Origin: Acidilobaceae archaeon
Lineage (GTDB): Archaea > Thermoproteota > Thermoprotei_A > Sulfolobales > Acidilobaceae
Assembly (NCBI GenBank): GCA_025058835.1
Contig: JANXEI010000001.1
Location: 438,561 to 502,560, forward strand
Direction of reading: 5' to 3'
Length of the DNA stretch: 64,000 nt
The translations under genes and the position numbers were made by a program. Position 1 is the first letter of the stretch. Each line of letters opens with the position of its first letter. Under the pieces are notes generated by a model that did not search any database, had not been told where the DNA came from, and was given only the letters and a program-made list of their open reading frames with translations. Below, piece by piece: positions 1-64,000 of the stretch.

Positions 1-1
1 A

Positions 2-1042
2 CCTGAGGGCGTCGAGCTGTCTAGGGAGGAAGAGAGGGTGGTAGAGGAGTACTACTTCTCCAATCACGCTAGCAAGTTGGAGTGGAGGTCCCTCACTTAT
101 TCCGTGGAGGTGAGGCACGGCATCATTGAAGAGTACGTGGACACCATTGTAGGTCATGTAGATCGGGACTCGATAGCAAAGCTGGGGGCGAGAGTAGTAG
201 TGGACTGCGCGAACAGTGTCTCCTCCCTCTCAACGCCAACTCTGTTGAGGAAGCTGGGAGTGAAAACCCTCTCCATTAACTGTCACCTCGATCCGGAGTT
301 TCCCGGGAGGGAGCCCGAACCCACGCCCGACACGCTGAAGGAGGCAGCAGCCCTTGTCGCCTCTGCTGGGGCACTGCTCGGAGTAGGCCATGACGGAGAT
401 GCAGACAGGGCTATTTTCGTAGACGACAGAGGCGTGGTGCACTGGGGGGACAGGTCAGCAGCCCTCCTCTCCTATCACGCCTCCCAGAGGTGGGACGCGC
501 CAAAGAGGGTCTTCACGGGCGTCTCGAGCAGTACTCTTGTCGAGGAATATCTGAGGCCTAAGGGCATAGAGGTCGTATGGACTGCCGTAGGCTCTGTTCT
601 ATTGGCAAGGACGCTCTGGAAAGAGGGAGGGATAGCGGCCTTCGAGGAGAACGGAGGCTTCATCCTGTCGCCCCATCAGCATGTAAGGGACGGGGCCATG
701 AAGCTGGCCCTCATGCTAGATCTCATAGCCGCTGAGGGCGTCAAGCCAAGTGAGCTGTTCTCCAGGCTCCCTCGGTACATCAGCAAGAAGACTAAGGTGA
801 AGGCAACTAGAGAGGAGGCTGCCTGCGCGGTGGAGGGCGTCAAAGAACTCTTTGCGGGTTACCGGCAGATAACGATCGATGGAGTGAAGGTCTTCGGCGA
901 GGACTTCTGGATGCTGGTGAGGCCCAGCGGCACAGAACCTGTAGTTAGGATCATGGCTGAGGCCCTGAGCGAGGAGAGGCTGAACGAAGTCGTCAACAAG
1001 GCCATGGAAATTGTCCAGAGATGCAAGGGTGGGAGGCAGTGA
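2..1042 (+). CDS. Phosphomannomutase / phosphoglucosamine mutase family protein, C-terminal part
   Basis: Partial gene: the reading frame is open from the first bases of the window, so the N-terminal domain with the catalytic serine loop lies outside. What remains covers the later domains of an alpha-D-phosphohexomutase. The metal-binding loop (GHDGDADR), the sugar-binding loop (EENGG) and the C-terminal phosphate-binding loop (RPSGTEP) are all visible in the usual order. Enzymes of this family move a phosphate between C1 and C6 of hexoses in the cytoplasm and feed nucleotide-sugar, hence glycan, synthesis. A GTG at 38 is only an internal codon. The 3' end overlaps the next start (GTGA), so the two genes are probably co-transcribed. 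Whether the substrate is mannose, glucose or glucosamine phosphate cannot be decided from this part. Confidence 0.9.
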   Translation, partial: PEGVELSREEERVVEEYYFSNHASKLEWRSLTYSVEVRHGIIEEYVDTIVGHVDRDSIAKLGARVVVDCANSVSSLSTPTLLRKLGVKTLSINCHLDPEFPGREPEPTPDTLKEAAALVASAGALLGVGHDGDADRAIFVDDRGVVHWGDRSAALLSYHASQRWDAPKRVFTGVSSSTLVEEYLRPKGIEVVWTAVGSVLLARTLWKEGGIAAFEENGGFILSPHQHVRDGAMKLALMLDLIAAEGVKPSELFSRLPRYISKKTKVKATREEAACAVEGVKELFAGYRQITIDGVKVFGEDFWMLVRPSGTEPVVRIMAEALSEERLNEVVNKAMEIVQRCKGGRQ

Positions 1043-1422
1043 GGCACTACTTCTTCGAGCTTTTGGCATGTCCTGCCTGCAAGAGCGTGGAGCTAGATCT
1101 TCATCCAATAGTAAAAGAGAGGAGGGAGGTGAACGTCAACGTAGAGAAGGTGAGGTGTAAGAGGTTCTGCAGCCTCTACAGGAAACCTGCAGAGCAAGTT
1201 CCCACGTCAGAGTGCGCTAACTGTGTTCATTGGGACATTGTAGAGGGGGTCATAGTTTGCAAGAGCTGTGGCAGGTGGTACCCCATTGTAGAGGGCATTC
1301 CTGTGATGCTGGTCGACAAGTACAGAAATCCGCGAGAGGACGAGGCCTTCATCAGGAGGAACCTGGAGAGAATTCCCCAAGACGTCTTGAGGCTCATGAG
1401 GTATCCTAGAGTGCTCAGCTAA
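1039..1422 (+). CDS. Trm112-like zinc-binding protein
   Basis: Small cytoplasmic protein resembling Trm112, the zinc-binding partner that activates several tRNA, rRNA and release-factor methyltransferases. It opens with FFELLACPAC, has a second pair CKSCGRWYPI, and ends with EGIPVMLVDK, the family signature. Between the pairs is an insert with four more cysteines (CKRFC and CANC), so a second metal site is possible. An ATG at 1021 is in frame, but the GTG at 1039 overlaps the upstream stop and follows a GGGAGG Shine-Dalgarno (SD) sequence at good spacing, so I prefer 1039. I see no methyltransferase partner next to it. The family call is firm; the partner is unknown. Confidence 0.75.
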   Translation: MRHYFFELLACPACKSVELDLHPIVKERREVNVNVEKVRCKRFCSLYRKPAEQVPTSECANCVHWDIVEGVIVCKSCGRWYPIVEGIPVMLVDKYRNPREDEAFIRRNLERIPQDVLRLMRYPRVLS

Positions 1423-1489
1423 CGGTACGTATTAACACATAGTGTCAAGAATAAAAGAGCCCAACCATCGGTATTACCTGGTGAGAGGA

Positions 1490-1924
1490 ATGAGTCAGTC
1501 TAGGGACATCTCGAGGTTCTCGAGAAGCCTCGAAGAGTGGATTGCGATGCAAAAGGTCATGCTGGAGAACTTCAAGAACATCGACGCGAGGGTGAGGAAC
1601 TCGGACAGGCTTGACATAATAATCCACACCCGCCTCGTCTTCAATCACATGATGAGGACTCTGAAGGCCTTTGACGACTGGCTGCAGGACCCATTCATCT
1701 CCAGCAACATCCCAAGGGAGCTACTACTCGAAGTTTGGTCTACCTCGCTGGAGCTTGCGGAGGAGCTCCTAAAGCTGGACGTAAAGCACACCTCTGAGGT
1801 AAGGAACATAATAGAGAAGGCGGCTAGGGAGGGTCAGCTCAGCCCTATGCTAGCTCAGCTGAAGGACCTCGGATCCCAGAGAGGGGAGGAGAAGGAGAGA
1901 AGAGGGCCAGCAATCTCCATCTAG
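1490..1924 (+). CDS. DUF2153-like crenarchaeal protein
   Basis: Protein of unknown function, all-helical in appearance. Features such as the run RLDIIIHTRLVF, a conserved-looking KAFDDWLQDP segment and a charged C-terminal tail resemble the crenarchaeal family DUF2153; this is from memory and needs a profile search. The frame is open from a GTG at 1442, but the ATG at 1490 follows a GGTGAG SD sequence, so I take 1490. The stop overlaps the stop of the convergent gene by four bases. No catalytic motif is visible. Confidence 0.6.
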   Translation: MSQSRDISRFSRSLEEWIAMQKVMLENFKNIDARVRNSDRLDIIIHTRLVFNHMMRTLKAFDDWLQDPFISSNIPRELLLEVWSTSLELAEELLKLDVKHTSEVRNIIEKAAREGQLSPMLAQLKDLGSQRGEEKERRGPAISI

Positions 1925-2409
1925 TCCTGCTCTCTCTCCATTGCTTTCAGCAAGTGGTAGGCAGCCTCCGCGGCATACTTTAGCGCTGCCCTCGCCTTGA
2001 GTGTTTCTACGGTGGTGTACAGCTGGTCATAGCGTATTTCGACCACGCTTCCGTTCACCTCGTTGTACTTCAGCTTTGCCAGCTCCTCCTCCCCCGCTCG
2101 GGCTTGAAGTGCCCTCAGCTCCTGTTCTATTGTGCCAAGGTACTCGCGTATCTCCTGGGGCACCTTCATCGGCTCCTCGAAGACCACGCGTACATAGTCC
2201 TCGCCGGTCATGACGCGTGCTATCCTCCTACGCCCCACTTTGACCTCCTCGACCCTCTCGCCTAGTGCTGGTGAAAGCTCCCTCTGCTCAAGAAGGGCCA
2301 GCAGCGCCCTCATTGCCTCTAGCCGCTGCTCAAGCGATGCTATTTCTTCCCTCAGCCACAGCACCAGCTCCTCTCTCGTCCTCCCTGCCTGCCCCTCCGT
2401 TCTGCTCAT
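1921..2409 (-). CDS. Coiled-coil protein of unknown function
   Basis: A 162-residue protein I do not recognise. Its N-terminal third (about residues 10-45) and residues 85-110 are rich in Glu, Arg and Leu with heptad-like spacing, suggesting two coiled-coil helices around a short middle segment (about residues 55-80) that looks like beta-strand. There is no signal peptide, membrane segment or metal motif. It is divergent from the Ced-like genes and shares with them the upstream region holding two inverted repeats. A role in that system is possible but nothing in the protein itself shows it. Confidence 0.6.
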   Translation of the reverse strand: MSRTEGQAGRTREELVLWLREEIASLEQRLEAMRALLALLEQRELSPALGERVEEVKVGRRRIARVMTGEDYVRVVFEEPMKVPQEIREYLGTIEQELRALQARAGEEELAKLKYNEVNGSVVEIRYDQLYTTVETLKARAALKYAAEAAYHLLKAMEREQD

Positions 2410-2423
2410 ATGCCCCGCATACC

Positions 2424-2498
2424 ATTCTCCCCTGGGAGAATTGTAGGGCTTTGGGTCAGTGATACGAGGCTAATACTTCCGCTTTCTGAAATGGAAGT
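2424..2498. promoter_or_regulatory. Two inverted repeats in the divergent promoter region ahead of the Ced-like genes
   Basis: The 133-bp gap holds a perfect 8-bp inverted repeat with a 2-base centre, ATTCTCCCCTGGGAGAAT at 2424-2441. A second is ACTTCC (2475-2480) with GGAAGT (2493-2498) around 12 bases. A TATA-like stretch GCTAATAC lies at about 2469-2476, so a transcript would start near 2500. The arrangement looks like an operator next to a promoter; the binding factor is unknown. Confidence 0.4.
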
Positions 2499-2542
2499 GC
2501 GACGGAGGGGGCACCACGTTTCTCTTTTGGTGGGAAGGGAGG

Positions 2543-2797
2543 GTGAGGGGCTTGGATCTGGTACAAGTAATAGACGAGTGGACGACGAGGGTAATGGCCC
2601 TCGCATGGGCACTGTTCCTGCTCACGTGGAGTATAGGTTGGACCCTGAGAGGAGCCCCCATTCCCTTCAACAGGGTGAAGAGAGCAGGGAGCAGCCTGGT
2701 GGAGGACTCGGTGTGGGCAGCGTTCTGGCTTGCCATCGGAGCGACAGTCTTCAAGTTCATTGGATATGTGGTGAAGCTCATAGCAGGAGCTGTCTAG
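2543..2797 (+). CDS. cedA1: CedA1-like pilin subunit of the crenarchaeal DNA import system
   Basis: Membrane protein of 84 residues made of two hydrophobic helices (about 14-36 and 54-82) joined by a short basic loop (RGAPIPFNRVKRAG). Size, hairpin shape and position directly before a CedA-like and a CedB-like gene match CedA1. In the established model CedA1 is a small VirB2-like protein that assembles into a pilus used for DNA uptake between crenarchaeal cells. The loop and the start of the second helix closely resemble a segment of the next protein. GTG 2543 is the longest start; TTG 2552 has better spacing to the GGTGAG SD sequence. Only 3 bp separate the stop from cedA, so they form one operon. 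The call rests on context and topology, not on a database match. Confidence 0.72.
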   Translation: MRGLDLVQVIDEWTTRVMALAWALFLLTWSIGWTLRGAPIPFNRVKRAGSSLVEDSVWAAFWLAIGATVFKFIGYVVKLIAGAV

Positions 2798-2800
2798 ACT

Positions 2801-4153
2801 ATGGATCCGGCAGAGGTCTACCTCCTTGCGCTCAAGCTGTCCTTGCTCACGTTCTACCTCGGCGTTCTGATCTACTCCCTCCCCCTACCCCTTCGCTCCG
2901 TTAAGAGATGGGGACCAGAGCTCATAGTGGACTCCCTTTTTGCTTTCACTATAGTCGTTGCTCACGGCGCCCTCTTTATCGCAAGCGAGCGCCTTGCTGT
3001 TGCGCTGGGAGGATCAAAGGCTCTATTTGCAGACTGGTTCTCTGGAGCGATGCTCATGGCGGTGGGTGTCAAAACCTTAGTCAACGTGGTAGATATGCTC
3101 CCTTCCAAGATCGTCATCTCTCCCGCTCTACAGGCCATAGCTATACCCTTTGACAGGATGGCCACGCTCGCCATCGCCTTCCTCACGACCCTGAGCGCTA
3201 TTGCTGTCCTTGTGTTCGAGTACGGCACTAAACTGCTCCTCCTCGGCGTCGTCCTCTATGCCATCCCCTTCAAAGTGGCTAAGAACGCCGGAGCATGGCT
3301 CATCTCGTTCATTTTAGTGTTCACTGTCGGGCTACAGGTGCTCCCTCTCTTCCTCCTCTCAATTTCCTCGCCGCCAGAAGAGCTGGAGCAGATAGACTAC
3401 AGGACCGTTACCGTGAGGGCTGTCTCTGCGCACGGTCACCCAGCCGCAGGGGGCATCCTAAGGTTCGAGAAGAAGGACTTGTTCGTGTCGCACGAGCTTG
3501 ACAAAGAGGGCTACGCTTCATCGCCCTATCTTGCCGAGAGAACTATAGCGCTGCCAGCAGAGACGCTCATGCCCTCTCTTGCGTTTGGCGGCTACATCTT
3601 TCCCCTCCATCCCTCGCCATTTGACGTGAGGTCGAGGGCTGGCGACCTGGTAGTCTTCGAGGCACCTCACGTGATCCTCTTCAAGGAACCATCCACGTTG
3701 ATATTTGTGAGCACCTTGACTAATCACTCTCTTGAGGTTAGGGAGAACGCCTACGTTGCAAGGGCATGGCTAGAAAGGGGGGACAGGATAGAGGTCCGAG
3801 TACCTGAGGGGTGTTCTCATGAGGTAAGGGGGAACGGAACGTTGGTCGTTGGAGAGAGTAGGTGGAGAGGAGTGGACTTAAAGGTATATTCTCTCAGGGC
3901 AGAGAGGGAAGGATGGTATGAGGTAAGGCTGGCCGTCTCGCCTTGCCAACTCTCCCTGGAGCCCGTCGAGACTCATGACTACATGAGGGAGCTGCTCAAG
4001 AAGTTACACTATATAGATTGGAACCTCATGAGGGGGTTTATACTGTACTACCTCACCGTCCCTGCCATGTACGTCTTCATGCTATTTCTCATCACGACAG
4101 GAGCGGCTTACCTCCTAGGCGGGAGGGACAAGATACCCATAAAGGTGGCGTGA
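2801..4153 (+). CDS. cedA: CedA-like polytopic membrane channel protein with large ectodomain
   Basis: A 450-residue membrane protein: about six hydrophobic segments in residues 5-188, a mainly beta-like soluble domain at about 190-410, then one more membrane helix (about 416-438) and a short basic tail. CedA is the VirB6-like membrane component of the Ced DNA importer, and the flanking cedA1- and cedB-like genes support that role. Residues 21-49 share the pattern P-x-P-x(3)-V-K-R-x-G with the preceding small pilin, and residues 149-174 look like a second, weaker copy. The soluble domain has two cysteines (338 and 382) and sequons such as NHS and NGT, fitting an outward-facing, possibly disulfide-bonded and glycosylated domain. 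It is directly followed by cedB without a gap. Confidence 0.7.
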   Translation: MDPAEVYLLALKLSLLTFYLGVLIYSLPLPLRSVKRWGPELIVDSLFAFTIVVAHGALFIASERLAVALGGSKALFADWFSGAMLMAVGVKTLVNVVDMLPSKIVISPALQAIAIPFDRMATLAIAFLTTLSAIAVLVFEYGTKLLLLGVVLYAIPFKVAKNAGAWLISFILVFTVGLQVLPLFLLSISSPPEELEQIDYRTVTVRAVSAHGHPAAGGILRFEKKDLFVSHELDKEGYASSPYLAERTIALPAETLMPSLAFGGYIFPLHPSPFDVRSRAGDLVVFEAPHVILFKEPSTLIFVSTLTNHSLEVRENAYVARAWLERGDRIEVRVPEGCSHEVRGNGTLVVGESRWRGVDLKVYSLRAEREGWYEVRLAVSPCQLSLEPVETHDYMRELLKKLHYIDWNLMRGFILYYLTVPAMYVFMLFLITTGAAYLLGGRDKIPIKVA

Positions 4154-5641
4154 TTGAACCCGATAGACCTCCTTGTGGCAGCGCTTGCCATCGTTTCGCT
4201 CTTCCTCGTGTTGAGAAACATGATCGTCTCGGGGGAGCTGAGAATGCCGCTTGGCGTGAGGGGGTCGAGGGAGATGAAAATAAAGATCGGCGGTACTTCT
4301 ATGAAGGGCTATGTCCTCCTAGCAGAGCGGCTACCCGCTGGGGACGAGAGGGTCTCGGAAAGGCTGGTCGAGCTGGCAAAGTCCATGAGAGCCAGCGCTA
4401 CTTTTGTTTCTTCCATGATCAAGGTAGAGGCCGGAAGGCTGTTGAAGTATCTTGACGAGGAAATCAAGAAGGCTGAGCTAGCATATACTGCAACTAAGCA
4501 CGTGAAATATGCAGAGAGGTTGAGGGCGTTGCAGGAATTGTACAAGAGGGTCGTGAGGGATCACAAGGCGTACGTAGGCTCCCTAGCTGTAGTCCTGTGG
4601 GTTCCAGAAGGCCCAGAGGAACAAAGGGTAGTGGAAGCATATAGAACCCTCGCAGAGGCAGAGCTAGGCGTGAGCCTGAGGCCTGTTGAAGGGGACGGCA
4701 GCGTTTCCTCTCTGCTCGCCCACCTGCCGCCTCTAGAGACATCCCTCAACGTGAAACCCATCGTCATTTCGGAGAATCACATAGTTGACAAGAGAGGGGT
4801 AGTTGTAGGGAAGAGAGTGGATGGCGAGGACGTAGTGGTCTTGGACTGGCCTAGGGACTTCGAGGCTCACATGGGAGTCTTTGGCCCCACGGGTAGGGGG
4901 AAAACGGTGCTCCTTGCAGGACTCTCGCTACAGCTGGGCATTCTGAGCGAGTCAAGGTTAGACCCTTACATGGTGATGATAGTGGATCCTAAGGGCGATC
5001 TGAAGTCCTTGCTCTCAAAGGCCGGCGCGAGGGTCGTTAGGGTAGAGGAGTGCGTCCCAGTACCGCGACTCGACGGCATTGCAGAGGAGCTCCTTAGGTC
5101 GAGTAGGGAGACGGGGTGGGGGAGGAGCAGCATTAGGGCCTGCGAAGGCTCTGCGGTGGAGAGGGGCTTCGTGATCTACGACCTAACCGATTTACCGAAC
5201 GAGGACAGGAACGTAGCGGCTAGCATGCTGCTCTCGAGCCTCGTGGTGGAGGCTTCTGAGAGACAGCTCCCGGGGAGAGTTGTTGTGGTTCTAGACGAAG
5301 CCTGGAGGATAGCTCAGGGCTCTGCCCAGCACTTCACCATGGTCCTTAGGGAAGGGAGGAGCAAGGGAGTTCATGTGATCTATGCCACTCAGTCCCCATC
5401 TGATGTTCCGCAGGCCGTCCTCGACAACACCCGCGTTATGGTAGCTTTTGGTGGCTTTACGAGGAACTATGTGGAGCTCGCCAGAAGGCTGGGTTTGGAG
5501 AGCAGTGACCAGCTGCTTAGGATGCCCGTAGGCGAGGCCCTGCTGAAAATAGGGGACAACCCTCCGCTCCCAGTTAGCGTTTACAATTACAAGGCGATAC
5601 TCAGCGAAGGGGAGAGGGAGGAAGTAGTTAAAACGGCTTGA
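4154..5641 (+). CDS. cedB: CedB-like HerA/VirB4-type ATPase of DNA import
   Basis: Membrane-anchored P-loop ATPase of 495 residues. One hydrophobic helix lies at residues 4-22, then a soluble alpha/beta region, then the motor domain with Walker A GPTGRGKT (244-251), the VDPKGD segment typical of HerA/VirB4 proteins (about 277-282), the Walker B-like LDEAWR (380-385) and the YATQS sensor segment (410-414). CedB is the ATPase that powers DNA uptake in the Ced system and is homologous to VirB4 of conjugation machines. TTG 4154 follows the cedA stop directly, so translation is coupled. A chromosomal HerA of the NurA repair pair is the alternative, but the N-terminal anchor, the absence of nurA and the two membrane neighbours argue against it. 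Confidence 0.82.
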   Translation: MNPIDLLVAALAIVSLFLVLRNMIVSGELRMPLGVRGSREMKIKIGGTSMKGYVLLAERLPAGDERVSERLVELAKSMRASATFVSSMIKVEAGRLLKYLDEEIKKAELAYTATKHVKYAERLRALQELYKRVVRDHKAYVGSLAVVLWVPEGPEEQRVVEAYRTLAEAELGVSLRPVEGDGSVSSLLAHLPPLETSLNVKPIVISENHIVDKRGVVVGKRVDGEDVVVLDWPRDFEAHMGVFGPTGRGKTVLLAGLSLQLGILSESRLDPYMVMIVDPKGDLKSLLSKAGARVVRVEECVPVPRLDGIAEELLRSSRETGWGRSSIRACEGSAVERGFVIYDLTDLPNEDRNVAASMLLSSLVVEASERQLPGRVVVVLDEAWRIAQGSAQHFTMVLREGRSKGVHVIYATQSPSDVPQAVLDNTRVMVAFGGFTRNYVELARRLGLESSDQLLRMPVGEALLKIGDNPPLPVSVYNYKAILSEGEREEVVKTA

Positions 5642-5663
5642 TCCTTATTGGTGGGCAGAGAAC

Positions 5664-6590
5664 ATGGCCTACCTCTACCGGGAGCCTCTCGAGGATCCTG
5701 GAAGGGCCTTGAGGGAGCTCATAAGGAAAAGGAGCATCGTTCCCGTACCTGGAGTCTTCGGGCCTGCTTTTGCGCTCCTGGCAGAGAGGGTGGGCTTTGA
5801 GGCTCTTTACCTCTCTGGAGCAGCGCTAACTGGATTTCTAGGCATGCCTGACATAGGTCTCATAACGCTCAGCGAGCTGTCCCAGGCCCTGAAAGGTATA
5901 TCTAGGGTGACGCGGCTGCCAGTGATAGTAGATGCTGACACCGGGTTCGGGGAGGCCATCAATGTGATGAGGACGATGAGGGAGTTGGAGGAGGCCGGAG
6001 CGGCTGCAATACAGCTAGAAGACCAGGTCATGCCGAAGAGGTGCGGCCACCTCCCTGGCAAGAGTCTCATCGGGGCGGAGGACATGATGAAAAAGGTGAG
6101 GGCAGCTGCTGAGACGAGGAGAAAGGAGACTCTCATAATTGCCCGCACAGATGCGAGGGATGTGGAGGGACTCGAGGGGGCTATAGAGAGGGCACATCTG
6201 TACATAGAGGCCGGGGCAGATATCATCTTCCCCGAGGCCCTGAGAAGTCTAGAGGAGTTCAAGGAGTTCGCCAGGAGAGTGAAGGCCCCCCTGCTTGCTA
6301 ACATGACAGAGTTCGGCAAGACCCCCTACATAAGGGTGAGGGAGTTCGAGGAGGCCGGATACAAGCTCGTGATCTTTCCCGTCACGCTCTTTAGAGTATC
6401 CCTCGGAGCTGCTGCAAGAGCTCTCCAACTCATCATGAGAGAGGGCACTCAGGAACCCTTACTGGATCAGATGATGAGCAGGAAGGACTTCTACGAGCTC
6501 ATAGGATACTATGATTATGAGCAGAGGGACTCGAAGGTTTCGGTAGAGATCGAGGAGAAGGTGAAACGCTTAAAGCAACAGAAGGGTTGA
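5664..6590 (+). CDS. prpB: Methylisocitrate lyase (ICL/PEP mutase superfamily)
   Basis: TIM-barrel enzyme of 308 residues. It has the divalent-metal segment VDADTGFG (about 89-96) and the catalytic loop KRCGH (residues 125-129, Cys127), the form found in isocitrate and 2-methylisocitrate lyases. Length and the LSGAALTGFLGMPDIGL stretch near residue 50 fit methylisocitrate lyase, which splits 2-methylisocitrate into pyruvate and succinate in the methylcitrate route of propionate use. No methylcitrate synthase or dehydratase is nearby, so the pathway is inferred from the family only. An isocitrate lyase or other PEP-mutase-family activity cannot be excluded. It lies 22 bp after the Ced-like genes on the same strand but is functionally unrelated as far as I can see. 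Confidence 0.82.
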   Translation: MAYLYREPLEDPGRALRELIRKRSIVPVPGVFGPAFALLAERVGFEALYLSGAALTGFLGMPDIGLITLSELSQALKGISRVTRLPVIVDADTGFGEAINVMRTMRELEEAGAAAIQLEDQVMPKRCGHLPGKSLIGAEDMMKKVRAAAETRRKETLIIARTDARDVEGLEGAIERAHLYIEAGADIIFPEALRSLEEFKEFARRVKAPLLANMTEFGKTPYIRVREFEEAGYKLVIFPVTLFRVSLGAAARALQLIMREGTQEPLLDQMMSRKDFYELIGYYDYEQRDSKVSVEIEEKVKRLKQQKG

Positions 6591-6607
6591 CTCCTGCGGT
6601 GAAATAG

Positions 6608-6700
6608 GTGGGAGGGAGGCAGAAGACCACTATCTTCATGATGCCTGAGAAGGAGAAAAAGGAGGAGGAGCCCAAGAGGCCAGCAAAGGGTAAGAAGTAA
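6608..6700 (+). CDS. 30-residue basic mini-protein, resembles the N-terminal tail of ribosomal protein S25e
   Basis: Short frame starting with GTG 6608 after a GGTGA SD sequence (5-base spacer). The peptide begins MGGRQKTT and ends in a Lys/Glu-rich stretch (PKRPAKGKK). Crenarchaeal S25e proteins start with a similar MGG-K tail followed by a charged low-complexity stretch, but the winged-helix body is absent here. The stop is fused to the next start (TAATG), the usual sign of translational coupling to the SPOUT methyltransferase and the L3 group. It may be a genuine micro-protein, a leader peptide or an S25e remnant. The S25e likeness is by eye over low-complexity sequence and therefore weak. 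Confidence 0.4.
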   Translation: MGGRQKTTIFMMPEKEKKEEEPKRPAKGKK

Positions 6701-7533
6701 TGTTCTCTCCCTGGCCTCCTCCTAAGAGAAAGAGGAGGCTTTCTGTTGCCTTGCCCGGAAGCATACTTTTGACAGAGGAAACTTTGATGCTCAAGACGAT
6801 AAAGGTAGGTTTCGTGGCAAGAGCGTTAGCTATGTTCAGAGTTGACGAGGTGATCTTGTACAGAGACGAGGACTCGGAGGAGGCAGATCTGGAGCTTGCG
6901 CAGATCTTGCTGGAGTTCATGGTAACCCCCCCTCATCTCAGGAGGAAGACCTTCCCCCTCTCCCCTCAGCTCTCTGCCGCAGGCCTTCTCCCCCCGCTCA
7001 GGCTAGTTACGCACGATCCTCCGGCAGAGCCGGCGCCAGGGGCAAAGGTAGAGGGGCTAGTGGTGTCATGCAAAGGCGACCTCTGTAGGGTATACATAGG
7101 AAGGCTGGGGACGGCAGTGCTCCGAGGGAGGGCTGAGGTGGGGAAGAGGGTGACAGTAGCCATAAGATCCCAAGAGCCCCTCACCGTGGAGCTGTCGTCC
7201 TGGGAGAACGCATATGTAGGGTTTGAAGTGAAAAGAGAGGACGCCCTGCATAGAGTCATCAGGAGAAGTAGGGAGGCAGGAGAGGTTGTGGTTGCCTCCT
7301 CGAGGCTGGGGAAAGGCGTGTGGGAGTCGGCACAGCAGCTTCTAGCCATGATGGAAAAAGCGAAGGGGATGTTGGTGGTCTTTGGGGGCCCAAGGATTTG
7401 TCCCTATGAGGAAACCCCCCACCTCTTCGACATGGCCTTGAACACGGTTCCCTTCCAGGGTACCTTCACTGTAAGGACCGAGGAGGCTCTCTATACGACG
7501 CTCTCTGCTCTTACTAACGCGGGCGTGCTCTAA
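6700..7533 (+). CDS. SPOUT-family RNA methyltransferase with inserted OB-like domain
   Basis: A 277-residue protein starting just before KRKRRLSVALPGSILL. N-terminal alpha/beta part (about 10-95, with ARALAMFRVDEVILYRD), a middle beta-rich insert (about 105-165) and a C-terminal knot-type segment (VVFGGPRICPYE, then NTVPFQGTFTVRTEEAL). This layout is the archaeal SPOUT RNA methyltransferase family usually encoded immediately upstream of ribosomal protein L3, as here. It is expected to transfer a methyl group from SAM to rRNA or tRNA; the site is not known to me. ATG 6700 overlaps the stop of the upstream mini-gene. Confidence 0.8.
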   Translation: MFSPWPPPKRKRRLSVALPGSILLTEETLMLKTIKVGFVARALAMFRVDEVILYRDEDSEEADLELAQILLEFMVTPPHLRRKTFPLSPQLSAAGLLPPLRLVTHDPPAEPAPGAKVEGLVVSCKGDLCRVYIGRLGTAVLRGRAEVGKRVTVAIRSQEPLTVELSSWENAYVGFEVKREDALHRVIRRSREAGEVVVASSRLGKGVWESAQQLLAMMEKAKGMLVVFGGPRICPYEETPHLFDMALNTVPFQGTFTVRTEEALYTTLSALTNAGVL

Positions 7534-7542
7534 GCTTATAAG
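7534..7542 (+). promoter_or_regulatory. TATA box of the L3-L4-L23 group
   Basis: GCTTATAAG directly after the stop of the SPOUT gene. A start about 25 bp on, near 7565, would give a short leader with the SD sequence AAGGGAG before the TTG start of L3. The ribosomal genes can therefore be transcribed separately from the methyltransferase. Confidence 0.55.
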
Positions 7543-7578
7543 GACGTAAGACTCCAGAGCTGAGCTAAGGGAGAGCGC

Positions 7579-8616
7579 TTGGGTGCCAGAAAGAAGAGTG
7601 CGCCGAAGAGAGGCAGCTTAGGCTTTACGCCAAGGAAGAGGGCAGAGAGGATAGTGCCGAGAGTTAGGTCCTGGCCTGAGGTCGACCTGGGTAAACCGAC
7701 GCTGCTAGGGTTCCTCGGCTACAAGGTCGGCATGACACACGTTTACATGGTAGATGATTTGCCCGAGAGTCCGACGAGCGGGAGGGAGATATTCGTTCCA
7801 GTAACAGTGGTGGAAACGCCGCCCCTCTACGTCCTTGCAGTGAGACTCTATGGCTTCGACCTCAATAGAGGTCTTTATAGCATGGGAGAGGCTTGGGTAG
7901 AGCCTCCCCGAGAGCTGGAGCTAGAGAGAAGGATCCCGACCCTCGGCTCATATAATACAGAGGCAAAGCTGAAGGAACTTGAGGAGAGTATAGAGTTGGC
8001 AAGGGTTGTGAGGGTTATAGCAGCGTCTCAGCCAAAGCTTACGGGAGGACTGAGCAAGAAGGCCCCAGACCTCTTGGAAATAGAGGTAGGCGGCGTGGAG
8101 GACGTGAAGTCCCTCTTCAGCTATGCAGTGAGCAAGCTGGGGAAGGAGGTGAGCATCAGGGAAGTGTTCCAGGTAGGACAACCCATAGACGTAATAGGAG
8201 TGACGAAGGGCAAGGGGTTCCAGGGAGTGGTGAAGAGGTGGGGCGTAAAGGAGCTCCCCAGGTGGCACAAGCACAGGAAGGGTAGCAGGAGCGGGCCTGG
8301 AGCCAGGTCCTCTGCCATTGGGACCTTCTGGGAGACGCCTCAGCCTGGCCAGATGGGCTTCCATAGGAGGACCGACTACAACAAGAGGCTCCTCTCCATA
8401 TCCCAGGACGGTTACGCAGTGACGCCTGCAGGAGGGTTCCTCCATTATGGCCTTTTGAGGAGCGAGTTCGCTCTAATAGCCGGGAGCATGCCGGGCACAG
8501 TCAAGAGGCCCCTCGTCCTGAGGTGGCCCATAAGGCCCCCTTCGTGGTATCTGAGACACGGCGCGCTCTCGCCAAAGATAGTGCACGTAAGCGTGCAGAG
8601 CAAGCAGGGCAACTGA
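7579..8616 (+). CDS. rpl3: Large-subunit ribosomal protein L3 (uL3)
   Basis: A 345-residue archaeal uL3. It starts with TTG (MGARKKSAPKRGSLGF), the basic N-terminal tail usual in archaea, and carries the LGFLGYKVGMTH segment and the central loop VTKGKGFQGVVKRWG, followed by the His/Arg-rich KHRKGSRSGPGAR extension that reaches into the peptidyl transferase centre region of 23S rRNA. Length is typical. It heads the L3-L4-L23 string with 1-bp spacing to the next gene; the rest of the bacterial-style S10 operon (L2, S19 and so on) does not follow. Confidence 0.97.
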   Translation: MGARKKSAPKRGSLGFTPRKRAERIVPRVRSWPEVDLGKPTLLGFLGYKVGMTHVYMVDDLPESPTSGREIFVPVTVVETPPLYVLAVRLYGFDLNRGLYSMGEAWVEPPRELELERRIPTLGSYNTEAKLKELEESIELARVVRVIAASQPKLTGGLSKKAPDLLEIEVGGVEDVKSLFSYAVSKLGKEVSIREVFQVGQPIDVIGVTKGKGFQGVVKRWGVKELPRWHKHRKGSRSGPGARSSAIGTFWETPQPGQMGFHRRTDYNKRLLSISQDGYAVTPAGGFLHYGLLRSEFALIAGSMPGTVKRPLVLRWPIRPPSWYLRHGALSPKIVHVSVQSKQGN

Positions 8617-8617
8617 G

Positions 8618-9439
8618 GTGACCTTCATGTACTCCTCTCTCTTCCTGTACCTGAGGCCTCCTATGAGCGTTCCTGTGCTGAACGGGAAAGGGGAGAAGGT
8701 CTCGAGCGTAGAGCTCCCCCTACCGTTTAGGGTACCCGTTAGAGAAGATCTGATAAAGAGGGTGTTCCTTAGCGAGTTCACTGCAAGGCTACAGCCCAAG
8801 GGGAGAGACCCCCTAGCGGGCAAGAGGACCACGGCAGAGAGCCTAGGCATAGGCTACGGAGTCGCTAGGGTGCCCAGGATAAAGGACTCTAGGAGGGCCG
8901 CTTTCATAGGTTTTGCCGTTGGGGGCATGGCCACGCACCCGCCTAGGGTGGAGAAGAGGATACATGAGAGGGTGAACAGGAAAGAGAGGGTCCTTGGTAC
9001 CATGAGCGCCCTTGCAGCTACTGCAGATGTCGAGTTGGTCAGGGGCAGGGGTCATTCGTTCTCGGCAGAGGCAGTGCCCGTGGTGGTCGATTCAGCCGAG
9101 CTCAGCTCTATAGCAAAGGCAAAGCAGGCAGTAGGGTTGCTGAAGGCTCTGGGAGTGTTCTCAGACGTGGAGAGGGCATATGAGGGCACGAGGTGGAGGG
9201 CGGGAAGAGGGAAGATGAGAGGGAGGAGGTATAAGGAGCCCAGGGGTCCCCTCGTCATACTAGAGGACCACAGGAGCCCCGCAGCCGTAGCGCTGAGGAA
9301 CCTGCCCGGCGTCGAGGTGGTTACCCCCAGGACGGTCAGCGTGCTCCACCTAGCACCGGGAGGCGTGCCAGGAAGGCTTACTTTGATTTCATCTGGCTCA
9401 ATAGCTCTGCTTGCAGATAGGTTTAAGGTGAACCTCTGA
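8618..9439 (+). CDS. rpl4: Large-subunit ribosomal protein L4 (uL4)
   Basis: Archaeal uL4, which lines the peptide exit tunnel. The RFPFR-like tunnel loop is represented by the Arg/Gly-rich region near residues 195-215 (RAGRGKMRGRRYKEP), and the N-terminal part (NGKGEKVSSVELPLP) matches the family. Two starts are possible: GTG 8618, 1 bp after L3 and preceded by GAGG, or ATG 8663 (MSVPVLNGKG), where archaeal L4 proteins normally begin. The extra 15 residues (hydrophobic, FLYLRPP) are not typical, so 8663 may be the true start. The stop overlaps the L23 start (TGATG). Confidence 0.95.
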   Translation: MTFMYSSLFLYLRPPMSVPVLNGKGEKVSSVELPLPFRVPVREDLIKRVFLSEFTARLQPKGRDPLAGKRTTAESLGIGYGVARVPRIKDSRRAAFIGFAVGGMATHPPRVEKRIHERVNRKERVLGTMSALAATADVELVRGRGHSFSAEAVPVVVDSAELSSIAKAKQAVGLLKALGVFSDVERAYEGTRWRAGRGKMRGRRYKEPRGPLVILEDHRSPAAVALRNLPGVEVVTPRTVSVLHLAPGGVPGRLTLISSGSIALLADRFKVNL

Positions 9440-9684
9440 TGGTAGTCATAAGGGCTCATGCAAGCGAAAAGGCGAGCAGGCTGCTGGAGGAGAACGTCAT
9501 AACTCTGATAGTGGAGAGGAACGCAAACAAACATCAAGTGAAGAGATTCTTGGAGGAGAGGTTCGGCGTGAAAGTGTTGGACGTGAGGACTCTCATAACC
9601 TCGAGGGGGGAGAAGAAGGCTTACGTGAAGCTCGCGCCTGAGTTCAGTGCAAAAGACCTCAGCGTGAAGCTGGGGACAGTCTAG
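9439..9684 (+). CDS. rpl23: Large-subunit ribosomal protein L23 (uL23)
   Basis: An 81-residue uL23, the normal archaeal length, with the SEKASRLLEENVITLIVE N-terminal strand and the FGVKVLDVRTL core. It sits beside the exit tunnel and is part of the docking site for SRP. ATG 9439 overlaps the L4 stop. The gene runs into the convergent mrp gene with a 4-base overlap, so the ribosomal string ends here instead of continuing into L2. Confidence 0.96.
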   Translation: MVVIRAHASEKASRLLEENVITLIVERNANKHQVKRFLEERFGVKVLDVRTLITSRGEKKAYVKLAPEFSAKDLSVKLGTV

Positions 9685-10607
9685 TCCTCTGGGACCTCTG
9701 GTATCCTTGCTTTTCCTCCCTCCACTATGTCCACAATCTTCGCTGCTATGTCCCTGAAGGCATGGGCCGCCTCTGAGTCGGGGTACTCGAGGAAGAAGGC
9801 CTTACCTCGATCGCTCGCCTCCCTCACCCTTGGGTCGAGGGGGATAGCCCCGAGGAAGGGGATGTCGTATTCCCTTGACAGCTCCTCTGCCGCTCCCTTG
9901 CCAAAGACGTAGACTATGTCGCCATGAGGACAGCGGAAGTAGCTCATGTTTTCTATTATTCCTATTATAGGCGTTTTCACTTTAGCTGCGAAGGCTATTG
10001 CTTTCTTCACCACTGACTTGGAGACCTCGCTCGGGATTGTCACCAGCACCATTCCAGTCACCTTCGGGATCGATTGTACCAGCGTGAGGGCCTCGTCGCC
10101 AGTTCCAGGTGGCAGGTCCACTAGCAGGTAGTCAAGAGGCCCCCAGTTCACGTAAGCTAGGAGCTCCTTGATAGCTCCAGCCTTTATAGGACCTCTCCAG
10201 ATGAGCGCTACATCGTCCTTTGGGATGAGCAGGCCCACGGATGCCAACTTCACTCCGCCTGTAGTTTCTACGGGGTTCACGGTGCCATCCATCCTCGCCG
10301 ACATGCCTTGCCCGGTAGGGACGCCCAGCATCTTGTGAGCAGAAGGTCCGTGGAAGTCGGCGTCCAGGACCCCTACGCTCTTGCCCATTGTTGCAAGAGA
10401 GATGGCAAGGCTAGAGGTTACAAGGGATTTGCCGACACCGCCCTTGCTGCTGAGTATCAGGATTTTGTACTTGATCTTCATCATGTTAGCCGTTGCCATG
10501 GTCTGCTGCTTAGCTACCTCTTTCATCCTCTCTGCAGTTTCCTTGTAGCTCGGTGACCCCCCTCCTTTCTTGTAGTGATCAATTCTCAGTCCCTTGTTCT
10601 CGGACAA
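9681..10607 (-). CDS. Mrp/Nbp35-family Fe-S cluster carrier ATPase
   Basis: Cytoplasmic P-loop protein of 308 residues from the MinD/Mrp branch with the deviant Walker A KGGVGKS (55-61), a DADFHGPS switch region and the LLVDLPPGTGDEAL motif. Relatives hold a transient [4Fe-4S] cluster at a CPxC pair and hand it to apo-proteins. Here the expected site reads FRCPHGD, so the second cysteine is missing and only one is left in this region. The N-terminal 45 residues are polar and contain no DUF59 domain; a separate DUF59 protein is encoded at 30823-31218. It is divergent from the DHPS-like gene across a short AT-rich promoter region. Confidence 0.88.
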   Translation of the reverse strand: MSENKGLRIDHYKKGGGSPSYKETAERMKEVAKQQTMATANMMKIKYKILILSSKGGVGKSLVTSSLAISLATMGKSVGVLDADFHGPSAHKMLGVPTGQGMSARMDGTVNPVETTGGVKLASVGLLIPKDDVALIWRGPIKAGAIKELLAYVNWGPLDYLLVDLPPGTGDEALTLVQSIPKVTGMVLVTIPSEVSKSVVKKAIAFAAKVKTPIIGIIENMSYFRCPHGDIVYVFGKGAAEELSREYDIPFLGAIPLDPRVREASDRGKAFFLEYPDSEAAHAFRDIAAKIVDIVEGGKARIPEVPED

Positions 10608-10629
10608 CTTTCTGCTCCGCTCCCCCGAT

Positions 10630-10650
10630 CAGAGAAAAGATTTTATTTGT
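10630..10650 (+). promoter_or_regulatory. Promoter of the DHPS-like gene
   Basis: AT-rich block AGAAAAGATTTTATTTGT. Its TATA-like core lies roughly 30 bp before the TTG start at 10673, and an AGGTGA SD sequence lies between. It shares the short gap with the divergent mrp gene. Confidence 0.4.
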
Positions 10651-10672
10651 AGTATTTACCCAAGGTGACACC

Positions 10673-11815
10673 TTGAGGCTTGTACTGCTGACGCCCCTGC
10701 CGCAGCTCTCCGAGGTCGCGAGGGCACTCCAGGACCTTGGCTATGACGTAAAGGTGATCAGGGTGACTGACTTTAGGCCGGCCAGCATCGCAAGAGCTCT
10801 TGAAGGCCATAGTTACGACTATGCCCTCGTCCCGGGCTCCTCGCCCTATGATTACTCTAGCATCCCGAGAGTGGTGAAAGGGACCGTCTCGGCCCATGCC
10901 CTCCCCTTCCTCCTGAAGGTGGTCTCCCCTGACTCCCTCAGCCCTTCTCTCTCTGCAGAGAAGGCAGTGGGGGAGAGGATGAAGGAAGTGGCAGAGCAGG
11001 CTCTGAGATCTCTCCCCAAGTCGATTGCCTTCTCTGTTAACGACCTAGAGGTGCCGGCCAGACCTCCTCCGATGCTGTTGGCTTCAGATGTCTACCACAA
11101 GGAGGGGAGGAGCGCTGAGGAGACGGCAAGAGAAGCAGAGTACAGGGTGAAGGAGGGAGCCGACCTAATAGTCCTTAGCGCGGACCTCAAGGCAGATGAG
11201 AAGGATTATCTGAAGGCTCTGGAAGAGGTGATGAACTCCTGCAACGTCCCTGTTGCAGCAGACGCGGGAGGGCTGGGCACTATGATCAAAGCCATGGATC
11301 TAGGAGCTCCCATAGGCATGAGCCTCTCCTACTCCCTCTTACATGAGGTGCCGAAGCGGCTTAGGGAAAGGCCATATGTCGTCATCCCGGAAAGGATGGG
11401 GAGCTGGAGGGAGAGGGTAGAGGAGCTGAGCAGAACGCTAGAGAGGGCTAGGGAGCTCGGCTACGAGAAAATCATCATAGATCCAGTCGTTAACCCCCCG
11501 GTTTATCCGGGAACTCTTCAGTCCTTCATAGCAGCTAGCGAGCTCGCCAATCTCGGCGTTCCGATCCTTCTGGGACTCAACAACGCTGTGGAGCTCATGG
11601 ACGTAGACACACATGCCTCAGTAGCAGCCCTGGTCTTCTTGGCAGCAGAAGCAGGGGTCTCCATCGTGATGGTGGGGGAGGAGAGCTACAAGGCTAGGGG
11701 GAACACGAGGGAGGGGAGGAACGCGATAGCAATGGCCATGGCGGCGATGGCGCTCAGGATGCCTCCTAAAGACATAGGTTACAATGCGCTGGTGCACAAG
11801 AAAAAGAGGCCTTAG
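10673..11815 (+). CDS. Dihydropteroate synthase-like protein
   Basis: Protein of about 380 residues with an N-terminal region of its own (about 1-115) and a TIM-barrel C-terminal part with pterin-binding-like strands (GADLIVLSADLKADEKDY; IIIDPVVNPP; GVPILLGLNNAVELMD). It matches the archaeal family annotated as DHPS-related (TIGR00284 type). This is implicated in pterin cofactor synthesis in methanogens, but its reaction in crenarchaea is unclear. An upstream extension to 10553 is open but overlaps the divergent gene and has no SD sequence, whereas TTG 10673 is preceded by AGGTGA at 5 bases. Confidence 0.75.
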   Translation: MRLVLLTPLPQLSEVARALQDLGYDVKVIRVTDFRPASIARALEGHSYDYALVPGSSPYDYSSIPRVVKGTVSAHALPFLLKVVSPDSLSPSLSAEKAVGERMKEVAEQALRSLPKSIAFSVNDLEVPARPPPMLLASDVYHKEGRSAEETAREAEYRVKEGADLIVLSADLKADEKDYLKALEEVMNSCNVPVAADAGGLGTMIKAMDLGAPIGMSLSYSLLHEVPKRLRERPYVVIPERMGSWRERVEELSRTLERARELGYEKIIIDPVVNPPVYPGTLQSFIAASELANLGVPILLGLNNAVELMDVDTHASVAALVFLAAEAGVSIVMVGEESYKARGNTREGRNAIAMAMAAMALRMPPKDIGYNALVHKKKRP

Positions 11816-12486
11816 GTCCTCTCTATCTCTTTCCTGACCTCCTCCTGAAGCTCCCTGATCCTCTTTATGTTCTCCCTTACCCTCTCCAACCACTCCTTCG
11901 AGGCCTCTATTCCCCTCTTGGTGAAGAAGGCCACTGCTTCGCTCCTGCTCTTGAATATGCCAGCATTGACCAATTCGTCTATGACCTGTAACTCCTCCTC
12001 CCTTAGCCTTATAGAGGAGATGACCGTAGAGGGCTCCCTCTCCTCAGAAACGGCCCTCAGGGCTCCTTCGACCTCTCTCCCTATGTTCCTTATGAACCTC
12101 TGGGACAGCTGAACGAATGGGGTCACATCAAACCTCCCCCTCTTCTCGGCAACGCTCTTCTCTGCTCTCTTCAGTAACTCCTCGTACCTCTCTGCAAACT
12201 TCTTTGCCCTCTCCTCCAGAACCCTTTCGAGATCTTCCACCTTTTTCCTTAGCTCCTCCTCCTTGGCCTCCTCTCTGATGTCTCGCAGTCCCCTCCTAAC
12301 CCTCGTGAGCGCTCCCTCTAGGTCTTCTATGACCTCCCTGAACTCCTCGTAGAGCTCTTTCGTCCTAGCCCCTCTCTCTAGCTCGCGCTCCAGCTCTTCC
12401 AGCTCCCTTGCCGCCTCCTCGAAGGCCCTCTCTATCATGTTCCGTAACCTCTCTACTCTCTTTTCGACCTCACTCACGCTTACCAC
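11812..12486 (-). CDS. Long coiled-coil protein with C-terminal ribbon-helix-helix-like domain
   Basis: A 224-residue protein: about 130 residues of almost uninterrupted Glu/Arg/Lys/Leu coiled coil, then a compact segment (about 155-200, SSIRLREEELQVIDELVN through KSRSEAVAFFTKRGIEA). This has the strand-helix-helix pattern of CopG/Arc-type DNA-binding proteins, where KSRSEAVAFF would be the conserved turn. A DNA-binding or chromatin-organising role is an inference; relatives occur widely in crenarchaea as conserved unknowns. The TATA-like box 25 bp ahead of the start implies a leaderless transcript. There is no toxin gene next to it. Confidence 0.65.
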   Translation of the reverse strand: MVSVSEVEKRVERLRNMIERAFEEAARELEELERELERGARTKELYEEFREVIEDLEGALTRVRRGLRDIREEAKEEELRKKVEDLERVLEERAKKFAERYEELLKRAEKSVAEKRGRFDVTPFVQLSQRFIRNIGREVEGALRAVSEEREPSTVISSIRLREEELQVIDELVNAGIFKSRSEAVAFFTKRGIEASKEWLERVRENIKRIRELQEEVRKEIERT

Positions 12487-12510
12487 CTTACAAGTAATTT
12501 TGTAACTAAT

Positions 12511-12520
12511 GCTTAAATAG
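12511..12520. promoter_or_regulatory. Bidirectional TATA element
   Basis: GCTTAAATAG between divergent genes; it reads as a TATA box on both strands. Leftward it sits about 25 bp before the start at 12486. Rightward it would start a transcript near 12545 for the FAD oxidoreductase. The surrounding 75 bp are markedly AT-rich. Confidence 0.5.
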
Positions 12521-12615
12521 ATTAGTAAGATGGAATCATTTTAGATAAAGCGTTAAAACTATTGTTATTGAAAAGCTCTAAGGTTGTAGTACCTTATTGT
12601 AACTTAGGAAGAGGT

Positions 12616-13662
12616 ATGAGATACGACTTTGTGATAGTAGGCTCAGGGGTGGCTGGCCTTTCGGCCTCGTTCATGCTGGCAGAGAGGGGCTACAGGGTTT
12701 CCCTCGTAGGCCTACCAGGGCTGACTTCCATGGTAGCGGGGAGCTCTTCGGGCATACTCACCTATCACATGCGCGAACCCTTCCTCTCCTGGGCGATCAG
12801 GACTGCCGAGATCTATGAGAGCTTGGGGCAGATGATAGTGGAGAAGGTGGACAGCGTTTGGTTCTCAACAGATCTCGACTTCGTGAGGGCTGTAGAGGTT
12901 AAGCTGGCAGAGAAGGGGCTGAGGGTGAGGAGAGATGAGGAGAAGGCGAGGGAATTATTGGGGAGCTATCGCTCTTTCGAGGGGGAGAAAGCGCTAGTTG
13001 CAGATGCCTTCAGGCTGAGGGTGAAGGACCTCATAGATGCCCTCACCTCTCGCGCTGTGTCGGCAGGGGTCGCTATATTGGAGGGTTGGGGGAAGGTAGG
13101 CGACGGGGGCGTCTATTTGAAAAACGAAAGGATAGAGGGAGAGGTCATAGTTGCTGCAGGGGCCTGGGCAAAGGAGGTCCTGGGGCTCCCCGGGCTAATC
13201 GTTTACAAGTGTCAGGCTGCCCGGCTGGGAAGCCCACGGTTGTGGTCTATGGTAATTGATGACGTGCTAGATTTTTATGTCAACCTTTTCCATGACGGCA
13301 CCATAGCGGTGGGCGACGGGGTCAATGTGGTCACTGCGACGCCCGAGGATGCCCTTTGGCCCGACAAGGCATTGCTCGAGGAGATCATCGAAAGGGCAAG
13401 GAAAAGGGGCATCATAGGGAGCTATGAAGTCTCCAGATACGTCTCAGCGCCATGCGTGGGCACTAGGGACACCTTTCCTCTCGTGGGCGAGCTGAAAGAG
13501 GGGCTATACGTTCTTACGGCCTTCGACGGCGTCGGATTCTCGATAGCCCCTGCTCTGGCAGAGGCGCTCGCAGATCACCTGCACAGAGGGACTCCTCTGC
13601 CTCCCCAGGTGGATCCAAAAAGGGAGCTAGAGCCGGGAGAGCCCGTGGAGCCCGTGGACTAG
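12616..13662 (+). CDS. FAD-dependent oxidoreductase of the DAO (glycine/D-amino acid oxidase) family
   Basis: Flavoprotein of 348 residues with the N-terminal dinucleotide motif GSGVAGLSA (about 9-17) and the family C-terminal signature, in which VGTRDTFPLVGEL precedes a GVGFSIAPALAEALADHL helix. DAO-family enzymes oxidise C-N bonds of amino acids or sarcosine-like substrates; the substrate is not evident. The frame is open from 12562, but ATG 12616 follows GGAAGAGG and places the Rossmann fold at the very N-terminus, so I use it. The gene ends 4 bp inside the convergent carboxypeptidase gene. Confidence 0.82.
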   Translation: MRYDFVIVGSGVAGLSASFMLAERGYRVSLVGLPGLTSMVAGSSSGILTYHMREPFLSWAIRTAEIYESLGQMIVEKVDSVWFSTDLDFVRAVEVKLAEKGLRVRRDEEKARELLGSYRSFEGEKALVADAFRLRVKDLIDALTSRAVSAGVAILEGWGKVGDGGVYLKNERIEGEVIVAAGAWAKEVLGLPGLIVYKCQAARLGSPRLWSMVIDDVLDFYVNLFHDGTIAVGDGVNVVTATPEDALWPDKALLEEIIERARKRGIIGSYEVSRYVSAPCVGTRDTFPLVGELKEGLYVLTAFDGVGFSIAPALAEALADHLHRGTPLPPQVDPKRELEPGEPVEPVD

Positions 13663-15158
13663 AGGAGGGACACCTTCACATACTTCTCCTCCAGGTACCT
13701 TGCGAAGTACTCCGGGTTCATCGGCTCGCCGAGGCTCTTCAAGATCAGCTCCTTAGGCGGATAGAGTTTCCCGTACTTGTGTATCTTCCTCCTCATGAAC
13801 TCCGTTATCTCCGCAAACCTTCTTGCCCTTATCAGCTCAGCAAGCGGCCCTACCTCCCTTTCCAGAGCGTTCTTTAATTGGGCAGAGAGGAGGTTGCCTA
13901 TGGTGTACGTGGGGAAGTAACCCACTGCCGTTATGGACCAGTGAATGTCCTGGAGCACTCCCTCCGAGAGGTTAGGCGGCACTATGCCCAGCAGTTCTTC
14001 CATCATTTCGTTCCAGAGCTCGGGGAGCTCTGAGACCTTGATCTCCCCTCCTATTAGGCCCCTCTCTAACTTGTAGCGCAGATAGATGTGCATGTTGTAT
14101 GTCACTTCATCTGCATCCACTCTTATCGTGCTCGGCCTCACCACGTTAAAGTACCTGTAAAGCTCCTCCGCGTCATAGCCTCTGGCAACGCTCAGGTGCT
14201 TCTCCAGTATAGGCTTTAGCACGGTGATGAAGGAGAAGCTCCGCCCGACGATGTTCTCCCAGAACCTGCTCTGGCTCTCATGCACCCCCAGACTCGCTCC
14301 GCCCTCTAGAGGCGTCATGGCGAGGGTCTCGTCAACGTTCATGTCATATATAGCATGACCGAACTCGTGGATGGTGCTGAACAGGCTCCTCCTGAAGTCC
14401 CTCCCCTCGTACCTCGTCGTGATCCTCACGTCCCACAAAGATATGCCCACTGTGAAGGGGTGGGCGCTCACGTCAAGCCTCCCCTTACTCCAGGGGAAGG
14501 AGAGGAGCTCTAGCACCTCCCTGTTGACCCTCTCCAACTCCTCCTTCACATATTCTACCCCCTCTAGCTCGTGGGTCCTCGGGTAGTAGCCGTTCTGGCT
14601 CACCCTCTCCAACACCCTCTTGATGGAGGGCACGAGGCCTCTGAACATGTTGTCGACATCCCTATCCGTTAGCCCTTCCTCGTAAATGTCTAGGAGCGCG
14701 TCGTAGGGGTGCTCCTTGTAACCGAGGTATTCTGCGGTCTCTTTCCTGAGCTCGAACACTCTGGTAAGATATGGCTCAAAGGCCTTGAAGTTGCCCTCAG
14801 CCTTAGCACCCCTCCAGACTGTGGAGGCCTCGACCCTCAGCTTTGCCAGCTCGTACTGGATCTTCTCGGGTATCTTCTTCATCCTCTCCAGCTCTCTTCC
14901 GAGAACCCTGACCACTCCAGCCTCGTACTCGTTCAACCTCTCCGCTCCCATGACCTTCTCCACGAGGGGGGCTACGTCTTGGAGGAACAGTTTCCTGTAG
15001 AGCAGGGCTAGCTCTGCTGAAGCTACAGATCTCCCCTTTACTCCCTCGCTGGGCATATATGTCTCAGAGTCCCATCCCATAAGGCTGCTTGCATGGCTGA
15101 GCGACCAGAGGACCCTGTATTTGTTGAGTATCTCCCTTATGATCTCGTTCTCGAACAT
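13659..15158 (-). CDS. Metal-dependent carboxypeptidase, peptidase family M32
   Basis: An approximately 499-residue zinc carboxypeptidase related to Pyrococcus and Thermus carboxypeptidase Taq. The HExxH site is HEFGH (about 264-268), followed by the ESQSRFWENIVGR segment containing the third ligand, and the family-typical HPFT and RVDADEVTYN stretches. It removes C-terminal residues from peptides in the cytoplasm and suggests peptide use. A TTG at 15188 is also in frame, but the N-terminus from ATG 15158 (MFENEIIREILNKYR) matches known family starts and lies about 25 bp after a TATA-like TTCTTAATAAC. Confidence 0.92.
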   Translation of the reverse strand: MFENEIIREILNKYRVLWSLSHASSLMGWDSETYMPSEGVKGRSVASAELALLYRKLFLQDVAPLVEKVMGAERLNEYEAGVVRVLGRELERMKKIPEKIQYELAKLRVEASTVWRGAKAEGNFKAFEPYLTRVFELRKETAEYLGYKEHPYDALLDIYEEGLTDRDVDNMFRGLVPSIKRVLERVSQNGYYPRTHELEGVEYVKEELERVNREVLELLSFPWSKGRLDVSAHPFTVGISLWDVRITTRYEGRDFRRSLFSTIHEFGHAIYDMNVDETLAMTPLEGGASLGVHESQSRFWENIVGRSFSFITVLKPILEKHLSVARGYDAEELYRYFNVVRPSTIRVDADEVTYNMHIYLRYKLERGLIGGEIKVSELPELWNEMMEELLGIVPPNLSEGVLQDIHWSITAVGYFPTYTIGNLLSAQLKNALEREVGPLAELIRARRFAEITEFMRRKIHKYGKLYPPKELILKSLGEPMNPEYFARYLEEKYVKVSLL

Positions 15159-15253
15159 CTCCGATCGCTGTACTTGAGAAAGAGGCAAAAGTTATTAAGA
15201 AGTGACATAGCCGCTAATGCCGAGCCGCCTTGCGGATAGCTCGAGCAAGAGAG

Positions 15254-15457
15254 ATGAAGAGAGCGCTCATAGAACTGATCCGAAACAACGTAGAGCTGGA
15301 CGAGGTAAGGGAATGGCTCTGGGAGGACTTCGGAGCCAGAGTGAGGAGCTGGGAGGAGGCAGAGAGGTTCATGATGAGGGAGGAAGTAACCCTAGCAGAC
15401 CTGTACATCTTCTTAAGGGAGAACGACGTAGAGGTGAATGAGATAAGAGAGCTTTGA
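15254..15457 (+). CDS. Small hypothetical protein
   Basis: A 67-residue charged protein, probably helical, rich in Glu and Arg, with a repeated look to its two halves (ELDEVREWLWEDFG and ELRENDV-type endings). I do not recognise it. ATG 15254 is preceded by AAGAGAG; TTG 15230 would add eight residues. It lies between the divergent carboxypeptidase and argF on the same strand as argF. Codon use looks like that of its neighbours and there is a clear stop, but without homologues a chance ORF cannot be excluded. Confidence 0.5.
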   Translation: MKRALIELIRNNVELDEVREWLWEDFGARVRSWEEAERFMMREEVTLADLYIFLRENDVEVNEIREL

Positions 15458-15464
15458 TTATTTA
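15455..15464 (+). promoter_or_regulatory. TATA box of argF
   Basis: GATTATTTAG about 25 bp before the GTG start at 15485, implying a leaderless argF transcript. No SD sequence is visible in front of the start. Confidence 0.45.
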
Positions 15465-15484
15465 GTTCTAGCAGATCTTAAGCG

Positions 15485-16429
15485 GTGTATAAGTTGAGGC
15501 TCAAGGGAAGAGATCTGGTGGAGCTCACAGACTACACGCCGGAGGAGACTAGGTTCATCGTGGAGACAGGGCTGGAGATGAAGAGGAGGTTCTACGCTGG
15601 GGAGAGGGTAATACCAGTGCTGCCGGGGAGGACCATTGCCCTCATCTTCGAGAAGCCTAGCACGAGGACTAGGGTGAGCTTTGAAGTAGCAGCCAGGCAA
15701 CTGGGCGCAGGCTCTCTATACTTGGGCTGGAACGACCTCCAGCTCGCCCGGGGCGAAACGCTCGGAGATACTGCTAGGACGCTCTCTAGGTACGTTGACG
15801 GGATAGTCGCTAGGGTCAAAGAGCACTGGAAAGTCGTGGAGCTGGCAAACTATTCTAGCGTGCCAGTAATAAACGGCCTGAGCGACCTGAGCCATCCTGT
15901 GCAGGCGCTGGGCGATATGATGACCATTTTGGAGAAAAAGGGGAGACTTTCAGGCATAAGGCTGGCCTTCGTAGGCGACGGCTCGGACAACGTGCTCAAC
16001 AGCCTCATAGTAGCTGCCTCCAGGCTGGGGGTCCACATAGTCGTTGCCTCTCCGCGGGAGTTGAGGCCGAACGGGGAGCTCCTGAAGAACGCCCTCGAGG
16101 TCTCGAAGGAGACCGGCGCTACCATAGAGTTTACTGAGGATCCGAGGGAAGCAGTCAAGGGAGCTGATGTGGTATATACAGATGTCTGGGTTAGCATGGG
16201 TCAAGAGGCGCTCAGGGAGGAGAGGGTGAGGCTGCTCACCCCATATCAGGTCAACTCGAAGCTCATGAGCATAGCAGGCTCTAAGGCCATCTTCATGCAC
16301 TGCCTCCCTGCAAAGAGGGGAGAGGAGGTAACGGACGAGGTCATGGATGGGCCGCAGAGCGTAGTCTGGGATCAAGCAGAGAATAGACTCCACATACAGA
16401 AGGCCGTTCTAGCTCTGCTCATACCTTAG
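15485..16429 (+). CDS. argF: Ornithine carbamoyltransferase
   Basis: A 314-residue transcarbamylase. The carbamoyl-phosphate loop STRTR is at 59-63, HPVQALGD near 140 and the ornithine-binding HCLPAKRG near 271, the signature that separates ornithine from aspartate carbamoyltransferases. It interconverts ornithine plus carbamoyl phosphate and citrulline plus phosphate. With the carbamate kinase encoded at 24186-25124 it could also run in the catabolic direction to yield ATP; no arginine deiminase gene is in the window, so the direction is open. TTG 15494 is an alternative start. Confidence 0.95.
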
Positions 16430-16471
16430 CAAATATTACTTCTAAGGACTTCTCGCAGGGGGAGGAAAGGT

Positions 16472-17578
16472 TTGGAGCTAGGCGAGAGGATACAGCTGAC
16501 GAGAGAGGAGCTTGCCACCCTGCTGAAGGAGCTGAAGAATTGGAGCGCTCCCGCTACCGTGCTCCTCAGCCTCTACGTTCCTCCAGGCAGGCCTATGAGC
16601 GATGTGCTCCAGCTGCTCAGGCAAGAGTACGCTATAACAGACAACATCAAGCTCAAGAGGACGAGGCAGGCCGTGAAGAGGGCTCTGTCAGGAGCAATAG
16701 AGAGGATTCAGATGATCCAGAAGGTGCCCCCCAATGGGCTGGTGGTGTTCTGCGGCGAGAACATGGACTCGGGAGACTTCATGTGCATAATGTTTTCTCC
16801 CCCTGAGAAGGTGCCTGTCTTCTACTACAGGACAGAGAAGAGCTTCATCACCTCCTTCTTGGAGGACATGATAGAGGAGAAGGACGCGATAGGCATAATC
16901 ATAGTGGAGAGGGATCAAGCCACGATCGGAGTGCTCAAGGGAGGGAGGATAGAGGTCCTCGATGAGGTAGAGGGCTTTGTGCCAGGGAAGCACGAGAAGG
17001 GAGGCCAAAGCCAGAGGAGGTACGAGAGGATCATTGAGCAGCTGGTGGACGAGTTCTTCAAGAGGGTGGGAGAATCAGCTAACATGCACTTTGTGCCCCT
17101 GCTGGAGAAGGGGATACTGAAGGGCATAATCCTGGGAGGCCCGGGATATGCTAAGGTCGACTTCCACAAGGGGAACTATCTCGACTACAGGCTTCAACAG
17201 CTAGTTTCCCCCGAGCTAGTTGACGTGGCCTACCAGGGCTATGAAGGGCTGAAGGAAGCAGTCATGAAGGCCCAGAACGTAGTCCAGGCCCAGCTGTATA
17301 GAGAGGCCTCTGAGACGCTGGAGGAGTTCAAGCTCCATCTCGTCCAGCTGTCGGGGCTAGCAGTGTATGGGGAGAAGGAAGTTAGCTTGGCGCTAGAGGC
17401 AGGGGCTGTGAAGGTCCTCCTGATTCACCAGGAGAGGGACGACATCAATAAGTGGAAGGAGCTCGGGGAGGCGAAGGGGGCAAAGGTGATCGTGATCCCT
17501 GCAGGGCTACCGGAGGCTGAGTGGTTCAAGGAGTTTGCTGGCGTAGCCGGGATACTTCGGTACAAGTGGAGCCCCTAG
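16472..17578 (+). CDS. prf1: Peptide chain release factor aRF1
   Basis: A 368-residue archaeal class-1 release factor. Domain 1 carries the stop-codon reading loop, which here reads NIKL (58-61) in place of the usual NIKS. Domain 2 has the GGQ motif (177-179) that triggers peptidyl-tRNA hydrolysis. Domain 3 binds the GTPase partner (aEF1A in archaea). The start is TTG 16472 after GGGGGAGGAAAGG. The stop overlaps that of the convergent nadM by four bases. Confidence 0.95.
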   Translation: MELGERIQLTREELATLLKELKNWSAPATVLLSLYVPPGRPMSDVLQLLRQEYAITDNIKLKRTRQAVKRALSGAIERIQMIQKVPPNGLVVFCGENMDSGDFMCIMFSPPEKVPVFYYRTEKSFITSFLEDMIEEKDAIGIIIVERDQATIGVLKGGRIEVLDEVEGFVPGKHEKGGQSQRRYERIIEQLVDEFFKRVGESANMHFVPLLEKGILKGIILGGPGYAKVDFHKGNYLDYRLQQLVSPELVDVAYQGYEGLKEAVMKAQNVVQAQLYREASETLEEFKLHLVQLSGLAVYGEKEVSLALEAGAVKVLLIHQERDDINKWKELGEAKGAKVIVIPAGLPEAEWFKEFAGVAGILRYKWSP

Positions 17579-18102
17579 TCGCCTGCATGCATCCACCTGA
17601 TCCTCTCCACGCCGCCTATCTCCTCTATGAAGCTTGCAGTGGAGGGAGTCACGGCCTTCTTCCAGCTATCGTCTCCCTTGGCTATCTTCCTCCTTATCGT
17701 CTCGCCCCTCCACTCTTCCCTGTTGAAGAGAGGGGGCTGTACCACCTTGATCCCAGCGTCTAGGAAGATCTTGGAGATGACGGGGTTTCGGGTCAATATA
17801 GCTTCAACTCTTGGCACGTAGGAGAGGACGTAGTAGACGCTCCCTATACTCGTCTCCAAGGTCTGAATGGTGGCTGTGATGGTCTTGGAGGGAGGTATAC
17901 CTTTGTCGGTGCATGAAAGCCTGATCATTTCTATCCTCTCGCCGGCAGTGAAAGGATTCCTTGGAGTGTAGTTCTCTGATGCCATGCCTATTAGCAGCAC
18001 TACCTCGTCGAAGCCGAGCTTTAGGGCCCACTCTACGATGTTTAGGTGACCTAGATGGAAAGGCTGGAATCTCCCGAAGAGGAGCGCTCTTCTCATGACC
18101 AT
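17575..18102 (-). CDS. nadM: Nicotinamide-nucleotide adenylyltransferase
   Basis: A 175-residue nucleotidyltransferase of the archaeal NMNAT family, which joins NMN and ATP to NAD+. The HxGH site lies in GRFQPFHLGH (about 10-19) and the C-terminal KMSKS-like signature appears as RGETIRRKI. The frame is open up to 18228, but ATG 18102 overlaps the upstream stop (TGATG) and begins right before the first beta strand, giving the normal family length. It forms an operon with the site-2 protease gene. Confidence 0.92.
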   Translation of the reverse strand: MVMRRALLFGRFQPFHLGHLNIVEWALKLGFDEVVLLIGMASENYTPRNPFTAGERIEMIRLSCTDKGIPPSKTITATIQTLETSIGSVYYVLSYVPRVEAILTRNPVISKIFLDAGIKVVQPPLFNREEWRGETIRRKIAKGDDSWKKAVTPSTASFIEEIGGVERIRWMHAGD

Positions 18103-18668
18103 CACGCTGCCAAGAAGAGGAGAACTGCAGAGGCCAGCAACATGGCGACCCATATGGAGGGGCTTCCCCTGATGATCTTTGAACCGTCGAGCGGAGGTAT
18201 GGGGAGCAGGTTGAAGAAAGCGAGCCACGAGTTTATGAAAGCTATGGGTAGCAAGTAACTACTCCAAGGGGAGAGGAGGATGGCTACGGCTGCTATCGCT
18301 ATGTTGGTCAGAGGTCCTGCAATAACAGAGTAAAACACTCCCCTACTCTCTCCCCAACCGAACACCCTCACGTACCCTGGCGCTATGAGCACGATGGGGA
18401 GGAAGCCAGAGAGGAAGGTTATGATCAGGCCAGGCACGTATGCAACAAAGTCTGCTGACAGCCCGTACATCCTCGCTACCCCTCTGTGAGCCAGCTCATG
18501 GACCACGAAGCCCAAAAGTATGCCGATAAAGTAAGGAGAGGTGAAGAAGTCGAGGGAGAACACGCTTGTCTTACCGAAGGCAAAGGACAGGGCGGCTATG
18601 GCTAGTATCCATGACTGGGGCTCCCTTATCTCGCCCCCTAGCACTCTCTCCAGCAAGAGAGGCACCAT
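18102..18668 (-). CDS. Site-2 protease family zinc metalloprotease (M50)
   Basis: A 188-residue polytopic membrane protein with the zinc motif HELAH (57-61) in one helix and the second signature, LLPIPPLDG (about 155-163), in another, the arrangement of M50 intramembrane proteases. Such enzymes cut membrane-spanning regulators inside the bilayer. It is a minimal form without PDZ or CBS domains, and the substrate is unknown. It is translationally coupled to nadM, which need not mean a shared pathway. Confidence 0.88.
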   Translation of the reverse strand: MVPLLLERVLGGEIREPQSWILAIAALSFAFGKTSVFSLDFFTSPYFIGILLGFVVHELAHRGVARMYGLSADFVAYVPGLIITFLSGFLPIVLIAPGYVRVFGWGESRGVFYSVIAGPLTNIAIAAVAILLSPWSSYLLPIAFINSWLAFFNLLPIPPLDGSKIIRGSPSIWVAMLLASAVLLFLAA

Positions 18669-18694
18669 GCCTTTCGTTGGCTAGAGCCTTATAT

Positions 18695-19048
18695 TCAGGA
18701 ACTGAGAGAGCAGAGGGCTCGCGAAGCGTGGAGGAGGTTAACGATGACAGTCCTCGCCTCGCTCATGAACACGTTATGCTCTATATAGACCATCTTCGAA
18801 CTTATCTTTGAAGCTAGCTCGCAGGAGCTTATGCTTGCAGCGAGAAGGCTGCCGCTCTCTGCATATCTTATGATTGCTGTGCTCTTAAAGAGCAAGAAGT
18901 CCAGGAAGGTCTTCCAAGCATATAGCTCTGCCTGGGCCTTGCTTCCAGAACTAAGGGAAGCTAGCTTCTTTTCTAGGTTCCCGATCTTCTTCCTCTCCTC
19001 CAGCAGCTCTGCTTGAATTCCCTTTAGCTCGTCTACCATAGAGCTCAA
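18695..19048 (-). CDS. Helical protein of unknown function
   Basis: A 117-residue protein. N-terminal coiled coil (about 3-35), then a bundle-like region that includes YAWKTFLDFLLFKSTAIIRYAES and a serine/alanine-rich helix. I do not recognise the family. TTG 19048 has the SD sequence GGGGAG at a good distance; ATG 19039 is the alternative. It lies between two genes on the same strand without overlap. No metal or catalytic motif is visible. Confidence 0.55.
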   Translation of the reverse strand: MSSMVDELKGIQAELLEERKKIGNLEKKLASLSSGSKAQAELYAWKTFLDFLLFKSTAIIRYAESGSLLAASISSCELASKISSKMVYIEHNVFMSEARTVIVNLLHASRALCSLSS

Positions 19049-19103
19049 GTTGCTCCCCTTTGCTATCTGGAGGTCCTGACAAATTTACTAGGGAGAGATA
19101 GTA

Positions 19104-20066
19104 TTACTCCAGGAGCTGACGAAGGTACAGAGCGATCGCCATAGCCAGAACAGGCGGCACAGCCTCTCCCACCATGTTGTATTGGGCATCTCTGCTGCCC
19201 AGAAAGATGTGATGATCTGGGAAGGACATGAGTCTAGCCTGTTCCCTCACGGTGAGCAACCTCGGCTCGTAGGGGTGAACGAAGCGAGAAGACCCCATGA
19301 CCGTGGGAGCCCTTCTGCGAGGATCGAGTCTCACATAATTGGGCAGCGTCCCCTCTGCCCCTCTGAACCTTATCAGCGCTTTCCCCCACTTTAGCTTGGC
19401 CAGCCTATTTCTATGCCTCCTCGGCACCTCCGCTGGGTAGTCGTGATTGAGTAGGTGAGAGCCGGGCGGAGGCATATTGCCCAGAACCTCCTCTACAGAG
19501 GGCCCCAGAGACTTCGGCGGCGTAATCTTCGCGTTAGAAACGAAGACCCTCACCCTCTCGCTGGGGTTTCCATGATCCTCTGCCCTGAGGACGTTGAAGT
19601 AGACTCTCTCGTACCCTACTCTTCCCAACTCCTTAGTAATGCTCTCCCTTATGCTGTCTTCGAGAATACCCGGGACGTTCTCTATGACGAAAAGTCTCGG
19701 CCTGAGCTCCCCTATGAGCCTGATCGCGTGGAGGAACAAGACGCCCTGAGGATCGGTGTATAGCCTGTCCAGCGGGTCCTTTAGCCTATCTGGGTTAGCC
19801 GGAGTGAAGGGCTCGCAGGGAGGGCTAGCTATAACTACGTCCACCTCTTCGCTGCCTATGCCAGAAACCTCTTTGATCTCTCTTTGACTCACCTCCTTGA
19901 TGTCCTCTGCGATCACGACCGCGTTCGGGAAGTTTGCCTTGAAGGTCTTTGCAGCAGGCGGGTAGTTTTCTATTGCAACGACAGTCCGGAAGCCCGCGTC
20001 CTCAAAGCCCCGGGAGAAGCCTCCACCTCCAGAGAAAAGGTCAACTACTGTATACTCTCTTCTCAT
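19104..20066 (-). CDS. DNA (cytosine-5) methyltransferase, orphan
   Basis: A 320-residue SAM-dependent m5C DNA methyltransferase with all main motifs in order: motif [14 protein letters not shown] (9-21), motif IV with the catalytic PPC (82-84), motif VI ENV (129-131), motif VIII RVRVF near 172, and a C-terminal motif X (GEAVPPVLAMAIA). The target-recognition region between VIII and IX is short. No restriction endonuclease or vsr-type gene is next to it, so it looks like an orphan methylase. The start lies 26 bp inside tfe, so the two may be co-transcribed. Overlap with a core transcription-factor gene is unusual for a mobile methylase. The recognition sequence cannot be predicted by eye. Confidence 0.9.
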   Translation of the reverse strand: MRREYTVVDLFSGGGGFSRGFEDAGFRTVVAIENYPPAAKTFKANFPNAVVIAEDIKEVSQREIKEVSGIGSEEVDVVIASPPCEPFTPANPDRLKDPLDRLYTDPQGVLFLHAIRLIGELRPRLFVIENVPGILEDSIRESITKELGRVGYERVYFNVLRAEDHGNPSERVRVFVSNAKITPPKSLGPSVEEVLGNMPPPGSHLLNHDYPAEVPRRHRNRLAKLKWGKALIRFRGAEGTLPNYVRLDPRRRAPTVMGSSRFVHPYEPRLLTVREQARLMSFPDHHIFLGSRDAQYNMVGEAVPPVLAMAIALYLRQLLE

Positions 20067-20601
20067 CCTCCTCTATCTCCTGCTCCAGTTTCCTAATATA
20101 CCCCCCTAAGACCTCTACTGCCTTCTCGTTTTGACTCATCTCGAGCGGGGCTCCACAACTAGGGCAGAGGAACTCATTATCGAAGGCTTCGGAGAAGGAG
20201 TACCTGATCCCTTCTACAGGACAAACGTATTGCTTTGCGTTCGTCTCATACTCGAGCCTATGCTTGAGTTTGGAGAGCACCATTTTCTTCCTCTTCAGGA
20301 GGGCTAAGTTTATGGCATCTATGTCGACCCTCCAGAAGTACCTCGTTACTTCTTGCTCGGACAGCTTGCCCTTTGTGTGAACCATCATGTTCAGGTCGTA
20401 GAACATCCTGAGTATTTTCCTCACCTCTTGTTGCTTATAGCCCGTCATCTCCTCTAGCTCCACATCACTAAGGCCGTTTCCGTTGCTGTACTCCAGCACT
20501 AGCCTAAAGATGTGCTTTGCTTTCTGCGGCTCTATATCGTTCGCTATCGAGAGACGCTCTATCAGTTTCTCTAGCCCCTTCATTATTTTCTCAGCCGTCA
20601 A
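20041..20601 (-). CDS. tfe: Transcription factor E (TFIIE-alpha homologue)
   Basis: A 186-residue TFE, which helps open promoter DNA with TBP, TFB and RNA polymerase. N-terminal winged helix (about 15-90, with [23 protein letters not shown]), then a zinc-ribbon region at about 124-153. The first half of the ribbon reads YVCPVEG, so one of the four expected cysteines is missing; the second pair CPSC is intact. A C-terminal coiled helix follows. Starts TTG 20601 (overlapping the trm56 stop) or ATG 20583. The gene order trm56-tfe-methylase is tightly packed with overlaps. Confidence 0.92.
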
Positions 20602-21142
20602 CCCTCACCACTCTCTTACCCCTCTCGGAGGGAACGATCCTGAGCCTTGCATTCTCGTACCTTATACTACTCCACTGACCCCTATATAACCTATCTAAAA
20701 AGATGGCCAAGGCTGACACCTCGCTGTGGGGCTGATTGCCTATTGCCACGTTGTACTGAGCTATCTCGTAGAACTCCCTCCTCACCCTCTCTGAGCCGAC
20801 AACGACCAATTTCGGCTTTGGAGAGGAGGCTATGTTCTCTATTACTCTCTCCACAGGGATCCCATACATCGTAAGGTGGATAGTGTCCCCATCCCACGAA
20901 GAAGCATATTTTAGCCCATCTACGCCGCACTCTATGTGCATCTTCCCTCCCCACATTTTCAGGACCTTGTGGAGAGACCCTAGCACTTTGTCATCACAAG
21001 TCTCGAGCACGAATCCGTTGGCCCCGAAAGCCCTTGCCACAAGGGCTACGTGGGTCGTCACGCGCTTGTCCCGACTGGGTCTGTGGCCGAGGCGGAGCAC
21101 GTAGACCTTGTGGTATAACTCAGAGGGGTTGAAGGCGCTCAA
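20591..21142 (-). CDS. trm56: tRNA (cytidine-56-2'-O)-methyltransferase aTrm56
   Basis: A 183-residue SPOUT-class enzyme that 2'-O-methylates C56 in the T-loop of archaeal tRNAs. The N-terminal segment [12 protein letters not shown] followed by [13 protein letters not shown] is the family hallmark, and the knot region is [10 protein letters not shown] through [22 protein letters not shown] 21142 follows a GGAGG sequence and lies inside the end of hflX (23-bp overlap). The sequence from VYVLRLGHR onward is secure; the first dozen residues depend on this start. Confidence 0.92.
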
Positions 21143-22217
21143 CGGCCTCCCCCCTCTCCAGCCCGAGCGAGGTGATGATCGCGTCCTTCAGCTCTTCCAT
21201 TCCATGACCCGTGAGCGCAGAGATGGACACTATTGGAGAGCCTTGCCTCACTGCCTGGAGGAGCTGACGAAGGCCTGCGACCTTTTCCTCCACGGCCTCT
21301 GCCTTGTCCACCTTGTTTGCAGCCAGAACGAGGGGTTTGTCAAGCGCACCTATCTTCGACAGCGTGAGGAGCCCTGCGGCAACCTTCTCCTTCACGACCT
21401 CCCACCTCTCTGAAATATCCACGACGAAGAGCACCAGGTCGGAGTACTTTATCTCCTCCAGCACTACATGAAAGGCTTCAACGATCTCTGGAGGCACATC
21501 GCGTATAAAGCCTATAGTATCTATCATGACGATCTTCCTCCCCCTGATGTCGGTTGCCGTATGTTTCGGCTGGAGGGTCGTGAAGTACTCCTCCCCCACC
21601 TTTCTGGACTCTCCCGTCAGGCTGTTAAAGAGGGATGTCTTCCCGGCAGATGCGTAACCAACTATTGCTACGTGAGGGATACCGCTCTCCCTCCTCGCCG
21701 TCATTCTACTCACCCTCTGCCTTCTCAAGTCCTCCAGCTCCCTCCTGATCCTGGCTAGCCTGCTCGTTAAGTGCCTGTAGTAGCCATCTATCGCGTAGCC
21801 ACCCGGCCCCAGGAAGCCTGGCAGTTCTCCTAGCTTGCTCCTCCTCAGCCACTCCCTCACGAGAGGTATCTCGTGCTTTATCTTGGCCATCTCTATCTGC
21901 AGCTGAGCCTCCCTCGTTCCTGCGTGTCTTATGAATATCTCTAGGATGAGCATAACGCGGTCAATGACGCGGAGCCTAGAGCTCTTCATTAACTGAAAGG
22001 CAGAGGAGGGCTGTATCTCTCCGTAGAATATCAAAGTGCTGGGGTTATCTTGTTTCGTAGCCCTCCCTATCTCCTCCATCAGTCCCCTCCCGACTCTCCT
22101 CCTATATCTTGTCCTCCAGGTCCTCACCACGCTGTAGCCTGCCATCTTCGCCAGGAGGAGAGACTCCTCTAAGTGATCGTCGAGCTCTCTAGGGATGATT
22201 AGGTAGGCTCTCTCCAG
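21120..22217 (-). CDS. hflX: Ribosome-associated GTPase HflX, probable CUG start
   Basis: HflX-type GTPase. N-terminal HflX domain, coiled region (about 150-175 of the longer form), G domain with P-loop [10 protein letters not shown]3 DTIGF and G4 NKVD. The first standard start, ATG 22145, would cut off 24 in-frame codons ([19 protein letters not shown] and onward) that match the usual HflX N-terminus. No ATG, GTG or TTG lies in those codons. The frame is closed at 22218 by the stop of mbf1, and the first codon after it is CTG, placed 6 bases after a GGTGAG SD sequence. I therefore place the start at CTG 22217 (365 residues), coupled to mbf1. HflX proteins bind the large ribosomal subunit and split stalled ribosomes in bacteria. 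Confidence 0.88.
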
Positions 22218-22718
22218 CTACTCCTCACCCTTCCTTATGTTCACAACGTCTCCCAGCGTGATCTTACCTGGCCCCTTTCCATATTCTTCCTCTATGTCCT
22301 CGGTAGGAACTAGCAGCTTGATCTTCAGGACTTCCTCCAGACTCTTTGCAAGACCGACAGTAAGCTTATACCTCCCCGATTCTATCTTTCTGATCAGGTC
22401 TGCGCTGACTCTGAGCCTCTGGGCCAGCACGGCTTCGCTCCATCCCCTCTCCTCTCTCGCCTTTCTGATCTTCTCTGCATAACCCTCTACTATGTCAAAG
22501 CTCTCCATCTTTGATCTTGGCTTGGGCTTCTGCACATGCTTCTCCTCCTTCTGGGCTTTGGTAGTCTCTGCGACCAGCGCCCTCGAGCCCAGCTTGCTAG
22601 CGCACCGAGGGCAGGCACTTACTTCCATGTCCTCTATCCTCACCTTACGAAGGCTCTCTGCCGGGGATCCGCAGATATCGCAATAGAGAGGCTGCTTGCC
22701 CCTCAACGTCATGACCAT
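22218..22718 (-). CDS. mbf1: Multiprotein bridging factor 1 (aMBF1)
   Basis: A 166-residue protein with an N-terminal zinc ribbon (CDICG and CPRC), a basic linker and a C-terminal Cro/C1-type helix-turn-helix (about 85-140, REERGWSEAVLAQRLRVSADLIRKIESG). This is the archaeal form of MBF1, a conserved factor linked to transcription or translation. ATG 22718 or ATG 22712 may start it. A TATA-like stretch lies about 25 bp upstream. It is the first gene of the run mbf1-hflX-trm56-tfe-methylase, all overlapping or abutting. Confidence 0.9.
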   Translation of the reverse strand: MVMTLRGKQPLYCDICGSPAESLRKVRIEDMEVSACPRCASKLGSRALVAETTKAQKEEKHVQKPKPRSKMESFDIVEGYAEKIRKAREERGWSEAVLAQRLRVSADLIRKIESGRYKLTVGLAKSLEEVLKIKLLVPTEDIEEEYGKGPGKITLGDVVNIRKGEE

Positions 22719-22736
22719 TTTTCCTTTATGTCTAGA

Positions 22737-22750
22737 GTATTTATTTATCC
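22737..22750. promoter_or_regulatory. Bidirectional TATA region between mbf1 and PAN gene
   Basis: TATTTATTTATCC on the plus strand; the complement GATAAATAAATA is an equally good TATA box for mbf1. A start about 25 bp to the right falls near 22775, just before the TTG of the PAN gene at 22791. Confidence 0.45.
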
Positions 22751-22790
22751 TCCATCGATTTGAGGCTCAGGGTATTAGCTAGTTGTCTTA

Positions 22791-23972
22791 TTGAAATATC
22801 TCAGGAGGACCAGAGAGCTAGGGAGAAGTTTGCACGGCGACGAGGACAAGGTAGAGGTAAAGCTGTTGAGGGAGAAAGTGAAAATGCTCACCCAGGCTAA
22901 GGTGAATTTGGAGAAGGACCTGGAGTACTATCGGGAGGAGATAGCCAAACTCTTGGCCCCTCCTCACATAGAGGCTGTGGTGCTGGAGGTTCTCGAAGAG
23001 GGGAAATACCTGGTGAAGAGCAGCTCTGGTCCTAACCTGATAGTAACCGTAGCCGAAGGCGTTGACAAGAGCGCCATAAGAGTAGGCTCCGCCGTAGCCC
23101 TCAACGGCAGGGGCTCTGCTATAGTAGGCGTTCTGCCCAACGTGTACGATAGTTTTGTGAGAGCTATGGTCGTGGAGAGAAAGCCCAAGGTGAGCTTCAG
23201 GGACATAGGAGGGCTGGAGGAGCAGATAAGGGAGCTATATGAGGTCGTAGTGCTCCCCCTCAAAAGGCCGGAGCTCTTCCAGGAGATGGGCGTAGAGCCT
23301 CCCAAGGGGGTCCTCCTACATGGCCCACCAGGAACGGGTAAGACCTTGCTGGCAAGAGCAGTGGCAGGGGAGAGCGATGCTACCTTCATAAAGCTCACGG
23401 CGAGCGAGCTAGTGAACAAGTTCATAGGGGAGGGCGCACGGCTAGTGAGGGAGGTGTTCAGGCTAGCGAGGGAGATGTCGCCCTCCATAGTCTTCATAGA
23501 CGAGATCGATGGAATAGGTGCTAGGAGGGTGGAGATGGGCACGAGCGGGGAGAGGGAGGTGCAGAGGACCCTTCTCCAGCTATTGGCAGAACTGGACGGC
23601 TTCGATCCCCTCTCGGGAGTGAGGGTCATCGCGGCAACTAACAGGATCGATGTGCTGGACCCAGCCCTGCTCAGGCCGGGGAGGTTTGACAGGATCGTGG
23701 AGCTCCCGCTTCCCGACCTGAGGGGGAGGCTGGAGATCCTGAGGATCCATACCAGGAAGACTCCACTAGGCGATGACGTGGACCTTCGGGAGATAGCTGC
23801 ACTCACAGATGGGTTCAGCGGGGCCTCCCTCAAGGCTCTGGTGACGGAGGCAGCTTACTTTGCTATTCGGAGGCGCTCTTCGAAGGTAGAGAGGGAGGAT
23901 CTGCTCAAGGCGCTTGAGAAGGTGCGTCACGCAGGCCCGCGGCCCAGAGGGGGCGACAGTATAGCCATCTAG
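22791..23972 (+). CDS. pan: Proteasome-activating nucleotidase (PAN) without HbYX tail
   Basis: A 393-residue AAA ATPase of the Rpt/PAN family. N-terminal coiled coil (about 20-57), OB-like domain (about 58-125), then the AAA domain with Walker A GPPGTGKT (178-185), Walker B FIDEID, and the second region of homology ([18 protein letters not shown]). PAN unfolds proteins and threads them into the 20S core. Docking normally uses a C-terminal hydrophobic-Tyr-X motif; this protein ends in GGDSIAI and has none. TTG 22791 has no strong SD sequence. The matching alpha-subunit gene is not in the window; a beta-type subunit is at 58091-58702. Confidence 0.9.
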
Positions 23973-24184
23973 CTTGACCTCTGGGCCGCCCTTCTCAGCG
24001 GGCAGGAGCTCCAGAACCTTTCGCATCTATACACAGAGCCTTTTGTAATGGGCCTCTCCCATGCACTACACCAAGCTATGAAGTAGCCATCTCTTTCTAG
24101 TATTTTCATGAACTCGCAGGGGGAGCTAGGACGAGAGCTCAGAGCATAGATCACAGGGAAAGTGATCTTCTCTCGGGAGCCCAA
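23969..24184 (-). CDS. Small four-cysteine protein downstream of carbamate kinase
   Basis: A 71-residue basic protein I do not recognise. Four cysteines are spread over the chain (PCEF, AWCSA, YRCERF, SSCPLRR) together with [11 protein letters not shown] and ITKGSV segments that look like real protein. Metal binding is possible. TTG 24184 comes one base after the arcC stop, as expected for a coupled gene, with GGGGAA upstream. It ends by overlapping the convergent PAN gene by four bases. It could also be a chance frame; homologues would settle it. Confidence 0.5.
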
Positions 24185-24185
24185 G

Positions 24186-25124
24186 CTATTCCCCTATGGT
24201 GGTCCCCGCCTCGCCCTTTATAACCCTATAAGCGTCTTCTAGATGACCAATAGCACACTCCTTGCCTGTTGCCTCCACAAACTTAATGCAAGAGAGTACC
24301 TTTGGCCCCATGGAGCCAGGAGGGAACTGGCCTTCCTCATATAGCTTCCTGAGCTCCTTTGTGGAGGCCCTCCTTAACCATGTTTCCCCCAGCCTCTTGT
24401 AGTTAATTGCCACTCCTCCCACGTCGGTGAGGACGACAAACTTGTCCGCCCTCAGCTCCACCGCCAAGAGGCTAGAGGCAAGGTCCTTGTCTACCACCGC
24501 CTCGACGGGCCTAAGCTCGCCGTTACTTCGAGCGAGTGGAATTCCTCCTCCCCCCGCTGCTATCGGCACAAAGCCTCCTTGGAGGAGCGCAGAGATTGTG
24601 TCCACCTCAAGGATCTTTACTGGCATAGGGCTAGGCACTACTCTTCTGTACCCTCCCCGCGGATCCTCCTTGAAAATCCATCCCATCCTCTTGGAGAGCA
24701 CCTCTGCCTCCTCCCTCGTGTAGGACCTGCCTATCGGCTTGGTAGGCTTCCACCCCTGCGGATCGTCGCTGTTCACTATCACTCTGGTAGGCACCACTAC
24801 TGCTCTCTTCCTCACCCCTCTCTTAGTTAGCTCCCTCTCCAAGGCATGGGCCATCATAAAGCCGATCCATCCCTGCGTCATGGCAACGGCGAGGTCTAGA
24901 GTGGGCCTAGGCTCGGTCATGGGGAGGCTGTCGAAGGCCTCTAGGAGGAACCCTACCTGAGGGCCGTTGCCATGAGTGAGCACTACGCTGTGTCCCTCAG
25001 CTATGACCTCGCTGACAGAGGCCATAGCGTTGCTCACTGCCCTCCACTGATCCTCCACTCCTCTCCTGTCCGAGGACTGAATCGCGTTGCCCCCTAGCGC
25101 TATCACGATAAGCAAACCGATCAC
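24186..25124 (-). CDS. arcC: Carbamate kinase
   Basis: A 312-residue amino-acid-kinase-fold enzyme that transfers phosphate between carbamoyl phosphate and ADP. The start of the fold VIALGGNAI and the THGNGPQVGFLLE signature are intact, as are DKDLASSLLA and VLTDVGGV. GTG 25124 overlaps the upstream stop (GTGA), but that GTG lies inside an AGGTGA SD sequence pointing at TTG 25115, which may be the real start. Cotranscription with the cyclic-diphosphoglycerate synthetase gene is likely. Together with ornithine carbamoyltransferase (15485-16429) it could conserve energy from citrulline or supply carbamoyl phosphate. Confidence 0.95.
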   Translation of the reverse strand: MIGLLIVIALGGNAIQSSDRRGVEDQWRAVSNAMASVSEVIAEGHSVVLTHGNGPQVGFLLEAFDSLPMTEPRPTLDLAVAMTQGWIGFMMAHALERELTKRGVRKRAVVVPTRVIVNSDDPQGWKPTKPIGRSYTREEAEVLSKRMGWIFKEDPRGGYRRVVPSPMPVKILEVDTISALLQGGFVPIAAGGGGIPLARSNGELRPVEAVVDKDLASSLLAVELRADKFVVLTDVGGVAINYKRLGETWLRRASTKELRKLYEEGQFPPGSMGPKVLSCIKFVEATGKECAIGHLEDAYRVIKGEAGTTIGE

Positions 25125-26452
25125 CTAGTGCGCGAGAGGAACTCCTCGACGGCCTCCTCCAGCGTGGGGCCCTCCAGGATCTCCACCTCATAGGAAACCC
25201 TAACGATTGGCTTGTCCACCTTTATGAGTCGAGAGAGATCGATGGGCGTGCCAGAGACGATAACGTCTGCGGGCACCCTCCTGAGAGTCTCCTCCAGATC
25301 CCGGATCTGCTCTCTTGTGTAACCGGTGCTTGGGATAACGTTGATCATGTGAGGGTACTCTCGGAACATCTCTGCAATTACTCCTACAGCGTACTTTCTG
25401 GGGTCTACTACCTCTGCAGCACCATACTTCAGGGCTGCCACATAGCCTGCGCCATAAGGCGCTTCCCCATGAGTCACCGTGGGGGAGTCCTCCACGACAG
25501 CAACCCTCTTACCTCTTACTAACTCCGGCTCGTCTATGGACACAGTGCTTGCAGCTAACGAGATCTTAGCCCTTGGGTTTATGCTTAAGACGTTTCTTCT
25601 CACCTTCTCCACCTCCTCCCTCCTCGCCTGGTCCACCTTGTTTATGACGACCAGATCGGCGGTCCTCACGTTAACTTCACCAGGGAAGCTCCCTATCTCC
25701 TGCCCTGGCCGCAGGGCATCTGCTATCGTTATGTGATAGTCAGGTTTTACGAAAGGCCAGTCGTTGTTGCCGCCGTCCCAGAGTATCACATCTGCCTCCC
25801 TCTCTGCAACTTTGAGAACTTCCTCGTAGTCTATGCCCGAGCAAACTTTGTATCCGCGGGAGACGTAGTGCTCGTACTCCTCTCTCTCCTCTACAGTGAC
25901 GCCCCTCTTGTCCAGCTCCTCAACGGTAGAGAAACACTCGACCTGGTCGTCAAACCCTCTATATGCCATGGGATGTCTCACCGGCACCACCCTGTACCCT
26001 CTGGAGGAGAGGATCTTCGCTATCTTCCTAGACACGCTGCTCTTCCCCGCGCCCGTCCTCACGGCAGTGACGGCTATGACAGGCTTGTTCGCTTTCAGCA
26101 TTGTGTCAGAGGGGCCCAGCACCATGAAGGAGGCACCTGCTGCCAGGACTCTGCTCATTATCCTGCCTACCGAACCGTAGGTCAGGTCGCTGTAGGAGAG
26201 GACTGCAACGTCGACCTTCATCTCCCGCACAATTTCCTCGAGGGAGCTCTCAGGTAAGATGGGTATGCCGTTAGGGTAGAGCTCTCCTGCGAGGTGAGGC
26301 GGGTAAACTCTCTTGCCCACCCCTGGGATCTGAGAGGCGGTGAAAGCTACTACCTCGTACTCCTTCCTCTTTCTGAAGTATACATTAAAGTTGTGAAAGT
26401 CTCTACCGCCTGCACCCAGGATGACTACCCTCTTCGCTCCCCTGTCCCTCAC
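25121..26452 (-). CDS. cpgS: Cyclic 2,3-diphosphoglycerate synthetase family protein
   Basis: A 443-residue enzyme. N-terminal region with VVILGAGGRDFHNFNVYFR, middle P-loop AVRTGAGKSSVSRKIA (about 133-148) and C-terminal ligase-like domain. This is the family of cyclic 2,3-diphosphoglycerate synthetase, which in methanogens closes 2,3-bisphosphoglycerate into a ring to make a thermoprotective solute. Crenarchaeal members are common but their product has, to my knowledge, rarely been shown. GTG 26452 is the start; a TATA-like CATATAAC lies about 40 bp upstream inside an inverted repeat. It overlaps arcC by four bases. Confidence 0.85.
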   Translation of the reverse strand: MRDRGAKRVVILGAGGRDFHNFNVYFRKRKEYEVVAFTASQIPGVGKRVYPPHLAGELYPNGIPILPESSLEEIVREMKVDVAVLSYSDLTYGSVGRIMSRVLAAGASFMVLGPSDTMLKANKPVIAVTAVRTGAGKSSVSRKIAKILSSRGYRVVPVRHPMAYRGFDDQVECFSTVEELDKRGVTVEEREEYEHYVSRGYKVCSGIDYEEVLKVAEREADVILWDGGNNDWPFVKPDYHITIADALRPGQEIGSFPGEVNVRTADLVVINKVDQARREEVEKVRRNVLSINPRAKISLAASTVSIDEPELVRGKRVAVVEDSPTVTHGEAPYGAGYVAALKYGAAEVVDPRKYAVGVIAEMFREYPHMINVIPSTGYTREQIRDLEETLRRVPADVIVSGTPIDLSRLIKVDKPIVRVSYEVEILEGPTLEEAVEEFLSRTR

Positions 26453-26488
26453 TGTTATTTCGACCCCCTCACGTAGTCATACAGAACA

Positions 26489-26518
26489 GTTATATGTATT
26501 GGTCATTATACATATAAC
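26489..26518. promoter_or_regulatory. Perfect 11-bp inverted repeat in the cpgS/aglB divergent promoter
   Basis: GTTATATGTAT (26489-26499) and ATACATATAAC (26508-26518) around 8 bases. Each arm contains a TATA-like core. The left arm is well placed for cpgS. For aglB a separate box GGTTATAAGC lies at about 26537-26546, so the right arm may be a second promoter or an operator half-site. Confidence 0.5.
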
Positions 26519-26575
26519 AGAGAGGTAGAGGTGCTAAGGTTATAAGCTGAGACGAGAGGAACTGGGGGAATAGAT

Positions 26576-28891
26576 TTGGCAAAGAGGACTAGCTTCCTAG
26601 CAGACCTGATACAGCTAATCGACAACTATTCCACGCCTCTCATAATAGTCCTCTTGCTAGCATCTCTGACAGTTGGCGCCTACATAAGATTGATTCCTGC
26701 TATTAATTATGGGCTGGAGCTAGACGAAGCAGACCCTTGGGAGATGTATTGGATAGCAGAGCAGCTCTACCAGAACGGCCTTTTCAACTTTGAGAGTATA
26801 ACAGATTCGAAACTGTTCTGGTATCCGTACGGGAGGAACTTCCTTACTAGAGAATATGTCGGAACAGCATGGGTCGCAGCGGCAACATATCATATCGTCA
26901 AGTTCTCCGGCATCTCCCTGAGGGACTGGATAGCGCTCTTCCCCGTCATAGCAGGAGTGCTAACAGCTGTCCTAGGTTTCGTCCTCGTGTACCTGATTAC
27001 TAGATCTAAGGTCGGAGCCTTGGCCACTGCCGCTCTCTTTTCCCTCCTGCCAGGTGCTATAGGGAGGAGCACAGTAGGTTTCGTGGAAAAGATGGTCATA
27101 GCCTCAGTTATCATAGTTCTTATGTATATATTCCTCGTTTTGGCCTTGAGAAGCGAGGGCAGGAAGAGCCTCCTGTATGCAGCTCTTGCAGGGACATCTG
27201 CAGGCTCTGTCACCTTCTTCTGGGGAGGCTACCACTTCGTTTCCGTGTCCCTTGCTATGATAATTCTCCTAGACCCGCTGGTATGGGGCAGGGCTGACGA
27301 GGCAAGGCTTAAGATCTATGGATTGACCGCTCTGCTCTTCATCGTATTGACTTCTCTGTACCCTGCGGTGAGCTATACCTATTTCGTGAGCAGCCTGGGC
27401 CTTTCAGTTGTTGCCTCTATTCTCTTCTATACAGTTGCCACCTATTGGGAGAGGCTTGGACTCGGTGAAAGGCTGTTCCCTCTCAACAGGGCCTTCTATC
27501 TCTGGATCTTGCTCGCAGCGTCTATTGCCGGCATGGCTCTATTGGCTACAGAGACCGTTCGCGTGCCGGGCAGGGTCTTGCTGGCCCTCGGCATAAGGGA
27601 GTTCAGTCCTCTTGCTGAGAGCGTTGCAGAGCATGCCGGCGTTAGTTGGGGAGAGTTCTTCAGGGAGCTCGGCATCCCCTTCTTGCTGACCGTAATGGGC
27701 ACGCTGTACTATGCCTACAGAATCTATAGTGGGAGGAGAGATGTAACAGATCATGTGGTCATAAGCATGTTCTTGATGTCGTTCATGATGGCGTATGCTG
27801 CAAAGAACATGGCATACTTCCTTCAGATGGCCTCCCTGTATGTCTCCCTAGCCGCGGGCATATCCATTGGGGCTTGGATGGCGGGCGAGAGGATGATAAG
27901 TGAGGGTAAGAGGCTCGTTTCCGTCGACGAGGTCAGATTTGCGGTGGCCCTCTTCCTCATTGCTCTAGTCGTGGGGGGTTCAATCTACTATGCAAAGAAC
28001 AGCTATGATGCTAACTACTACAGGGCTCCGCAGATCCTCACCTCAGGGCTGTCGGCATATTACTCCGGAAACAAGATCCTAGTACCAATAAACGATGCAT
28101 GGCAGAGGACCCTAAGCTACCTGAGGGCCAACACAAGTGAGGACTCCCTCATCGTCAGCTGGTGGGACTACGGGTACTGGATATCTGTAGGGACAAACAG
28201 GGCTACTGTTGCAGATGGCTCCACTCAGAACGAAACGCAGATCAGGCTTCTTGCCAGGATCTTGACGGGGAACGAGGACGAAGCATCTGCCCTGCTGCCC
28301 TTGCTGAAGGCAAGGCCAAACAAGACGTACCTCGTCTTCTACGAGGCGTTCCTCTTCTTTAGGCCTCAGAACTCGACCACAGTGTATGGACTGCCTATAC
28401 CGAGCAGTCAGAGGCAGGGCAACACATACATTGTCACATATGGCCTTGCAGACTTCCCCAAGTCCTTCCAGATGCTGAGGATCTCCTACAGGATAAACCC
28501 ATATGCAGAGACTTTCATAGGCACTCAGTACTCTTCCCAGACCGTCTCGGGACAGACGAGGGCCTATCACTTCCCAGCGCTGACTGGGAGCCCGGAGGGC
28601 AACGTTAGGCTTACTATGAACAGCCTCCTGTACAAGCTTAGCATGGATGGTCTCATAGAGATCCCCAGAAAAGGATACATAAGTAAATGCTCCGTCTTCA
28701 ACAACGCCACTTTTGTCATACCTTCTGCCTTCGAGCCGAGCAGTGGTCAGCTGCTCCCTGTGCTACCGACATCTCTCTGGAAGAGGTTTGTGCCCGAAGC
28801 CCTTATGGTCTCATGCTTCCACAGCGAAGACACGTTTGGAGCCTTGCAGGAACAGGCAGTAGTGGTCTTCATATACAAGTGGACCGGCTGA
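26576..28891 (+). CDS. aglB: Oligosaccharyltransferase AglB (STT3 homologue)
   Basis: A 771-residue membrane enzyme that transfers a lipid-linked glycan to Asn-X-Ser/Thr of exported proteins. About a dozen membrane helices occupy residues 18-480. The first external loop has the acidic DEADPWEMYW motif used for metal binding. The WWDYG motif is at 529-533 at the start of the soluble C-terminal domain. The start is TTG 26576. It is single in this window and not clustered with other N-glycosylation genes, though a GT-C-type protein (59358-60605), a GT2 enzyme and a polyprenol-kinase-like protein elsewhere in the window could act in the same pathway. Confidence 0.95.
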   Translation: MAKRTSFLADLIQLIDNYSTPLIIVLLLASLTVGAYIRLIPAINYGLELDEADPWEMYWIAEQLYQNGLFNFESITDSKLFWYPYGRNFLTREYVGTAWVAAATYHIVKFSGISLRDWIALFPVIAGVLTAVLGFVLVYLITRSKVGALATAALFSLLPGAIGRSTVGFVEKMVIASVIIVLMYIFLVLALRSEGRKSLLYAALAGTSAGSVTFFWGGYHFVSVSLAMIILLDPLVWGRADEARLKIYGLTALLFIVLTSLYPAVSYTYFVSSLGLSVVASILFYTVATYWERLGLGERLFPLNRAFYLWILLAASIAGMALLATETVRVPGRVLLALGIREFSPLAESVAEHAGVSWGEFFRELGIPFLLTVMGTLYYAYRIYSGRRDVTDHVVISMFLMSFMMAYAAKNMAYFLQMASLYVSLAAGISIGAWMAGERMISEGKRLVSVDEVRFAVALFLIALVVGGSIYYAKNSYDANYYRAPQILTSGLSAYYSGNKILVPINDAWQRTLSYLRANTSEDSLIVSWWDYGYWISVGTNRATVADGSTQNETQIRLLARILTGNEDEASALLPLLKARPNKTYLVFYEAFLFFRPQNSTTVYGLPIPSSQRQGNTYIVTYGLADFPKSFQMLRISYRINPYAETFIGTQYSSQTVSGQTRAYHFPALTGSPEGNVRLTMNSLLYKLSMDGLIEIPRKGYISKCSVFNNATFVIPSAFEPSSGQLLPVLPTSLWKRFVPEALMVSCFHSEDTFGALQEQAVVVFIYKWTG

Positions 28892-28933
28892 GGGCACATT
28901 ACCCCTCTCGGGCTGCTTTTCTCGGGGGATGCT

Positions 28934-29365
28934 TTGAGCTCTCAGAGCGTCAGAACGGCAGCTATCAGAGCCCTTACAGAGATCAGGAGGGCGCAGAGAA
29001 GGATAAGGATGCTCGCAGAGAGAACAAGGGACTTAGACAGGGGGACTCAGCTCAGGATGCTCGCTATAGTGGAGCTGTTAGAGAGGATGGCCCTTAGGCT
29101 TGAAACGGTCCTCTCCCTCGGCTACGCCACTCCAGACCTTTTGAGAACTCCCATAGTCATAGTTTATGCTATAGGCGCGATGAAGTCATTCGTCCCACCT
29201 GACGTTAGGCTCTCCCTCTCTACTATACAGGAGAATATAGAGACGATTCGCATCTCCGCAGCGCAGGAGCTGAAAATTCCTGAAGAGGAGCTTAGGAAGG
29301 AGGCAGAGCAGGTCATGAGGGAGGCCATGGAAGCTGCCAGAAAGAGGCAGGACAGCTACAGTTAA
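28934..29365 (+). CDS. Short ESCRT-III/CdvB-like protein
   Basis: A 143-residue all-helical protein. The region about 48-105 (LLERMALRLETVLSLG, then MKSFVPPDVRLSLSTIQENIETI) follows the pattern of the later helices of the CdvB ESCRT-III domain, and the C-terminal EAEQVMREAMEAARKR fits the helix after it. The usual long first hairpin is shortened: only about 40 residues precede this region. There is no winged-helix or MIM-type extension as in full CdvB. Crenarchaea carry several CdvB paralogues that act in membrane scission and vesicle release. CdvA and CdvC are not next to it. TTG start; the assignment is by eye and needs a profile search. Confidence 0.6.
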   Translation: MSSQSVRTAAIRALTEIRRAQRRIRMLAERTRDLDRGTQLRMLAIVELLERMALRLETVLSLGYATPDLLRTPIVIVYAIGAMKSFVPPDVRLSLSTIQENIETIRISAAQELKIPEEELRKEAEQVMREAMEAARKRQDSYS

Positions 29366-29399
29366 AGGTATAACTTAACTCTCGCCGCTAGGTGAGCCG

Positions 29400-30776
29400 A
29401 TGGCGATCTGGAGCATCCTGTCCCTCCTGAGGGAGAACCCAGAGGAGTTGAAGAAGCACGTAGCTAAGAGGCTCATGGACCCGGCTCTCGTGGACGAGGC
29501 CCATAGGTTGGACCTCGAGTGGAGGAAGCTGCAGACAGAGGTCAACGAGATGAGACACAGGCACAACTTGATCACTCGAAGCATTCCTAGAGCAGCAGAA
29601 GAGGAGAGGGCAAAGCTCATAAACGAGGCAAAGGAGGTGCTAGAGGCCCTCAAGGGCCTCGAGGCAAGGTTAGCTGAGGTGGAGGAGAAGAGGAACGCTG
29701 CCCTCCTCTCCCTCCCTAACCTCGTAGAGGAGGACGTGCCCATTGGCGACGAGAGTGCCAGTCTGCCGATAGAGTTCTGGGGCAAAGCTAAGGTCTGGAG
29801 GGGCTACGTCGAGCAGTTTAGAGAGCAGACGGAAAGGTACGGCCACAAAGTGGACTACGAGCTAATAGATTGGAAGCCGATTGGACATGCAGATATGCTT
29901 GAGGAAGTGCTGAAGCTGGGCGACACTGCAAAGGCAGGGGAGGTAGCCGGCTCAAGGTTCTACTACCTCTTCGACGACCTGGTTTGGCTCGACTTTGCGC
30001 TCCTTCTCTTTGCCCTCGACAAGCTCACCTCAAAGGGCTATAGGCCTGTTATTCCCCCATACATGCTGAGGTACAAGGTCATCTCAGGGGTGCTTGATCT
30101 CTCAGCGTTCAAGGACGCGATATACAAGATAGAGGGCGAGGATCTCTACCTAATAGCCACGGCAGAGCACTCCCTTGCAGCTCTCTACCATGGGGAGGAA
30201 ATATATGACGACGAGCTCCCCCTTAGGCTCGTCGGCGTAAGCCCCTGCTTCAGGAAGGAGGCGGGAGCGGGGAACAAGGACCTGAAGGGCATATTCAGGG
30301 TGCACCAGTTCCACAAGGTAGAACAGTTCGTCTACTCAAAGCCCGAGGAGAGCAGAAAGCTCCACGAAGAGATGATAAATAACGCCAAGGAGATCTTCCA
30401 AGAGTTGGGGCTCCCATACCGCATAGTGAACATCGCTTCAGGAGACCTGGGAGCTCCCGCTGTGAAGAAATACGACCTAGAGGTGTGGATGCCGGCTCAA
30501 GGGAAGTATAGGGAGATGGTGAGCGCAAGTAACGTCACAGATTGGCAGGCCTTCAGGCTAGGGATCAGGATGATTAGGAGGAAGGGGATGACAAGAGAGT
30601 ATGTTCACATGCTGAATGCAACGGCTCTCGCCTCCACCAGAACTATAACTGCCATCCTCGAAAACTACCAACAGCCCGATGGCAGCGTCACTATACCGAA
30701 GGCCCTAAGGAAATACCTGGAGCCTTTTGCTGCAGCGCCCAAGGAGGTCATCCTGCCCCGCGGGAGGAAGGTATAG
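29400..30776 (+). CDS. serS: Seryl-tRNA synthetase
   Basis: A 458-residue class II synthetase of the common (bacterial/eukaryotic-like) type, not the methanogenic form. N-terminal long coiled arm (about 25-105) that grips the long variable arm of tRNA-Ser; motif 2 [21 protein letters not shown]; motif 3 region GTRTI-like as [20 protein letters not shown] 29400 follows TAGGTGAG. A TATA-like GGTATAAC lies right after the upstream stop, so it has its own promoter. Confidence 0.96.
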
Positions 30777-30822
30777 ACCTATAGCATAAAGCTCTACGAT
30801 ATGTTCATTTCAGGGAGCAGAA

Positions 30823-31218
30823 ATGATGGAGACCGTGAATCAAGATAACGTCAAGATAGTCGGCGATCTCCAGCTAGCCGAGAAGGTCATAGCGGCGCTT
30901 AGGGAAGTTTACGATCCTGAGATACCGGTTAACGTCTACGATCTCGGCCTCGTTTATGAGATCCATGCACACTATCAAGAGGGCAAGCCTCACATAAAGG
31001 TGATCATGACGCTCACGGCGATAGGGTGTCCTGTGATGGGTCAGATAACGCTTTTCGTGGACGAGGCGGTAAGGGACGCGATACCGGATGCAGAGGTGGA
31101 CGTGGAGATCACCTTTGACCCACCATGGACGCCGAGGAGGATAACGAAAGAGGGGAGAGAACAGTTCATGGCGATGTATGGTTATGACGTAGTGGAGAGC
31201 TGGGCAGCGAACTACTAA
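30823..31218 (+). CDS. DUF59/MIP18-family Fe-S assembly protein
   Basis: A 131-residue protein with the MIP18 fold: VYDPEIPVNVYDLGLVYEI (about 28-47), a TLTAIGCPVMGQI segment with the conserved reactive cysteine, and FDPPWTPRRIT near the end. Such proteins (SufT/PaaD-like) take part in maturation of Fe-S proteins. The Mrp protein in this window lacks this domain at its N-terminus, so the two may work together. ATG 30823 is followed directly by a second ATG. The stop overlaps the convergent dehydrogenase gene by four bases. Confidence 0.88.
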   Translation: MMETVNQDNVKIVGDLQLAEKVIAALREVYDPEIPVNVYDLGLVYEIHAHYQEGKPHIKVIMTLTAIGCPVMGQITLFVDEAVRDAIPDAEVDVEITFDPPWTPRRITKEGREQFMAMYGYDVVESWAANY

Positions 31219-32237
31219 GGCCTGATTACGATCCTCCCAAGGGAGCCCCCTCTCTCTAGGGTCATGTGGGCCCTCCTCACCTCTTCCTCCTCCAGTGGAA
31301 TGGTCTTGAACACAGGCCTAACATAGCCTTTCTTGAGCATCTCTACTGCTTCAGCAAGCTCTGGGGGAGTGGAGTTTAGAGCTCCATGTAATCTCAGCTC
31401 CCTGAGTATTATGAGACCTAACATCACGGGCTGAGGGCTAGGGTCGACGTTACCTACTAGGACAACCCTCCCTCCTCTCGCCGCCGATCGAAGGCTTTGA
31501 TCTAGCGTTGGGCCCCCCACCGTGTCCAGCACTATGTCCGCCCCCCTCCCATCAGTTCTCTTCCTTACCTCGTCAGAGAACTTGTCCTTGTAGACCACGA
31601 CCTCTGCACCGAGGGACTCTATTATCCTCGCTTTCTCCTCACTTCTCGTGACTGCTATGGTCCTCAGGCCGAGGCTCTTTGCCACCTGTAGAGCATGTAT
31701 ACCAACTCCTCCTGATGCCCCTGTAATGACAACGCTCTCCCCTTTCTTGGCCTTCCCGAGGGTTTTGAGGGCCCTGATCGCCGTGCCAACCACGCAGGCG
31801 GAGTAGGAGAAGGCCTCGGGAGGCGACTCTCCTGGCTCCCCCACTTTCACAAGGCTCCAGCGGGGGAGCTTCACATACTCTGCATAACAACCGTCTATGT
31901 CCTCCCCGATCCACTTGTTCCCCCTACACGTGTTCTCCTCTCCTCTACACTCTGGGTTGTGAGGGTCATGCACGTAAATCAGGGAAGCAACCAGCTCCCC
32001 CTTGCGGAGGTCCTCCACGCCCTCGCCTACCTCTACCACCTCTCCCACTACCTCGTGTCCCGGTATCACCGGTATCCTAGCCCTCATGAAGCCCCTCCTT
32101 ACCAGGGTATCTCTGTAGCAGACGCCGCACCCCCTTACTTTCAGCACTATATGGTCACGTTCCACCTTCGGGTAATCGACCTCCCCCTCCTTCAGAACGT
32201 CCACGCCCCCTATGCCGATGAGGAGGATAGCTCTCAT
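31215..32237 (-). CDS. Zinc-containing alcohol dehydrogenase family (MDR)
   Basis: A 340-residue medium-chain dehydrogenase. The catalytic zinc site is at GCGVCYRD and PGHEVVGEV, the structural zinc cysteines are in the segment around HNPECRGEENTCRG, and the nucleotide motif is GASGGVGIHA with a following acidic/basic stretch VTRSEEKA. It oxidises alcohols or reduces aldehydes with NAD(P); the substrate is not evident. The gene stands alone, convergent with the DUF59 gene and divergent from the acetyltransferase. Confidence 0.9.
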   Translation of the reverse strand: MRAILLIGIGGVDVLKEGEVDYPKVERDHIVLKVRGCGVCYRDTLVRRGFMRARIPVIPGHEVVGEVVEVGEGVEDLRKGELVASLIYVHDPHNPECRGEENTCRGNKWIGEDIDGCYAEYVKLPRWSLVKVGEPGESPPEAFSYSACVVGTAIRALKTLGKAKKGESVVITGASGGVGIHALQVAKSLGLRTIAVTRSEEKARIIESLGAEVVVYKDKFSDEVRKRTDGRGADIVLDTVGGPTLDQSLRSAARGGRVVLVGNVDPSPQPVMLGLIILRELRLHGALNSTPPELAEAVEMLKKGYVRPVFKTIPLEEEEVRRAHMTLERGGSLGRIVIRP

Positions 32238-32319
32238 GCTCTCACACCGCTAATCCTCATATGAAGACTTAATAAGGCTCCAAAAATTGCTAGCATTCGG
32301 AGACGGTGCAGGCCCGATT

Positions 32320-33210
32320 ATGGAGGGCGAAGACGACTCTGATAGTAGCCTCTTGGTAAGGAAGGCTAGGCTCTCAGATGCGGAACCAATCTACAAGATC
32401 CACCTTAGAAGCCTAGGCGGCGTGGATAGAGAGACCCTCAGCTGGTTCGAAGAGCTCCTCAGGCTGAGGTCCCAGAACCTCAAGGTCCTGGTAGCTGAGA
32501 AAGGAGGGGAGGTCATAGGCTTCTCGATAGCCTATCGCCGCAAGGGCAAAGCCTACCTGGACTACATGGCAGTAGATCCCAGAGAGAGGGGGAAAGGGGT
32601 CGGAAGTGCCCTTCTGGTTGCAATGGAGGAGATGCTTGCGAGGGAGGGAGCTGAAGAGGTAAGCCTGGGGGTGAAAAAGGACAACTACGGGGCCCTCCAG
32701 TTCTACCTGAACCACGGTTATGCAGTGAAGGGAGTGGTGCTGATGCTCTCCTCGAGCTCCGCAGAGGATCATAACCTCGACGGCTACTCAGTCTCTGTAG
32801 TGAAAGGGGGGCTCAGCAGCGCGAAGAGCAGAGTTATGCCAACTGCCTGGTGGAGCAGCGTCACCGAGTACGTAAACAGGAGAGTTTACAGGAGGCTGGA
32901 AGACCAGTACTCCCTCCTGCTGTATAGGGGGAGCAAGCTGAGAGGCCTTGCTGAGTTCTCGCCGAGGAAGAAGATGACAGTAGATTACGTTGCAGTTTCT
33001 TATCACAAGCCCGCAGAGGCCTTGAGCGCCCTCGTAGGAGCCCTCAGAGCCCAGGCGCGGGAGAGAGGAGTTGAGGAGATCACGATACCGGTCGACGGGA
33101 GCAAGGGTGCTATGAGTAAGACGTTGCTCTCTCAGGGTTTCAAGATCAAGGGAATAGAATTTAAGCTGAGAAAAGAGCTCCCTACTCCAACTCCCCGTAA
33201 AGTATTTTGA
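32320..33210 (+). CDS. GNAT-family acetyltransferase with a second, degenerate GNAT-like half
   Basis: A 296-residue protein. The first half (about 10-145) is a complete GNAT domain with the acetyl-CoA loop DPRERGKGVGSALL and the NYGALQFYLNHGY segment. The second half (about 170-290) repeats the general pattern (AVSYHKPAEALSALVGALR, then GAMSKTLLSQGFKIKG) but lacks a clear CoA loop, so it is probably a degenerate copy. The acceptor is unknown. The frame is open from 32287, but a TATA-like CTTAATAAGG at about 32268 points to ATG 32320. It ends overlapping the convergent coiled-coil gene by 29 bp. Confidence 0.78.
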   Translation: MEGEDDSDSSLLVRKARLSDAEPIYKIHLRSLGGVDRETLSWFEELLRLRSQNLKVLVAEKGGEVIGFSIAYRRKGKAYLDYMAVDPRERGKGVGSALLVAMEEMLAREGAEEVSLGVKKDNYGALQFYLNHGYAVKGVVLMLSSSSAEDHNLDGYSVSVVKGGLSSAKSRVMPTAWWSSVTEYVNRRVYRRLEDQYSLLLYRGSKLRGLAEFSPRKKMTVDYVAVSYHKPAEALSALVGALRAQARERGVEEITIPVDGSKGAMSKTLLSQGFKIKGIEFKLRKELPTPTPRKVF

Positions 33211-34060
33211 GCTCCTCTAGAGTGAGGGGTTCTCCTCTTTCTGCTTTCTCTTTCACCTCTTTCTTCTTCTTCTCTAGCAGCTCTAGCTGGATACCCAGCC
33301 TCCTTGCCTCCTTCATCTCGTTCAGCTTCGTCAGGCTCTCCTTATAGTTACTGTATAGCCCGTCGATCTCCTTGGACAGGTCGTCGAGCTTCAGGCTTCT
33401 GATCTCTATCTCTCTCGAGAGCTCCTCTATCCTCCTGTTGGCTTCCCCTATCTTGTTGCCAAGTTCGTTTAGCTTGGTTCTCAACTCGTTGAGCCGCTGC
33501 CACATTCGCGATAGCTTCTCGTTCAGTCCCTTGAGCTTGAGAAGCGTAGACTTGTAATCTGCTTGTAGCTCCATCAAGGAGATCACATGCTTTCTAGCCT
33601 CTCTCACCTTCAGTATCATGCTCTCCACTCTCGCTATTTCTTCTACCAGCTTCTTCTCCTCCTCAGGCCTCATGACTGTCGTCATTTGCTTCCACTCCAG
33701 CTCCTCCAGCCTCCTCTGTAGCCTCCTCAGGCTGATCTTCGCTACTTCTCCCTCTTTCTCTGCCAACTGTCTTGCTATCTTAAGGTCCTCCCTCTTGTTC
33801 ATAGCTTCCTTCTTTACCGCGTCCCTCTCCTCCTTAACCTTTAGGAACTCCTCCCTTAGCGCTCTTAGCTGCTCTTTGTGGTTCCTGTATTCTTGAACGA
33901 GGGCTCTCCTCTCCTCTACTAGCTTCCTCCGTTCCTCTATGAGCTTCCTCCTCTCCTCCACTATTTTCCTCTTTTCTTCTTTCAGTGCAACTATCCTGTC
34001 TCTCGTCTCCTCAATGGTACTGATCAACTTTTGTTCATCAGTTGCCCTCTGCTCCGCCAA
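33182..34060 (-). CDS. Conserved archaeal coiled-coil protein
   Basis: A protein of about 292 residues, almost entirely coiled coil. A conserved-looking break near residues 125-145 (LEWKQMTTVMRPEEEKKLVEEIARVE) separates two long helices, as in a widespread archaeal family of unknown function. The C-terminal 25 residues (AERGEPLTLEELKILYGELE) form a short non-coiled end. GTG 34069 is possible, but the AGGTGA sequence containing it is a good SD sequence for TTG 34060. It may be a scaffold; nothing catalytic is visible. Confidence 0.75.
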   Translation of the reverse strand: MAEQRATDEQKLISTIEETRDRIVALKEEKRKIVEERRKLIEERRKLVEERRALVQEYRNHKEQLRALREEFLKVKEERDAVKKEAMNKREDLKIARQLAEKEGEVAKISLRRLQRRLEELEWKQMTTVMRPEEEKKLVEEIARVESMILKVREARKHVISLMELQADYKSTLLKLKGLNEKLSRMWQRLNELRTKLNELGNKIGEANRRIEELSREIEIRSLKLDDLSKEIDGLYSNYKESLTKLNEMKEARRLGIQLELLEKKKKEVKEKAERGEPLTLEELKILYGELE

Positions 34061-34113
34061 GGGCTTCACCTATGGGCGAGTCGCGGGTTTAGGTAAGAGA
34101 CGGGCTTAAAAGT

Positions 34114-34902
34114 TTAATCTTTCTCATAACGCTGGTCGTAATACTTTTCCTCTTCTCCGCCCTTGAGCAGCTGCTGGATCTTTGCGTAAAGCGCGTCCAT
34201 GGACTCTCTTGAGTTGACGGAAACAGGTATTACCTCCCCTATGAAGCCCGCACTCTCGAGAGCCGAGGCAAGGCTTAGCATGAGGGCTCTCGTGTAAAGG
34301 TCGCTCTCGCTCGAGGTAGCTAGGCTCTCCAGGAAGCCCTCCTCTCCTAGTCTAGTCACTACGTTTTCCAGCACATCTTGCATGAGCAGATCGGCCTTGC
34401 TCACTATGTTGATCTGAGGCCTCTGTAGCCTGACCGCAACGCTCGAGGCGAGGGTGAGGACTGAGACTATGCTAGCAGGGTTTTCGAAGAAGATGGCATC
34501 CATGAGAAACACCGTGACAGAGGGATAGCCGTGAGTAAGGGCGTTCAGCACTATTGGTCCTCCATGTCTATAGGCAAAGAGCTCCATTTGGCCCGGCGTA
34601 TCCACTATAACGTAATCCGGCTTGATCTCTTCGAGGGCCCTCCTTATGTCGAAGACGTGGTTGATGAGAGAGTCCACGGCTGCTATCAGTGCGCCGTTAG
34701 GCCCAAGACCTTTTGCCATAAACTCTTGGGCTGTAACATAGCTCCGAACATCTACGTCAGCGTCGTAAGAGAGGGTCTCTGCAGCAGGGTCGAAGTTTAG
34801 CCTAGCTACGGAGGGGCCATATGACTCTATGTATGCTGCCAGCTCTCCTGCAAGGGTAGTTTTTCCAGAGCCCGCAGGGCCTACTAGCACTATGAAGTAC
34901 AT
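34114..34902 (-). CDS. GPN-loop GTPase
   Basis: A 262-residue GTPase with P-loop GPAGSGKTT (8-16), the NFDPAAE switch region, the signature insertion GPNGALI (about 71-77), G3 DTPGQME and a base-recognition segment NIVSKADLL. GPN proteins are dimeric GTPases; eukaryotic relatives help RNA polymerase assembly. ATG 34902 places the P-loop at the N-terminus; the frame extends a few codons further. It follows the CBS genes on the same strand after a gap of about 135 bp with strong hairpins. Confidence 0.92.
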   Translation of the reverse strand: MYFIVLVGPAGSGKTTLAGELAAYIESYGPSVARLNFDPAAETLSYDADVDVRSYVTAQEFMAKGLGPNGALIAAVDSLINHVFDIRRALEEIKPDYVIVDTPGQMELFAYRHGGPIVLNALTHGYPSVTVFLMDAIFFENPASIVSVLTLASSVAVRLQRPQINIVSKADLLMQDVLENVVTRLGEEGFLESLATSSESDLYTRALMLSLASALESAGFIGEVIPVSVNSRESMDALYAKIQQLLKGGEEEKYYDQRYEKD

Positions 34903-34922
34903 CTGGCCCACCAGCGTAAGCT

Positions 34923-35005
34923 AGGGCCCCCGTAGGGGCCCTGGTACCGGGAGTTGACCCTCCCGCGCACACATATCCCCGTCACTCGGGGTCTATTCAC
35001 GCGGG
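34923..35005. other. Cluster of perfect GC-rich hairpins between CBS and GPN genes
   Basis: Three perfect hairpins in 70 bp: AGGGCCCC/GGGGCCCT with a CGTA loop (34923-34942), CGGGAG/CTCCCG (34948-34965) and CCCCG/CGGGG (34977-34991). In addition CCCGCG (34962-34967) can pair with CGCGGG (35000-35005) around the third. The region has no convincing start codon; a frame without stops runs through it on the minus strand but does not look like a protein. It could be a structured RNA or a processing/termination element of the minus-strand transcript. Confidence 0.45.
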
Positions 35006-35038
35006 TCACGATCACTATGTCTTCTGGGACTATTATGC

Positions 35039-35890
35039 TTACTTGCCTAGAGCCATTGCTGACAGTATTTCCAGCTTTGTGAGGATCCCTGTCAGCTTGC
35101 CCTCTTGATTTACTACTGGCAGACATCCTATGTCCTTTTCTAGCATCTTCCTAGCTCCCTCTGCTGCGTCCTCGTCCTCCCCTATCGTTATCGGGCTCGG
35201 CGTCATGAGCTCTTCAGCCACAGGTACCACGTATATCCTGGTAAGCGTGGTTTCAGACTTTGTTGGAGCCTCAACCTTATACTTTCTGAACGTCTCTTTC
35301 CCTCTCTTCGCTGCCACCTCGGGCTTAACGAAGGCTATGTCACGCTTCGCTATGACGCCGATGGGCCTCATCTGTTCATCGATTATCACCACCTTTCCAG
35401 CAGGATCTGTGTTGATCAGCTTCACTATGTAAGAGAGGCTATGTCCTCTCCTTGCCGTGGTGACGTCCTTTCTACTCACCTCTCTCACCTTGTACATATT
35501 CTGATATCTCTCCGCAAAGGCCCTTACGATGTCCGTTCTAGTGATTATGCCGACCAGGGAACCCTTCTCGTCAATTACCGGCAGGCCGCCGATCTTGTGC
35601 TTCAGCATGAGGTATGCTGCTGCCTTAACCGTCTTACTCTCCTCTATGGTCACGACCTCTTTTGGCATAACCTCCTTTACTAACACCTCGTCAAGCGTGC
35701 TCTCCTCTCTGGCTGAAATAAAAGATATAATGTCTGAAATGGTTATCGTGCCTATTGGCTTTGTGTTGCTGTCAACTACGACGAGCCTGCTGATTTCCCT
35801 GCTCAGCATCAAGTTTCTGGCATAAGCCAGCGAGTCCTCGGGCCTCACTACGAAAACCGGCGAGCTCATGTACTCAGACACTTTCGCCAT
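35039..35890 (-). CDS. Protein of four CBS domains
   Basis: A 283-residue protein made of two tandem CBS pairs (Bateman modules), for example SEYMSSPVFVVRPEDSL with PIGTITISDI, VKEVMPKEVVTIEES with LVGIITRTDI, a third degenerate unit around 130-170 and a last one, AEELMTPSPITIG with LTGILTKLEI. CBS pairs bind adenosine nucleotides or SAM and act as sensors. No enzyme or channel domain is fused. It starts six bases after the stop of the next CBS gene, so the two are cotranscribed and may form a mixed complex. Confidence 0.88.
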   Translation of the reverse strand: MAKVSEYMSSPVFVVRPEDSLAYARNLMLSREISRLVVVDSNTKPIGTITISDIISFISAREESTLDEVLVKEVMPKEVVTIEESKTVKAAAYLMLKHKIGGLPVIDEKGSLVGIITRTDIVRAFAERYQNMYKVREVSRKDVTTARRGHSLSYIVKLINTDPAGKVVIIDEQMRPIGVIAKRDIAFVKPEVAAKRGKETFRKYKVEAPTKSETTLTRIYVVPVAEELMTPSPITIGEDEDAAEGARKMLEKDIGCLPVVNQEGKLTGILTKLEILSAMALGK

Positions 35891-35895
35891 ATCTC

Positions 35896-36900
35896 CTACA
35901 CCTCCAAGGCTAGGGCCATGACTACGTCTCTCTCCGTTATTATACCGATCGCCTCGCCTCCCTTCGTGACTAGTAACCAGTTAGTGCCGTTGCGTAACAT
36001 GTTCTCGCCTGCCTCTCCCACGTCCGCCCCATGGTCTATAACGTAAAGGCCCTCCTCCACGATCTCTGAAACGCTGAGGGTCAAGATGTCGCCAATGTTG
36101 GTAGATTTCAGGTATCTGAAAGCCTTGTGGGTGCCAAAGAACGACACGAAGCCCTTGGCAGAAACTGAGCCTACCGCTTCCTCCCCCTCCACAGCGACTA
36201 TCCTTCTGAAACCCGTTTTCACCATGAGCTCTGCAGCCCTCTTCAAAGAGTCCCCTTTCCCTACCGTCACTATGGGAGAGCTGAAGAGCTCTGAGACCTT
36301 AACGCCGATTTTCTTGTCTAGCACCAGCTTCAACAGATCGTGCTCTGTTATGACGCCTACCGGCCTCTGCTCATCGTCAACCACAGGGAGGAAGCCTGTG
36401 CCCCTCAGGATCATGAGTTCGAGAACCTTCTGTAGACTGTCCTCGACAGTGACGAGGGGTACCTCTCTAAAGATGGAGCTCACTTTCTCCTCTTTTAGCG
36501 CTCTAAATACGTTACCCTCGTGTCTCTTCATGACTATATCGAAGTAGGGACCCCCGCCCAAGTAGTCCACCAGATCGCTTGCGGTGAGCGCTCCCACTAC
36601 CATCCCTAGGCTCGTGACGGGGAGCCCCCTGACGTTGTGGCTTGCAATGATCTCCGTTGCCTCCATAACTGTGGAGGAGCTCCGGACCGTTATTGCTGGC
36701 TTACTGTAAACGCCCTCCAGCTCCCCGCTCAGTTTCGCGACCCTCTGGCTCCAGTTTGGCCTTCCATCTGACCTCAGCCACCTCATGCCCTCGGGCCTGA
36801 ACTTAGGCGTTATGCTCTCTGCGCGCTCACTCCTTATGCGAACGGGCGGACGAAAGGGGCGTGGGTGAGAGGCCAAGATCGATCCCAAAATATAGGGCAA
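35896..36900 (-). CDS. Protein of four CBS domains, second copy
   Basis: Another stand-alone four-CBS protein (up to 334 residues), with units around KPAITVRSSSTVMEA, FREVPLVTVEDSL (PVGVITEHDLLKL), VSELFSSPIVTVGKGDSL and the final IGIITERDVVMALAL. The N-terminal 55 residues are basic, Pro/Arg-rich and not CBS. The start is uncertain: TTG 36900 is the longest, but the TATA-like CCTTAATAATTAAGG at 36906-36920 suggests transcription begins near 36880, and ATG 36786 (MRWLRSDGRPNW) follows a GAGGG sequence. Adjacent tandem genes of this kind suggest duplication, although the two proteins are well diverged. Confidence 0.82.
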   Translation of the reverse strand: MPYILGSILASHPRPFRPPVRIRSERAESITPKFRPEGMRWLRSDGRPNWSQRVAKLSGELEGVYSKPAITVRSSSTVMEATEIIASHNVRGLPVTSLGMVVGALTASDLVDYLGGGPYFDIVMKRHEGNVFRALKEEKVSSIFREVPLVTVEDSLQKVLELMILRGTGFLPVVDDEQRPVGVITEHDLLKLVLDKKIGVKVSELFSSPIVTVGKGDSLKRAAELMVKTGFRRIVAVEGEEAVGSVSAKGFVSFFGTHKAFRYLKSTNIGDILTLSVSEIVEEGLYVIDHGADVGEAGENMLRNGTNWLLVTKGGEAIGIITERDVVMALALEV

Positions 36901-36905
36901 TCGAG

Positions 36906-36920
36906 CCTTAATAATTAAGG
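36906..36920 (-). promoter_or_regulatory. Palindromic TATA element of the CBS gene pair
   Basis: CCTTAATAATTAAGG, a perfect 7-bp inverted repeat with one central base, overlaps the stop codon of the aldehyde oxidoreductase gene. On the minus strand it sits ahead of the first CBS gene. Confidence 0.45.
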
Positions 36921-38702
36921 AGCTTGCAGTTTCCGGTGCCTCTCAATCATCTCCTCGAATGCCGCTATGCCCCTCCTTATATACTCCTCTGAGACGTTGC
37001 CGAGAGGCGTCGGAGTCTCTAGCACCCTCTTCGCTACCCTAACTCCCTCAGGCCTGAAGCCCTCTTCCAGCTTCCTCAGGTGTCTCTCAAGGTATATCTT
37101 CTTCCCAAGCTCCTCTAGCTCCTTCTCGCTGGTCTCATAGCCGAGGGAGCGCAGGGCCTTCACGACGAGGCTCGGGCCATAAACCTTCCTGCCGAAGAGG
37201 CAGACTGCGAGGGAGTTCAGCACCTGCCTCCATGACTCCTCTGCAGCTATCGTCTTCACCGCCTCTTCCGGCTCCGGCGGCTTTGCCTTAGCCGATGCTA
37301 ACCCCTCGTCCATCCCATATGCTCCGGCATCGAGATGAGAGTGTCTACCTCCTATGGCAAGGGAGAGGTGGAACAGAGGCCCAGTGTGATAGCCTGCCGG
37401 CTCTAGCCCGTTGTACTCTATCGCGAAGTCCTCTCCTCCGTATTTTGCAGCTGCTACCTTTACTCCAGCAGCTAGAGCCTTGTAGAAATCATTTGGTTGC
37501 TCTACTATGTATTTTAGGGCTTGAGCGTAGGATCGCCAGTCGCCCCACTTGAGCTCGACGAGAGTGTGCTCCTTCGTCACTATACCTTTCTCGAGGGCCT
37601 CGGTTGCCCAAGCCAACGCTACCCCAGCGCTTATGGCGTCCAGCCCTTCTTCCTCTACTACTTTAATGAGCTTGAGCATCCCCACCGTATCGCTGACGCC
37701 TAGGTTGCTTCCGAGCGAGTAGAGGAGCTCGTAGTCGTAAGGGACGTTCTCTACCTTGTAGAAGTACTTTTCGTCCTCGTATTGCTCTCTTATGGCAGCC
37801 AGGTGAATGCATGCCACCGGGCAGCCCACGCAGGAGAGCCTTCTCGACAGAGACTCTAGCAGCTTCTCCCCGCTTATGTTTTCTGCACCTTCGAACCTCC
37901 CGCTCGAGAAGTTCCTCGTCGGCAGGGCTCCCAGCTTGTTCAATGGGAGCACGTTAGCTGCAGTGCCAAGATCGTGATACTTCTTTGTTGCAGGGCCCTT
38001 GGCTACTTCCAGGATCTCTGCGTACGCCTGCCTGTACTCCCTGATCTTGGGTACCTTGGAGGACTTTCTGCCTATGATCACTACGGCTTTCAGCTTCTTG
38101 GATCCGAAGACCGCTCCGAGGCCCATCCTGCCGAAGTGCCTGTACGTCTCTATGATAACGTTCGCGTACCTGACGAGTCTCTCCCCAGCCCTTCCTATCC
38201 TCATTATGGTCCTCAGGCCTGCGCCTGGCACTGCCTCCCTCAGCACTCTCCCCACTGTCTCCGCGCTCCTCATGCCCCAGAGGGTGCCCGCGTCTTTGAA
38301 CCTCACCTTTTCCCCGTCTATGACGAGATACACAGGCCTCTCGCTTGCTCCCTTTATGACTATTGCGCCCAGCCCTGCGAACCTTATGGCAGCTGGAGCT
38401 CTCCCTCCTGCATGAGATTCTGCCATGGTTCCGGTGAGGGGGGACTTGAAGACGGAGATCACTTTCGAGCCCATAGGGAACACGGCAGTCAAGGGCCCAA
38501 CTGCCAGGACTACTGCGTTCTCTGCACCAAGGGGATCAGCCTCTCTGGGGGTCTCCTCTTTGTAGAGTTGCACGGCCACCCCTATTCCGCCAAGCCACTT
38601 GGAGAAGAGGTCCTCCCGCCTCTCGCTCCAGAAGGTCTTCTTGCTCAGATCTATGTAGAGGACCTTCGATATCTCCTTTACCCAATCCCCGGAGCCGTTC
38701 AC
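36915..38702 (-). CDS. aor: Tungsten-type aldehyde ferredoxin oxidoreductase family enzyme
   Basis: A 595-residue enzyme of the AOR family. These hold a tungsto-bispyranopterin and one [4Fe-4S] cluster and oxidise aldehydes to acids with ferredoxin. Visible are SPLTGTMAESHAGGRAPA near the pterin site, the cluster motif CVGCPVAC (about 300) and the distal cysteine in NSLAVCLFG. Which aldehyde is used (general, formaldehyde, glyceraldehyde-3-phosphate or another) cannot be told. GTG 38702 overlaps the stop of the ferredoxin gene (GTGA), so the pair is coupled. Confidence 0.92.
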   Translation of the reverse strand: MNGSGDWVKEISKVLYIDLSKKTFWSERREDLFSKWLGGIGVAVQLYKEETPREADPLGAENAVVLAVGPLTAVFPMGSKVISVFKSPLTGTMAESHAGGRAPAAIRFAGLGAIVIKGASERPVYLVIDGEKVRFKDAGTLWGMRSAETVGRVLREAVPGAGLRTIMRIGRAGERLVRYANVIIETYRHFGRMGLGAVFGSKKLKAVVIIGRKSSKVPKIREYRQAYAEILEVAKGPATKKYHDLGTAANVLPLNKLGALPTRNFSSGRFEGAENISGEKLLESLSRRLSCVGCPVACIHLAAIREQYEDEKYFYKVENVPYDYELLYSLGSNLGVSDTVGMLKLIKVVEEEGLDAISAGVALAWATEALEKGIVTKEHTLVELKWGDWRSYAQALKYIVEQPNDFYKALAAGVKVAAAKYGGEDFAIEYNGLEPAGYHTGPLFHLSLAIGGRHSHLDAGAYGMDEGLASAKAKPPEPEEAVKTIAAEESWRQVLNSLAVCLFGRKVYGPSLVVKALRSLGYETSEKELEELGKKIYLERHLRKLEEGFRPEGVRVAKRVLETPTPLGNVSEEYIRRGIAAFEEMIERHRKLQAP

Positions 38703-39112
38703 AGCGCCTCCACCCCTAGCACGCCGTAGGGACAGAAGTCAACACAATAACCGCACTGTATGCATATGAGAGGCTTCTCGAGCTCCTCATCCCATAAGAC
38801 TGCACCTATGTCGCAAGCCTCCACGCAGTTCTTGCAGCCTATGCACTTGGAGGACTGCAGCCTAACGCCGCCCTTGGGCAAGTTAGTGAGAGCACCGGTG
38901 GGGCATACTCTGGAGCAAGGGGGATCTTCGCAGGCCCTGCAGACCACGACCACGAAGCCTCTCTCTATGCCCCCTGCAGACCTGATCAGGAGGTGAGACT
39001 TTGCAGGGCCGGCGTAGCCGAGCCTGCTACTACAGCCCAGCATACACAGCTGACACCCTACGCACTTGTTAGCGTCGAGAACGACAAGGCGCTGGGCTTT
39101 GAAGGCCTGCAC
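38699..39112 (-). CDS. Polyferredoxin-like electron-transfer subunit with four [4Fe-4S] sites
   Basis: A 137-residue protein with sixteen cysteines arranged as four clusters: CVGCQLCMLGC, CRACEDPPCSRVC, CIGCKNCVEAC and CIQCGYCVDFC. This HycB/CooF-like small subunit carries electrons. Its gene directly precedes and overlaps the aldehyde oxidoreductase gene, so it is its probable electron acceptor, as in heterodimeric archaeal enzymes of this family. GTG 39112 is close to a TATA-like AATTTAAG about 30 bp upstream. Confidence 0.92.
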   Translation of the reverse strand: MQAFKAQRLVVLDANKCVGCQLCMLGCSSRLGYAGPAKSHLLIRSAGGIERGFVVVVCRACEDPPCSRVCPTGALTNLPKGGVRLQSSKCIGCKNCVEACDIGAVLWDEELEKPLICIQCGYCVDFCPYGVLGVEAL

Positions 39113-39174
39113 TTAATGTCCCCTAACGTATTAGTTTTCGAAACTTAAATTTTGAATGCAAATTATCTATATAG

Positions 39175-39262
39175 TGGTGCGGGGGGTGGGATTTGAACCC
39201 ACGCAGGCCTACGCCATCGGGTCCTCAGCCCGACCCCTTTGACCAGGCTCGGGCACCCCCGC
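39175..39262 (-). tRNA. tRNA-Leu, anticodon GAG, CCA encoded
   Basis: Class II tRNA on the minus strand. The acceptor stem is GCGGGGG paired with CCCCCGC, then discriminator A, with CCA encoded at 39177-39175. The anticodon stem is TCGGG/CCCGA with loop CTGAGGA, so the anticodon is GAG (Leu, CUC/CUU). A long variable arm follows, then the T-arm with loop TTCAAAT. No intron. A TATA-like TTTTAATGC (read on the complement) lies about 30 bp upstream, near 39290. Confidence 0.97.
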
Positions 39263-39323
39263 GCCTTGAGTTACTTAACTCCTTAGAGCTTTTAATGCTT
39301 GCTTGCATAGTAGGGGAGCACAG

Positions 39324-39665
39324 TTGAACGAAGAGAAAGCGCTTGCGGTGAGGCTTCAGAGCCTCCCTGACATAGCCCGCCTCGCGGTGAGCGCGTCTCC
39401 CATGTCAGCCATGCCCGTATACAGGTTCAGGGAGGGGAGCAAGAACTACTACCTTGTGCAGGCAGTCTACAAGGACTACTACAAGCTTTACGGCCTCCCC
39501 ATCATTTACTACTATGTTCAGGAGGAAGGGGAGGAGAGGGCGAAGTACATACTGATCAAAGTAGATGAGAGCGGGGAGAGGGTGGAACTCTCAGATAGGA
39601 CGCGGCCGGGTTGGATAGCGGTGCCGATCATAAACCTTCAGGAGAAACCCCCCTTCTTTCCCTAG
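39324..39665 (+). CDS. Conserved-looking hypothetical protein
   Basis: A 113-residue cytoplasmic protein rich in Tyr (KNYYLVQAVYKDYYKLYGLPIIYYYVQ), apparently alternating strands, ending PIINLQEKPPFFP. I do not recognise it. TTG 39324 has the SD sequence AGGGGAG at 5 bases; an upstream TTG at 39303 is in frame but less likely. It lies between the tRNA gene and the kinase-like membrane protein. A small single-domain ligand- or RNA-binding protein is possible, but nothing specific supports it. Confidence 0.65.
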   Translation: MNEEKALAVRLQSLPDIARLAVSASPMSAMPVYRFREGSKNYYLVQAVYKDYYKLYGLPIIYYYVQEEGEERAKYILIKVDESGERVELSDRTRPGWIAVPIINLQEKPPFFP

Positions 39666-39730
39666 CTCATTTCCCGGATTCTTCCTCACCTATCGGTCTA
39701 GTATGCGCTAATCATCGCCACTCAGTAATC

Positions 39731-39750
39731 TCTTTATAAGACTTATATAT
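39731..39750 (+). promoter_or_regulatory. Tandem TATA-like boxes ahead of the polyprenol kinase-like gene
   Basis: TTTATAAGACTTATATATG contains two overlapping TATA-like boxes, about 30-40 bp before the possible starts at 39777/39783. Confidence 0.45.
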
Positions 39751-39776
39751 GAGGCGGAAGGCAATCGTATGGAGGG

Positions 39777-40445
39777 ATGGTTTTGCTAGTGATGCCCCTA
39801 GATCCGTGGAGGGAGGCAGCAATAACTGCAGCCTTGGCCGTCTACGTCCTCGCCGTTATCTTCGCGACGTCATTGCTCTACTCGCTGATGAGGAATAGAG
39901 GCATAAGCGAGGAATCGGCTAGGTACTATAACAGAAAAATCATCCATGCTCTCGGCGGCGGCGTCGTGGCCCTCCTTGTTCCCGTCCTATACTCCTCTCC
40001 CCTTTTCCTCCTCCTGGCAACGACCCTCCTAGGAACATTCCTCCTCCTTGCCAGGAGGTACAGGATCATGAAATGGTTCCAGACTGAGGACAACGCATAT
40101 GAAGTAAACTTCGTGCTAGCCTGGGGCTTGAGCGTGTTCCTGCTCTGGAACCTCTTGAAAGATCCCATGGTAGCCGTAGTACCAGCCCTTTTCATTTCTT
40201 TTGGCGATGCAGCTACGGGCTTCGTGAGAAACTTCCTTTTCTCCAGGAGGACAAAGCACTGGATCGGGAACGTCGCTATGGGGCTAGTCTGCGTGCCCAT
40301 GGGCTTCCTTTTCGCTGGAACGGCAGGAGCGGCCGCAGGGCTCCTCGCCTCTATCGTAGAGAGGTTTGAGTTCGGTTATATCGACGATAACGTCCTCATA
40401 ACCCTCGTTACCACTCTAGTCATCATCTTCTTCGAGAGCGTCTAA
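39777..40445 (+). CDS. Dolichol/phytol kinase-like or phosphatidate cytidylyltransferase-like membrane protein
   Basis: A 222-residue membrane protein with about six or seven helices. RKIIHALGGGVVALLVP (about 53-69) and GDAATGFVR with KHWIGNVAMGL (about 143-175) match the superfamily of SEC59 dolichol kinase, phytol kinase and CdsA. It probably phosphorylates or activates an isoprenoid lipid; in an archaeon that could feed lipid recycling or dolichyl-phosphate supply for AglB. ATG 39777 directly abuts the GGAGGG sequence, and TTG 39783 would have normal spacing, so the start is uncertain by two codons. Confidence 0.78.
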   Translation: MVLLVMPLDPWREAAITAALAVYVLAVIFATSLLYSLMRNRGISEESARYYNRKIIHALGGGVVALLVPVLYSSPLFLLLATTLLGTFLLLARRYRIMKWFQTEDNAYEVNFVLAWGLSVFLLWNLLKDPMVAVVPALFISFGDAATGFVRNFLFSRRTKHWIGNVAMGLVCVPMGFLFAGTAGAAAGLLASIVERFEFGYIDDNVLITLVTTLVIIFFESV

Positions 40446-41605
40446 GCGTGGATCTCTACTATGTCTTTGTCCTCGAGGACGTGATTGCCGCCCACCCTCT
40501 GCCCTGGGTACTTGACGCTTTTCCCCCAGACCCGCGCGTACTTGAAGTTCTCCGCGAGGCTCTTGTGAACCATTTCTGCTACCTCTAGCACAGAAGATCC
40601 TCTCTTAACTACCAGAGGATTGGGATCGGGTTCCTTGTTCGGGTTTTTGGTATAAACTCTGATAACGCCAAGGGCTTTGAACAAGGCCCCCCCAATAGAG
40701 CGTAGGTTGTCTCCCCTTTCAGCTGAGACGGGTATTATGGGCACGTCCTTTGGCACTACGGCTCGGAGCTCGGGGAGGAGCCCTTCGCCTCCCAAGTCTA
40801 CTTTGTTGAACAGCAGCAGGGCAGGCTTATAGACCCTCGAGGTCACAATGGCAGATTCGACGTCATCTAGAGTAACGTCTCCCTCTATCTCTACCACAGC
40901 ATTGTATATCCTGTACTCTGAAAGGAGCTTCCTCAGATCGTCCTCCGTGAAGCCCATGAGCCTCCCGCCTCCCACGACCCTTATGCCCTCCACCTCCCTG
41001 CTCCTCTTTATCCTGACTATCCCCATAGCTCTAGAGATCACTATGCCCCTCTCCTCGAGGAGTTGCAGCGTTTTCTTTGCAGTTTCCACAGGCTCCGGAA
41101 CGTCTGGACTTAGCACGATAAGGAGTGCATCAGCATTACGAGCCAATCCTATGACCTTGTTGTTCATCGAGCTCTCAGGCTCCTCTATGTTCAGAGGCGG
41201 CGTGTCTACTAGCTGGATCTGGATGTCCTCAAAAGGTAGCATGCCGGGGAGGGGCATCTTAGTAGTGTAGGGATATGGAGAGATCTCGGGCTTCGCGTTA
41301 GTAAGCTTAGCTAGGAGACTGCTCTTCCCCACATTGGGAGGCCCTATCAAGACTGCCTGCGCAGAGCCGCTCTTCTCCACGAAGATCTGGAGGCCCCCTC
41401 CTACTTTCTTCCTCTTCCGTAACTCTACCTCCTCCCTTAGCTCCGCGAGCCTCCTCCTCGCCCAATGCATTAGGTTCTCTGTACCCTTGTGCTTCGGCAC
41501 ACTGCTAATGAACTCCTCCAATGCCCTGATCTTCTCCTCCGGCGTCCTTGCCTCGCTGTACTTTGCCAGTTTCCCCCTCGCCTCTGCGGGGAGGTTGGCT
41601 GGCAA
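40442..41605 (-). CDS. DRG-family GTPase with TGS domain
   Basis: A 387-residue GTPase of the archaeal/eukaryotic DRG branch of the Obg family. Helical N-terminus (about 10-70), P-loop GPPNVGKSS (about 93-101), switch segment PYPYTTKMPLPGM, G4 NKVDLGG, and a C-terminal TGS domain (about 310-386). DRG proteins associate with translating ribosomes. It is convergent with the kinase-like gene (4-bp overlap) and divergent from the AbrB-PhoU regulator, with an inverted repeat between. Confidence 0.93.
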   Translation of the reverse strand: MPANLPAEARGKLAKYSEARTPEEKIRALEEFISSVPKHKGTENLMHWARRRLAELREEVELRKRKKVGGGLQIFVEKSGSAQAVLIGPPNVGKSSLLAKLTNAKPEISPYPYTTKMPLPGMLPFEDIQIQLVDTPPLNIEEPESSMNNKVIGLARNADALLIVLSPDVPEPVETAKKTLQLLEERGIVISRAMGIVRIKRSREVEGIRVVGGGRLMGFTEDDLRKLLSEYRIYNAVVEIEGDVTLDDVESAIVTSRVYKPALLLFNKVDLGGEGLLPELRAVVPKDVPIIPVSAERGDNLRSIGGALFKALGVIRVYTKNPNKEPDPNPLVVKRGSSVLEVAEMVHKSLAENFKYARVWGKSVKYPGQRVGGNHVLEDKDIVEIHA

Positions 41606-41655
41606 GCTTCCCCCCGCTACGACAGCTCGAGAGGGCTTAAGTCTTGAAGAGCCTC

Positions 41656-41682
41656 ACTTTAACGGCGTTAAAGTTTTATAAG
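41656..41682 (+). promoter_or_regulatory. Inverted repeat next to the TATA box of the AbrB-PhoU gene
   Basis: ACTTTAAC-GGC-GTTAAAGT (41656-41674) is a perfect 8-bp inverted repeat that runs into the TATA-like TTTTATAAG (41674-41682). Its position fits an operator whose occupation would hinder TBP/TFB. The downstream gene encodes a DNA-binding-type regulator, so autoregulation is the simplest idea. Confidence 0.5.
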
Positions 41683-41715
41683 TTTTAGACGATATAACTT
41701 AGGTGGGTGGAATGC

Positions 41716-42636
41716 GTGAGTATAAGTATTGCGAAGAGGCGAATACAAAAGCTGGGCGGCTCTAGCCTCATCGTAACGTTGCCTAAGACTTGGGCAAAGA
41801 GGTATGGTCTAGACGTTGGGGACACTGTAGTTGTGCTTGACGAGGGAGACCACATAAAGATATTCCCACCTGATACCCGGAATCCCCAGTTCACTGAGAT
41901 CATTAGGGTGAGGCACAACGATGACACTCCAATATCGCTCCTCATAGACTGCCTATACCTGAAGGGATACAGGAGGTTCGTGATTAGCACGTCGCACGTG
42001 AGCGCAGAGAACTTCATGAAGATCATCGACGAGGCAAAGGGACACCCAAAGGTCAAGTCTGTTAGCCTCGGCTTCAACGACATCGAGATAGCCCTCGATG
42101 GAGTGGAGCTTGACAACCCCGCAAAGCTAACTCGCTATTACAACATCAAGATCCAGGAGCTCTTAGATATAATTGAGAAGGCGAAGGTCAGCCCAGTCAG
42201 CGATGAGGCGGTGGAGAGCATTGTGGAGGATGCTGTGAGCATGGCTAGGACGATAGGGAGGGCAATAAGGAAGCACGGCATTTCGCTCTGCCAGCCCGAT
42301 ACCGTGGAGCCTACGGCTATAGGTGAGCTTATGCTAGTCCCGCGGATGCTCCAGAAGATCTATGCCGAAATAAGGGGAGGAGCAGAGGTTCCGGAGGACG
42401 TCATGAAGAAGCTGAAGTTGACAATGCTCGAGCTTTTTGGAGGCATAGCTGGTAGGAGCACCAAGAGGCTCGCCACAGCCATAAAGATGATCGGGGAAAT
42501 CGACGCAGAGATCGACAGGATGGGGACGAATGGGAGGAGCGCAGCTCTCGCAGGCCTTATGAAGGGGCTTCTGTTAGTCATGAAGAACGTGGCAGAGAAC
42601 ACCGTGTGCGAGAACGCAAGTATGGGATATCTCTAG
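41716..42636 (+). CDS. AbrB/SpoVT-type DNA-binding plus PhoU-like regulator
   Basis: A protein of about 306 residues with an N-terminal SpoVT/AbrB swapped-hairpin domain (RRIQKLGGSSLIVTLPKTWAKRYGLDVGDTVVV) and a PhoU-like helical region in the rest. This archaeal architecture is annotated as phosphate uptake regulator. A phosphate transporter is not nearby, so the regulon is unknown. GTG 41707 directly abuts the AGGTGG SD sequence; GTG 41716 gives normal spacing and starts at MSISIAKRRI, which I prefer. The palindromic operator-like site is about 40 bp upstream. Confidence 0.85.
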   Translation: MSISIAKRRIQKLGGSSLIVTLPKTWAKRYGLDVGDTVVVLDEGDHIKIFPPDTRNPQFTEIIRVRHNDDTPISLLIDCLYLKGYRRFVISTSHVSAENFMKIIDEAKGHPKVKSVSLGFNDIEIALDGVELDNPAKLTRYYNIKIQELLDIIEKAKVSPVSDEAVESIVEDAVSMARTIGRAIRKHGISLCQPDTVEPTAIGELMLVPRMLQKIYAEIRGGAEVPEDVMKKLKLTMLELFGGIAGRSTKRLATAIKMIGEIDAEIDRMGTNGRSAALAGLMKGLLLVMKNVAENTVCENASMGYL

Positions 42637-43595
42637 CCCGATTTCTCCAGGGCTCTACAACATATTCGAGCAACGTGTAGGTCCCTCTGAGAAAGGTCTC
42701 GGGGTCTACTGTTTTCCAGATCGAGCTCCACTACTATGTACTCTCTTCCATCATCTCCTCTCAGAGCCTTGTTCTCTACTATCCCTATCTCAGGGTCAAC
42801 AGGTATGGTGGGGACCGTGAAGAAACTTTTCCCATCCCCCGCTTCTACTGTGCCGCCGACGAGAAATATCGGTAAACCCGTCTCTCTACTCCGGGTGAAC
42901 AGAAAGCTGTAGAGCGCCGTCATACTGGGCATCTTGATACCATTGTTATCTACAAAGTCTCCGAGGTAGGGGGAGTCTGTCAGCAAGAAGCCTACTATGA
43001 CATTTACCCGTTTTACAATGAATGCCCTAAATATGTCTGGATAAGCTATGTCCTCGTCCACGAAGACGCCAATTCTACCCTGTGGCTCTATGTCAAAGAT
43101 TCCGAGCTCCCTTCCGCTACTGATGCCTACCCTTTCCTCTAGCTTACTGATAGATATCTTCCTGTACTTGCCGACAACCACTCCTTCGGGCGATGTCATC
43201 ACAACGGTCAAGTAAGTCCTGGGCCCCGCCTTCTCTACTATGGGTCCTGCTATCAAGTACGTCTTAGTTTCTAGGCTCCACCTCGCGAGAAGCGAGGCGG
43301 CGCTGTTCTGTCTGGTCCTCCCGGGGCCGACGGGAATCGCTTCGGCACCGTTCCATAATAGCTTCGATAGCCTGTTCTCGGCGAAGAGGGAGAGGGGGCC
43401 GGTGAAGGGGTAAGAGGGGAGAATAATGATCTTCACCTCTTTGTGCTCTGCCTTTAGCTTCCTTACGAGCTCGCCGAGCCTCTTGGCATTGGTCCTCTTG
43501 GCATCTAACCTTATCCTTTCGTGTATTATGCCTACTTTTACCTTTGCTCCTCCTGGTTCTCCTCTCCGAAAACGCCCCTCGCCTCTCTCAAGCAT
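42633..43595 (-). CDS. Nitrilase-superfamily protein lacking catalytic residues
   Basis: A protein of about 320 residues with the overall order of carbon-nitrogen hydrolases: KVGIIHERIRL start, IILPSYPFTGP, KYRKISISKLEER, IGVFVDEDIAYPD and LPIFLVGGTVEAG. The catalytic Glu is replaced by Ser (ILPSYP) and the Cys by Asp (FVDEDI); only the Lys region is kept, so hydrolysis by the normal triad is not expected. The start is unclear. ATG 43595 gives 18 extra residues inside the end of the reverse gyrase gene. The natural N-terminus would be near the GTA after a strong GGAGGAG sequence, but no standard start is there. Confidence 0.75.
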   Translation of the reverse strand: MLERGEGRFRRGEPGGAKVKVGIIHERIRLDAKRTNAKRLGELVRKLKAEHKEVKIIILPSYPFTGPLSLFAENRLSKLLWNGAEAIPVGPGRTRQNSAASLLARWSLETKTYLIAGPIVEKAGPRTYLTVVMTSPEGVVVGKYRKISISKLEERVGISSGRELGIFDIEPQGRIGVFVDEDIAYPDIFRAFIVKRVNVIVGFLLTDSPYLGDFVDNNGIKMPSMTALYSFLFTRSRETGLPIFLVGGTVEAGDGKSFFTVPTIPVDPEIGIVENKALRGDDGREYIVVELDLENSRPRDLSQRDLHVARICCRALEKSG

Positions 43596-46500
43596 TCTAA
43601 CAGCTCCCCCCCTCCTGCTCCTACGTCATTCCTTGATAGGAATAGCCTTATAGGTCGTGAAAGTCCCCGAATCTCTCTATAGAGCTCCTTCACCACTGCT
43701 TGCCAGTACTTGCTGCCCCTCTCTACCTCGTCCATCGCTCTCTCGAGGTCCCTCGTCCTCTCTTCTGTAACTAGAGCAGGCACTATCCTCAGGTGCTTAC
43801 CAACGAACTCTATAGATCTCATCTCTTTCTTCTCCAGCTCCTTCGTCAGGAACATCAGACTCATCTTTCCCATCTTCGTTGGCACTACGTATTCCCTCCT
43901 CTTTTTCGGAGCGATCACGTAGCCCCTCTTGAACAAGGTCTCAAGGATCTGAGAGTAAGTGCTAGGCCTCCCTATTCCCCTGCTCTTCATCTGTTCCACG
44001 ATATCTGCCTGCGTCATCAAGGGCAACTTTCTGATCCTCTTTTTCTTCACGCTAGCTTCAACTTCGCCCACCCTAAGAGGCCTGGGCTTCGGCCCGAACT
44101 TCCATACCAGCGTGAAGCCAGAGGCAGAGGCGTTCTCAGAGCTCGGATCGCCAACTTCAACGACTCTTTCCTCCGTTATCGTAACAGAACCCTCCTGGCC
44201 TACTACCTCTATCTGATAAGTTCCCTTAACCACTCTCACCTTTTTCATCTGGCTAGCCATAAACCTCCTGAAGATCATATCGTAGAGCTCGAGGTGTCTA
44301 TTCGTGACCTCGGGCAACTCTATGAGACCCTCCTCTACGTAAGACATCAGGGTCTCCGCATCGAGAGGTCTCACAGGCCTTATCGCCTCATGAGCCCCTT
44401 CCTCTCCCCATCTCCTAAGCTCCATCAGTTCCCCGTGTCTCTCCCCAAATTTCTCAGAGAGCCACATCTTGGCAATTTCCAGCCCTTTCTCGCTTACCCT
44501 GGTAGAGTCTGTCCTGTGATATGTGATGAGGCCCCAGGTGAAGAGGTCTTGCGCAAGCCTCATGGCCTCCGCAGCCCCCATTCTCAGGTATCTGTTAGCA
44601 TCAGCGATCAGAGTATCTGTCGTGTAGGGAGGCGGGGGACTAGCCTCCTCTATCTTTGTTGAGACAAGGGATATCCTTACCTTAACCCCTTTCCTTTTCT
44701 TCCAGGCCCTCCTCAGGAACCCAGCAACTCTCTCTTCTATTGCATCCTCTCGAAGAGCTATGAGAGGTTCGCTGTCGGCATCTATTAGGTATAGGTCAAC
44801 GGGCTTCCTCTCCTCTTCCCTTTTTACCAACCATCCCATCACCGGAGTCTGCACTCTCCCTGCACTCAGGTTGTAGTTGAACTTTCTCTCGCAAAGTTTG
44901 GTCTCCCTTGGGGAGAGGCGCGACTGGGAACAGTACCTCGGCCAAAAGATGCACCACAGGAGGGGCGATAGAGTGAAGCCTATCCACCTGTCCTCGATCC
45001 TCCTCACGAGCTGTGCCTCTACTAGCCTTTCGTTGAACTCCCGCGGACTTGCTAGCGAGCTAAGTATCTCTTCCCTCGTCACCTCGTGGAACTCAATCCT
45101 TCTGATCTTCTGGGAGTAGGGCGAGAGCGCCAGGAAGAGATCCCATCCTATCTTTTCGCCCTCCGTATCAGGATCCGTGCCTATCAGCACTTCGTCGACT
45201 TCCCATGCTGCTCTCCTCAAGTCCTCTATGATTTGGGCTGAGTCTTCTATCTTCTTGCTGCCACACATAGGACAAACGGGGCTCTCCGAAGCGAACCGAT
45301 AGCCGCAAGAAAGACATCTCTTTCGCGTAGCGAAAACGGGGACGAAAGCTCTACTGCGATTTCCGACTAGGACCCCGAAGACGTTCTCGTAACGGGAGTA
45401 AGGCTTGGGTAACTTCGTTGTGTCCATGCCGAGAGTTAGGTCGTAAACATGGCCGCCGCTTGCAGCTATCATGAGGAGATGGTTGGGCAGAGTCACCTCG
45501 TATATTCTGAGCCCGTTCTGCATTATCCTTACCGCAGGCCTACCGAAGAACGATGCGATGGTCCTCGCCTTGTTTGGGGACTCCACGACGAGCAGAACTG
45601 ATTTCATGAGGTCTACGTTCTTCTTTCTCTCCTTCATCCTCCTCCTTTCCTCAGAGATCTCGCGCAAGATCACGTCTAGCTCGAGCTCGCTGAGAGAGCT
45701 CCACTTTGTAGATGTTAGTCTCCTCAGCCTCGTCACAAGATCGTTGAAGACCAACCTGTCGTCCACGAGCACAACGCTCAGTCCCTTTGTTAACCCGCCT
45801 GCGTATAACCTACTGCTCCTCCCACTACCCTGGATGTACGTGGCGACATCAGCTATCCTTATGTACTTGCGACCATTTACCTCCGCAATGGATATGTCTC
45901 CTCTCTTGCTCAGCTCCTCCCAGACTTCCTCCCTCTTCATGACCTCATTTACAAAGTCCCGAGCCTTCACGATGATCTTGTACACCGGCGAATCGTCAGC
46001 CTCTCCCCTCTCTATCTTCTCAGTGATGCTCTGCAGATAAGCAGGGCTGAACCTCCTCAATACCCGTCGCAGCTCTGCAAGTTTCCTCCTGGCCTCCTCC
46101 ACTATCTCTGGCCTGCTCGATTTAGTGAGGATAGAGAGGAGCCTCGTCAGGTTTATAACGCTCGGCCTCTCTGCCCCTACCCTCAAGACTATCTTAGGAA
46201 CTCCCACAAAGACTACGTGCTTTATCCTTTGGGGGAGATCGAGTCCTCTTACTAGTAGTCCGTAATAGTCTGCTATTCCGACTAGCACTTCTATGTTCCC
46301 CTTCTTGAAGTCCTCTAATTTCCTTGGAGCAGCCGACTTGCTATGGTACGCCTCTGCCCTTACTCCCTTTTTCTTTAGCAGCTCTGTCAGTTCATCTGCC
46401 TTCTCTGTTCCCAGCTCTTTTGAGACGAAAACTAGAGTACCATCTCCGAGCTTCGACACTAAAGAAACCGCCTCCTGGAGGGGATCATCGGCAAAGAGGT

Positions 46501-47482
46501 AAGCATCTACTATGTTCCTGAGGCCTACGTCGCTGCCTCCCCCTACCTCGAAGCCCAACAGAGCTCTGAAGAGTCTGCTCGCGCTCCCCCTAGCCCTCCC
46601 CGTTGCGCTGCTTACGATGAGCTGAGATACATTTGCTTTGATCTCCTCAACCCTCTTCTTTAGGGAGTCTCTCCTCTCGTATAGTTCTGAGACGTTTTCT
46701 CCACTGTTCCTCCTTTCTGCTATCTTTCTCTGTACTGCTAGGAGCTCCTCTCCTGTTCTTATGTCCTCCTCGCTGAGCCCAGCAACCCTTAGGACTGCTC
46801 TTACGCTCCGGTTGCTCTTCAGGACCGCGTCTACGTCGTCCACGAAGATCAGAGCGAAGCCGTGGCGGGAGAGCTGGTCAGCGTAGGCGCGGGCGAAAGC
46901 TATGGTCGCAAGGAGGATGTCGAAGTTACCCTCTATGACGTCTCTCAGAACTTCCTCCCTCTTTTTCACCTTTCCATGGTAGCCAAGTACTCTGAGCTGA
47001 CAACCGGATTTGCTCACGAACTTCTCGAGCCTTTCTGTGAACTCCCTGACCAACGTGGTCGTGGGAACGAGGATGAGAGCTCTGTGCTTGCTCTGGCCTT
47101 TTCTGCACGCAAAGAAAATGGAGGCCACTAAGCCGAAGACCGTTTTACCGGTGCCGGTCGGTGCCATTATGCTAAAACTGTCCCCTCTTATAACGCGTCT
47201 TATCCATGACCTCTGAGCTCCCCACGGCTTACCGACAAGCTTGCTGAAAAGTTTTGCCAGCTCTTCTGCCCTACTCTCCAACTCCCATATCTCTGCCATG
47301 GCTCCTAACGTTCCATGTCTCATCAACGCCTTCTGGAGGTTCTTTCTTGACACATCTTTGACCTTTGGCAGGCACTTGGAACATGGAAGCCCCTTCCTTA
47401 GCCTTCTCTCATCTATCGCTCCTCCGCAGTTAGGGCACGAGTTTAGGTAGATGCCCTTCGTCCCTCTCAGCGATCGTCTCAA
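43538..47482 (-). CDS. rgy: Reverse gyrase
   Basis: A 1314-residue fusion of a helicase-like half and a type IA topoisomerase, which introduces positive supercoils; it is the marker protein of hyperthermophiles. N-terminal zinc finger C16/C19-C34/C37, Walker A APTGTGKT (107-114), DEAD-box equivalent VDDVD near 205, latch region, second zinc finger (CLSCG and CPMCG, near residue 720), TOPRIM acidic segment GTDPDTEGEK and active-site Tyr988 in TYHRTDSTR. Length is complete, with no intein or split. TTG 47482 follows GGAG. The 3' end overlaps the nitrilase-like gene. Some crenarchaea carry two copies; only one is in this window. Confidence 0.98.
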   Translation of the reverse strand: MRRSLRGTKGIYLNSCPNCGGAIDERRLRKGLPCSKCLPKVKDVSRKNLQKALMRHGTLGAMAEIWELESRAEELAKLFSKLVGKPWGAQRSWIRRVIRGDSFSIMAPTGTGKTVFGLVASIFFACRKGQSKHRALILVPTTTLVREFTERLEKFVSKSGCQLRVLGYHGKVKKREEVLRDVIEGNFDILLATIAFARAYADQLSRHGFALIFVDDVDAVLKSNRSVRAVLRVAGLSEEDIRTGEELLAVQRKIAERRNSGENVSELYERRDSLKKRVEEIKANVSQLIVSSATGRARGSASRLFRALLGFEVGGGSDVGLRNIVDAYLFADDPLQEAVSLVSKLGDGTLVFVSKELGTEKADELTELLKKKGVRAEAYHSKSAAPRKLEDFKKGNIEVLVGIADYYGLLVRGLDLPQRIKHVVFVGVPKIVLRVGAERPSVINLTRLLSILTKSSRPEIVEEARRKLAELRRVLRRFSPAYLQSITEKIERGEADDSPVYKIIVKARDFVNEVMKREEVWEELSKRGDISIAEVNGRKYIRIADVATYIQGSGRSSRLYAGGLTKGLSVVLVDDRLVFNDLVTRLRRLTSTKWSSLSELELDVILREISEERRRMKERKKNVDLMKSVLLVVESPNKARTIASFFGRPAVRIMQNGLRIYEVTLPNHLLMIAASGGHVYDLTLGMDTTKLPKPYSRYENVFGVLVGNRSRAFVPVFATRKRCLSCGYRFASESPVCPMCGSKKIEDSAQIIEDLRRAAWEVDEVLIGTDPDTEGEKIGWDLFLALSPYSQKIRRIEFHEVTREEILSSLASPREFNERLVEAQLVRRIEDRWIGFTLSPLLWCIFWPRYCSQSRLSPRETKLCERKFNYNLSAGRVQTPVMGWLVKREEERKPVDLYLIDADSEPLIALREDAIEERVAGFLRRAWKKRKGVKVRISLVSTKIEEASPPPPYTTDTLIADANRYLRMGAAEAMRLAQDLFTWGLITYHRTDSTRVSEKGLEIAKMWLSEKFGERHGELMELRRWGEEGAHEAIRPVRPLDAETLMSYVEEGLIELPEVTNRHLELYDMIFRRFMASQMKKVRVVKGTYQIEVVGQEGSVTITEERVVEVGDPSSENASASGFTLVWKFGPKPRPLRVGEVEASVKKKRIRKLPLMTQADIVEQMKSRGIGRPSTYSQILETLFKRGYVIAPKKRREYVVPTKMGKMSLMFLTKELEKKEMRSIEFVGKHLRIVPALVTEERTRDLERAMDEVERGSKYWQAVVKELYREIRGLSRPIRLFLSRNDVGAGGGELLECLREARGVFGEENQEEQR

Positions 47483-47538
47483 CTAGCTCCAGACCCACGG
47501 AGAAGAGCCCTTTGCAAGCCAGAATATAAACTTTATTG

Positions 47539-48135
47539 TTACCCTTCGTTAACGCATATCTGTTTGACGCGTGCTGCCCTCTCCGATATCATGGCGAGGT
47601 CTCTCCATCTCGTCGAAGCGCTCTCAACTTCTTCACAGAGTTCGCGTAAGTTCCTTCTCCTCTGATTGAGATCGCGAGGCTTCTCCCCCTGTATCTTGGG
47701 ACTCCCCTCCATGAAGCCCTCCGGATAATACCAAACCTTGAACCAGGTGAAGCCCCTCTGCAGAAGCTCGATGCCTATACGCGTTAGAACTGTTGGCACG
47801 CCGAGATCGAGGAGGAAGGTGGTTTCGGGGTCCCATGAATATTCCACATAGAGTGGCTCCCCTCCTCCTAACGAGCCGGAGACCCAGTCATATATGAGAG
47901 GCTCGTGGGGGAGAAAGAGCTTAGAGTCTATGTTGAAGAGCTCGACCCATGCTCTATAAGGCCCTCTGCCGCAGAAGGCCTTAAGGTTCAGCACCACAAA
48001 TCCATTGAGCAGGAGCTCTACATTGTGCTCTTCTCTAAACCTCCCTCTCCTCACAACCAATGAGAAGCTCGAAGGTAGCCCTCTGCCTCTCAGGAGAGCT
48101 GCTATGCCGGCATGGCTACACGAAACGGAGCTCAC
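47539..48135 (-). CDS. DUF1122-like protein
   Basis: A 198-residue protein of unknown function. The segment from about residue 75 (LPHEPLIYDWVSGSL) through VEYSWDPETT and the strongly patterned GFTWFKVWYYPEGFMEGSPK resembles the crenarchaeal family DUF1122; recognition is from memory. GTG 48135 overlaps the EamA stop (GTGA), so the two are cotranscribed. Function is not known. Confidence 0.6.
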   Translation of the reverse strand: MSSVSCSHAGIAALLRGRGLPSSFSLVVRRGRFREEHNVELLLNGFVVLNLKAFCGRGPYRAWVELFNIDSKLFLPHEPLIYDWVSGSLGGGEPLYVEYSWDPETTFLLDLGVPTVLTRIGIELLQRGFTWFKVWYYPEGFMEGSPKIQGEKPRDLNQRRRNLRELCEEVESASTRWRDLAMISERAARVKQICVNEG

Positions 48136-48953
48136 GAGCTCTCCTCCCTCTCAAGCGATGAGATTAGAAGAGCTATGAGTATCAGCCCATACGAGGCGGC
48201 GAGCAAAGGAGTGATCTCTTCGGAGAAGAGGAGTAAACCCCATACTGCTGCAAGCACAGGCTCTAGAGAGGCAAGAACGGAGGCGGTAGAGGCTTTGATA
48301 TACTTCACCCCCATCGAGAACAGCCAGTAGGGCAAGAGCGTGCAGAACACTGCAAGGTATGCTCCGGCTATACCAGCTCTCACGAGGTCCCCCGGCATGC
48401 CGAAGGCTAGATGGTAGAGGCCTATTGGTACGGTAACTACAAGCGTGAAGGGCATCGCACCCACCGATACCTCTCTGTGAAACCCTCGTCGAGAATAGTA
48501 CCTCGCTGCTGAGATGTAAAGCCCATATGTAATTCCGGAAAGCAGGCCGAAGAGGAAGCCTAGGGGGTTCAGGCTGCCGCCCCTTGCCTCATAGCCCATG
48601 ATGGTTGCTGAGATCAATATGAGGAGCGCTCCTGCCAAGGCGTATCTGCTGGGTCTCTCCCCATAGGCTAGCGCAGAGAGGGTGCTCCAGAGAGGGGCTG
48701 TGTACAGGAGGAAGGCTGCCGCTCCAACTCCTGCGGTTATGGCAGCCAAGGGGTAGGAGGAGAAGAGGAGCCCTAGCAGGAGGCCGGCAATGAGGGAAGG
48801 TCTAGAGAGGGACCTGAAGACTAGGAGCGCTATAGCTCCTGCAACTATGGACCTGACCAACGCCATGAGACTGACGTCCTGACCGAACGAGCTCGCTACT
48901 CCTATCGTTGACCACAAGGCCGCCGCTAGCAGAACGTAAAAGCCATGCCACAA
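48132..48953 (-). CDS. EamA/DMT-family transporter
   Basis: A 273-residue membrane protein with about ten helices in two halves, the drug/metabolite transporter layout. The second-half signature is visible as PYWLFSMGVKYIKASTASVLASLEPV followed by SEEITPLLAASYGLILIALL. DMT proteins export or import small molecules such as amino acids and nucleotide sugars; the substrate cannot be predicted. The start is TTG 48953. It is coupled with the DUF1122 gene. Confidence 0.85.
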   Translation of the reverse strand: MWHGFYVLLAAALWSTIGVASSFGQDVSLMALVRSIVAGAIALLVFRSLSRPSLIAGLLLGLLFSSYPLAAITAGVGAAAFLLYTAPLWSTLSALAYGERPSRYALAGALLILISATIMGYEARGGSLNPLGFLFGLLSGITYGLYISAARYYSRRGFHREVSVGAMPFTLVVTVPIGLYHLAFGMPGDLVRAGIAGAYLAVFCTLLPYWLFSMGVKYIKASTASVLASLEPVLAAVWGLLLFSEEITPLLAASYGLILIALLISSLEREESS

Positions 48954-48982
48954 AGTGGCCCCCTAATTCTTCACCAGCGGTC

Positions 48983-49942
48983 TTAAACTTCTCTCAAAAT
49001 GTCGAAGATCTCTTCCCTAACGTAGTATCTGCATGATGTCTTGTCCTCGAGGAGCCCTCTCATGATTCTTGGGTGCCTCTCGGGGGGGATTCTCATCAGT
49101 CCCTCCGGATAATCGGGCACCTGGTGTCCTCTGGCCCTCATGACTTTTCTGGCACTCTTTACGATTTCTAGCAGTTTCTCCTCCGAGTCGCATTCGCTCA
49201 ATTGGCTGAGCTTCCGTTCCAACTCCTCTCTCCCCCTACCTCCTCCCCACCTTCTCGTCCTCTCAAGCTCCTTCGCAATAGGATCGCCTAGGAACACAGC
49301 CTGGTAGCGATAGATGGGCTGGGGGAGAATCACTGGAACAGTAAGTTTTGTTATGCCGCCAGTGTCAGCGTAGATTGCGTGGACGCCCTTGTATAGTATT
49401 CTTGCCAGCTGTCGAGGCCTGAAGAGGGAAGAGAGCAGCTCCTTGATAACAAATCTGGTGCTGAGTCCTAAGGCCCATGCATCGTATATAGCCTCTATGT
49501 AGTCGAGCCTCTTAGCATATCTCAGCCTGTACTGCTCATGGAACCTCAGATGTCTGAAGACGAGAAGGTAGGGGAAGCTAAACGTTATGGCCTCAGGCCA
49601 TATTTCTGGCAGCTGCTTAAGGTATTTCCAACTCTCCTCGTGAACGACCTCGTTTGCCTGCACGTAGAAAACGTAATCGCCCTGACACTTCCTAAGAAGC
49701 CTATTGGTGGCCTCTCTCAGCTCTTCGTGAAAGCTACCGCGCTGCCACTCCTCCCTGAACAACCTGATCTTCTTGTTAACCCTTGCGGCCCTTTCTAACA
49801 GCTGATAGGTCCCATCATCTGACATGCCGTCGCTGATGAGGAACTCATCGCATACAGGGAGCGCTTGAGCTATCGCTTCGAGGAAAGGATATCCCTGACT
49901 TAGCACGTTCCTCACGATCATGAAGCAGCTGACCTTCTTCAA
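48983..49942 (-). CDS. Family 2-type glycosyltransferase
   Basis: Cytoplasmic protein of about 319 residues with the GT-A start VSCFMIVRNVLSQGYPFLEAI and the nucleotide-binding strand LISDGMSDDGTYQLLE. The following region (GDYVFYVQANEVVHEESW) occupies the usual acidic-motif position but reads QANE, not a clear DxD. Products could be cell-surface glycans or glycoprotein glycans. The frame is open to 50032, but TTG 49942 follows GGGGAG and lies downstream of the TATA-like CCTAAAAGC, so I use it. Confidence 0.72.
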   Translation of the reverse strand: MKKVSCFMIVRNVLSQGYPFLEAIAQALPVCDEFLISDGMSDDGTYQLLERAARVNKKIRLFREEWQRGSFHEELREATNRLLRKCQGDYVFYVQANEVVHEESWKYLKQLPEIWPEAITFSFPYLLVFRHLRFHEQYRLRYAKRLDYIEAIYDAWALGLSTRFVIKELLSSLFRPRQLARILYKGVHAIYADTGGITKLTVPVILPQPIYRYQAVFLGDPIAKELERTRRWGGGRGREELERKLSQLSECDSEEKLLEIVKSARKVMRARGHQVPDYPEGLMRIPPERHPRIMRGLLEDKTSCRYYVREEIFDILREV

Positions 49943-49967
49943 CCGTCTCCCCAGTACCACACGTTTC

Positions 49968-49982
49968 AAGCTTTTAGGAGTG
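49968..49982. promoter_or_regulatory. Shared TATA region of the GT2 and MetRS-beta-like genes
   Basis: AAGCTTTTAGGAG on the plus strand and CTCCTAAAAGCTT on the minus strand: overlapping TATA-like boxes about 30 bp from each divergent start. Confidence 0.45.
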
Positions 49983-50007
49983 AAAAGAGGGGAGGAGGGG
50001 ATCACGT

Positions 50008-50334
50008 ATGATCGAGTACGAGGACTTTGCAAAGCTCGACATAAGGGTCGGTAGGGTCCTGAAGGCTGAGGCGGTTCCCGGGAGCAAGAAGCTGATTAAA
50101 GTCATTGTGGACGTAGGGGGAGAAGAGAGGCAGGTGCTTGCAGGGGTAGCGAAGTGGTACAGGCCCGAAGAGTTGATCGGGAAACTGGTAGTGGTTCTCG
50201 TAAACCTTAAGCCTAAGCCTATGGCAGGGACTGTCAGCCAGGGAATGATCTTGGCAGCCGGCTGCGGCGAGGGGGAGAGGCCGGTGCTCTTACAGCCCAT
50301 GGAGCCTGTAAAGGAGGGCTCCAAGGTCTGCTAG
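50008..50334 (+). CDS. tRNA-binding OB-fold protein, MetRS beta-subunit/EMAP II-like
   Basis: A 108-residue single OB-fold domain: FAKLDIRVGRVLKAEAVPGSKKLIKVIVDVG, then the VSQGMILAA signature. The same fold forms the C-terminal tRNA-binding appendage of many methionyl-tRNA synthetases and is encoded separately in many archaea. It would hold tRNA for a synthetase in trans. ATG 50008 follows GGGGAGGAGGGG. Confidence 0.9.
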   Translation: MIEYEDFAKLDIRVGRVLKAEAVPGSKKLIKVIVDVGGEERQVLAGVAKWYRPEELIGKLVVVLVNLKPKPMAGTVSQGMILAAGCGEGERPVLLQPMEPVKEGSKVC

Positions 50335-50335
50335 A

Positions 50336-50381
50336 TGCTACTGAGCCGGCGTCGCGGAAAGGAATCGACGCTTTGGTAGCA
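50336..50381 (+). other. Candidate structured RNA / terminator hairpin after the MetRS-beta-like gene
   Basis: TGCTAC (50336-50341) pairs with GTAGCA (50376-50381). Inside, GCGTCG (50349-50354) pairs with CGACGC (50366-50371), with an internal loop between the stems and an 11-base purine-rich terminal loop. The shape resembles a small guide-RNA hairpin with a pocket, but the lower stem is short and no clear ACA box follows. A further inverted repeat CCTGAG/CTCAGG spans 50409-50442. Both lie between convergent genes, so termination is also possible. Confidence 0.3.
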
Positions 50382-50437
50382 ATAGCGTAGGCCATAATGC
50401 TAAGCTTCCCTGAGCCTTGGAGAGGGCTAGCCTGCCC

Positions 50438-51061
50438 TCAGGCGAGGACCTCGAGTTTGGGATTCTTGTTGTTTAGGATAACATACTCTATCTCGTTGTC
50501 TTCTATGTTAACGTACGCGATTGCATCTATTCTGGCGAGATGCGCTCTCCATCCTATGCGTTGGAGTTGACCTTTGTTGTATACCGCAATCATTGCCTTT
50601 ATGAGAGCGATCTCCTCTCTGCTCCTCTCCTCTATGGGCTTCAATAGCGGTTCTGGGAGTATAGCTCTCGTGTGGCTAGGCATCGCTAGCAAGAACACGT
50701 CGCTGTCGGCGCTGTAGGCGGCTGCCTTGTATGCTGCTCTATATGCCAGGTACTCCTCAAGCCTAAGTATCCACTCCTGTGGCACATATCCCGTCTCTAT
50801 CTCCGCTATGACGGAGCAGCAGGGACCCTCTGCATGAACGTCAGCCCTAAAGCCCGTAGGTAGATCCTCTTCCACGCTCACATCAAAGCCCTTCTTGTGA
50901 AGGTCGACAGCTACCAAGAGCTGGAGGAGGGCGTGGTACCTAGCTAAGGCGCCTCTTACCACCTCCTGGTTTAGCTTTTCTACGACTTTTGATAGGCCAT
51001 TGTGCAAGTCTATTCCGAACCTGGCCGAGATCTCTTCTGCATCCCTTCTGATACCAGACAC
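50438..51061 (-). CDS. Hypothetical protein, possibly PD-(D/E)XK nuclease-like fold
   Basis: A 207-residue protein. A helical N-terminal part (about 1-55) is followed by GFDVSVEEDLPTGFRADVHAEG (broken here only by description) and SVIAEIETGYVP, about 57-95. The order Asp, then an E-x-E in a following strand, recalls the restriction-endonuclease-like core, but the usual lysine is not seen. The rest (about 95-205) is mixed alpha/beta. I do not recognise the family. The start GTG 51061 is close behind a TATA-like GCTATATAGC, suggesting a leaderless transcript from its own promoter. Confidence 0.55.
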   Translation of the reverse strand: MSGIRRDAEEISARFGIDLHNGLSKVVEKLNQEVVRGALARYHALLQLLVAVDLHKKGFDVSVEEDLPTGFRADVHAEGPCCSVIAEIETGYVPQEWILRLEEYLAYRAAYKAAAYSADSDVFLLAMPSHTRAILPEPLLKPIEERSREEIALIKAMIAVYNKGQLQRIGWRAHLARIDAIAYVNIEDNEIEYVILNNKNPKLEVLA

Positions 51062-51091
51062 CTAAGCCCACATGAGGGAGGGAAGACTGTG

Positions 51092-51101
51092 GCTATATAG
51101 C
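51092..51101 (-). promoter_or_regulatory. Palindromic TATA box of the nuclease-fold-like gene
   Basis: GCTATATAGC, a perfect palindrome, about 30 bp before the GTG start at 51061. Confidence 0.45.
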
Positions 51102-51151
51102 GATTCTCGAAAGTCTATAGAGAACCTTTCGTGGAGGGCAAATGGAGGGAA

Positions 51152-52180
51152 TTACCGAGGAGATCTATAGATGTCGAGCAATCTTCTCTTGATCTCAGAG
51201 AGCCTCTCCACGGTCTCCCTAGATCTAAGCGTCTCAATGATCCTTTTCCTCCTCTCCTTCCTCCTCCTCGCGTCTTCCGGCTCCGACAGCTCTGCGACCT
51301 TCCTTGTCTCGTCCTTTCCCATTCTAACGAACGTGAAATAGCTGGTCGCAGTATGGTATGTTTCACCGGTAACGAAGTTCTCCGTAAAGACCTTCGCGGT
51401 TACCTCCATGCTCCTAGTGCCAACATAGGTAAGAGCAGCATTTATTTCGACAACCCACCCTACCCTGATAGGCATATAGAAGTCCATTGCGTCGAGGGCT
51501 CCTGTTACGACCACATCTCTAGCGCTCCTGAAGGCAGCCAGCGCAGATGTCTCGTCCAGCCTTCGGAGAAGCCTTCCTCCGTGTAGGACATTATAGCCCA
51601 TCGAGTCTTCGGGACTCACTAGGAAGAAGCTGGTTATCTCTGCTCCTTCCAAAACAGGCCTTGGCCTCGTGAGGTCTCTGACGGCTTCCTTTCTCCCCTT
51701 TATTCTGGCCTCTCTCTCAGCCCTCCGCCTGAGCGCTGATTTCACGATCTCCTCCTCGAAGGACTCCCTGATCTCTATACATGCTCCCACAGGCCTCGGC
51801 CTCAGGTTGTCGTCCACCGCTACAAGGGTTAGGGAGGAGGCTGTGGAGAGGGAACTTGTGCCTGTTCGAGGATCTTCCGTCTCTACCATCACGCTCACGT
51901 CTATGCTGCTCCTCCCTACGTACTCTGCCCAGGCGGTCAGCCTTACCAAGTCTCCTACCTTTACGGGAGAGACGAAGACCGTGTCCTCTATGCTAGCGAG
52001 AAGGGCATAAGATCTTGCTACGTTCAGGGAGACGAGGGTAGCCGTGTCTACTATCCATTCCAACATGTGGCCTCCGTGCATTACGCCCATGGGGTTGGAG
52101 TTGTATGGGTTGACCTGCCTAACTACTTGCAAAGCGGTCTCGTGAGGCCTCAGCTTCCTTGTGCAGTGTTCAGCAGTCAA
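51152..52180 (-). CDS. Acyl-CoA thioesterase with two hotdog domains
   Basis: A 342-residue protein with two ACOT/YciA-type hotdog domains. The first has NPMGVMHGGHMLEWIVDTAT (about 27-46), the second YNVLHGGRLLRRLDETSALA (about 200-220); both keep the HGG turn and the acidic residue (D42 and the later D/E) of this family. They hydrolyse acyl-CoA thioesters. TTG 52180 overlaps the L15 stop (TTGA), so the gene is the tail of the ribosomal operon, in the place where secY often stands in archaea. Confidence 0.88.
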   Translation of the reverse strand: MTAEHCTRKLRPHETALQVVRQVNPYNSNPMGVMHGGHMLEWIVDTATLVSLNVARSYALLASIEDTVFVSPVKVGDLVRLTAWAEYVGRSSIDVSVMVETEDPRTGTSSLSTASSLTLVAVDDNLRPRPVGACIEIRESFEEEIVKSALRRRAEREARIKGRKEAVRDLTRPRPVLEGAEITSFFLVSPEDSMGYNVLHGGRLLRRLDETSALAAFRSARDVVVTGALDAMDFYMPIRVGWVVEINAALTYVGTRSMEVTAKVFTENFVTGETYHTATSYFTFVRMGKDETRKVAELSEPEDARRRKERRKRIIETLRSRETVERLSEIKRRLLDIYRSPR

Positions 52181-52632
52181 CCTTGCGCCTGCGAAAGGAC
52201 TACTTTGCCCCCAACACTCTCTATCTTTTTGACCGCACTCTCGCTTGCCTGCGGCACTATGACCTTCACAGCAGTGGAGATCTCTCCCTCTCCGAGCAGT
52301 TTCTCGACTCCCATAGAGGACAGGTCGACGACTATGAGGCCCTCCTCCTGCTGGTAGTTGCCGCTCATCTTCATCTTCTCCACCACTTCGGCAAGATCTC
52401 CTACGTTCATAGCCTGACGCTCATAGCTCGCTAGTTCCCTCCTCGGCAGGAACCCCCTCTTGCCGTACCAGTGAGGGGCATACTTTATGGTCCACGTCCA
52501 CTTGTGCTTGTCCAGCCCTGCTGCCCCTTTCCCTCCCCTTGCTCCCGCTTTTCTGTGCTGTCCTACCCTTCCCCATCCCATGCTCCTCGACCTTCCCCTC
52601 AGCTTCCTACTTTTCCTTTCCCTCCTGATCAT
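52177..52632 (-). CDS. rpl15: Large-subunit ribosomal protein L15 (uL15)
   Basis: A 151-residue archaeal uL15 with the basic Gly-rich N-terminus (SRKLRGRSRSMGWGRVGQH) and the GLDKHKWTWTIKY segment typical of archaeal and eukaryotic forms. It is last in the ribosomal protein string here; the thioesterase gene follows with an overlap. It starts 1 bp after the L30 stop. Confidence 0.96.
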   Translation of the reverse strand: MIRRERKSRKLRGRSRSMGWGRVGQHRKAGARGGKGAAGLDKHKWTWTIKYAPHWYGKRGFLPRRELASYERQAMNVGDLAEVVEKMKMSGNYQQEEGLIVVDLSSMGVEKLLGEGEISTAVKVIVPQASESAVKKIESVGGKVVLSQAQG

Positions 52633-52633
52633 C

Positions 52634-53110
52634 TCACATCATCCTCATCAGGAGCTCGTTGATCTTCTCCCCCCTATAGCCCAATTCCCCGTCTTTCCCC
52701 ATCTTCTTTATGCTCTTCTTGAAGCCCCCTTTCGGCGGCGTTAGGCGGAAGAAGGGCTTCACGCCCTTCTCTTCCAGCTTGTGGTAGTGGAGCTCTCCCG
52801 CAACAAGCTTCTGGGCTAGCTCTTCTATCCCTCTGAGCCCCAGGTTCTGCCTCACCCATTCATCAGTTATCTTTTTGTCCCCTACTAGCCTCCCTCTTCT
52901 GGCTATCAGCTCTGCCAACACCTTCTCCTCTACCTCTCCCCATGTGGCCCAGGGAGCTATCACCTTCAACATGCCCTCGAGGCCAGGGAGCTCGCTCCAG
53001 TACAGAGAAGCGGCAAACCTCCTCCTCAGCCTTAACAAGCTCAACGTATCTTCCACCTCTGGCGAGATGTCAGCCGTTCCCCTCAGCCTGATAATGGCAT
53101 AGAGCGGCAT
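52634..53110 (-). CDS. rpl30: Large-subunit ribosomal protein L30 (uL30)
   Basis: A 158-residue archaeal uL30, longer than the bacterial protein as usual. It begins MPLYAIIRLRGTADISPEVEDTL-like (quoted in part) and contains GDKKITDEWVRQNLG. The frame is open up to 53227, but ATG 53110 is preceded by GAGGTGAGG and lies 5 bp after the S5 stop, so it is the start. Confidence 0.95.
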   Translation of the reverse strand: MPLYAIIRLRGTADISPEVEDTLSLLRLRRRFAASLYWSELPGLEGMLKVIAPWATWGEVEEKVLAELIARRGRLVGDKKITDEWVRQNLGLRGIEELAQKLVAGELHYHKLEEKGVKPFFRLTPPKGGFKKSIKKMGKDGELGYRGEKINELLMRMM

Positions 53111-53115
53111 CAACC

Positions 53116-53742
53116 TCACCTCGACCAGTCGAGCTGCGTCACGAAACTGTAGGTGTTCCTGAGTGCATTGTAGGTGGCTCTCGCGAAGTTGTAGGTAGTT
53201 CTCGTCTCGCCGCTCGTCATAGACCACACATCAGTTATGCCTGCCATTCTGAGCACCACCTTCCCCACGTCCCCTATCACTAGCCCCGTCCCCTTCGGTG
53301 CTGGCTTTAGCACGACCTCCACGCTCCCACTCTTCCCCCTGACTGCAAATGGAACGCTATGAGCCTCTCCGCAGGTACACTCCCAGCTCCCGCAGCCCCT
53401 CCTAACGGGCACTATGGAGAGCTTAGCGTTCATTATAGCTTTCTCTATTGCAAACCTGAACTGCCTTGCCTTTCCCTTACCTATGCCGACATAGCCGTCC
53501 TTGTTGCCTATTACCACCACAGCTCTATGCCTCGTTATTCTGCCTGCATCTGTCATTTTCTGCACTATAGCAACGTCGATGACTTCGTGCTGGAGGCCTG
53601 GCAGTAACATGTCAACTATCTCTGGCTCAAGGATGGGAAGGTTCCTCCTGTAGATCTCGTCTATGGAGGTTATCTTGCCCTCTTTGACCAGCTTTCCGAC
53701 CTTCGTCCTTGGCACCCAAGAGTCCAGGGAGGACTCAGCCAC
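53116..53742 (-). CDS. rps5: Small-subunit ribosomal protein S5 (uS5)
   Basis: A 208-residue archaeal uS5. The double-stranded RNA-binding-like N-terminal region ([19 protein letters not shown]) and the [14 protein letters not shown] motif are typical, as are the cysteines of the archaeal form ([10 protein letters not shown]). It sits at the mRNA entry channel and affects decoding accuracy. GTG 53742 overlaps the end of the L18 gene. Confidence 0.96.
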
Positions 53743-54349
53743 TGACGCTCACCTCCTGAAGCATGGACTCGTATTCCGACTTAATCTTCTCTGCCACTTC
53801 CCTCACATGGGAAGGAAGGTCCTCCGGTCTAAAACCTCTTGCCAGATAGCGGGAGAACTGCCTCTTGTAGAACTCCTCCCCCAAACTCTTTGACCACTCC
53901 GCGATGTGTTTACACATGATCCTGTCCTCACTGGGCAACACCTCGGGGGAGTGGGGAACGTTAAGGCCTGCATCCAGCGCACCCTTGAGGGCCGCGAAGG
54001 CCCTGCTCCCCTTTACGGGCTTCCTCAGGCCTATGTCCAGGACTGATTCCTTGACCCCCTTTACCCTTGCGCGGAGGCCTGCAAGTAGTCCAGTAAGGTA
54101 GGATGCACAAGTGTTCTTACCCCCACCTTGCCACCCGTACAGCTTCTGCAGCTCCTTGCTGTGAGCAGCAGCTATGACGCGGTCTCCCTCTGGCTTTGCC
54201 TCTACTATCTGCACCGTAACGTAGTTTAGCGAGGTCCTCACCACTAGCCGCGGTTTCCCCGATTTAATTAGTTTCAGCCTCTTGTAATAGTCCGTTTTTC
54301 CCTCTCTCCTCCTCCTCCAGGGCACCCTGTACATAGGTCCTCTAGCCAC
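53735..54349 (-). CDS. rpl18: Large-subunit ribosomal protein L18 (uL18)
   Basis: A 204-residue archaeal uL18, which binds 5S rRNA. The N-terminus [18 protein letters not shown] and the [11 protein letters not shown] helix are family features. GTG 54358 is the longest start, but GTG 54349 follows GGGTGAG and gives the usual archaeal N-terminus, so I choose it. Overlaps at both ends are short, as in the rest of the string. Confidence 0.95.
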
Positions 54350-54812
54350 TTCTCTCACCCTTCAACAGGCCCTGTTGCTGTAAGGCAAGCTTAAGGTCGT
54401 AGGCACTCTTAAAAGCTCCTCCCTTTGCCTTTATGTAAAACCTTCTGTAAGTTCTCCTGTCTATCATGTTGTGGTCCCTGAGCCACCTTAGCATCCTCCT
54501 GATCTTCCTTATTCTCCCCATCCACAACTCCTTCTCGTCCTGTCTTGCCCTTGCAGTCCCCTCCCTCTTTCCATAACCCCTTCTCTTCCCCTCTTGTCTA
54601 GCCCTCCTCCTCTCGAGCCATCGAGTATGGGAGTTACCCTTGACAGGCTCGACCCTTATGATCCCTTTGTGGATCAGCTTCTCCACGTCCCTCCTCGTAA
54701 CTGCCTGGCTTATCTCTTCCTCCAACTTCGGATCGGGGTTTATCCAGATCCTGCTCTCCCCTACCCCTAACAGCTCTGCCGCAAGCCTCCTCTGCATGCG
54801 ATAGTCTACCAT
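54342..54812 (-). CDS. rpl19e: Large-subunit ribosomal protein L19e (eL19)
   Basis: A 156-residue eL19, present in archaea and eukaryotes only. The N-terminus [18 protein letters not shown] and the basic central helix ([25 protein letters not shown]) are typical. It forms part of an intersubunit bridge in archaeal and eukaryotic ribosomes. ATG 54812 follows GGTAGG. Confidence 0.96.
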
Positions 54813-55177
54813 CCTACCACCCTCAGGCCCTTCTCTTGCGCAGCCTTTACTATCTCGAGCCTCTTCCTCAACCCCACGCTAGAGGATATGTACACTATGT
54901 GCTCTTTCGGGTCAAGCCTCTCGAGTTCCTCTTTGTTGCTTACCGTAACGGGGAGAAGTCCAGAGGGATGGAGCCCTCTTATCTCCCTCCTCGTCCTGTA
55001 GCCAACCTTTACCCTGGGCGGGTAACCTTTAACCTCCACCCTCATTTTGTTGTCGTTACCCTTGGGCCTCCTATAGCTGTCTCTCCTCTCGAACTTCCAG
55101 AACTCCCAGGCCAAGAACCTCCTGAACTTGGGCTTCCACTTTTTCCTGATCAGCTCTCTCCTCTCTGCCAGCTCCAC
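54806..55177 (-). CDS. rpl32e: Large-subunit ribosomal protein L32e (eL32)
   Basis: A 123-residue eL32 with the hallmark KWKPKFRRFLAWEFWKFER near the N-terminus and a core that binds the 23S rRNA surface. It lies between L6 and L19e, the standard archaeal order. GTG 55177 is the start, 1 bp after the L6 stop codon. Confidence 0.95.
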   Translation of the reverse strand: MELAERRELIRKKWKPKFRRFLAWEFWKFERRDSYRRPKGNDNKMRVEVKGYPPRVKVGYRTRREIRGLHPSGLLPVTVSNKEELERLDPKEHIVYISSSVGLRKRLEIVKAAQEKGLRVVGW

Positions 55178-55178
55178 C

Positions 55179-55724
55179 CTACATCACCTCTCTTGCGTAG
55201 ATGTAAATACCATCCGAGAACTTCCTCCTGTCCTTCCCCTTTATTCTCGTAACTTCCTCTATCCTTGCCGCTGTCTGTGCTACCTTGTCTATATCTATCC
55301 CCTCCACTATCACGTCTTGACCTGAAACGGTTACCTTGACCCCCGACGGAACCTCGACTCTTCTCACATGTTTTTCTCCGATCAGGTTAGTTATCGAAAC
55401 CCCTCCCTTCTCTACCTTCACAGAGATGGGGTAGTGCACATAGATCACTTTCAGCTTGTATCGGAACCCTCTAGTTACGCCCACGATCATGTTCTTTATG
55501 TGGGCTGCAATGGAGCCCACTGTGGCCTTCTCCCGCGCGCTGGGGAAGAAGGACTCGATGAGTATCTTTCCGTCCTTCTGGCTAATTATCACGCCCCTTG
55601 CATGACCGAAGTCTCGCGCGAGCTCTCCCTTAGGACCCTTTATCTTCACCAGAGCCCCCACTACCTCTGCAGTCACGCCTTGCGGAACTTCCACCTCTCT
55701 GCTGGTGTATACGTCTCTAGCCAC
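55179..55724 (-). CDS. rpl6: Large-subunit ribosomal protein L6 (uL6)
   Basis: A 181-residue uL6 with two similar domains; signature stretches VTRGFRYKLKVIYVHYPI and VTRIKGKDRRKFSDGIYIY are present. It is the first gene of the L6-L32e-L19e-L18-S5-L30-L15 string. Upstream genes of the typical spc operon (S8, S14, L5) are absent here; a promoter stands directly before it. GTG 55724 follows GGAGGAAAG. Confidence 0.96.
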   Translation of the reverse strand: MARDVYTSREVEVPQGVTAEVVGALVKIKGPKGELARDFGHARGVIISQKDGKILIESFFPSAREKATVGSIAAHIKNMIVGVTRGFRYKLKVIYVHYPISVKVEKGGVSITNLIGEKHVRRVEVPSGVKVTVSGQDVIVEGIDIDKVAQTAARIEEVTRIKGKDRRKFSDGIYIYAREVM

Positions 55725-55774
55725 CTTTCCTCCCTGGCTTCTAGGCCCACTTACTGGGAAAAGCGTGACTTTAT

Positions 55775-55784
55775 CCTTAAATAC
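55775..55784 (-). promoter_or_regulatory. TATA box of the L6-L15 ribosomal operon
   Basis: The minus strand reads GTATTTAAGG. A start about 25 bp on gives a short leader containing the GGAGGAAAG sequence before L6. Confidence 0.5.
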
Positions 55785-55799
55785 GTTGCAAAGCCCCTA

Positions 55800-55811
55800 G
55801 CTTATATAAGC
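55800..55811 (+). promoter_or_regulatory. Palindromic TATA box of the gene pair ending with rpo13
   Basis: GCTTATATAAGC, a perfect 12-bp palindrome, about 30-40 bp ahead of the TTG start at 55841; the SD sequence GGGGAGGGGAGAG follows. Confidence 0.55.
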
Positions 55812-55840
55812 ACGTAGCAGCGAGGGGGAGGGGAGAGAAG

Positions 55841-56224
55841 TTGAAGAAGGTAGTAGAGGTCGACCTGGGAAGGTACAAGAGCGTGGAGTTGAGCGTAGAG
55901 GAGGCCGAGAGGGTCTTGATGGAGATCTCTAGGGCTATGGGGACAGAGTCGCAGGACCTGGAGGAGACGTATAGAGTTTTGAGGAACTTCGAGTCTTTCT
56001 ATGACATGGCAAAAAGAAAGTATAAGGACTACATAGTCCCTTCCAAGAGCCTCAACGACATGATCCGAGGTACTGTGATTGTAGACAGGCTAAAACTGAT
56101 CAAGGAGGGGGAGGAGAGGAGGATAGTCATAACTTTCGACAGAAGAGTGCGGGAAGAGGTCCTCTCGGAGGCTCTCGCAAAGCTGGGTTACGATGTAGAG
56201 ATTAAGAGGCTAGAGCTCGCGTAG
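55841..56224 (+). CDS. Hypothetical protein upstream of rpo13
   Basis: A 127-residue protein I do not recognise. It looks mixed alpha/beta: an opening strand VVEVDLGRYKSVEL, helices from about 18 to 75, a strand pair RRIVITFDRRVREE and a C-terminal helix-strand ending in EIKRLELA. The layout suggests a small single-domain protein; there is no cysteine and no membrane segment. It is the first gene after the palindromic TATA box and is followed 10 bp later by rpo13, so the two are probably cotranscribed. Confidence 0.6.
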   Translation: MKKVVEVDLGRYKSVELSVEEAERVLMEISRAMGTESQDLEETYRVLRNFESFYDMAKRKYKDYIVPSKSLNDMIRGTVIVDRLKLIKEGEERRIVITFDRRVREEVLSEALAKLGYDVEIKRLELA

Positions 56225-56234
56225 GGGGTTCCCG

Positions 56235-56573
56235 TTGAGCGAGATAGAAGAAGAGGGCACTCAGGAGAACGTTGAGTTGGAAAAGGTCGAGGCGCCCGTT
56301 GAGGAGGAAGCGGTACTATATGATGTCTCTAGGCCTGAGCTAATAGACATGATGCTCGACGTGGTGGAGATATACGATCAGGCAATAGAGGGAAAGATGA
56401 GCATAGAGGACGCAAGGGCAAGGACGGAGGAGGTGGAGAGCAGGCTGAAGAAGATGCTCCACGATGGCCTTGTGGTGAAGAAGAAAAAGAGGGCCAAAGT
56501 GCATAGGTCAGAGCCGAAAAGGGGGCGGACCAGTGGACGGAGCAGGGGGAAGAGAGAGGAGAAAAAGGAGTGA
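56235..56573 (+). CDS. rpo13: RNA polymerase subunit Rpo13
   Basis: A 112-residue protein with a very acidic N-terminal 30 residues, a central helix-turn-helix-like part (about 35-75, IYDQAIEGKMSIEDARARTEEV) and a long basic tail (KKKKRAKVHRS onward). This is the layout of Rpo13, the small subunit known from Sulfolobales polymerase that contacts downstream DNA; the GK-I/M-S-x-E/D-A pattern in the centre matches it. Its presence supports a crenarchaeal origin. TTG start; the stop overlaps the next start (GTGA). Confidence 0.75.
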   Translation: MSEIEEEGTQENVELEKVEAPVEEEAVLYDVSRPELIDMMLDVVEIYDQAIEGKMSIEDARARTEEVESRLKKMLHDGLVVKKKKRAKVHRSEPKRGRTSGRSRGKREEKKE

Positions 56574-58048
56574 GCTATGAGGGGCACCTCCAAATATGGG
56601 GGCCCTCCCCCGGGCCAGAGTGGGGCTCAGGTGGGATCTTCGGCCTGAGCTACTGTAACAGGATCCTCTACTTCACCTTAGCCTTCGAAGCCAAGGCCTT
56701 CTTTTTGGGCAGAGAGGCAAGAGTATACGATTTCCACCTCGTGGGACCCGGCCCCGCATCGGGAGGGGACACTTACAATGCCGTTTACTGTGGAGGGGAG
56801 GAGCTGTTTTTCGGAGGGTGGGTCCACGCGCCAGTAGTCTTCAAGGGGAAGACCGGCACATCGGGAGAAATAGACTTTCGCAACAAACACAGCCACGTTC
56901 ACGTTTACGACACTGAAAGGGACGAGGTGAGGCTGTTGTGGAAGGAGAGTGCGCATCACGAGTCCAGATGGGTAGGAGAGATATCGGAGATAGTCTTCAG
57001 CAGCCTGAGGGACTCGCTGTTCCTTGCAAGGGGCGACGGTCATGAGAACCTGGGCATATTTGAGCTGGAGAGAGGCGGCAAGATGCATAGGCTGAGCGAC
57101 CTGCCGGGGCTCAAGGGGGCCCACTTCCTGGACTACGCCTGCTTTGACATTCAAGGAGATTGGGCCGGCGGGATAGATGGTATACAGTGTTTCGACCTGC
57201 AAAGCGCCAAGAGCTACAGGTACTTCGTTCAGGATTGGACGAAGGTCTCCGTTGACGGCGGTGGAGTGCTCTGGAGAGGTTCCGGCTACGCCATAAGCGC
57301 CTTTGCCAGATACTACCATTTCTTTCGAGGCGGCGTCCTAGTAGGCAACCCTGTGGAGCCGGAGCTCGAGAGGCCCACCTTCCTGAGGTTGATGGACTTC
57401 GGCGTTCGGGGAGCTCCTCAGCCCTCTCCCCAGAGGTCCAACGCTCTGCCGATCGGCGGCGGGATCTTGGCGCCCTTCAGCTCCATGCCTCATGGGGGCC
57501 TTCACATACCCGATGTTAGCGTGGTGAGGGACATAAACGAGGTGCGGGCTCCCAGCGTGCTAATATACATATCTCCGCCGCAGGCTAGGATAGTAGGCGT
57601 GTATGGAGCTAGAATAACCTCTATGACGAAAGCAGGGAGCAAGGTGCTGATAGGGTACAACACGGCTCCGAACCTCGGCGGCAAAGACTCCTCGCCTTTA
57701 GATATCGGGTTCAGAGGGATAACGAGCGTCGATGAGGAGCAACTCATTAACAGGCAGAGCCCGCCTGTTCTCCTGAAGTTCAGGGGGAACAACGTGCTGA
57801 ACGAGCACTTCGGCGGCATTCCACTGCTAGGATATAGGGAGAGAAAGCTAGTCCTCCTCTCCTCTCGCGACAACGTGCTAGAGGTCTTTGAGAGCGATGC
57901 GGGCACGCCTCCTGAGCTCCTGTCATCTGAAAGTTATTCCATAAAGACGGGGAAGAACGAGATCGACTTGGGAGGGTTTGTAGGCATAGTCTCCTTCAGA
58001 GTCAGAGAGAGGGACAGCTCTCTGAGGCTTTACGTCAGCCTCCAGTGA
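56570..58048 (+). CDS. DUF2139-like predicted beta-propeller protein
   Basis: A 492-residue protein without signal peptide. It repeats short strand-turn-strand units (for example YDFHLVGPGPASGGDTYNAVY, in shortened form; VHVYDTERDEVRLLW; GIFELERGGKMHRLSDL), as expected for a beta propeller, with a more compact C-terminal domain from about 330. This fits the archaeal DUF2139 family as I remember it; the function is unknown. GTG 56570 overlaps the rpo13 stop, so it is the third gene of that operon. Confidence 0.6.
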   Translation: MSYEGHLQIWGPSPGPEWGSGGIFGLSYCNRILYFTLAFEAKAFFLGREARVYDFHLVGPGPASGGDTYNAVYCGGEELFFGGWVHAPVVFKGKTGTSGEIDFRNKHSHVHVYDTERDEVRLLWKESAHHESRWVGEISEIVFSSLRDSLFLARGDGHENLGIFELERGGKMHRLSDLPGLKGAHFLDYACFDIQGDWAGGIDGIQCFDLQSAKSYRYFVQDWTKVSVDGGGVLWRGSGYAISAFARYYHFFRGGVLVGNPVEPELERPTFLRLMDFGVRGAPQPSPQRSNALPIGGGILAPFSSMPHGGLHIPDVSVVRDINEVRAPSVLIYISPPQARIVGVYGARITSMTKAGSKVLIGYNTAPNLGGKDSSPLDIGFRGITSVDEEQLINRQSPPVLLKFRGNNVLNEHFGGIPLLGYRERKLVLLSSRDNVLEVFESDAGTPPELLSSESYSIKTGKNEIDLGGFVGIVSFRVRERDSSLRLYVSLQ

Positions 58049-58090
58049 TCTCTTTTTAGGCTCTTTCCCCGCTTGCTTGAGGGAAGGAAG

Positions 58091-58702
58091 TTGAGTTACC
58101 CTGACATCTTCAGGGCCACCGTAGTGGGAGTAAAGGCCTCGGACGGCGTCGCGATCGCCTCCGACAAGAGGCTCAGTTACGGCGACTTTGTGTTGAGTAG
58201 GAACGCCAAGAAGATGTTTATCATAAACAATAACATAGCTATAGCCTTTGCAGGGCTGTACGGGGACGCAGGCGGGCTCGTGAGGATCCTGGAGGCCGAG
58301 CTAAAGAACTACGAGATGGTGACGGGCGCCACTCTCACTACGAGAATGGTTGCCAAGAGGCTGGCGACGATAATGTACTATTACAAGTTCTTCCCGTTCT
58401 TCGTGGAAGTGCTCGTGGCTGGCGTGAAGGGGAGGCCTGAGCTCTACGCTCTCGATCCGCTCGGCTCTATACTCGAGGAGGACTATGTGGCTGTGGGGAG
58501 TGGGGCTACCCTTGCCTTCGGCGTGCTGGAAAGAGAGTATAGAGAGGGCATATCGCTCGAGAGCGCAGAGAAGCTTGCAATAGCTTCTGTGAGGGCTGCA
58601 ATAAGTAGGGACGTAGGCAGCGGCGATGGGATAGACGTGATAGCGATCTCGCCATCGGGCGTCAGAGAGAGGAGCATAAGGCTGAAGATAGTGGAGGGTT
58701 GA
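58091..58702 (+). CDS. Proteasome beta-type subunit without catalytic Thr1
   Basis: A 203-residue member of the 20S beta family. Counting from the expected mature N-terminus, an ungapped alignment with Thermoplasma beta places Ala at position 1 (RATVVGVK instead of a GTTTVG-type site), while Asp17 (ASDKR), Lys33 (NAKKMF), Ser129 (VGSGATLA) and Asp166 (GSGDGID) are kept. There is no Gly before position 1 for self-cleavage. It is therefore probably a structural, uncleaved beta subunit, as in crenarchaea with two beta genes. TTG 58091 follows GAGGGAAGGAAG; TTG 58073 is also in frame. An active beta gene must lie elsewhere. Confidence 0.88.
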   Translation: MSYPDIFRATVVGVKASDGVAIASDKRLSYGDFVLSRNAKKMFIINNNIAIAFAGLYGDAGGLVRILEAELKNYEMVTGATLTTRMVAKRLATIMYYYKFFPFFVEVLVAGVKGRPELYALDPLGSILEEDYVAVGSGATLAFGVLEREYREGISLESAEKLAIASVRAAISRDVGSGDGIDVIAISPSGVRERSIRLKIVEG

Positions 58703-59379
58703 ACCGCTGTGAGAGAGTAGCGCAGAATTTCAGCCCCTCTAAGGCAAGGGAGGCGCAGGAGGTTCTTTCAAGGCTCGTGAGAAGAGAGAGCGTAAAGGGG
58801 GAGGTCCTCTACGTAGGGGGCATTGACGTTTCCTACCGCGGAAAGCTCGGAATCGGAGTTTTCGTCATCATGAAATACCCGACCGCCGAGCCCTTGGGCT
58901 GCTCTTACGTAGCAAAAGAAGCATGCGTACCATATGTGCCAGGCCTTCTCGCTTTCAGGGAAATGGAGGTAGCCGCGCCCCTTGTGGGCGCCGTGCTTAG
59001 GTCCCACAGGATAGATCTTCTCTTCGTGAACGGTCACGGAATCGCTCACCCGAGGAGGTTCGGCCTCGCTACTCACGTAGGCCTCGTCTTTAAGACGAGG
59101 ACCATAGGGGTCGCAAGGAGGAGGTTGGTGGGAACGGAGGTGAGAGAGGGGAACAGGATCTTGCTAACTCATGAGGGAGAGACGGTGGGGGCAAGACTGG
59201 GCAGCTTTTACGTGAGCCCCGGTTGGGGCGTGACTCTAGAGGAGGCGCTAGAGTACACCTCGACCCTCACCAGAAAGGGTCTGCCAGAGCCCTTGCGACT
59301 GGCAGATAGGCTAGGCAAAGCTTTAGGAGCAGAGGCGGGGAACGGGGGAGACTGTGCTTGGTTAATGAGAGAGCTCTGA
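58699..59379 (+). CDS. nfi: Endonuclease V family protein with Asp-to-Asn change in the metal site
   Basis: A 226-residue EndoV, the enzyme that cuts DNA near inosine (deaminated adenine). The metal ligands Asp43 (GGIDVSY) and Glu88 (PGLLAFRE) are present. The third position, Asp in the DG(H/Q)G motif, is Asn111 here (LLFVNGHGIAHPR). The rest, including HPRRFGLATHVG and IGVARRRL, is normal. Full activity is therefore uncertain. TTG 58699 overlaps the proteasome subunit stop (TTGA). Confidence 0.88.
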   Translation: MNRCERVAQNFSPSKAREAQEVLSRLVRRESVKGEVLYVGGIDVSYRGKLGIGVFVIMKYPTAEPLGCSYVAKEACVPYVPGLLAFREMEVAAPLVGAVLRSHRIDLLFVNGHGIAHPRRFGLATHVGLVFKTRTIGVARRRLVGTEVREGNRILLTHEGETVGARLGSFYVSPGWGVTLEEALEYTSTLTRKGLPEPLRLADRLGKALGAEAGNGGDCAWLMREL

Positions 59380-60605
59380 GGGCACTCTACGTTCTCCTCT
59401 TGATCCCCATTCTCTTCTCCGTCTACGTTCACAGCCCTCTCTTCGACCCCCAACCCTACCTCTATGGACTGAAGTACACGGACTTCACCATAGGTGTCTT
59501 CCTGCCCGTCTTCCAAGACCCCGTGGACTCGTCAGCGGGTAGGGGGAGATGGTTCAACGAGGAGAAGATAGGAGAGCTCCTGGGAGGGAAGAGGACATGC
59601 CCGATCCCGTACTTGGACTACCACTTCGAGTACCCTCCGCTGGTGGGGCTCATGTGGCTCTTTTCTACATGCGTCTCGCTCTTTTCAGTCGCTCCCCCCT
59701 CCTTCCCCCCCGCTGACTACGGTAACATCTTGCAGAGGGTTGTACAGCTCCACTACTACATCACTGCTGGCTTCCTCTTCCTCTCCTACCTGGGCATCGT
59801 CTTTGCCCTACCAGCCCTAGCCCTCGAGAGGCGGAGGCCTCTCCTCCTACTGCTCATGCCCTCCATGTACGTCTTCTCGGTCTACAACTGGGACGTAGTC
59901 GCAGCGGCGTTTTTCCTTCTTTCAATCTATGCGATCGAGAGGCAGAGATACGGGCTCTCCGGCGTCCTCGCCGGCCTATCCGTTTCCACAAAGCTACTGA
60001 CCTTGTTTGGCGGAGTGCTGCTGGGGCTGACGCTTCTGAGGGAGGGGAGGAGGGGGGACTTTCTGAGATATTCAGCAGCGTTCCTCGCGGCTGCAGCTCT
60101 GCCCTATGCGGCTGTCCTCCTCCTCTCTCCTCATGGCTTTTCCCATATGATTTCCCATCACGCAACGTGGTACTGCGAGAACTGCCTCTACATGTTGGTA
60201 TCGAATGATATTTGGAGCAACACTCATAGAGTGCTAGCTGCCCTGAGCATAGGCTTCCTCGCGGGCTCTCTCCTCACCCTCACCTTCTCGAAACCTGTGG
60301 ACGTCAGGAGCGCCCTCTTCGCTGCCGTCAGCGTCCCTATAACTTTCAACTATGTCTTCACTCCCCAGATGATGGCTATGATGGCCCCTCTGGCTGTGGT
60401 GACGCTTCCCCTTCCCCTTCTCGCCCTATATGCTTTGGCTGATTGGTTGAACGCCCTTGCTCTCATGGTCTTCTTCAACGAGCCAGAGCCCTGGGTCTTG
60501 CCGAGCACTTCTCAAAAGCTGTTCGCAATGAGAAACTTGCTTATGGCAGCCTTGACGCTGACTGTCATAATAATGCTGTTCAGGAGAAAGCTTAGCCCTT
60601 CCTGA
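59358..60605 (+). CDS. GT-C-type membrane glycosyltransferase-like protein
   Basis: A 415-residue membrane protein with about ten helices. The large first external loop (about 28-95) contains acidic residues in KYTDFTIGVFLPVFQ and a conserved-looking YHFEYPPLVGLMW. YNWDVVAAAFFLLSIYAI and LAGLSVSTKLLTLFGG resemble polyprenol-phosphate-sugar-dependent GT-C enzymes (GT87/DUF2029-like). It may add a sugar to a lipid-linked or surface glycan. TTG 59358 lies inside the end of the EndoV gene. Confidence 0.72.
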   Translation: MVNERALRALYVLLLIPILFSVYVHSPLFDPQPYLYGLKYTDFTIGVFLPVFQDPVDSSAGRGRWFNEEKIGELLGGKRTCPIPYLDYHFEYPPLVGLMWLFSTCVSLFSVAPPSFPPADYGNILQRVVQLHYYITAGFLFLSYLGIVFALPALALERRRPLLLLLMPSMYVFSVYNWDVVAAAFFLLSIYAIERQRYGLSGVLAGLSVSTKLLTLFGGVLLGLTLLREGRRGDFLRYSAAFLAAAALPYAAVLLLSPHGFSHMISHHATWYCENCLYMLVSNDIWSNTHRVLAALSIGFLAGSLLTLTFSKPVDVRSALFAAVSVPITFNYVFTPQMMAMMAPLAVVTLPLPLLALYALADWLNALALMVFFNEPEPWVLPSTSQKLFAMRNLLMAALTLTVIIMLFRRKLSPS

Positions 60606-61971
60606 GCTCCCTCCCTATGGCTACCGCCATCTGCGCAACCTCTCTGGCTGTCTTGCCGAAGATCTTAGTTATAGGCTCCTTGCCGTGCTCGCCGTAGTCA
60701 AAAACTATCTCGGGCATCTTCCCTACTCTCCTCGCTGCCTCCCTAATCCCCCATGCCATAGTAGCTCCCTCTTTCCTCTTGACCTCCTCAGGCTCCTCCC
60801 TCCTGTCATAATAGCTCCACGAGAAGCCGAGCCTTGTCACAGCTTCCTCTATGTCCTTCCCATATCTTATGTTCATTGCAGCCCTCACCTCCGGGTCTAT
60901 GTCCATAGCTGCTAGGACTGCTCTTGCCAAGTGCCTCGAGGCGCCGAACTCAGGCTTGGCAGGCACTACTAGCCTCTCCCCAAATCTCCCTATCCTCCCC
61001 GGCACTCCTGCCACGTCCAACGGAGTCCTAGCGTATAGCTTAGGCAGAGCCATCACGATGTTGGTAGACACTTCGGGAATAAGTCCCACCACATCCTTAG
61101 CGTTTTCTACCAAGATCTCTACGCCCCTCTCTACCTCTTGTAGCACTCTGTACCTCTCTGCCGGAACCTCCAACCAGGAGACGGGGTTAACAGGCCCATG
61201 GCCTCCCCCCATCTCTAGGCCATAGTCTATTGCCATGGTGATGAACTCCTTTGCCACGCTGACTGCTTCTACCACGCTCCTCCCCTTTGCGAGGCCCGCT
61301 GCTATGGCTGCAGAAAATGCGCAACCGGTTCCATGATCGGTCTTCTTGTATATTCGAGGAGCCTTGAACTCGTAATACTCGCCCTTGAAATAGAGCACAT
61401 CTACGCTTTCAGGTGAGGGATCTTGCACAATGTGTCCGCCCTTGACCACTGCTGCAGAGGAGCCCAGCTCCTCTACTATGATCTTTGCCGCCTCCCTGGC
61501 CGCCTTGAGGGAGTCGATCTTCATTCCCGTGAGCCTCTCTGCCTCGAACCTGTTCGGCGTTATGACAGTTGCCCTTGGAACTATCTCCTTGATTAGAGCC
61601 TCCATAGCCTCTGGCCTCAGGAGAGGGGCACCGCTCTTCGCTATCATGACTGGATCTACTACGAGGGGGAAGGAGTACTTATCTACTACTTTTGCGACAG
61701 CTACTATTATCTCGGCGTTGCTCAACATCCCCGTCTTTGCTGCGTCCACGCCTAGATCGTCGGCTATGGCCTCTACCTGGGCTATGACCATCTCAGGCGG
61801 CAAGTCGTGAATAGCTCTCACCTCCTTTGTGTTCTGAGCAGTAATACTAGTTATGGCAGAGGTCCCGTGAACTCCCATGACTGCGAACGTCTTCAGATCC
61901 GCCTGTATCCCAGCCCCGCCGCCGCTGTCGCTGCCGGCAATAGTGAGAGCCACGGGTAAGGGCTTCTTCAA
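60592..61971 (-). CDS. thiDN: Bifunctional ThiD-ThiN: HMP(-P) kinase fused to thiamine-phosphate synthase
   Basis: A 459-residue fusion. Residues about 1-270 are ThiD ([40 protein letters not shown]), which phosphorylates hydroxymethylpyrimidine. Residues about 285-455 are ThiN ([17 protein letters not shown] through [12 protein letters not shown]), the archaeal thiamine-phosphate synthase that replaces ThiE. The start is TTG 61971, close behind a TATA-like TTTTTTAATGC. No TPP riboswitch is expected or seen. Confidence 0.93.
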
Positions 61972-62002
61972 CTACCTGTTCACCAGCACAAAGGCGTTAC
62001 AA

Positions 62003-62040
62003 TAGCATTAAAAAATTATTTGGGAAAATTTACACTTCTC
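62003..62040 (-). terminator. T-rich stop region after the small Cys protein gene / promoter of thiDN
   Basis: On the minus strand the stop of the small gene at 62030 is followed by AAATTTTCCCAAATAATTTTTTAATG. T-runs of this kind end archaeal transcripts. The same stretch holds the TATA-like sequence used by thiDN. Confidence 0.45.
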
Positions 62041-62308
62041 TAGGCGGGCTCATGAGGTTCTTGCACTCTGTGCAACCCTTCTCTAGATGGGACAAATGAA
62101 TACAGCAGCTCGAGAGCGGTTTCCCCTCGTTGTCCTCAATATTTATGATAAGGTATTCCCCCTCCACTCTTCCTTTGGCTCTATGGGGCTTTCGGATTAT
62201 CTTCTCCATCTTGAAGGTGTGGCTCCTCTGCAAGTACTCTATTTGGAGTTCAGCCGAGTAGAGCCCGTCTTGATCCACGCTGACCGAGGAAATCTTAGCC
62301 TTGAGCAC
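62030..62308 (-). CDS. Small hypothetical protein with C-terminal cysteine cluster
   Basis: A 92-residue protein. The first 60 residues look like antiparallel strands (AELQIEYLQRSHTFKMEKIIR; EGEYLIINIED). The C-terminal part SSCCIHLSHLEKGCTECKN has four cysteines and two histidines and probably binds a metal. I do not recognise the family. GTG 62308 follows GGATGGGAA. It is divergent from gcvT. Confidence 0.6.
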   Translation of the reverse strand: MLKAKISSVSVDQDGLYSAELQIEYLQRSHTFKMEKIIRKPHRAKGRVEGEYLIINIEDNEGKPLSSCCIHLSHLEKGCTECKNLMSPPREV

Positions 62309-62370
62309 TTCCCATCCAGAAACTGTAATGTCTGCGAGGCTAATAACTATGAGCAGAAGGACTTTTTTAG

Positions 62371-62397
62371 CCGCTCTCCCGCCTCGAGAGCGGTGAT
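62371..62397 (+). promoter_or_regulatory. Hairpin in the gcvT leader covering part of the ribosome-binding site
   Basis: CCGCTCTC (62371-62378) and GAGAGCGG (62386-62393) form a perfect 8-bp stem with a 7-base loop. The last bases of the stem (CGG) are also the first of the presumed ribosome-binding sequence GGTGAT, 4 bases before the ATG of gcvT. A TATA-like GGCTAATAAC near 62337-62346 would put the hairpin at the very start of the transcript. Confidence 0.4.
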
Positions 62398-62400
62398 TTC

Positions 62401-63507
62401 ATGAGAACTATTCAGTTGAGAGCGCTCCACGAAGAGATGGGAGCTAACTTCCTCGAGTTCGCTGGGTGGGAGGTGCCGGGAGACTATGGGAGTGCCGTTG
62501 AGGAACACCTCTCGGTAAGGAGGGAGGCAGGAATATTCGACATAAGTCACATGGGTAGGCTCCTCATCTCCGGTCCCGATGCTCCAGCCCTTCTAGAGAC
62601 GATATACACGAAGAGGGTCAGCAGGACGAAGGAGGGCTTCATGAGCGGCCCCACCTTGGCGCTCAACCACCTTGCCAGAGTAAAGGATGACGAGATGCTC
62701 TACAACTTGGGAAGTAGCTGGTTCGTGGTGCCTAACGCAGCCGCGGCAGAAAAGATGAGGGAGCACATGCTCTCTGTTGCTGCTTCTCGAGGGTTCAAGG
62801 TGAGCGTAGAGGACTTAAGGGAAAAGCTCTCCCTCCTAGCCCTCCAAGGGCCGAGAGCAGCCGAGATAATGGAGAAGCTCGGCGCAGGGTGGGCCTTGGC
62901 CCTCAAGCCCCTCGAGTTCAGGGCTGGGGAAGAGGTGGCCGGCGTAAGAGCTTTCCTCGTGAGCAGGAGCGGGTGGACGGGCGAGGACGGCTTCGAGATC
63001 GCGGCTGAGCCTGGAAGTGCGAGGAAAATCTACCTGGAGGCTGTCAAGGTGGGAGCTAGGCCGGCAGGGATAGTGGCTAGAGATACCTTGAGGATGGAGA
63101 TGGGCTTCGTGCTGCTCGGAAAGGAATACGGAGAGGATGCAGTCAAGTTCCCCTGCGCAGTGAGCCTGAGATACGGGATGGGGGCGATAGACTGGAGCAA
63201 GAGGGACTTCGTAGGGGAGGAGGCGTTGAGGGCATGCAGGAGGGAGGGCGCTAGGTGGGTGAGGGTGGGGCTGGTCATGAGGAGAGAGGCAGGTAGGGCT
63301 ATACCGAGAGAGGGGAGCAAGGTGAAGGTGGAGGACATAGAGGTAGGGTGGGTCACCAGCGGTACCTTCAGCCCCGTGCTGGAGAGGGGAGTAGCTCAAG
63401 CATACGTTCAGTCCTCCTACGCGCTGATAGGCGACGTCGTGGAGGTAGAGATCAGGGGAGAAAGGTATGAGGCAAAGGTCTCGGACTTCCCTCTCATAAA
63501 GAGGTAG
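62401..63507 (+). CDS. gcvT: Aminomethyltransferase (glycine cleavage T protein)
   Basis: A 368-residue T-protein, which moves the aminomethyl group from lipoyl H-protein to a tetrahydropterin, releasing ammonia. EEHLSVRREAGIFDISHMGR (about 37-56), with the conserved Asp, and ARDTLRMEMGFVLLGKEY (about 226-243) are family signatures, and the length is normal. H, P and L protein genes are not in the window. A relative with another methyl-transfer role is possible, but the match to GcvT is strong. Confidence 0.94.
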   Translation: MRTIQLRALHEEMGANFLEFAGWEVPGDYGSAVEEHLSVRREAGIFDISHMGRLLISGPDAPALLETIYTKRVSRTKEGFMSGPTLALNHLARVKDDEMLYNLGSSWFVVPNAAAAEKMREHMLSVAASRGFKVSVEDLREKLSLLALQGPRAAEIMEKLGAGWALALKPLEFRAGEEVAGVRAFLVSRSGWTGEDGFEIAAEPGSARKIYLEAVKVGARPAGIVARDTLRMEMGFVLLGKEYGEDAVKFPCAVSLRYGMGAIDWSKRDFVGEEALRACRREGARWVRVGLVMRREAGRAIPREGSKVKVEDIEVGWVTSGTFSPVLERGVAQAYVQSSYALIGDVVEVEIRGERYEAKVSDFPLIKR

Positions 63508-63619
63508 TCAGTCTTGATCTGCGAGGAGGCGGCAGAGGCGGCAGTAGGCCTCCTTGCTGCCTCTACCATTTTAATTACAGTGTACAAAATCTTTAGAATT
63601 AGAAGCAGAAAAGAGAACT
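63508..63619. other. Intergenic region with short GC-rich repeats
   Basis: After gcvT, GGCGGCAG occurs twice 11 bp apart (in GAGGCGGCAGAGGCGGCAG), and GGCAG can pair with CTGCC about 12 bases on to form a weak hairpin, followed by the T-rich CCATTTTAATT. This is a reasonable transcription end for gcvT and for the convergent gene. No gene is seen. Confidence 0.35.
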
Positions 63620-63940
63620 CTAGGCAGTGAGGCCCTCCCGGACGGCCCCACTGGAGACGAGCTCAGGCTTTACTCTGTTCATAAGCTTGAACTCCCCAAC
63701 AACGTACCTTTCGTTGAACTCCTTTTGAGACATGAAGATGAGTCTCTCGGGCCTCGGGGAGAGCTTTCTCCTGCAGCTGGGACACCTCATCTCATCATAG
63801 CCGCTCATTGCCTTAGATGGGGTTGGCGGACCGTTAAACTTGTTTCTGTTGGTGGCGTCCCCAATAGAGTACCAATACAGCTTGAATCCACACTTGCATA
63901 TTACAGCAATTACGCCGACTCCATTGTAATTTAGACCCAA
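63620..63940 (-). CDS. Small zinc-ribbon protein of unknown function
   Basis: A protein of about 106 residues with CKCGFKLYWYSIGD near the N-terminus and CPSCRRKL about 40 residues later, a split four-cysteine zinc ribbon, and KFNGPPTPSKAM between. The C-terminal 35 residues (KEFNERYVVGEFKLMNRV) look mixed alpha/beta. I do not know the function. The frame is open beyond the window end, but TTG 63940 follows GGGGTGAG, and the natural core begins a few residues later (VICKCGF). Similar small proteins are conserved unknowns in crenarchaea. Confidence 0.6.
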   Translation of the reverse strand: MGLNYNGVGVIAVICKCGFKLYWYSIGDATNRNKFNGPPTPSKAMSGYDEMRCPSCRRKLSPRPERLIFMSQKEFNERYVVGEFKLMNRVKPELVSSGAVREGLTA

Positions 63941-64000
63941 AGTCTCACCCCACAGGGGGAGTCCGAAACAAATCGTCACTAACCGGAAGTAATTAAGTAT

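Follow-up and report, generated by a model that had tools for sequence, protein, structure and literature searches.

The closest described counterparts of the locus reported here are the Ced systems of Aeropyrum pernix and of Sulfolobaceae such as S. acidocaldarius and Sa. islandicus. Ced has been described as a domesticated system, and its pili, known from the A. pernix conjugative (CedA1) pilus of PDB entry 8DFU, enclose a lumen that is too narrow to admit dsDNA (PMC9905601). In Saccharolobus, CedA, CedB and CedD are all needed for import (PMC11868833). Ups pili and CedA2 have also been described in Sulfolobaceae, the latter reportedly being neither conserved among Ced systems nor present in A. 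pernix (PMC9905601, PMC11868833). The Ted system of Thermoproteales (TedC, TedA and TedB) has, by description, the same architecture, yet pairwise comparison reveals no recognisable similarity between Ted and Ced sequences; TedA can be related to CedA only through profiles, and TedC has a cleaved signal peptide (PMC9905601). The conjugative T4SSs of bacteria provide the corresponding set of VirB2, VirB6 and VirB4.

The window analysed here, a stretch of 64,000 nucleotides from an uncultured Acidilobaceae archaeon (the Aeropyrum family), contains three intact ORFs on the same strand, separated by gaps of 3 and 0 bp. We consider it very likely, at a probability of roughly 0.94, that they form the conserved Ced core of this organism, comprising a pilus, a pore and an anchored motor for DNA import in repair. 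The first gene, cedA1 (2543-2797, +; GTG start), encodes a VirB2-like two-helix pilin of 84 aa. It is followed by cedA (2801-4153, +; ATG start), which encodes a VirB6-like channel protein of 450 aa with seven predicted membrane segments and a beta-rich domain predicted to be external, and by cedB (4154-5641, +; TTG start), which encodes a membrane-anchored ATPase of the VirB4/HerA superfamily (495 aa). The sequence-only reading had proposed just such a compact operon, encoding an 84-residue two-helix protein, a polytopic membrane protein and an anchored ATPase. The same ORFs, strand and gaps were recovered, and hydropathy and AlphaFold2 (AF2) models bear out the protein descriptions. The ORFs are not chance features, since dozens of genomes carry full-length homologues of them in this order. 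In a close relative, the Acidilobaceae MAG SKW39, which is the nearest named one, CedA1 is 92-93% identical and the three genes are arranged likewise, spaced by 1 and 0 bp.

Upstream of the operon, a 162-aa coiled-coil-like protein (window 1921-2409, -), with no significant Pfam match, is encoded divergently from cedA1, with which it shares a 133-bp upstream region. Those 133 bp contain no obvious TATA box and no copy of ANTTTC, which we take to be the damage-response motif.

CedA1 scores 120 bits against NCBIfam NF041797, over the equivalog-level cut-off of 100, and matches PDB 8dfu with an E-value of 6.9e-29 across residues 4-75 (72 residues). It has two hydrophobic helices, and an alignment of 36 sequences contains the invariant positions W22, F25, W29, G32, W33, G37, P39, P41, G49, E54 and D55. 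It is a direct CedA1 orthologue, with its nearest named relatives in Acidilobaceae, rather than a pilin of the TedC type. The N-terminal helical hairpin of CedA (residues 1-70; 2801-3010, +) is homologous to this pilin: hhalign of CedA1 against CedA residues 1-75 returned 98.2% (E 3.9e-14), compared with 5.2% at most for column-shuffled controls, and the CedA profile itself matches 8dfu at 2.4e-11. This homology repeats a published result and is not new (PMC9905601). Further along CedA, residues 140-195 (window 3218-3385) include the motif YAIPFKVAKNAGAWLI, which is similar to the motif PIPFNRVKRAGSSLV of the pilin hairpin. When this segment was compared as a candidate second pilin-like hairpin, hhalign returned 28.6% with the N-terminal hairpin and 3.3% with CedA1; homology was not established, and a second copy is thus not supported.

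CedA as a whole is a homologous, polytopic channel protein, but it scores below the equivalog cut-off of its curated family. It matches NCBIfam NF041796 at 1e-34 and 120 bits (cut-off 330), and it aligns only over residues 2-189 because that model describes a short form of 259 aa. An AF2 model built from 64 sequences (pLDDT 94) has helices as far as residue 188, followed by all-beta structure over 200-379 and then a final helix at 394-438, so that an ectodomain of about 180 residues (residues about 200-379; 3398-3937, +) lies between the last two membrane helices. Loop charges obey the positive-inside rule provided that the all-beta part lies outside, and from these sequence features the domain is probably external. 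Among members of the genus, identity is 28-60% in the ectodomain and 49-77% in the membrane part, so the ectodomain diverges faster. Its first part resembles CarboxypepD_reg, a carboxypeptidase regulatory-like beta-sandwich, in 6 of the 64 homologues. Pfam returned no match for the window CedA and no VirB6 match among its homologues. Neither a VirB6 fold nor a relative of the ectodomain was confirmed, because Foldseek with the whole CedA model gave no match at E <= 0.001. Single-sequence CedA scans of the viral_contigs and genome_contigs sets yielded nothing useful. The ectodomain may cap the pore or the pilus base, or it may contact the S-layer or a partner cell.

CedB has conserved Walker A (GPTGRGKT) and Walker B (VVVLDEAW) motifs. 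Its N-terminal transmembrane helix (residues 3-26; 4154-4231, +) is an AF2 helix at H3-26 and coincides with a hydropathy peak at residues 7-25; the AF2 model (pLDDT 84) consists of this single helix and a P-loop ATPase. The protein matches NF041017 at 3.6e-16 and 59 bits, under the equivalog cut-off of 700, which most Sulfolobaceae CedB proteins in our ATPase tree exceed. All 64 CedA and all 43 CedB homologues that we collected match their respective Ced models, so narrowness of the models is the most likely cause of the missed cut-offs. In fold, CedB comes closest to bacterial VirB4, represented by R388 TrwK (query TM 0.53-0.59, rmsd about 7-8 Å), compared with a query TM of 0.43-0.44 and an rmsd of 15 for Sulfolobus HerA.

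Might the ATPase be a HerA repair helicase that happens to stand beside two membrane proteins of an unrelated transporter? Weak Pfam matches to HerA_C and DUF87 and the occurrence of HerA structures among the top fold matches would suit such an arrangement, yet we find it scarcely credible. The same genome encodes a NurA (L045:5305-6492; Pfam NurA, 2.2e-10) that overlaps a HerA gene (L045:6489-8570), as well as a second HerA (L044:9955-11532), whereas the window ATPase has no adjacent nurA and sits beside CedA1 and CedA, a linkage kept across families. In a tree of 67 ATPase domains it groups with operon-linked CedB and Sulfolobaceae CedB, and CedD and both HerA genes fall across a branch with an SH-aLRT of 92, a CedB-side value that is not starred. 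In this tree the branch leading to the NurA-linked HerA is very long, which leaves the exact placement of that protein unsure. The tree and the separate NurA-linked HerA lead us to reject the helicase explanation. The sequence-only reading had named grouping with NurA-linked HerA, together with membrane proteins of an unrelated family, as the outcome that would overturn its Ced assignment. That outcome did not occur, and the assignment is upheld by the CedA1 score and 8dfu match, by the clear homology of CedA and CedB, and by the position of the ATPase on the CedB side of the tree. We find it just as implausible that the operon is the conjugative part of an integrated mobile element, even though T4SS parts usually reside on such elements. 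The operon is flanked by housekeeping genes (phosphomannomutase, Trm112, DUF2153, PEP mutase-like, RNA methyltransferase, and ribosomal L3 and L4), on which grounds we reject this origin, and it is conserved throughout the family and order, as befits a system called domesticated (PMC9905601).

Somewhat more weight is due to the alternative that the machine, being T4SS-like, exports DNA or protein or is bidirectional, although we regard this as unlikely. Its parts are homologous to conjugation exporters, and Saccharolobus CedA1 and CedE also affect export; deletions of cedA, cedB and cedD, however, leave export unchanged in that organism (PMC11868833). Unlike bacterial conjugative T4SSs, the locus is chromosomal, its CedA gives no VirB6 Pfam match, and by inspection no relaxase or VirD4-like coupling protein gene adjoins the operon. 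The genome also carries a CedD homologue together with CedB (C22:121109-122800 / L043:9110-10804), which scores 229 bits against NF053655 and groups with CedD-type proteins of Sulfolobaceae in the ATPase tree (97). Such a pairing of CedD with CedB is expected of Ced systems in genomes that lack VirB4. For the Ced import system that we favour, the published relatives suggest how the parts would work together. CedA1 subunits, with lipid, would assemble into a conjugative-type pilus, borne by CedA as the membrane pore through its pilin-homologous N-terminal hairpin. CedB and the CedD encoded elsewhere in the genome would then drive ssDNA in from a partner cell, and this ssDNA would feed recombinational repair. 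We infer pilus formation, the direction of import, the ssDNA substrate and its use in repair from those relatives.

The arrangement cedA1-cedA-cedB is shared by 23 other members of the family and also occurs in several more families. Because one of the Acidilobaceae genomes that share it is apparently that of A. pernix, the locus belongs to the published system. That genome has a long CedA of 452 aa, and its CedA1 and the 8dfu chain agree wherever they align. Compared with A. pernix Ced, the operon differs by ordinary sequence divergence only, and no structural difference was found. In Sulfolobaceae, CedA1, the membrane domain of CedA and CedB are homologous to those of the window and CedD is present, whereas CedA is about 260 aa long and lacks the ectodomain. 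In the sole short-CedA locus that was examined with long flanks, no cedB was found adjoining cedA.

CedA was detected in 77 of the 98 relatives and, in a class-wide search, in 103 of 117 genomes. The distribution of its two forms is sharply divided. All 76 CedA-bearing genomes outside a single family (f11) have the long form, in open frames of at least about 450 aa, and these span ten families of the order and three outside it. In all 27 genomes of f11, CedA is short and matches only the first ~190-223 model positions. We take f11 to be Sulfolobaceae, since the two short-CedA loci of named origin are assigned to Sulfolobaceae/Sulfolobales and since most f11 genomes, like S. acidocaldarius, top the CedB cut-off. 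Given this split, it is the short textbook CedA that is the exception. The sequence-only reading was right that CedA here is long and carries an ectodomain, as the AF2 model indicates, but its contrast with a classical short form holds against Sulfolobaceae only; the long form is found in A. pernix-type genomes and in every other family searched. In an unrooted tree of the membrane domain, two short CedA sequences group as a single branch within the long forms, with modest support (91 for the pair and 80 for its placement). The long CedA is probably the ancestral form, and the short one probably reflects a loss in Sulfolobaceae, which is the simplest history on this unrooted tree.

Departures from the usual arrangement were also observed among the relatives. 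In several families (f2, f3, f5 and Zestosphaera-like loci; L073, L074, L124, L131 and L135), cedA1 and cedA are linked and no adjoining cedB was detected; where the CedB profile was run on genomes of f2, f3 and f5, it picked out only weaker ATPase candidates, located elsewhere. CedD-like or HerA-like ATPases are encoded close to the ced operon, on the strand opposite to it, at L097:794-2386(-), L077:8071-10029(+) and L136:2015-3973(-). The one at L097, from Acidilobaceae, is a clear CedD, at 281 bits to the CedD of the window genome, and those of Pyrodictiaceae are weaker. No CedA was detectable in eight near-complete (>=95%) crenarchaeal genomes (G054, G055, G058, G064, G074, G084, G086 and G151). 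These eight cluster in a few genera (g21, g22, g25 and g29), which suggests loss or replacement of the whole system.

The locus adds one more genome to the published Ced system, of which it is an ordinary member. Across the genomes searched, the long CedA is the rule and not an oddity, and the channel protein normally bears a large, probably external domain that is absent from Sulfolobus models. Studies of structure or recognition that use Sulfolobus CedA, which lacks this domain, would therefore miss it. Likewise, the curated CedA and CedB models, whose cut-offs are 330 and 700 bits, are fitted to Sulfolobaceae, so that orthologues such as these fall below threshold. We speculate, with considerable doubt, that the ectodomain is an ancestral module for partner recognition or for the pilus base, which was lost in Sulfolobaceae when Ups pili took over species-specific contact. 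This idea draws on a single evolutionary transition, with the short CedA confined to Sulfolobaceae, the group in which Ups has been described, and on the faster divergence of the ectodomain relative to the membrane part within the genus. If it is true, the usual model organism would display a reduced Ced machine.

Follow-up and report, generated by a model that had tools for sequence, protein, structure and literature searches.

A vertically inherited orphan C5-cytosine DNA methyltransferase of the HG2 type encoded behind the transcription factor gene tfe in an Acidilobaceae archaeon

In E. coli, the orphan methylase Dcm acts on CCWGG and is partnered by Vsr repair. The HG2 enzymes of archaea resemble Dcm as orphan methylases of CCWGG and are presented in the survey describing them as persistent orphan m5C methylases. 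They occur there in 99 of 100 Crenarchaeota, in 19 of 24 Methanococci and in all 9 Pyrococcus; almost universal carriage of HG2 by hyperthermophilic crenarchaea is thereby already known (PMC10609329). Two of them, M.SuaII of S. acidocaldarius and M.Asp7I of Acidilobus sp. 7A, modify CCWGG when cloned in E. coli (PMC10609329). Dot blots of S. acidocaldarius DNA gave no detectable m5C, and low-level m5C at another motif is also mentioned in the available text (PMC5809426). Because m5C was not seen in this DNA, the authors of the survey, who ask why hyperthermophiles keep HG2 at all, propose silencing (PMC10609329). A further archaeal enzyme, M.ApeKI of Aeropyrum pernix, is a biochemically proven thermostable m5C methylase (PMC8557920).

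The gene analysed here lies at 19104-20066 on the minus strand of a 64,000-nucleotide stretch of DNA from an Acidilobaceae archaeon (the window, as the whole stretch is called below) and encodes, from an ATG start, a 320-aa C5-cytosine DNA methyltransferase of the HG2 / M.SuaII type. A sequence-only reading had recognized a C5-methylase gene here, and the open reading frame together with profile searches against PF00145 (E=1.7e-47, 162.9 bits, cut-off 22) and TIGR00675 dcm (149.7 bits, cut-off 100.65) bears this out; the source genome has no other PF00145 match. When its AlphaFold2 model (pLDDT 96.4) was used in a structure search, DNMT1 was the top match (Z 34.8), with M.HaeIII at Z 33.1 and M.HhaI at about 30. 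Taken together, profile, catalytic residues and model identify the protein as a C5-cytosine DNA methyltransferase. Its closest named match is encoded on an Acidilobaceae archaeon metagenome contig (79% identity), followed by proteins of Aeropyrum, Thermogladius, Pyrolobus and Pyrodictium.

All C5 motifs, described as intact in the sequence-only reading, are indeed present and the catalytic Cys is kept, but motifs IV and X are non-canonical. Specifically, motif IV (residues 82-85; 19812-19823, minus strand) reads PPCE, with C84 as the catalytic residue, rather than PPCQ, and motif X (residues 300-304; 19155-19169, minus strand) reads GEAVP, giving G-E-x-V rather than GNxV. Both departures are fixed: PPC-E, with its catalytic Cys, and G-E-x-V are invariant in all 87 orthologous loci compared (83 genomes), as are G300, E301, V303 and P304 individually and the ENV of motif VI (residues 129-131; 19674-19682, minus strand), such that the usual Gln after the catalytic Cys and the usual Asn of motif X are absent, with Glu at both positions, in 87 of 87. 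The corresponding residues of M.HhaI, Gln82 and Asn304, form part of the lining of its donor pocket. Most of the non-HG2 methylases compared carry the canonical residues in motifs IV and X, and PPC-E was confined to HG2 among the sequences compared; a plasmid sequence (L232) has MPC-E and, in motif X, G-D.

Canonical residues are nevertheless usual rather than strictly defining, and the Glu residues would not exclude the window protein from the C5-methyltransferases, since Glu is likewise found in motif X of the M.ApeKI-type sequence L204 and other non-HG2 sequences vary there too. Membership is indicated by the PF00145 cut-off, which is passed, and by C84, E129-N130-V131, R171 and R173, found in 87 of 87 loci. 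Similarities to M.ApeKI, which we take locus L204 to represent, extend to its being an archaeal thermostable C5-methylase from the same organism family with G-E-A-V in motif X; it differs from the window methylase in its length (~470 aa), its PPCQ motif IV, its pairing with ApeKI and its target, GCWGC, and the two are 36% identical over part of their length. C5-methylases of ~470 aa resembling M.ApeKI (L194, L196, L197, L204, L210) occur in several families of the order and have G-E-A-V in motif X, as HG2 does. Motif X was also considered as a sign of new chemistry, a suggestion weakened by the finding that L204 has G-E-A-V as well and that M.ApeKI makes m5C (PMC8557920); as it recurs in an m5C-making archaeal type, the motif X Glu need not imply new chemistry.

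A further comparison is offered by a DNA cytosine C5-carboxymethyltransferase (PDB 8yf3), the second-best PDB sequence match of the window methylase (E=1.8e-26), which shares its fold (Z 32.1) and likewise departs from the canonical residues, with Ser in motif IV and Arg in motif X. This enzyme uses carboxy-SAM; in HG2 both positions are Glu, and m5C was the product of its orthologs in E. coli.

With the HG2 methylases themselves the window gene shares family, near-universal crenarchaeal presence and orphan state, and no difference in kind was observed. Judged by the features that mark the group, namely an ortholog throughout the taxon and no cognate nuclease adjoining, the window methylase belongs to HG2. 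Its target would by analogy be CCWGG, since one tested ortholog is from a Sulfolobus and the other from an Acidilobus, and the family of the window holds Acidilobus genomes. The least conserved part of the protein is the target-recognition region of ~65 aa (residues 179-243, with boundaries of our own placing; 19338-19532, minus strand), where mean pairwise identity is 43% compared with 57% and 69% in the flanking parts. In this region the window protein is 29-37% identical to the orthologs compared, which we take to be the S. acidocaldarius and Acidilobus enzymes, just as we assume the placing of Acidilobus in the window's family; at such identity a CCWGG specificity for the window protein is an extrapolation.

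Within the order, a methylase match was obtained in 197 of 214 genomes, and in all 118 of the good genomes (completeness >=90%, contamination <=5%). At the level of the class the figures are 203 of 229 genomes and 121 of 122 good ones; two of the 203 matches are weak (E 2.9e-18 and 1.6e-11) and fall in one family, which seems to be without the ortholog. Mean identity across 87 loci in 83 genomes is 57% for the methylase and 36% for TFE, and the methylase is the more conserved of the two in 97.9% of 3741 pairs. A phylogeny of the methylase set against that of tfe, one of the checks suggested by the sequence-only reading, reveals a shared history: 48 of 84 splits are common to the two trees, compared with at most 2 after label shuffling, and 4 of 53 well-supported methylase splits are contradicted by the TFE tree. 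Based on the identity comparison and the shared splits, the methylase is inherited vertically under strong constraint. In codon usage the gene does not stand out within the window (rank 24 among 62 genes; GC3 0.66, range 0.59-0.75). The best plasmid and phage matches among those listed are ~29-35% identical to the methylase, and viral contigs, when scanned, yielded two relatives with 30-36% identity, the alignments covering about half of its length. The view that the gene is domesticated is supported by this vertical inheritance, by its conserved linkage to tfe, and by plasmid and phage matches that, among those listed, do not exceed ~35% identity.

The reported overlap with tfe was confirmed. 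The gene for transcription factor E alpha (20041-20601, minus strand; 186 aa as listed from the first TTG) matches TFIIE_alpha PF02002 above the Pfam cut-off (E=8e-8) and two NCBIfam TFE models below their curated cut-offs (E 6e-28 and 6e-24), and its 3' end overlaps the methylase start by 26 nt (20041-20066, minus strand, from the coordinates of the reading frames). Upstream in the same row, all on the minus strand, are genes for the tRNA ribose methyltransferase aTrm56 (20591-21142; PF01994, E=1.7e-43), the GTPase HflX (21120-22145; TIGR03156, 235 bits, over cut-off) and the multiprotein bridging factor aMBF1 (22218-22718; TIGR00270, over cut-off), followed by a divergent gene for the proteasome-activating nucleotidase (22791-23972, plus strand; TIGR01242, 543 bits, over cut-off). 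Downstream of the methylase are genes for a hypothetical protein, an M50 peptidase-like protein and NMN adenylyltransferase. In agreement with the sequence-only reading, profile searches among the flanking genes gave no candidate for a cognate nuclease.

The arrangement is not peculiar to the window. In all 92 distinct genomes having upstream sequence, four of them outside the order, tfe lies directly upstream of the methylase gene on the same strand. This count comprises 80 genomes (85 rows minus five duplicates: the window and L010, L002 and L011, L003 and L021, L004 and L020, L007 and L059), three added to these (G190, G192, G193) and nine further ones (G104, G123, G155, G161, G212, G214, G216, G217, G218); L008 and L202, in which the methylase is cut by a contig end, and L009, a chance match in Mycoplasmopsis, were omitted, and in the genome of L202 the other methylase piece (L217) follows tfe. 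When the start codon nearest the conserved core is taken, overlapping frames are seen at 76 of 86 loci, and in the others the gap does not exceed 11 nt. Among 28 context loci, the same-strand upstream genes include aTrm56 in 28, HflX in 27 and aMBF1 in 26; of the two loci without aMBF1, L005 has just 1.6 kb of upstream sequence and L071 has more than 9 kb, in which aTrm56 alone is visible. An mbf1-pan-hflX-tfe neighbourhood has been published, with the methylase unnamed in the text available (PMC3062615). A search of the literature for the linkage of tfe and the methylase, including the available text of the HG2 survey, did not find it (PMC10609329), and the fixed place of the methylase behind tfe looks new. 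A further paper, in the text available, contributed no information about HG2 (PMC13076061).

The sequence-only reading had found an m5C methylase surprising in a hyperthermophile. A hyperthermophilic source is plausible, in that the 1.2 Mb genome encodes two full-length reverse gyrases over the curated cut-off (43667-47458 of the window, minus strand, and G000:C11:65693-69199, plus strand) and the organism therefore likely lives at high temperature; the puzzle, however, has already been published and the gene is no lone oddity (PMC10609329). As to repair of the T:G mismatches expected from m5C, which had been proposed as worth seeking, no dedicated enzyme was found in the source genome. Specifically, the genome yielded no NucS, no Vsr, one uracil glycosylase, of family 4 (UDG), and two HhH-GPD proteins, the catalytic residues of which were read by eye, one being endonuclease III-like and the other without the catalytic Asp. 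This second kind is seen in the HhH-GPD protein L041 (1372-2088 of contig C22, minus strand), which has an iron-sulphur Cys motif and a Ser at the position of the endonuclease III catalytic Asp, and which resembles the alkylation-repair protein Sis-HhH-GPD of S. islandicus as far as the latter is described in the available text (PMC11754123). Of the 211 genomes of the order that were searched, one contains a Vsr match; among control genomes the search gave a match in 5 of 14. The window methylase is thereby set apart from Dcm with its Vsr partner. The sole Vsr match (G123, contig C213; L195, L190) adjoins a second C5-methylase, of 498 aa, on the same contig.

Methylation of CCWGG combined with poor repair at about 90 degrees would be expected to convert the inner C into T. 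Synonymous third positions inside CCWGG were therefore compared with matched contexts in samples of 400 kb from each of two Aeropyrum species and three Saccharolobus species, with genes called by a simple longest-ORF rule; crude counts over all positions were set aside because codon position confounds them. In Aeropyrum the odds ratios for keeping C were 1.08 (0.97-1.21) and, in the other strand reading, 0.91 (0.79-1.05), revealing no loss, and the divergence ratios of 1.08 (0.84-1.38) and 0.96 (0.68-1.36) revealed no excess of C-to-T change. The Saccharolobus odds ratios, from three genomes that are not independent, were 0.69 (0.54-0.90) and 1.00 (0.73-1.37), that is, one weak positive and one null. 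Fits made for each context found none of the four CCWGG contexts low in Aeropyrum and three of four low in Saccharolobus (z -3.29, -3.18 and -3.91, the fourth +1.62), where ACAGG and TCAGG lay far below the CCWGG contexts (z about -11); these fits leave CCWGG without special standing. Within the window alone, a small sample, the odds ratios were 0.86 (0.52-1.45) and 1.06 (0.60-1.85), and CCWGG and CCSGG counts were equally low (observed/expected 0.86 each). As a control, GCWGC, the site of M.ApeKI, showed no mutation trace in A. pernix either, so silence at a site is no proof that the mark is absent, and the null in Aeropyrum fits an absent mark at CCWGG as well as good repair.

Two other avoidances were seen in the same samples. 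Saccharolobus (G190, G192, G193; L130-L189) strongly avoids CAG codons before G when these follow A or T (49 and 61 observed against 181 and 193 expected), less markedly after C, which is perhaps an avoidance of Shine-Dalgarno-like AGG. Aeropyrum (G011, G012; L090-L129) avoids C at xC[Y]GGC, or CCGGC at codon ends (471 observed against 593 expected, z -8.3).

The interpretation we consider probable is that the gene encodes a housekeeping orphan methylase of the HG2 type, vertically inherited and probably co-transcribed with tfe, whose CCWGG mark is sparse, conditional or well repaired. According to this proposal, the enzyme would flip the inner C of CCWGG and methylate its C5 with SAM, the specificity being taken from orthologs and the mechanism from the family. 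It would be translated from the tfe mRNA, so that its production would accompany that of TFE alpha instead of being switched off; such steady production is probable given that its frame overlaps the end of tfe and that TFE alpha of S. solfataricus stays at a steady level from exponential to stationary phase, as reported in the text available (PMC4495717). In the living cell the mark would be sparse, conditional, or repaired enough to leave no clear mutation trace and, if it is neither sparse nor conditional, the resulting T:G mismatches would be repaired by an as yet unassigned enzyme. The methylase most likely serves to mark the chromosome in transcription, replication or repair, and a role as half of a restriction system is unlikely. 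Weighing against a housekeeping CCWGG mark are the m5C-negative dot blot of S. acidocaldarius (PMC5809426), which, as far as the available text allows, suggests that native DNA may be almost free of the mark, and the Aeropyrum genomes, in which CCWGG shows neither depletion nor excess C-to-T change; the 29-37% identity of the recognition region weighs against CCWGG as the target of the window protein in particular.

Possible but unlikely is the proposal of the HG2 survey authors, that the methylase is silent most of the time and used in a special state only. Orthologs are active when cloned (PMC10609329) while no m5C was seen in exponential S. acidocaldarius in the text available (PMC5809426), and the lack of a clear CCWGG mutation trace would also be explained, but in all relatives examined the gene either overlaps tfe or lies directly against it, and production of TFE alpha is steady (PMC4495717), such that silencing would require post-transcriptional control or an internal terminator. 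A doubtful suggestion, more speculative still, is that the methylase works together with the basal transcription machinery: in every lineage examined it would be produced from the tfe mRNA, and it would act on promoters or in their vicinity, or on DNA opened transiently, rather than all over the genome. If true, such promoter-local action would explain why the methylase is more conserved than TFE, why m5C is not seen in the bulk DNA of a relative and why Aeropyrum CCWGG bears no trace; in a bolder variant, the double-Glu donor pocket (E85, E301) might let the native enzyme use or place a group other than plain methyl.

Methylation of CCWGG could alternatively shield the chromosome from the cutters of competitors, viruses or plasmids. 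Nucleases that cut CCWGG exist, PspGI of Pyrococcus being one, but EcoRII-C was found in none of 211 genomes of the order (the control genomes also gave no match), the methylase has no adjoining nuclease, its strict vertical inheritance and core-gene linkage differ from those of defence genes, and the phage and plasmid matches, among those listed, are about 29-35% identical; self-protection is therefore quite improbable. Another PF00145 enzyme, DNMT2, acts on RNA, and the gene row with aTrm56 and HflX might by analogy point to RNA as the natural substrate here, as might the absence of detected m5C from the DNA of a relative in the text available (PMC5809426). Given that two orthologs methylate a DNA palindrome in E. 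coli (PMC10609329) and that DNA enzymes are the best structural matches, an RNA methylase is very improbable. A stray methylase recently acquired from a restriction system, where the fold is common, can be dismissed, being ruled out by near-universal presence, tfe linkage, a tree shared with tfe and ordinary codon use; the recent acquisition with a linked nuclease that would have told against domestication was not found.

The housekeeping reading bears upon a broader problem, in that a mutagenic effect of m5C is to be expected at high temperature, and yet an HG2 methylase is retained by almost all crenarchaea. Whatever the answer, the absence of a CCWGG trace in Aeropyrum means that the expected mutational cost is not visibly paid there. 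The constant position of the gene behind tfe argues against a simple silencing of its transcription, the published explanation, and, by making the methylase look like a housekeeping gene, it sharpens the published puzzle and renders it easier to test.
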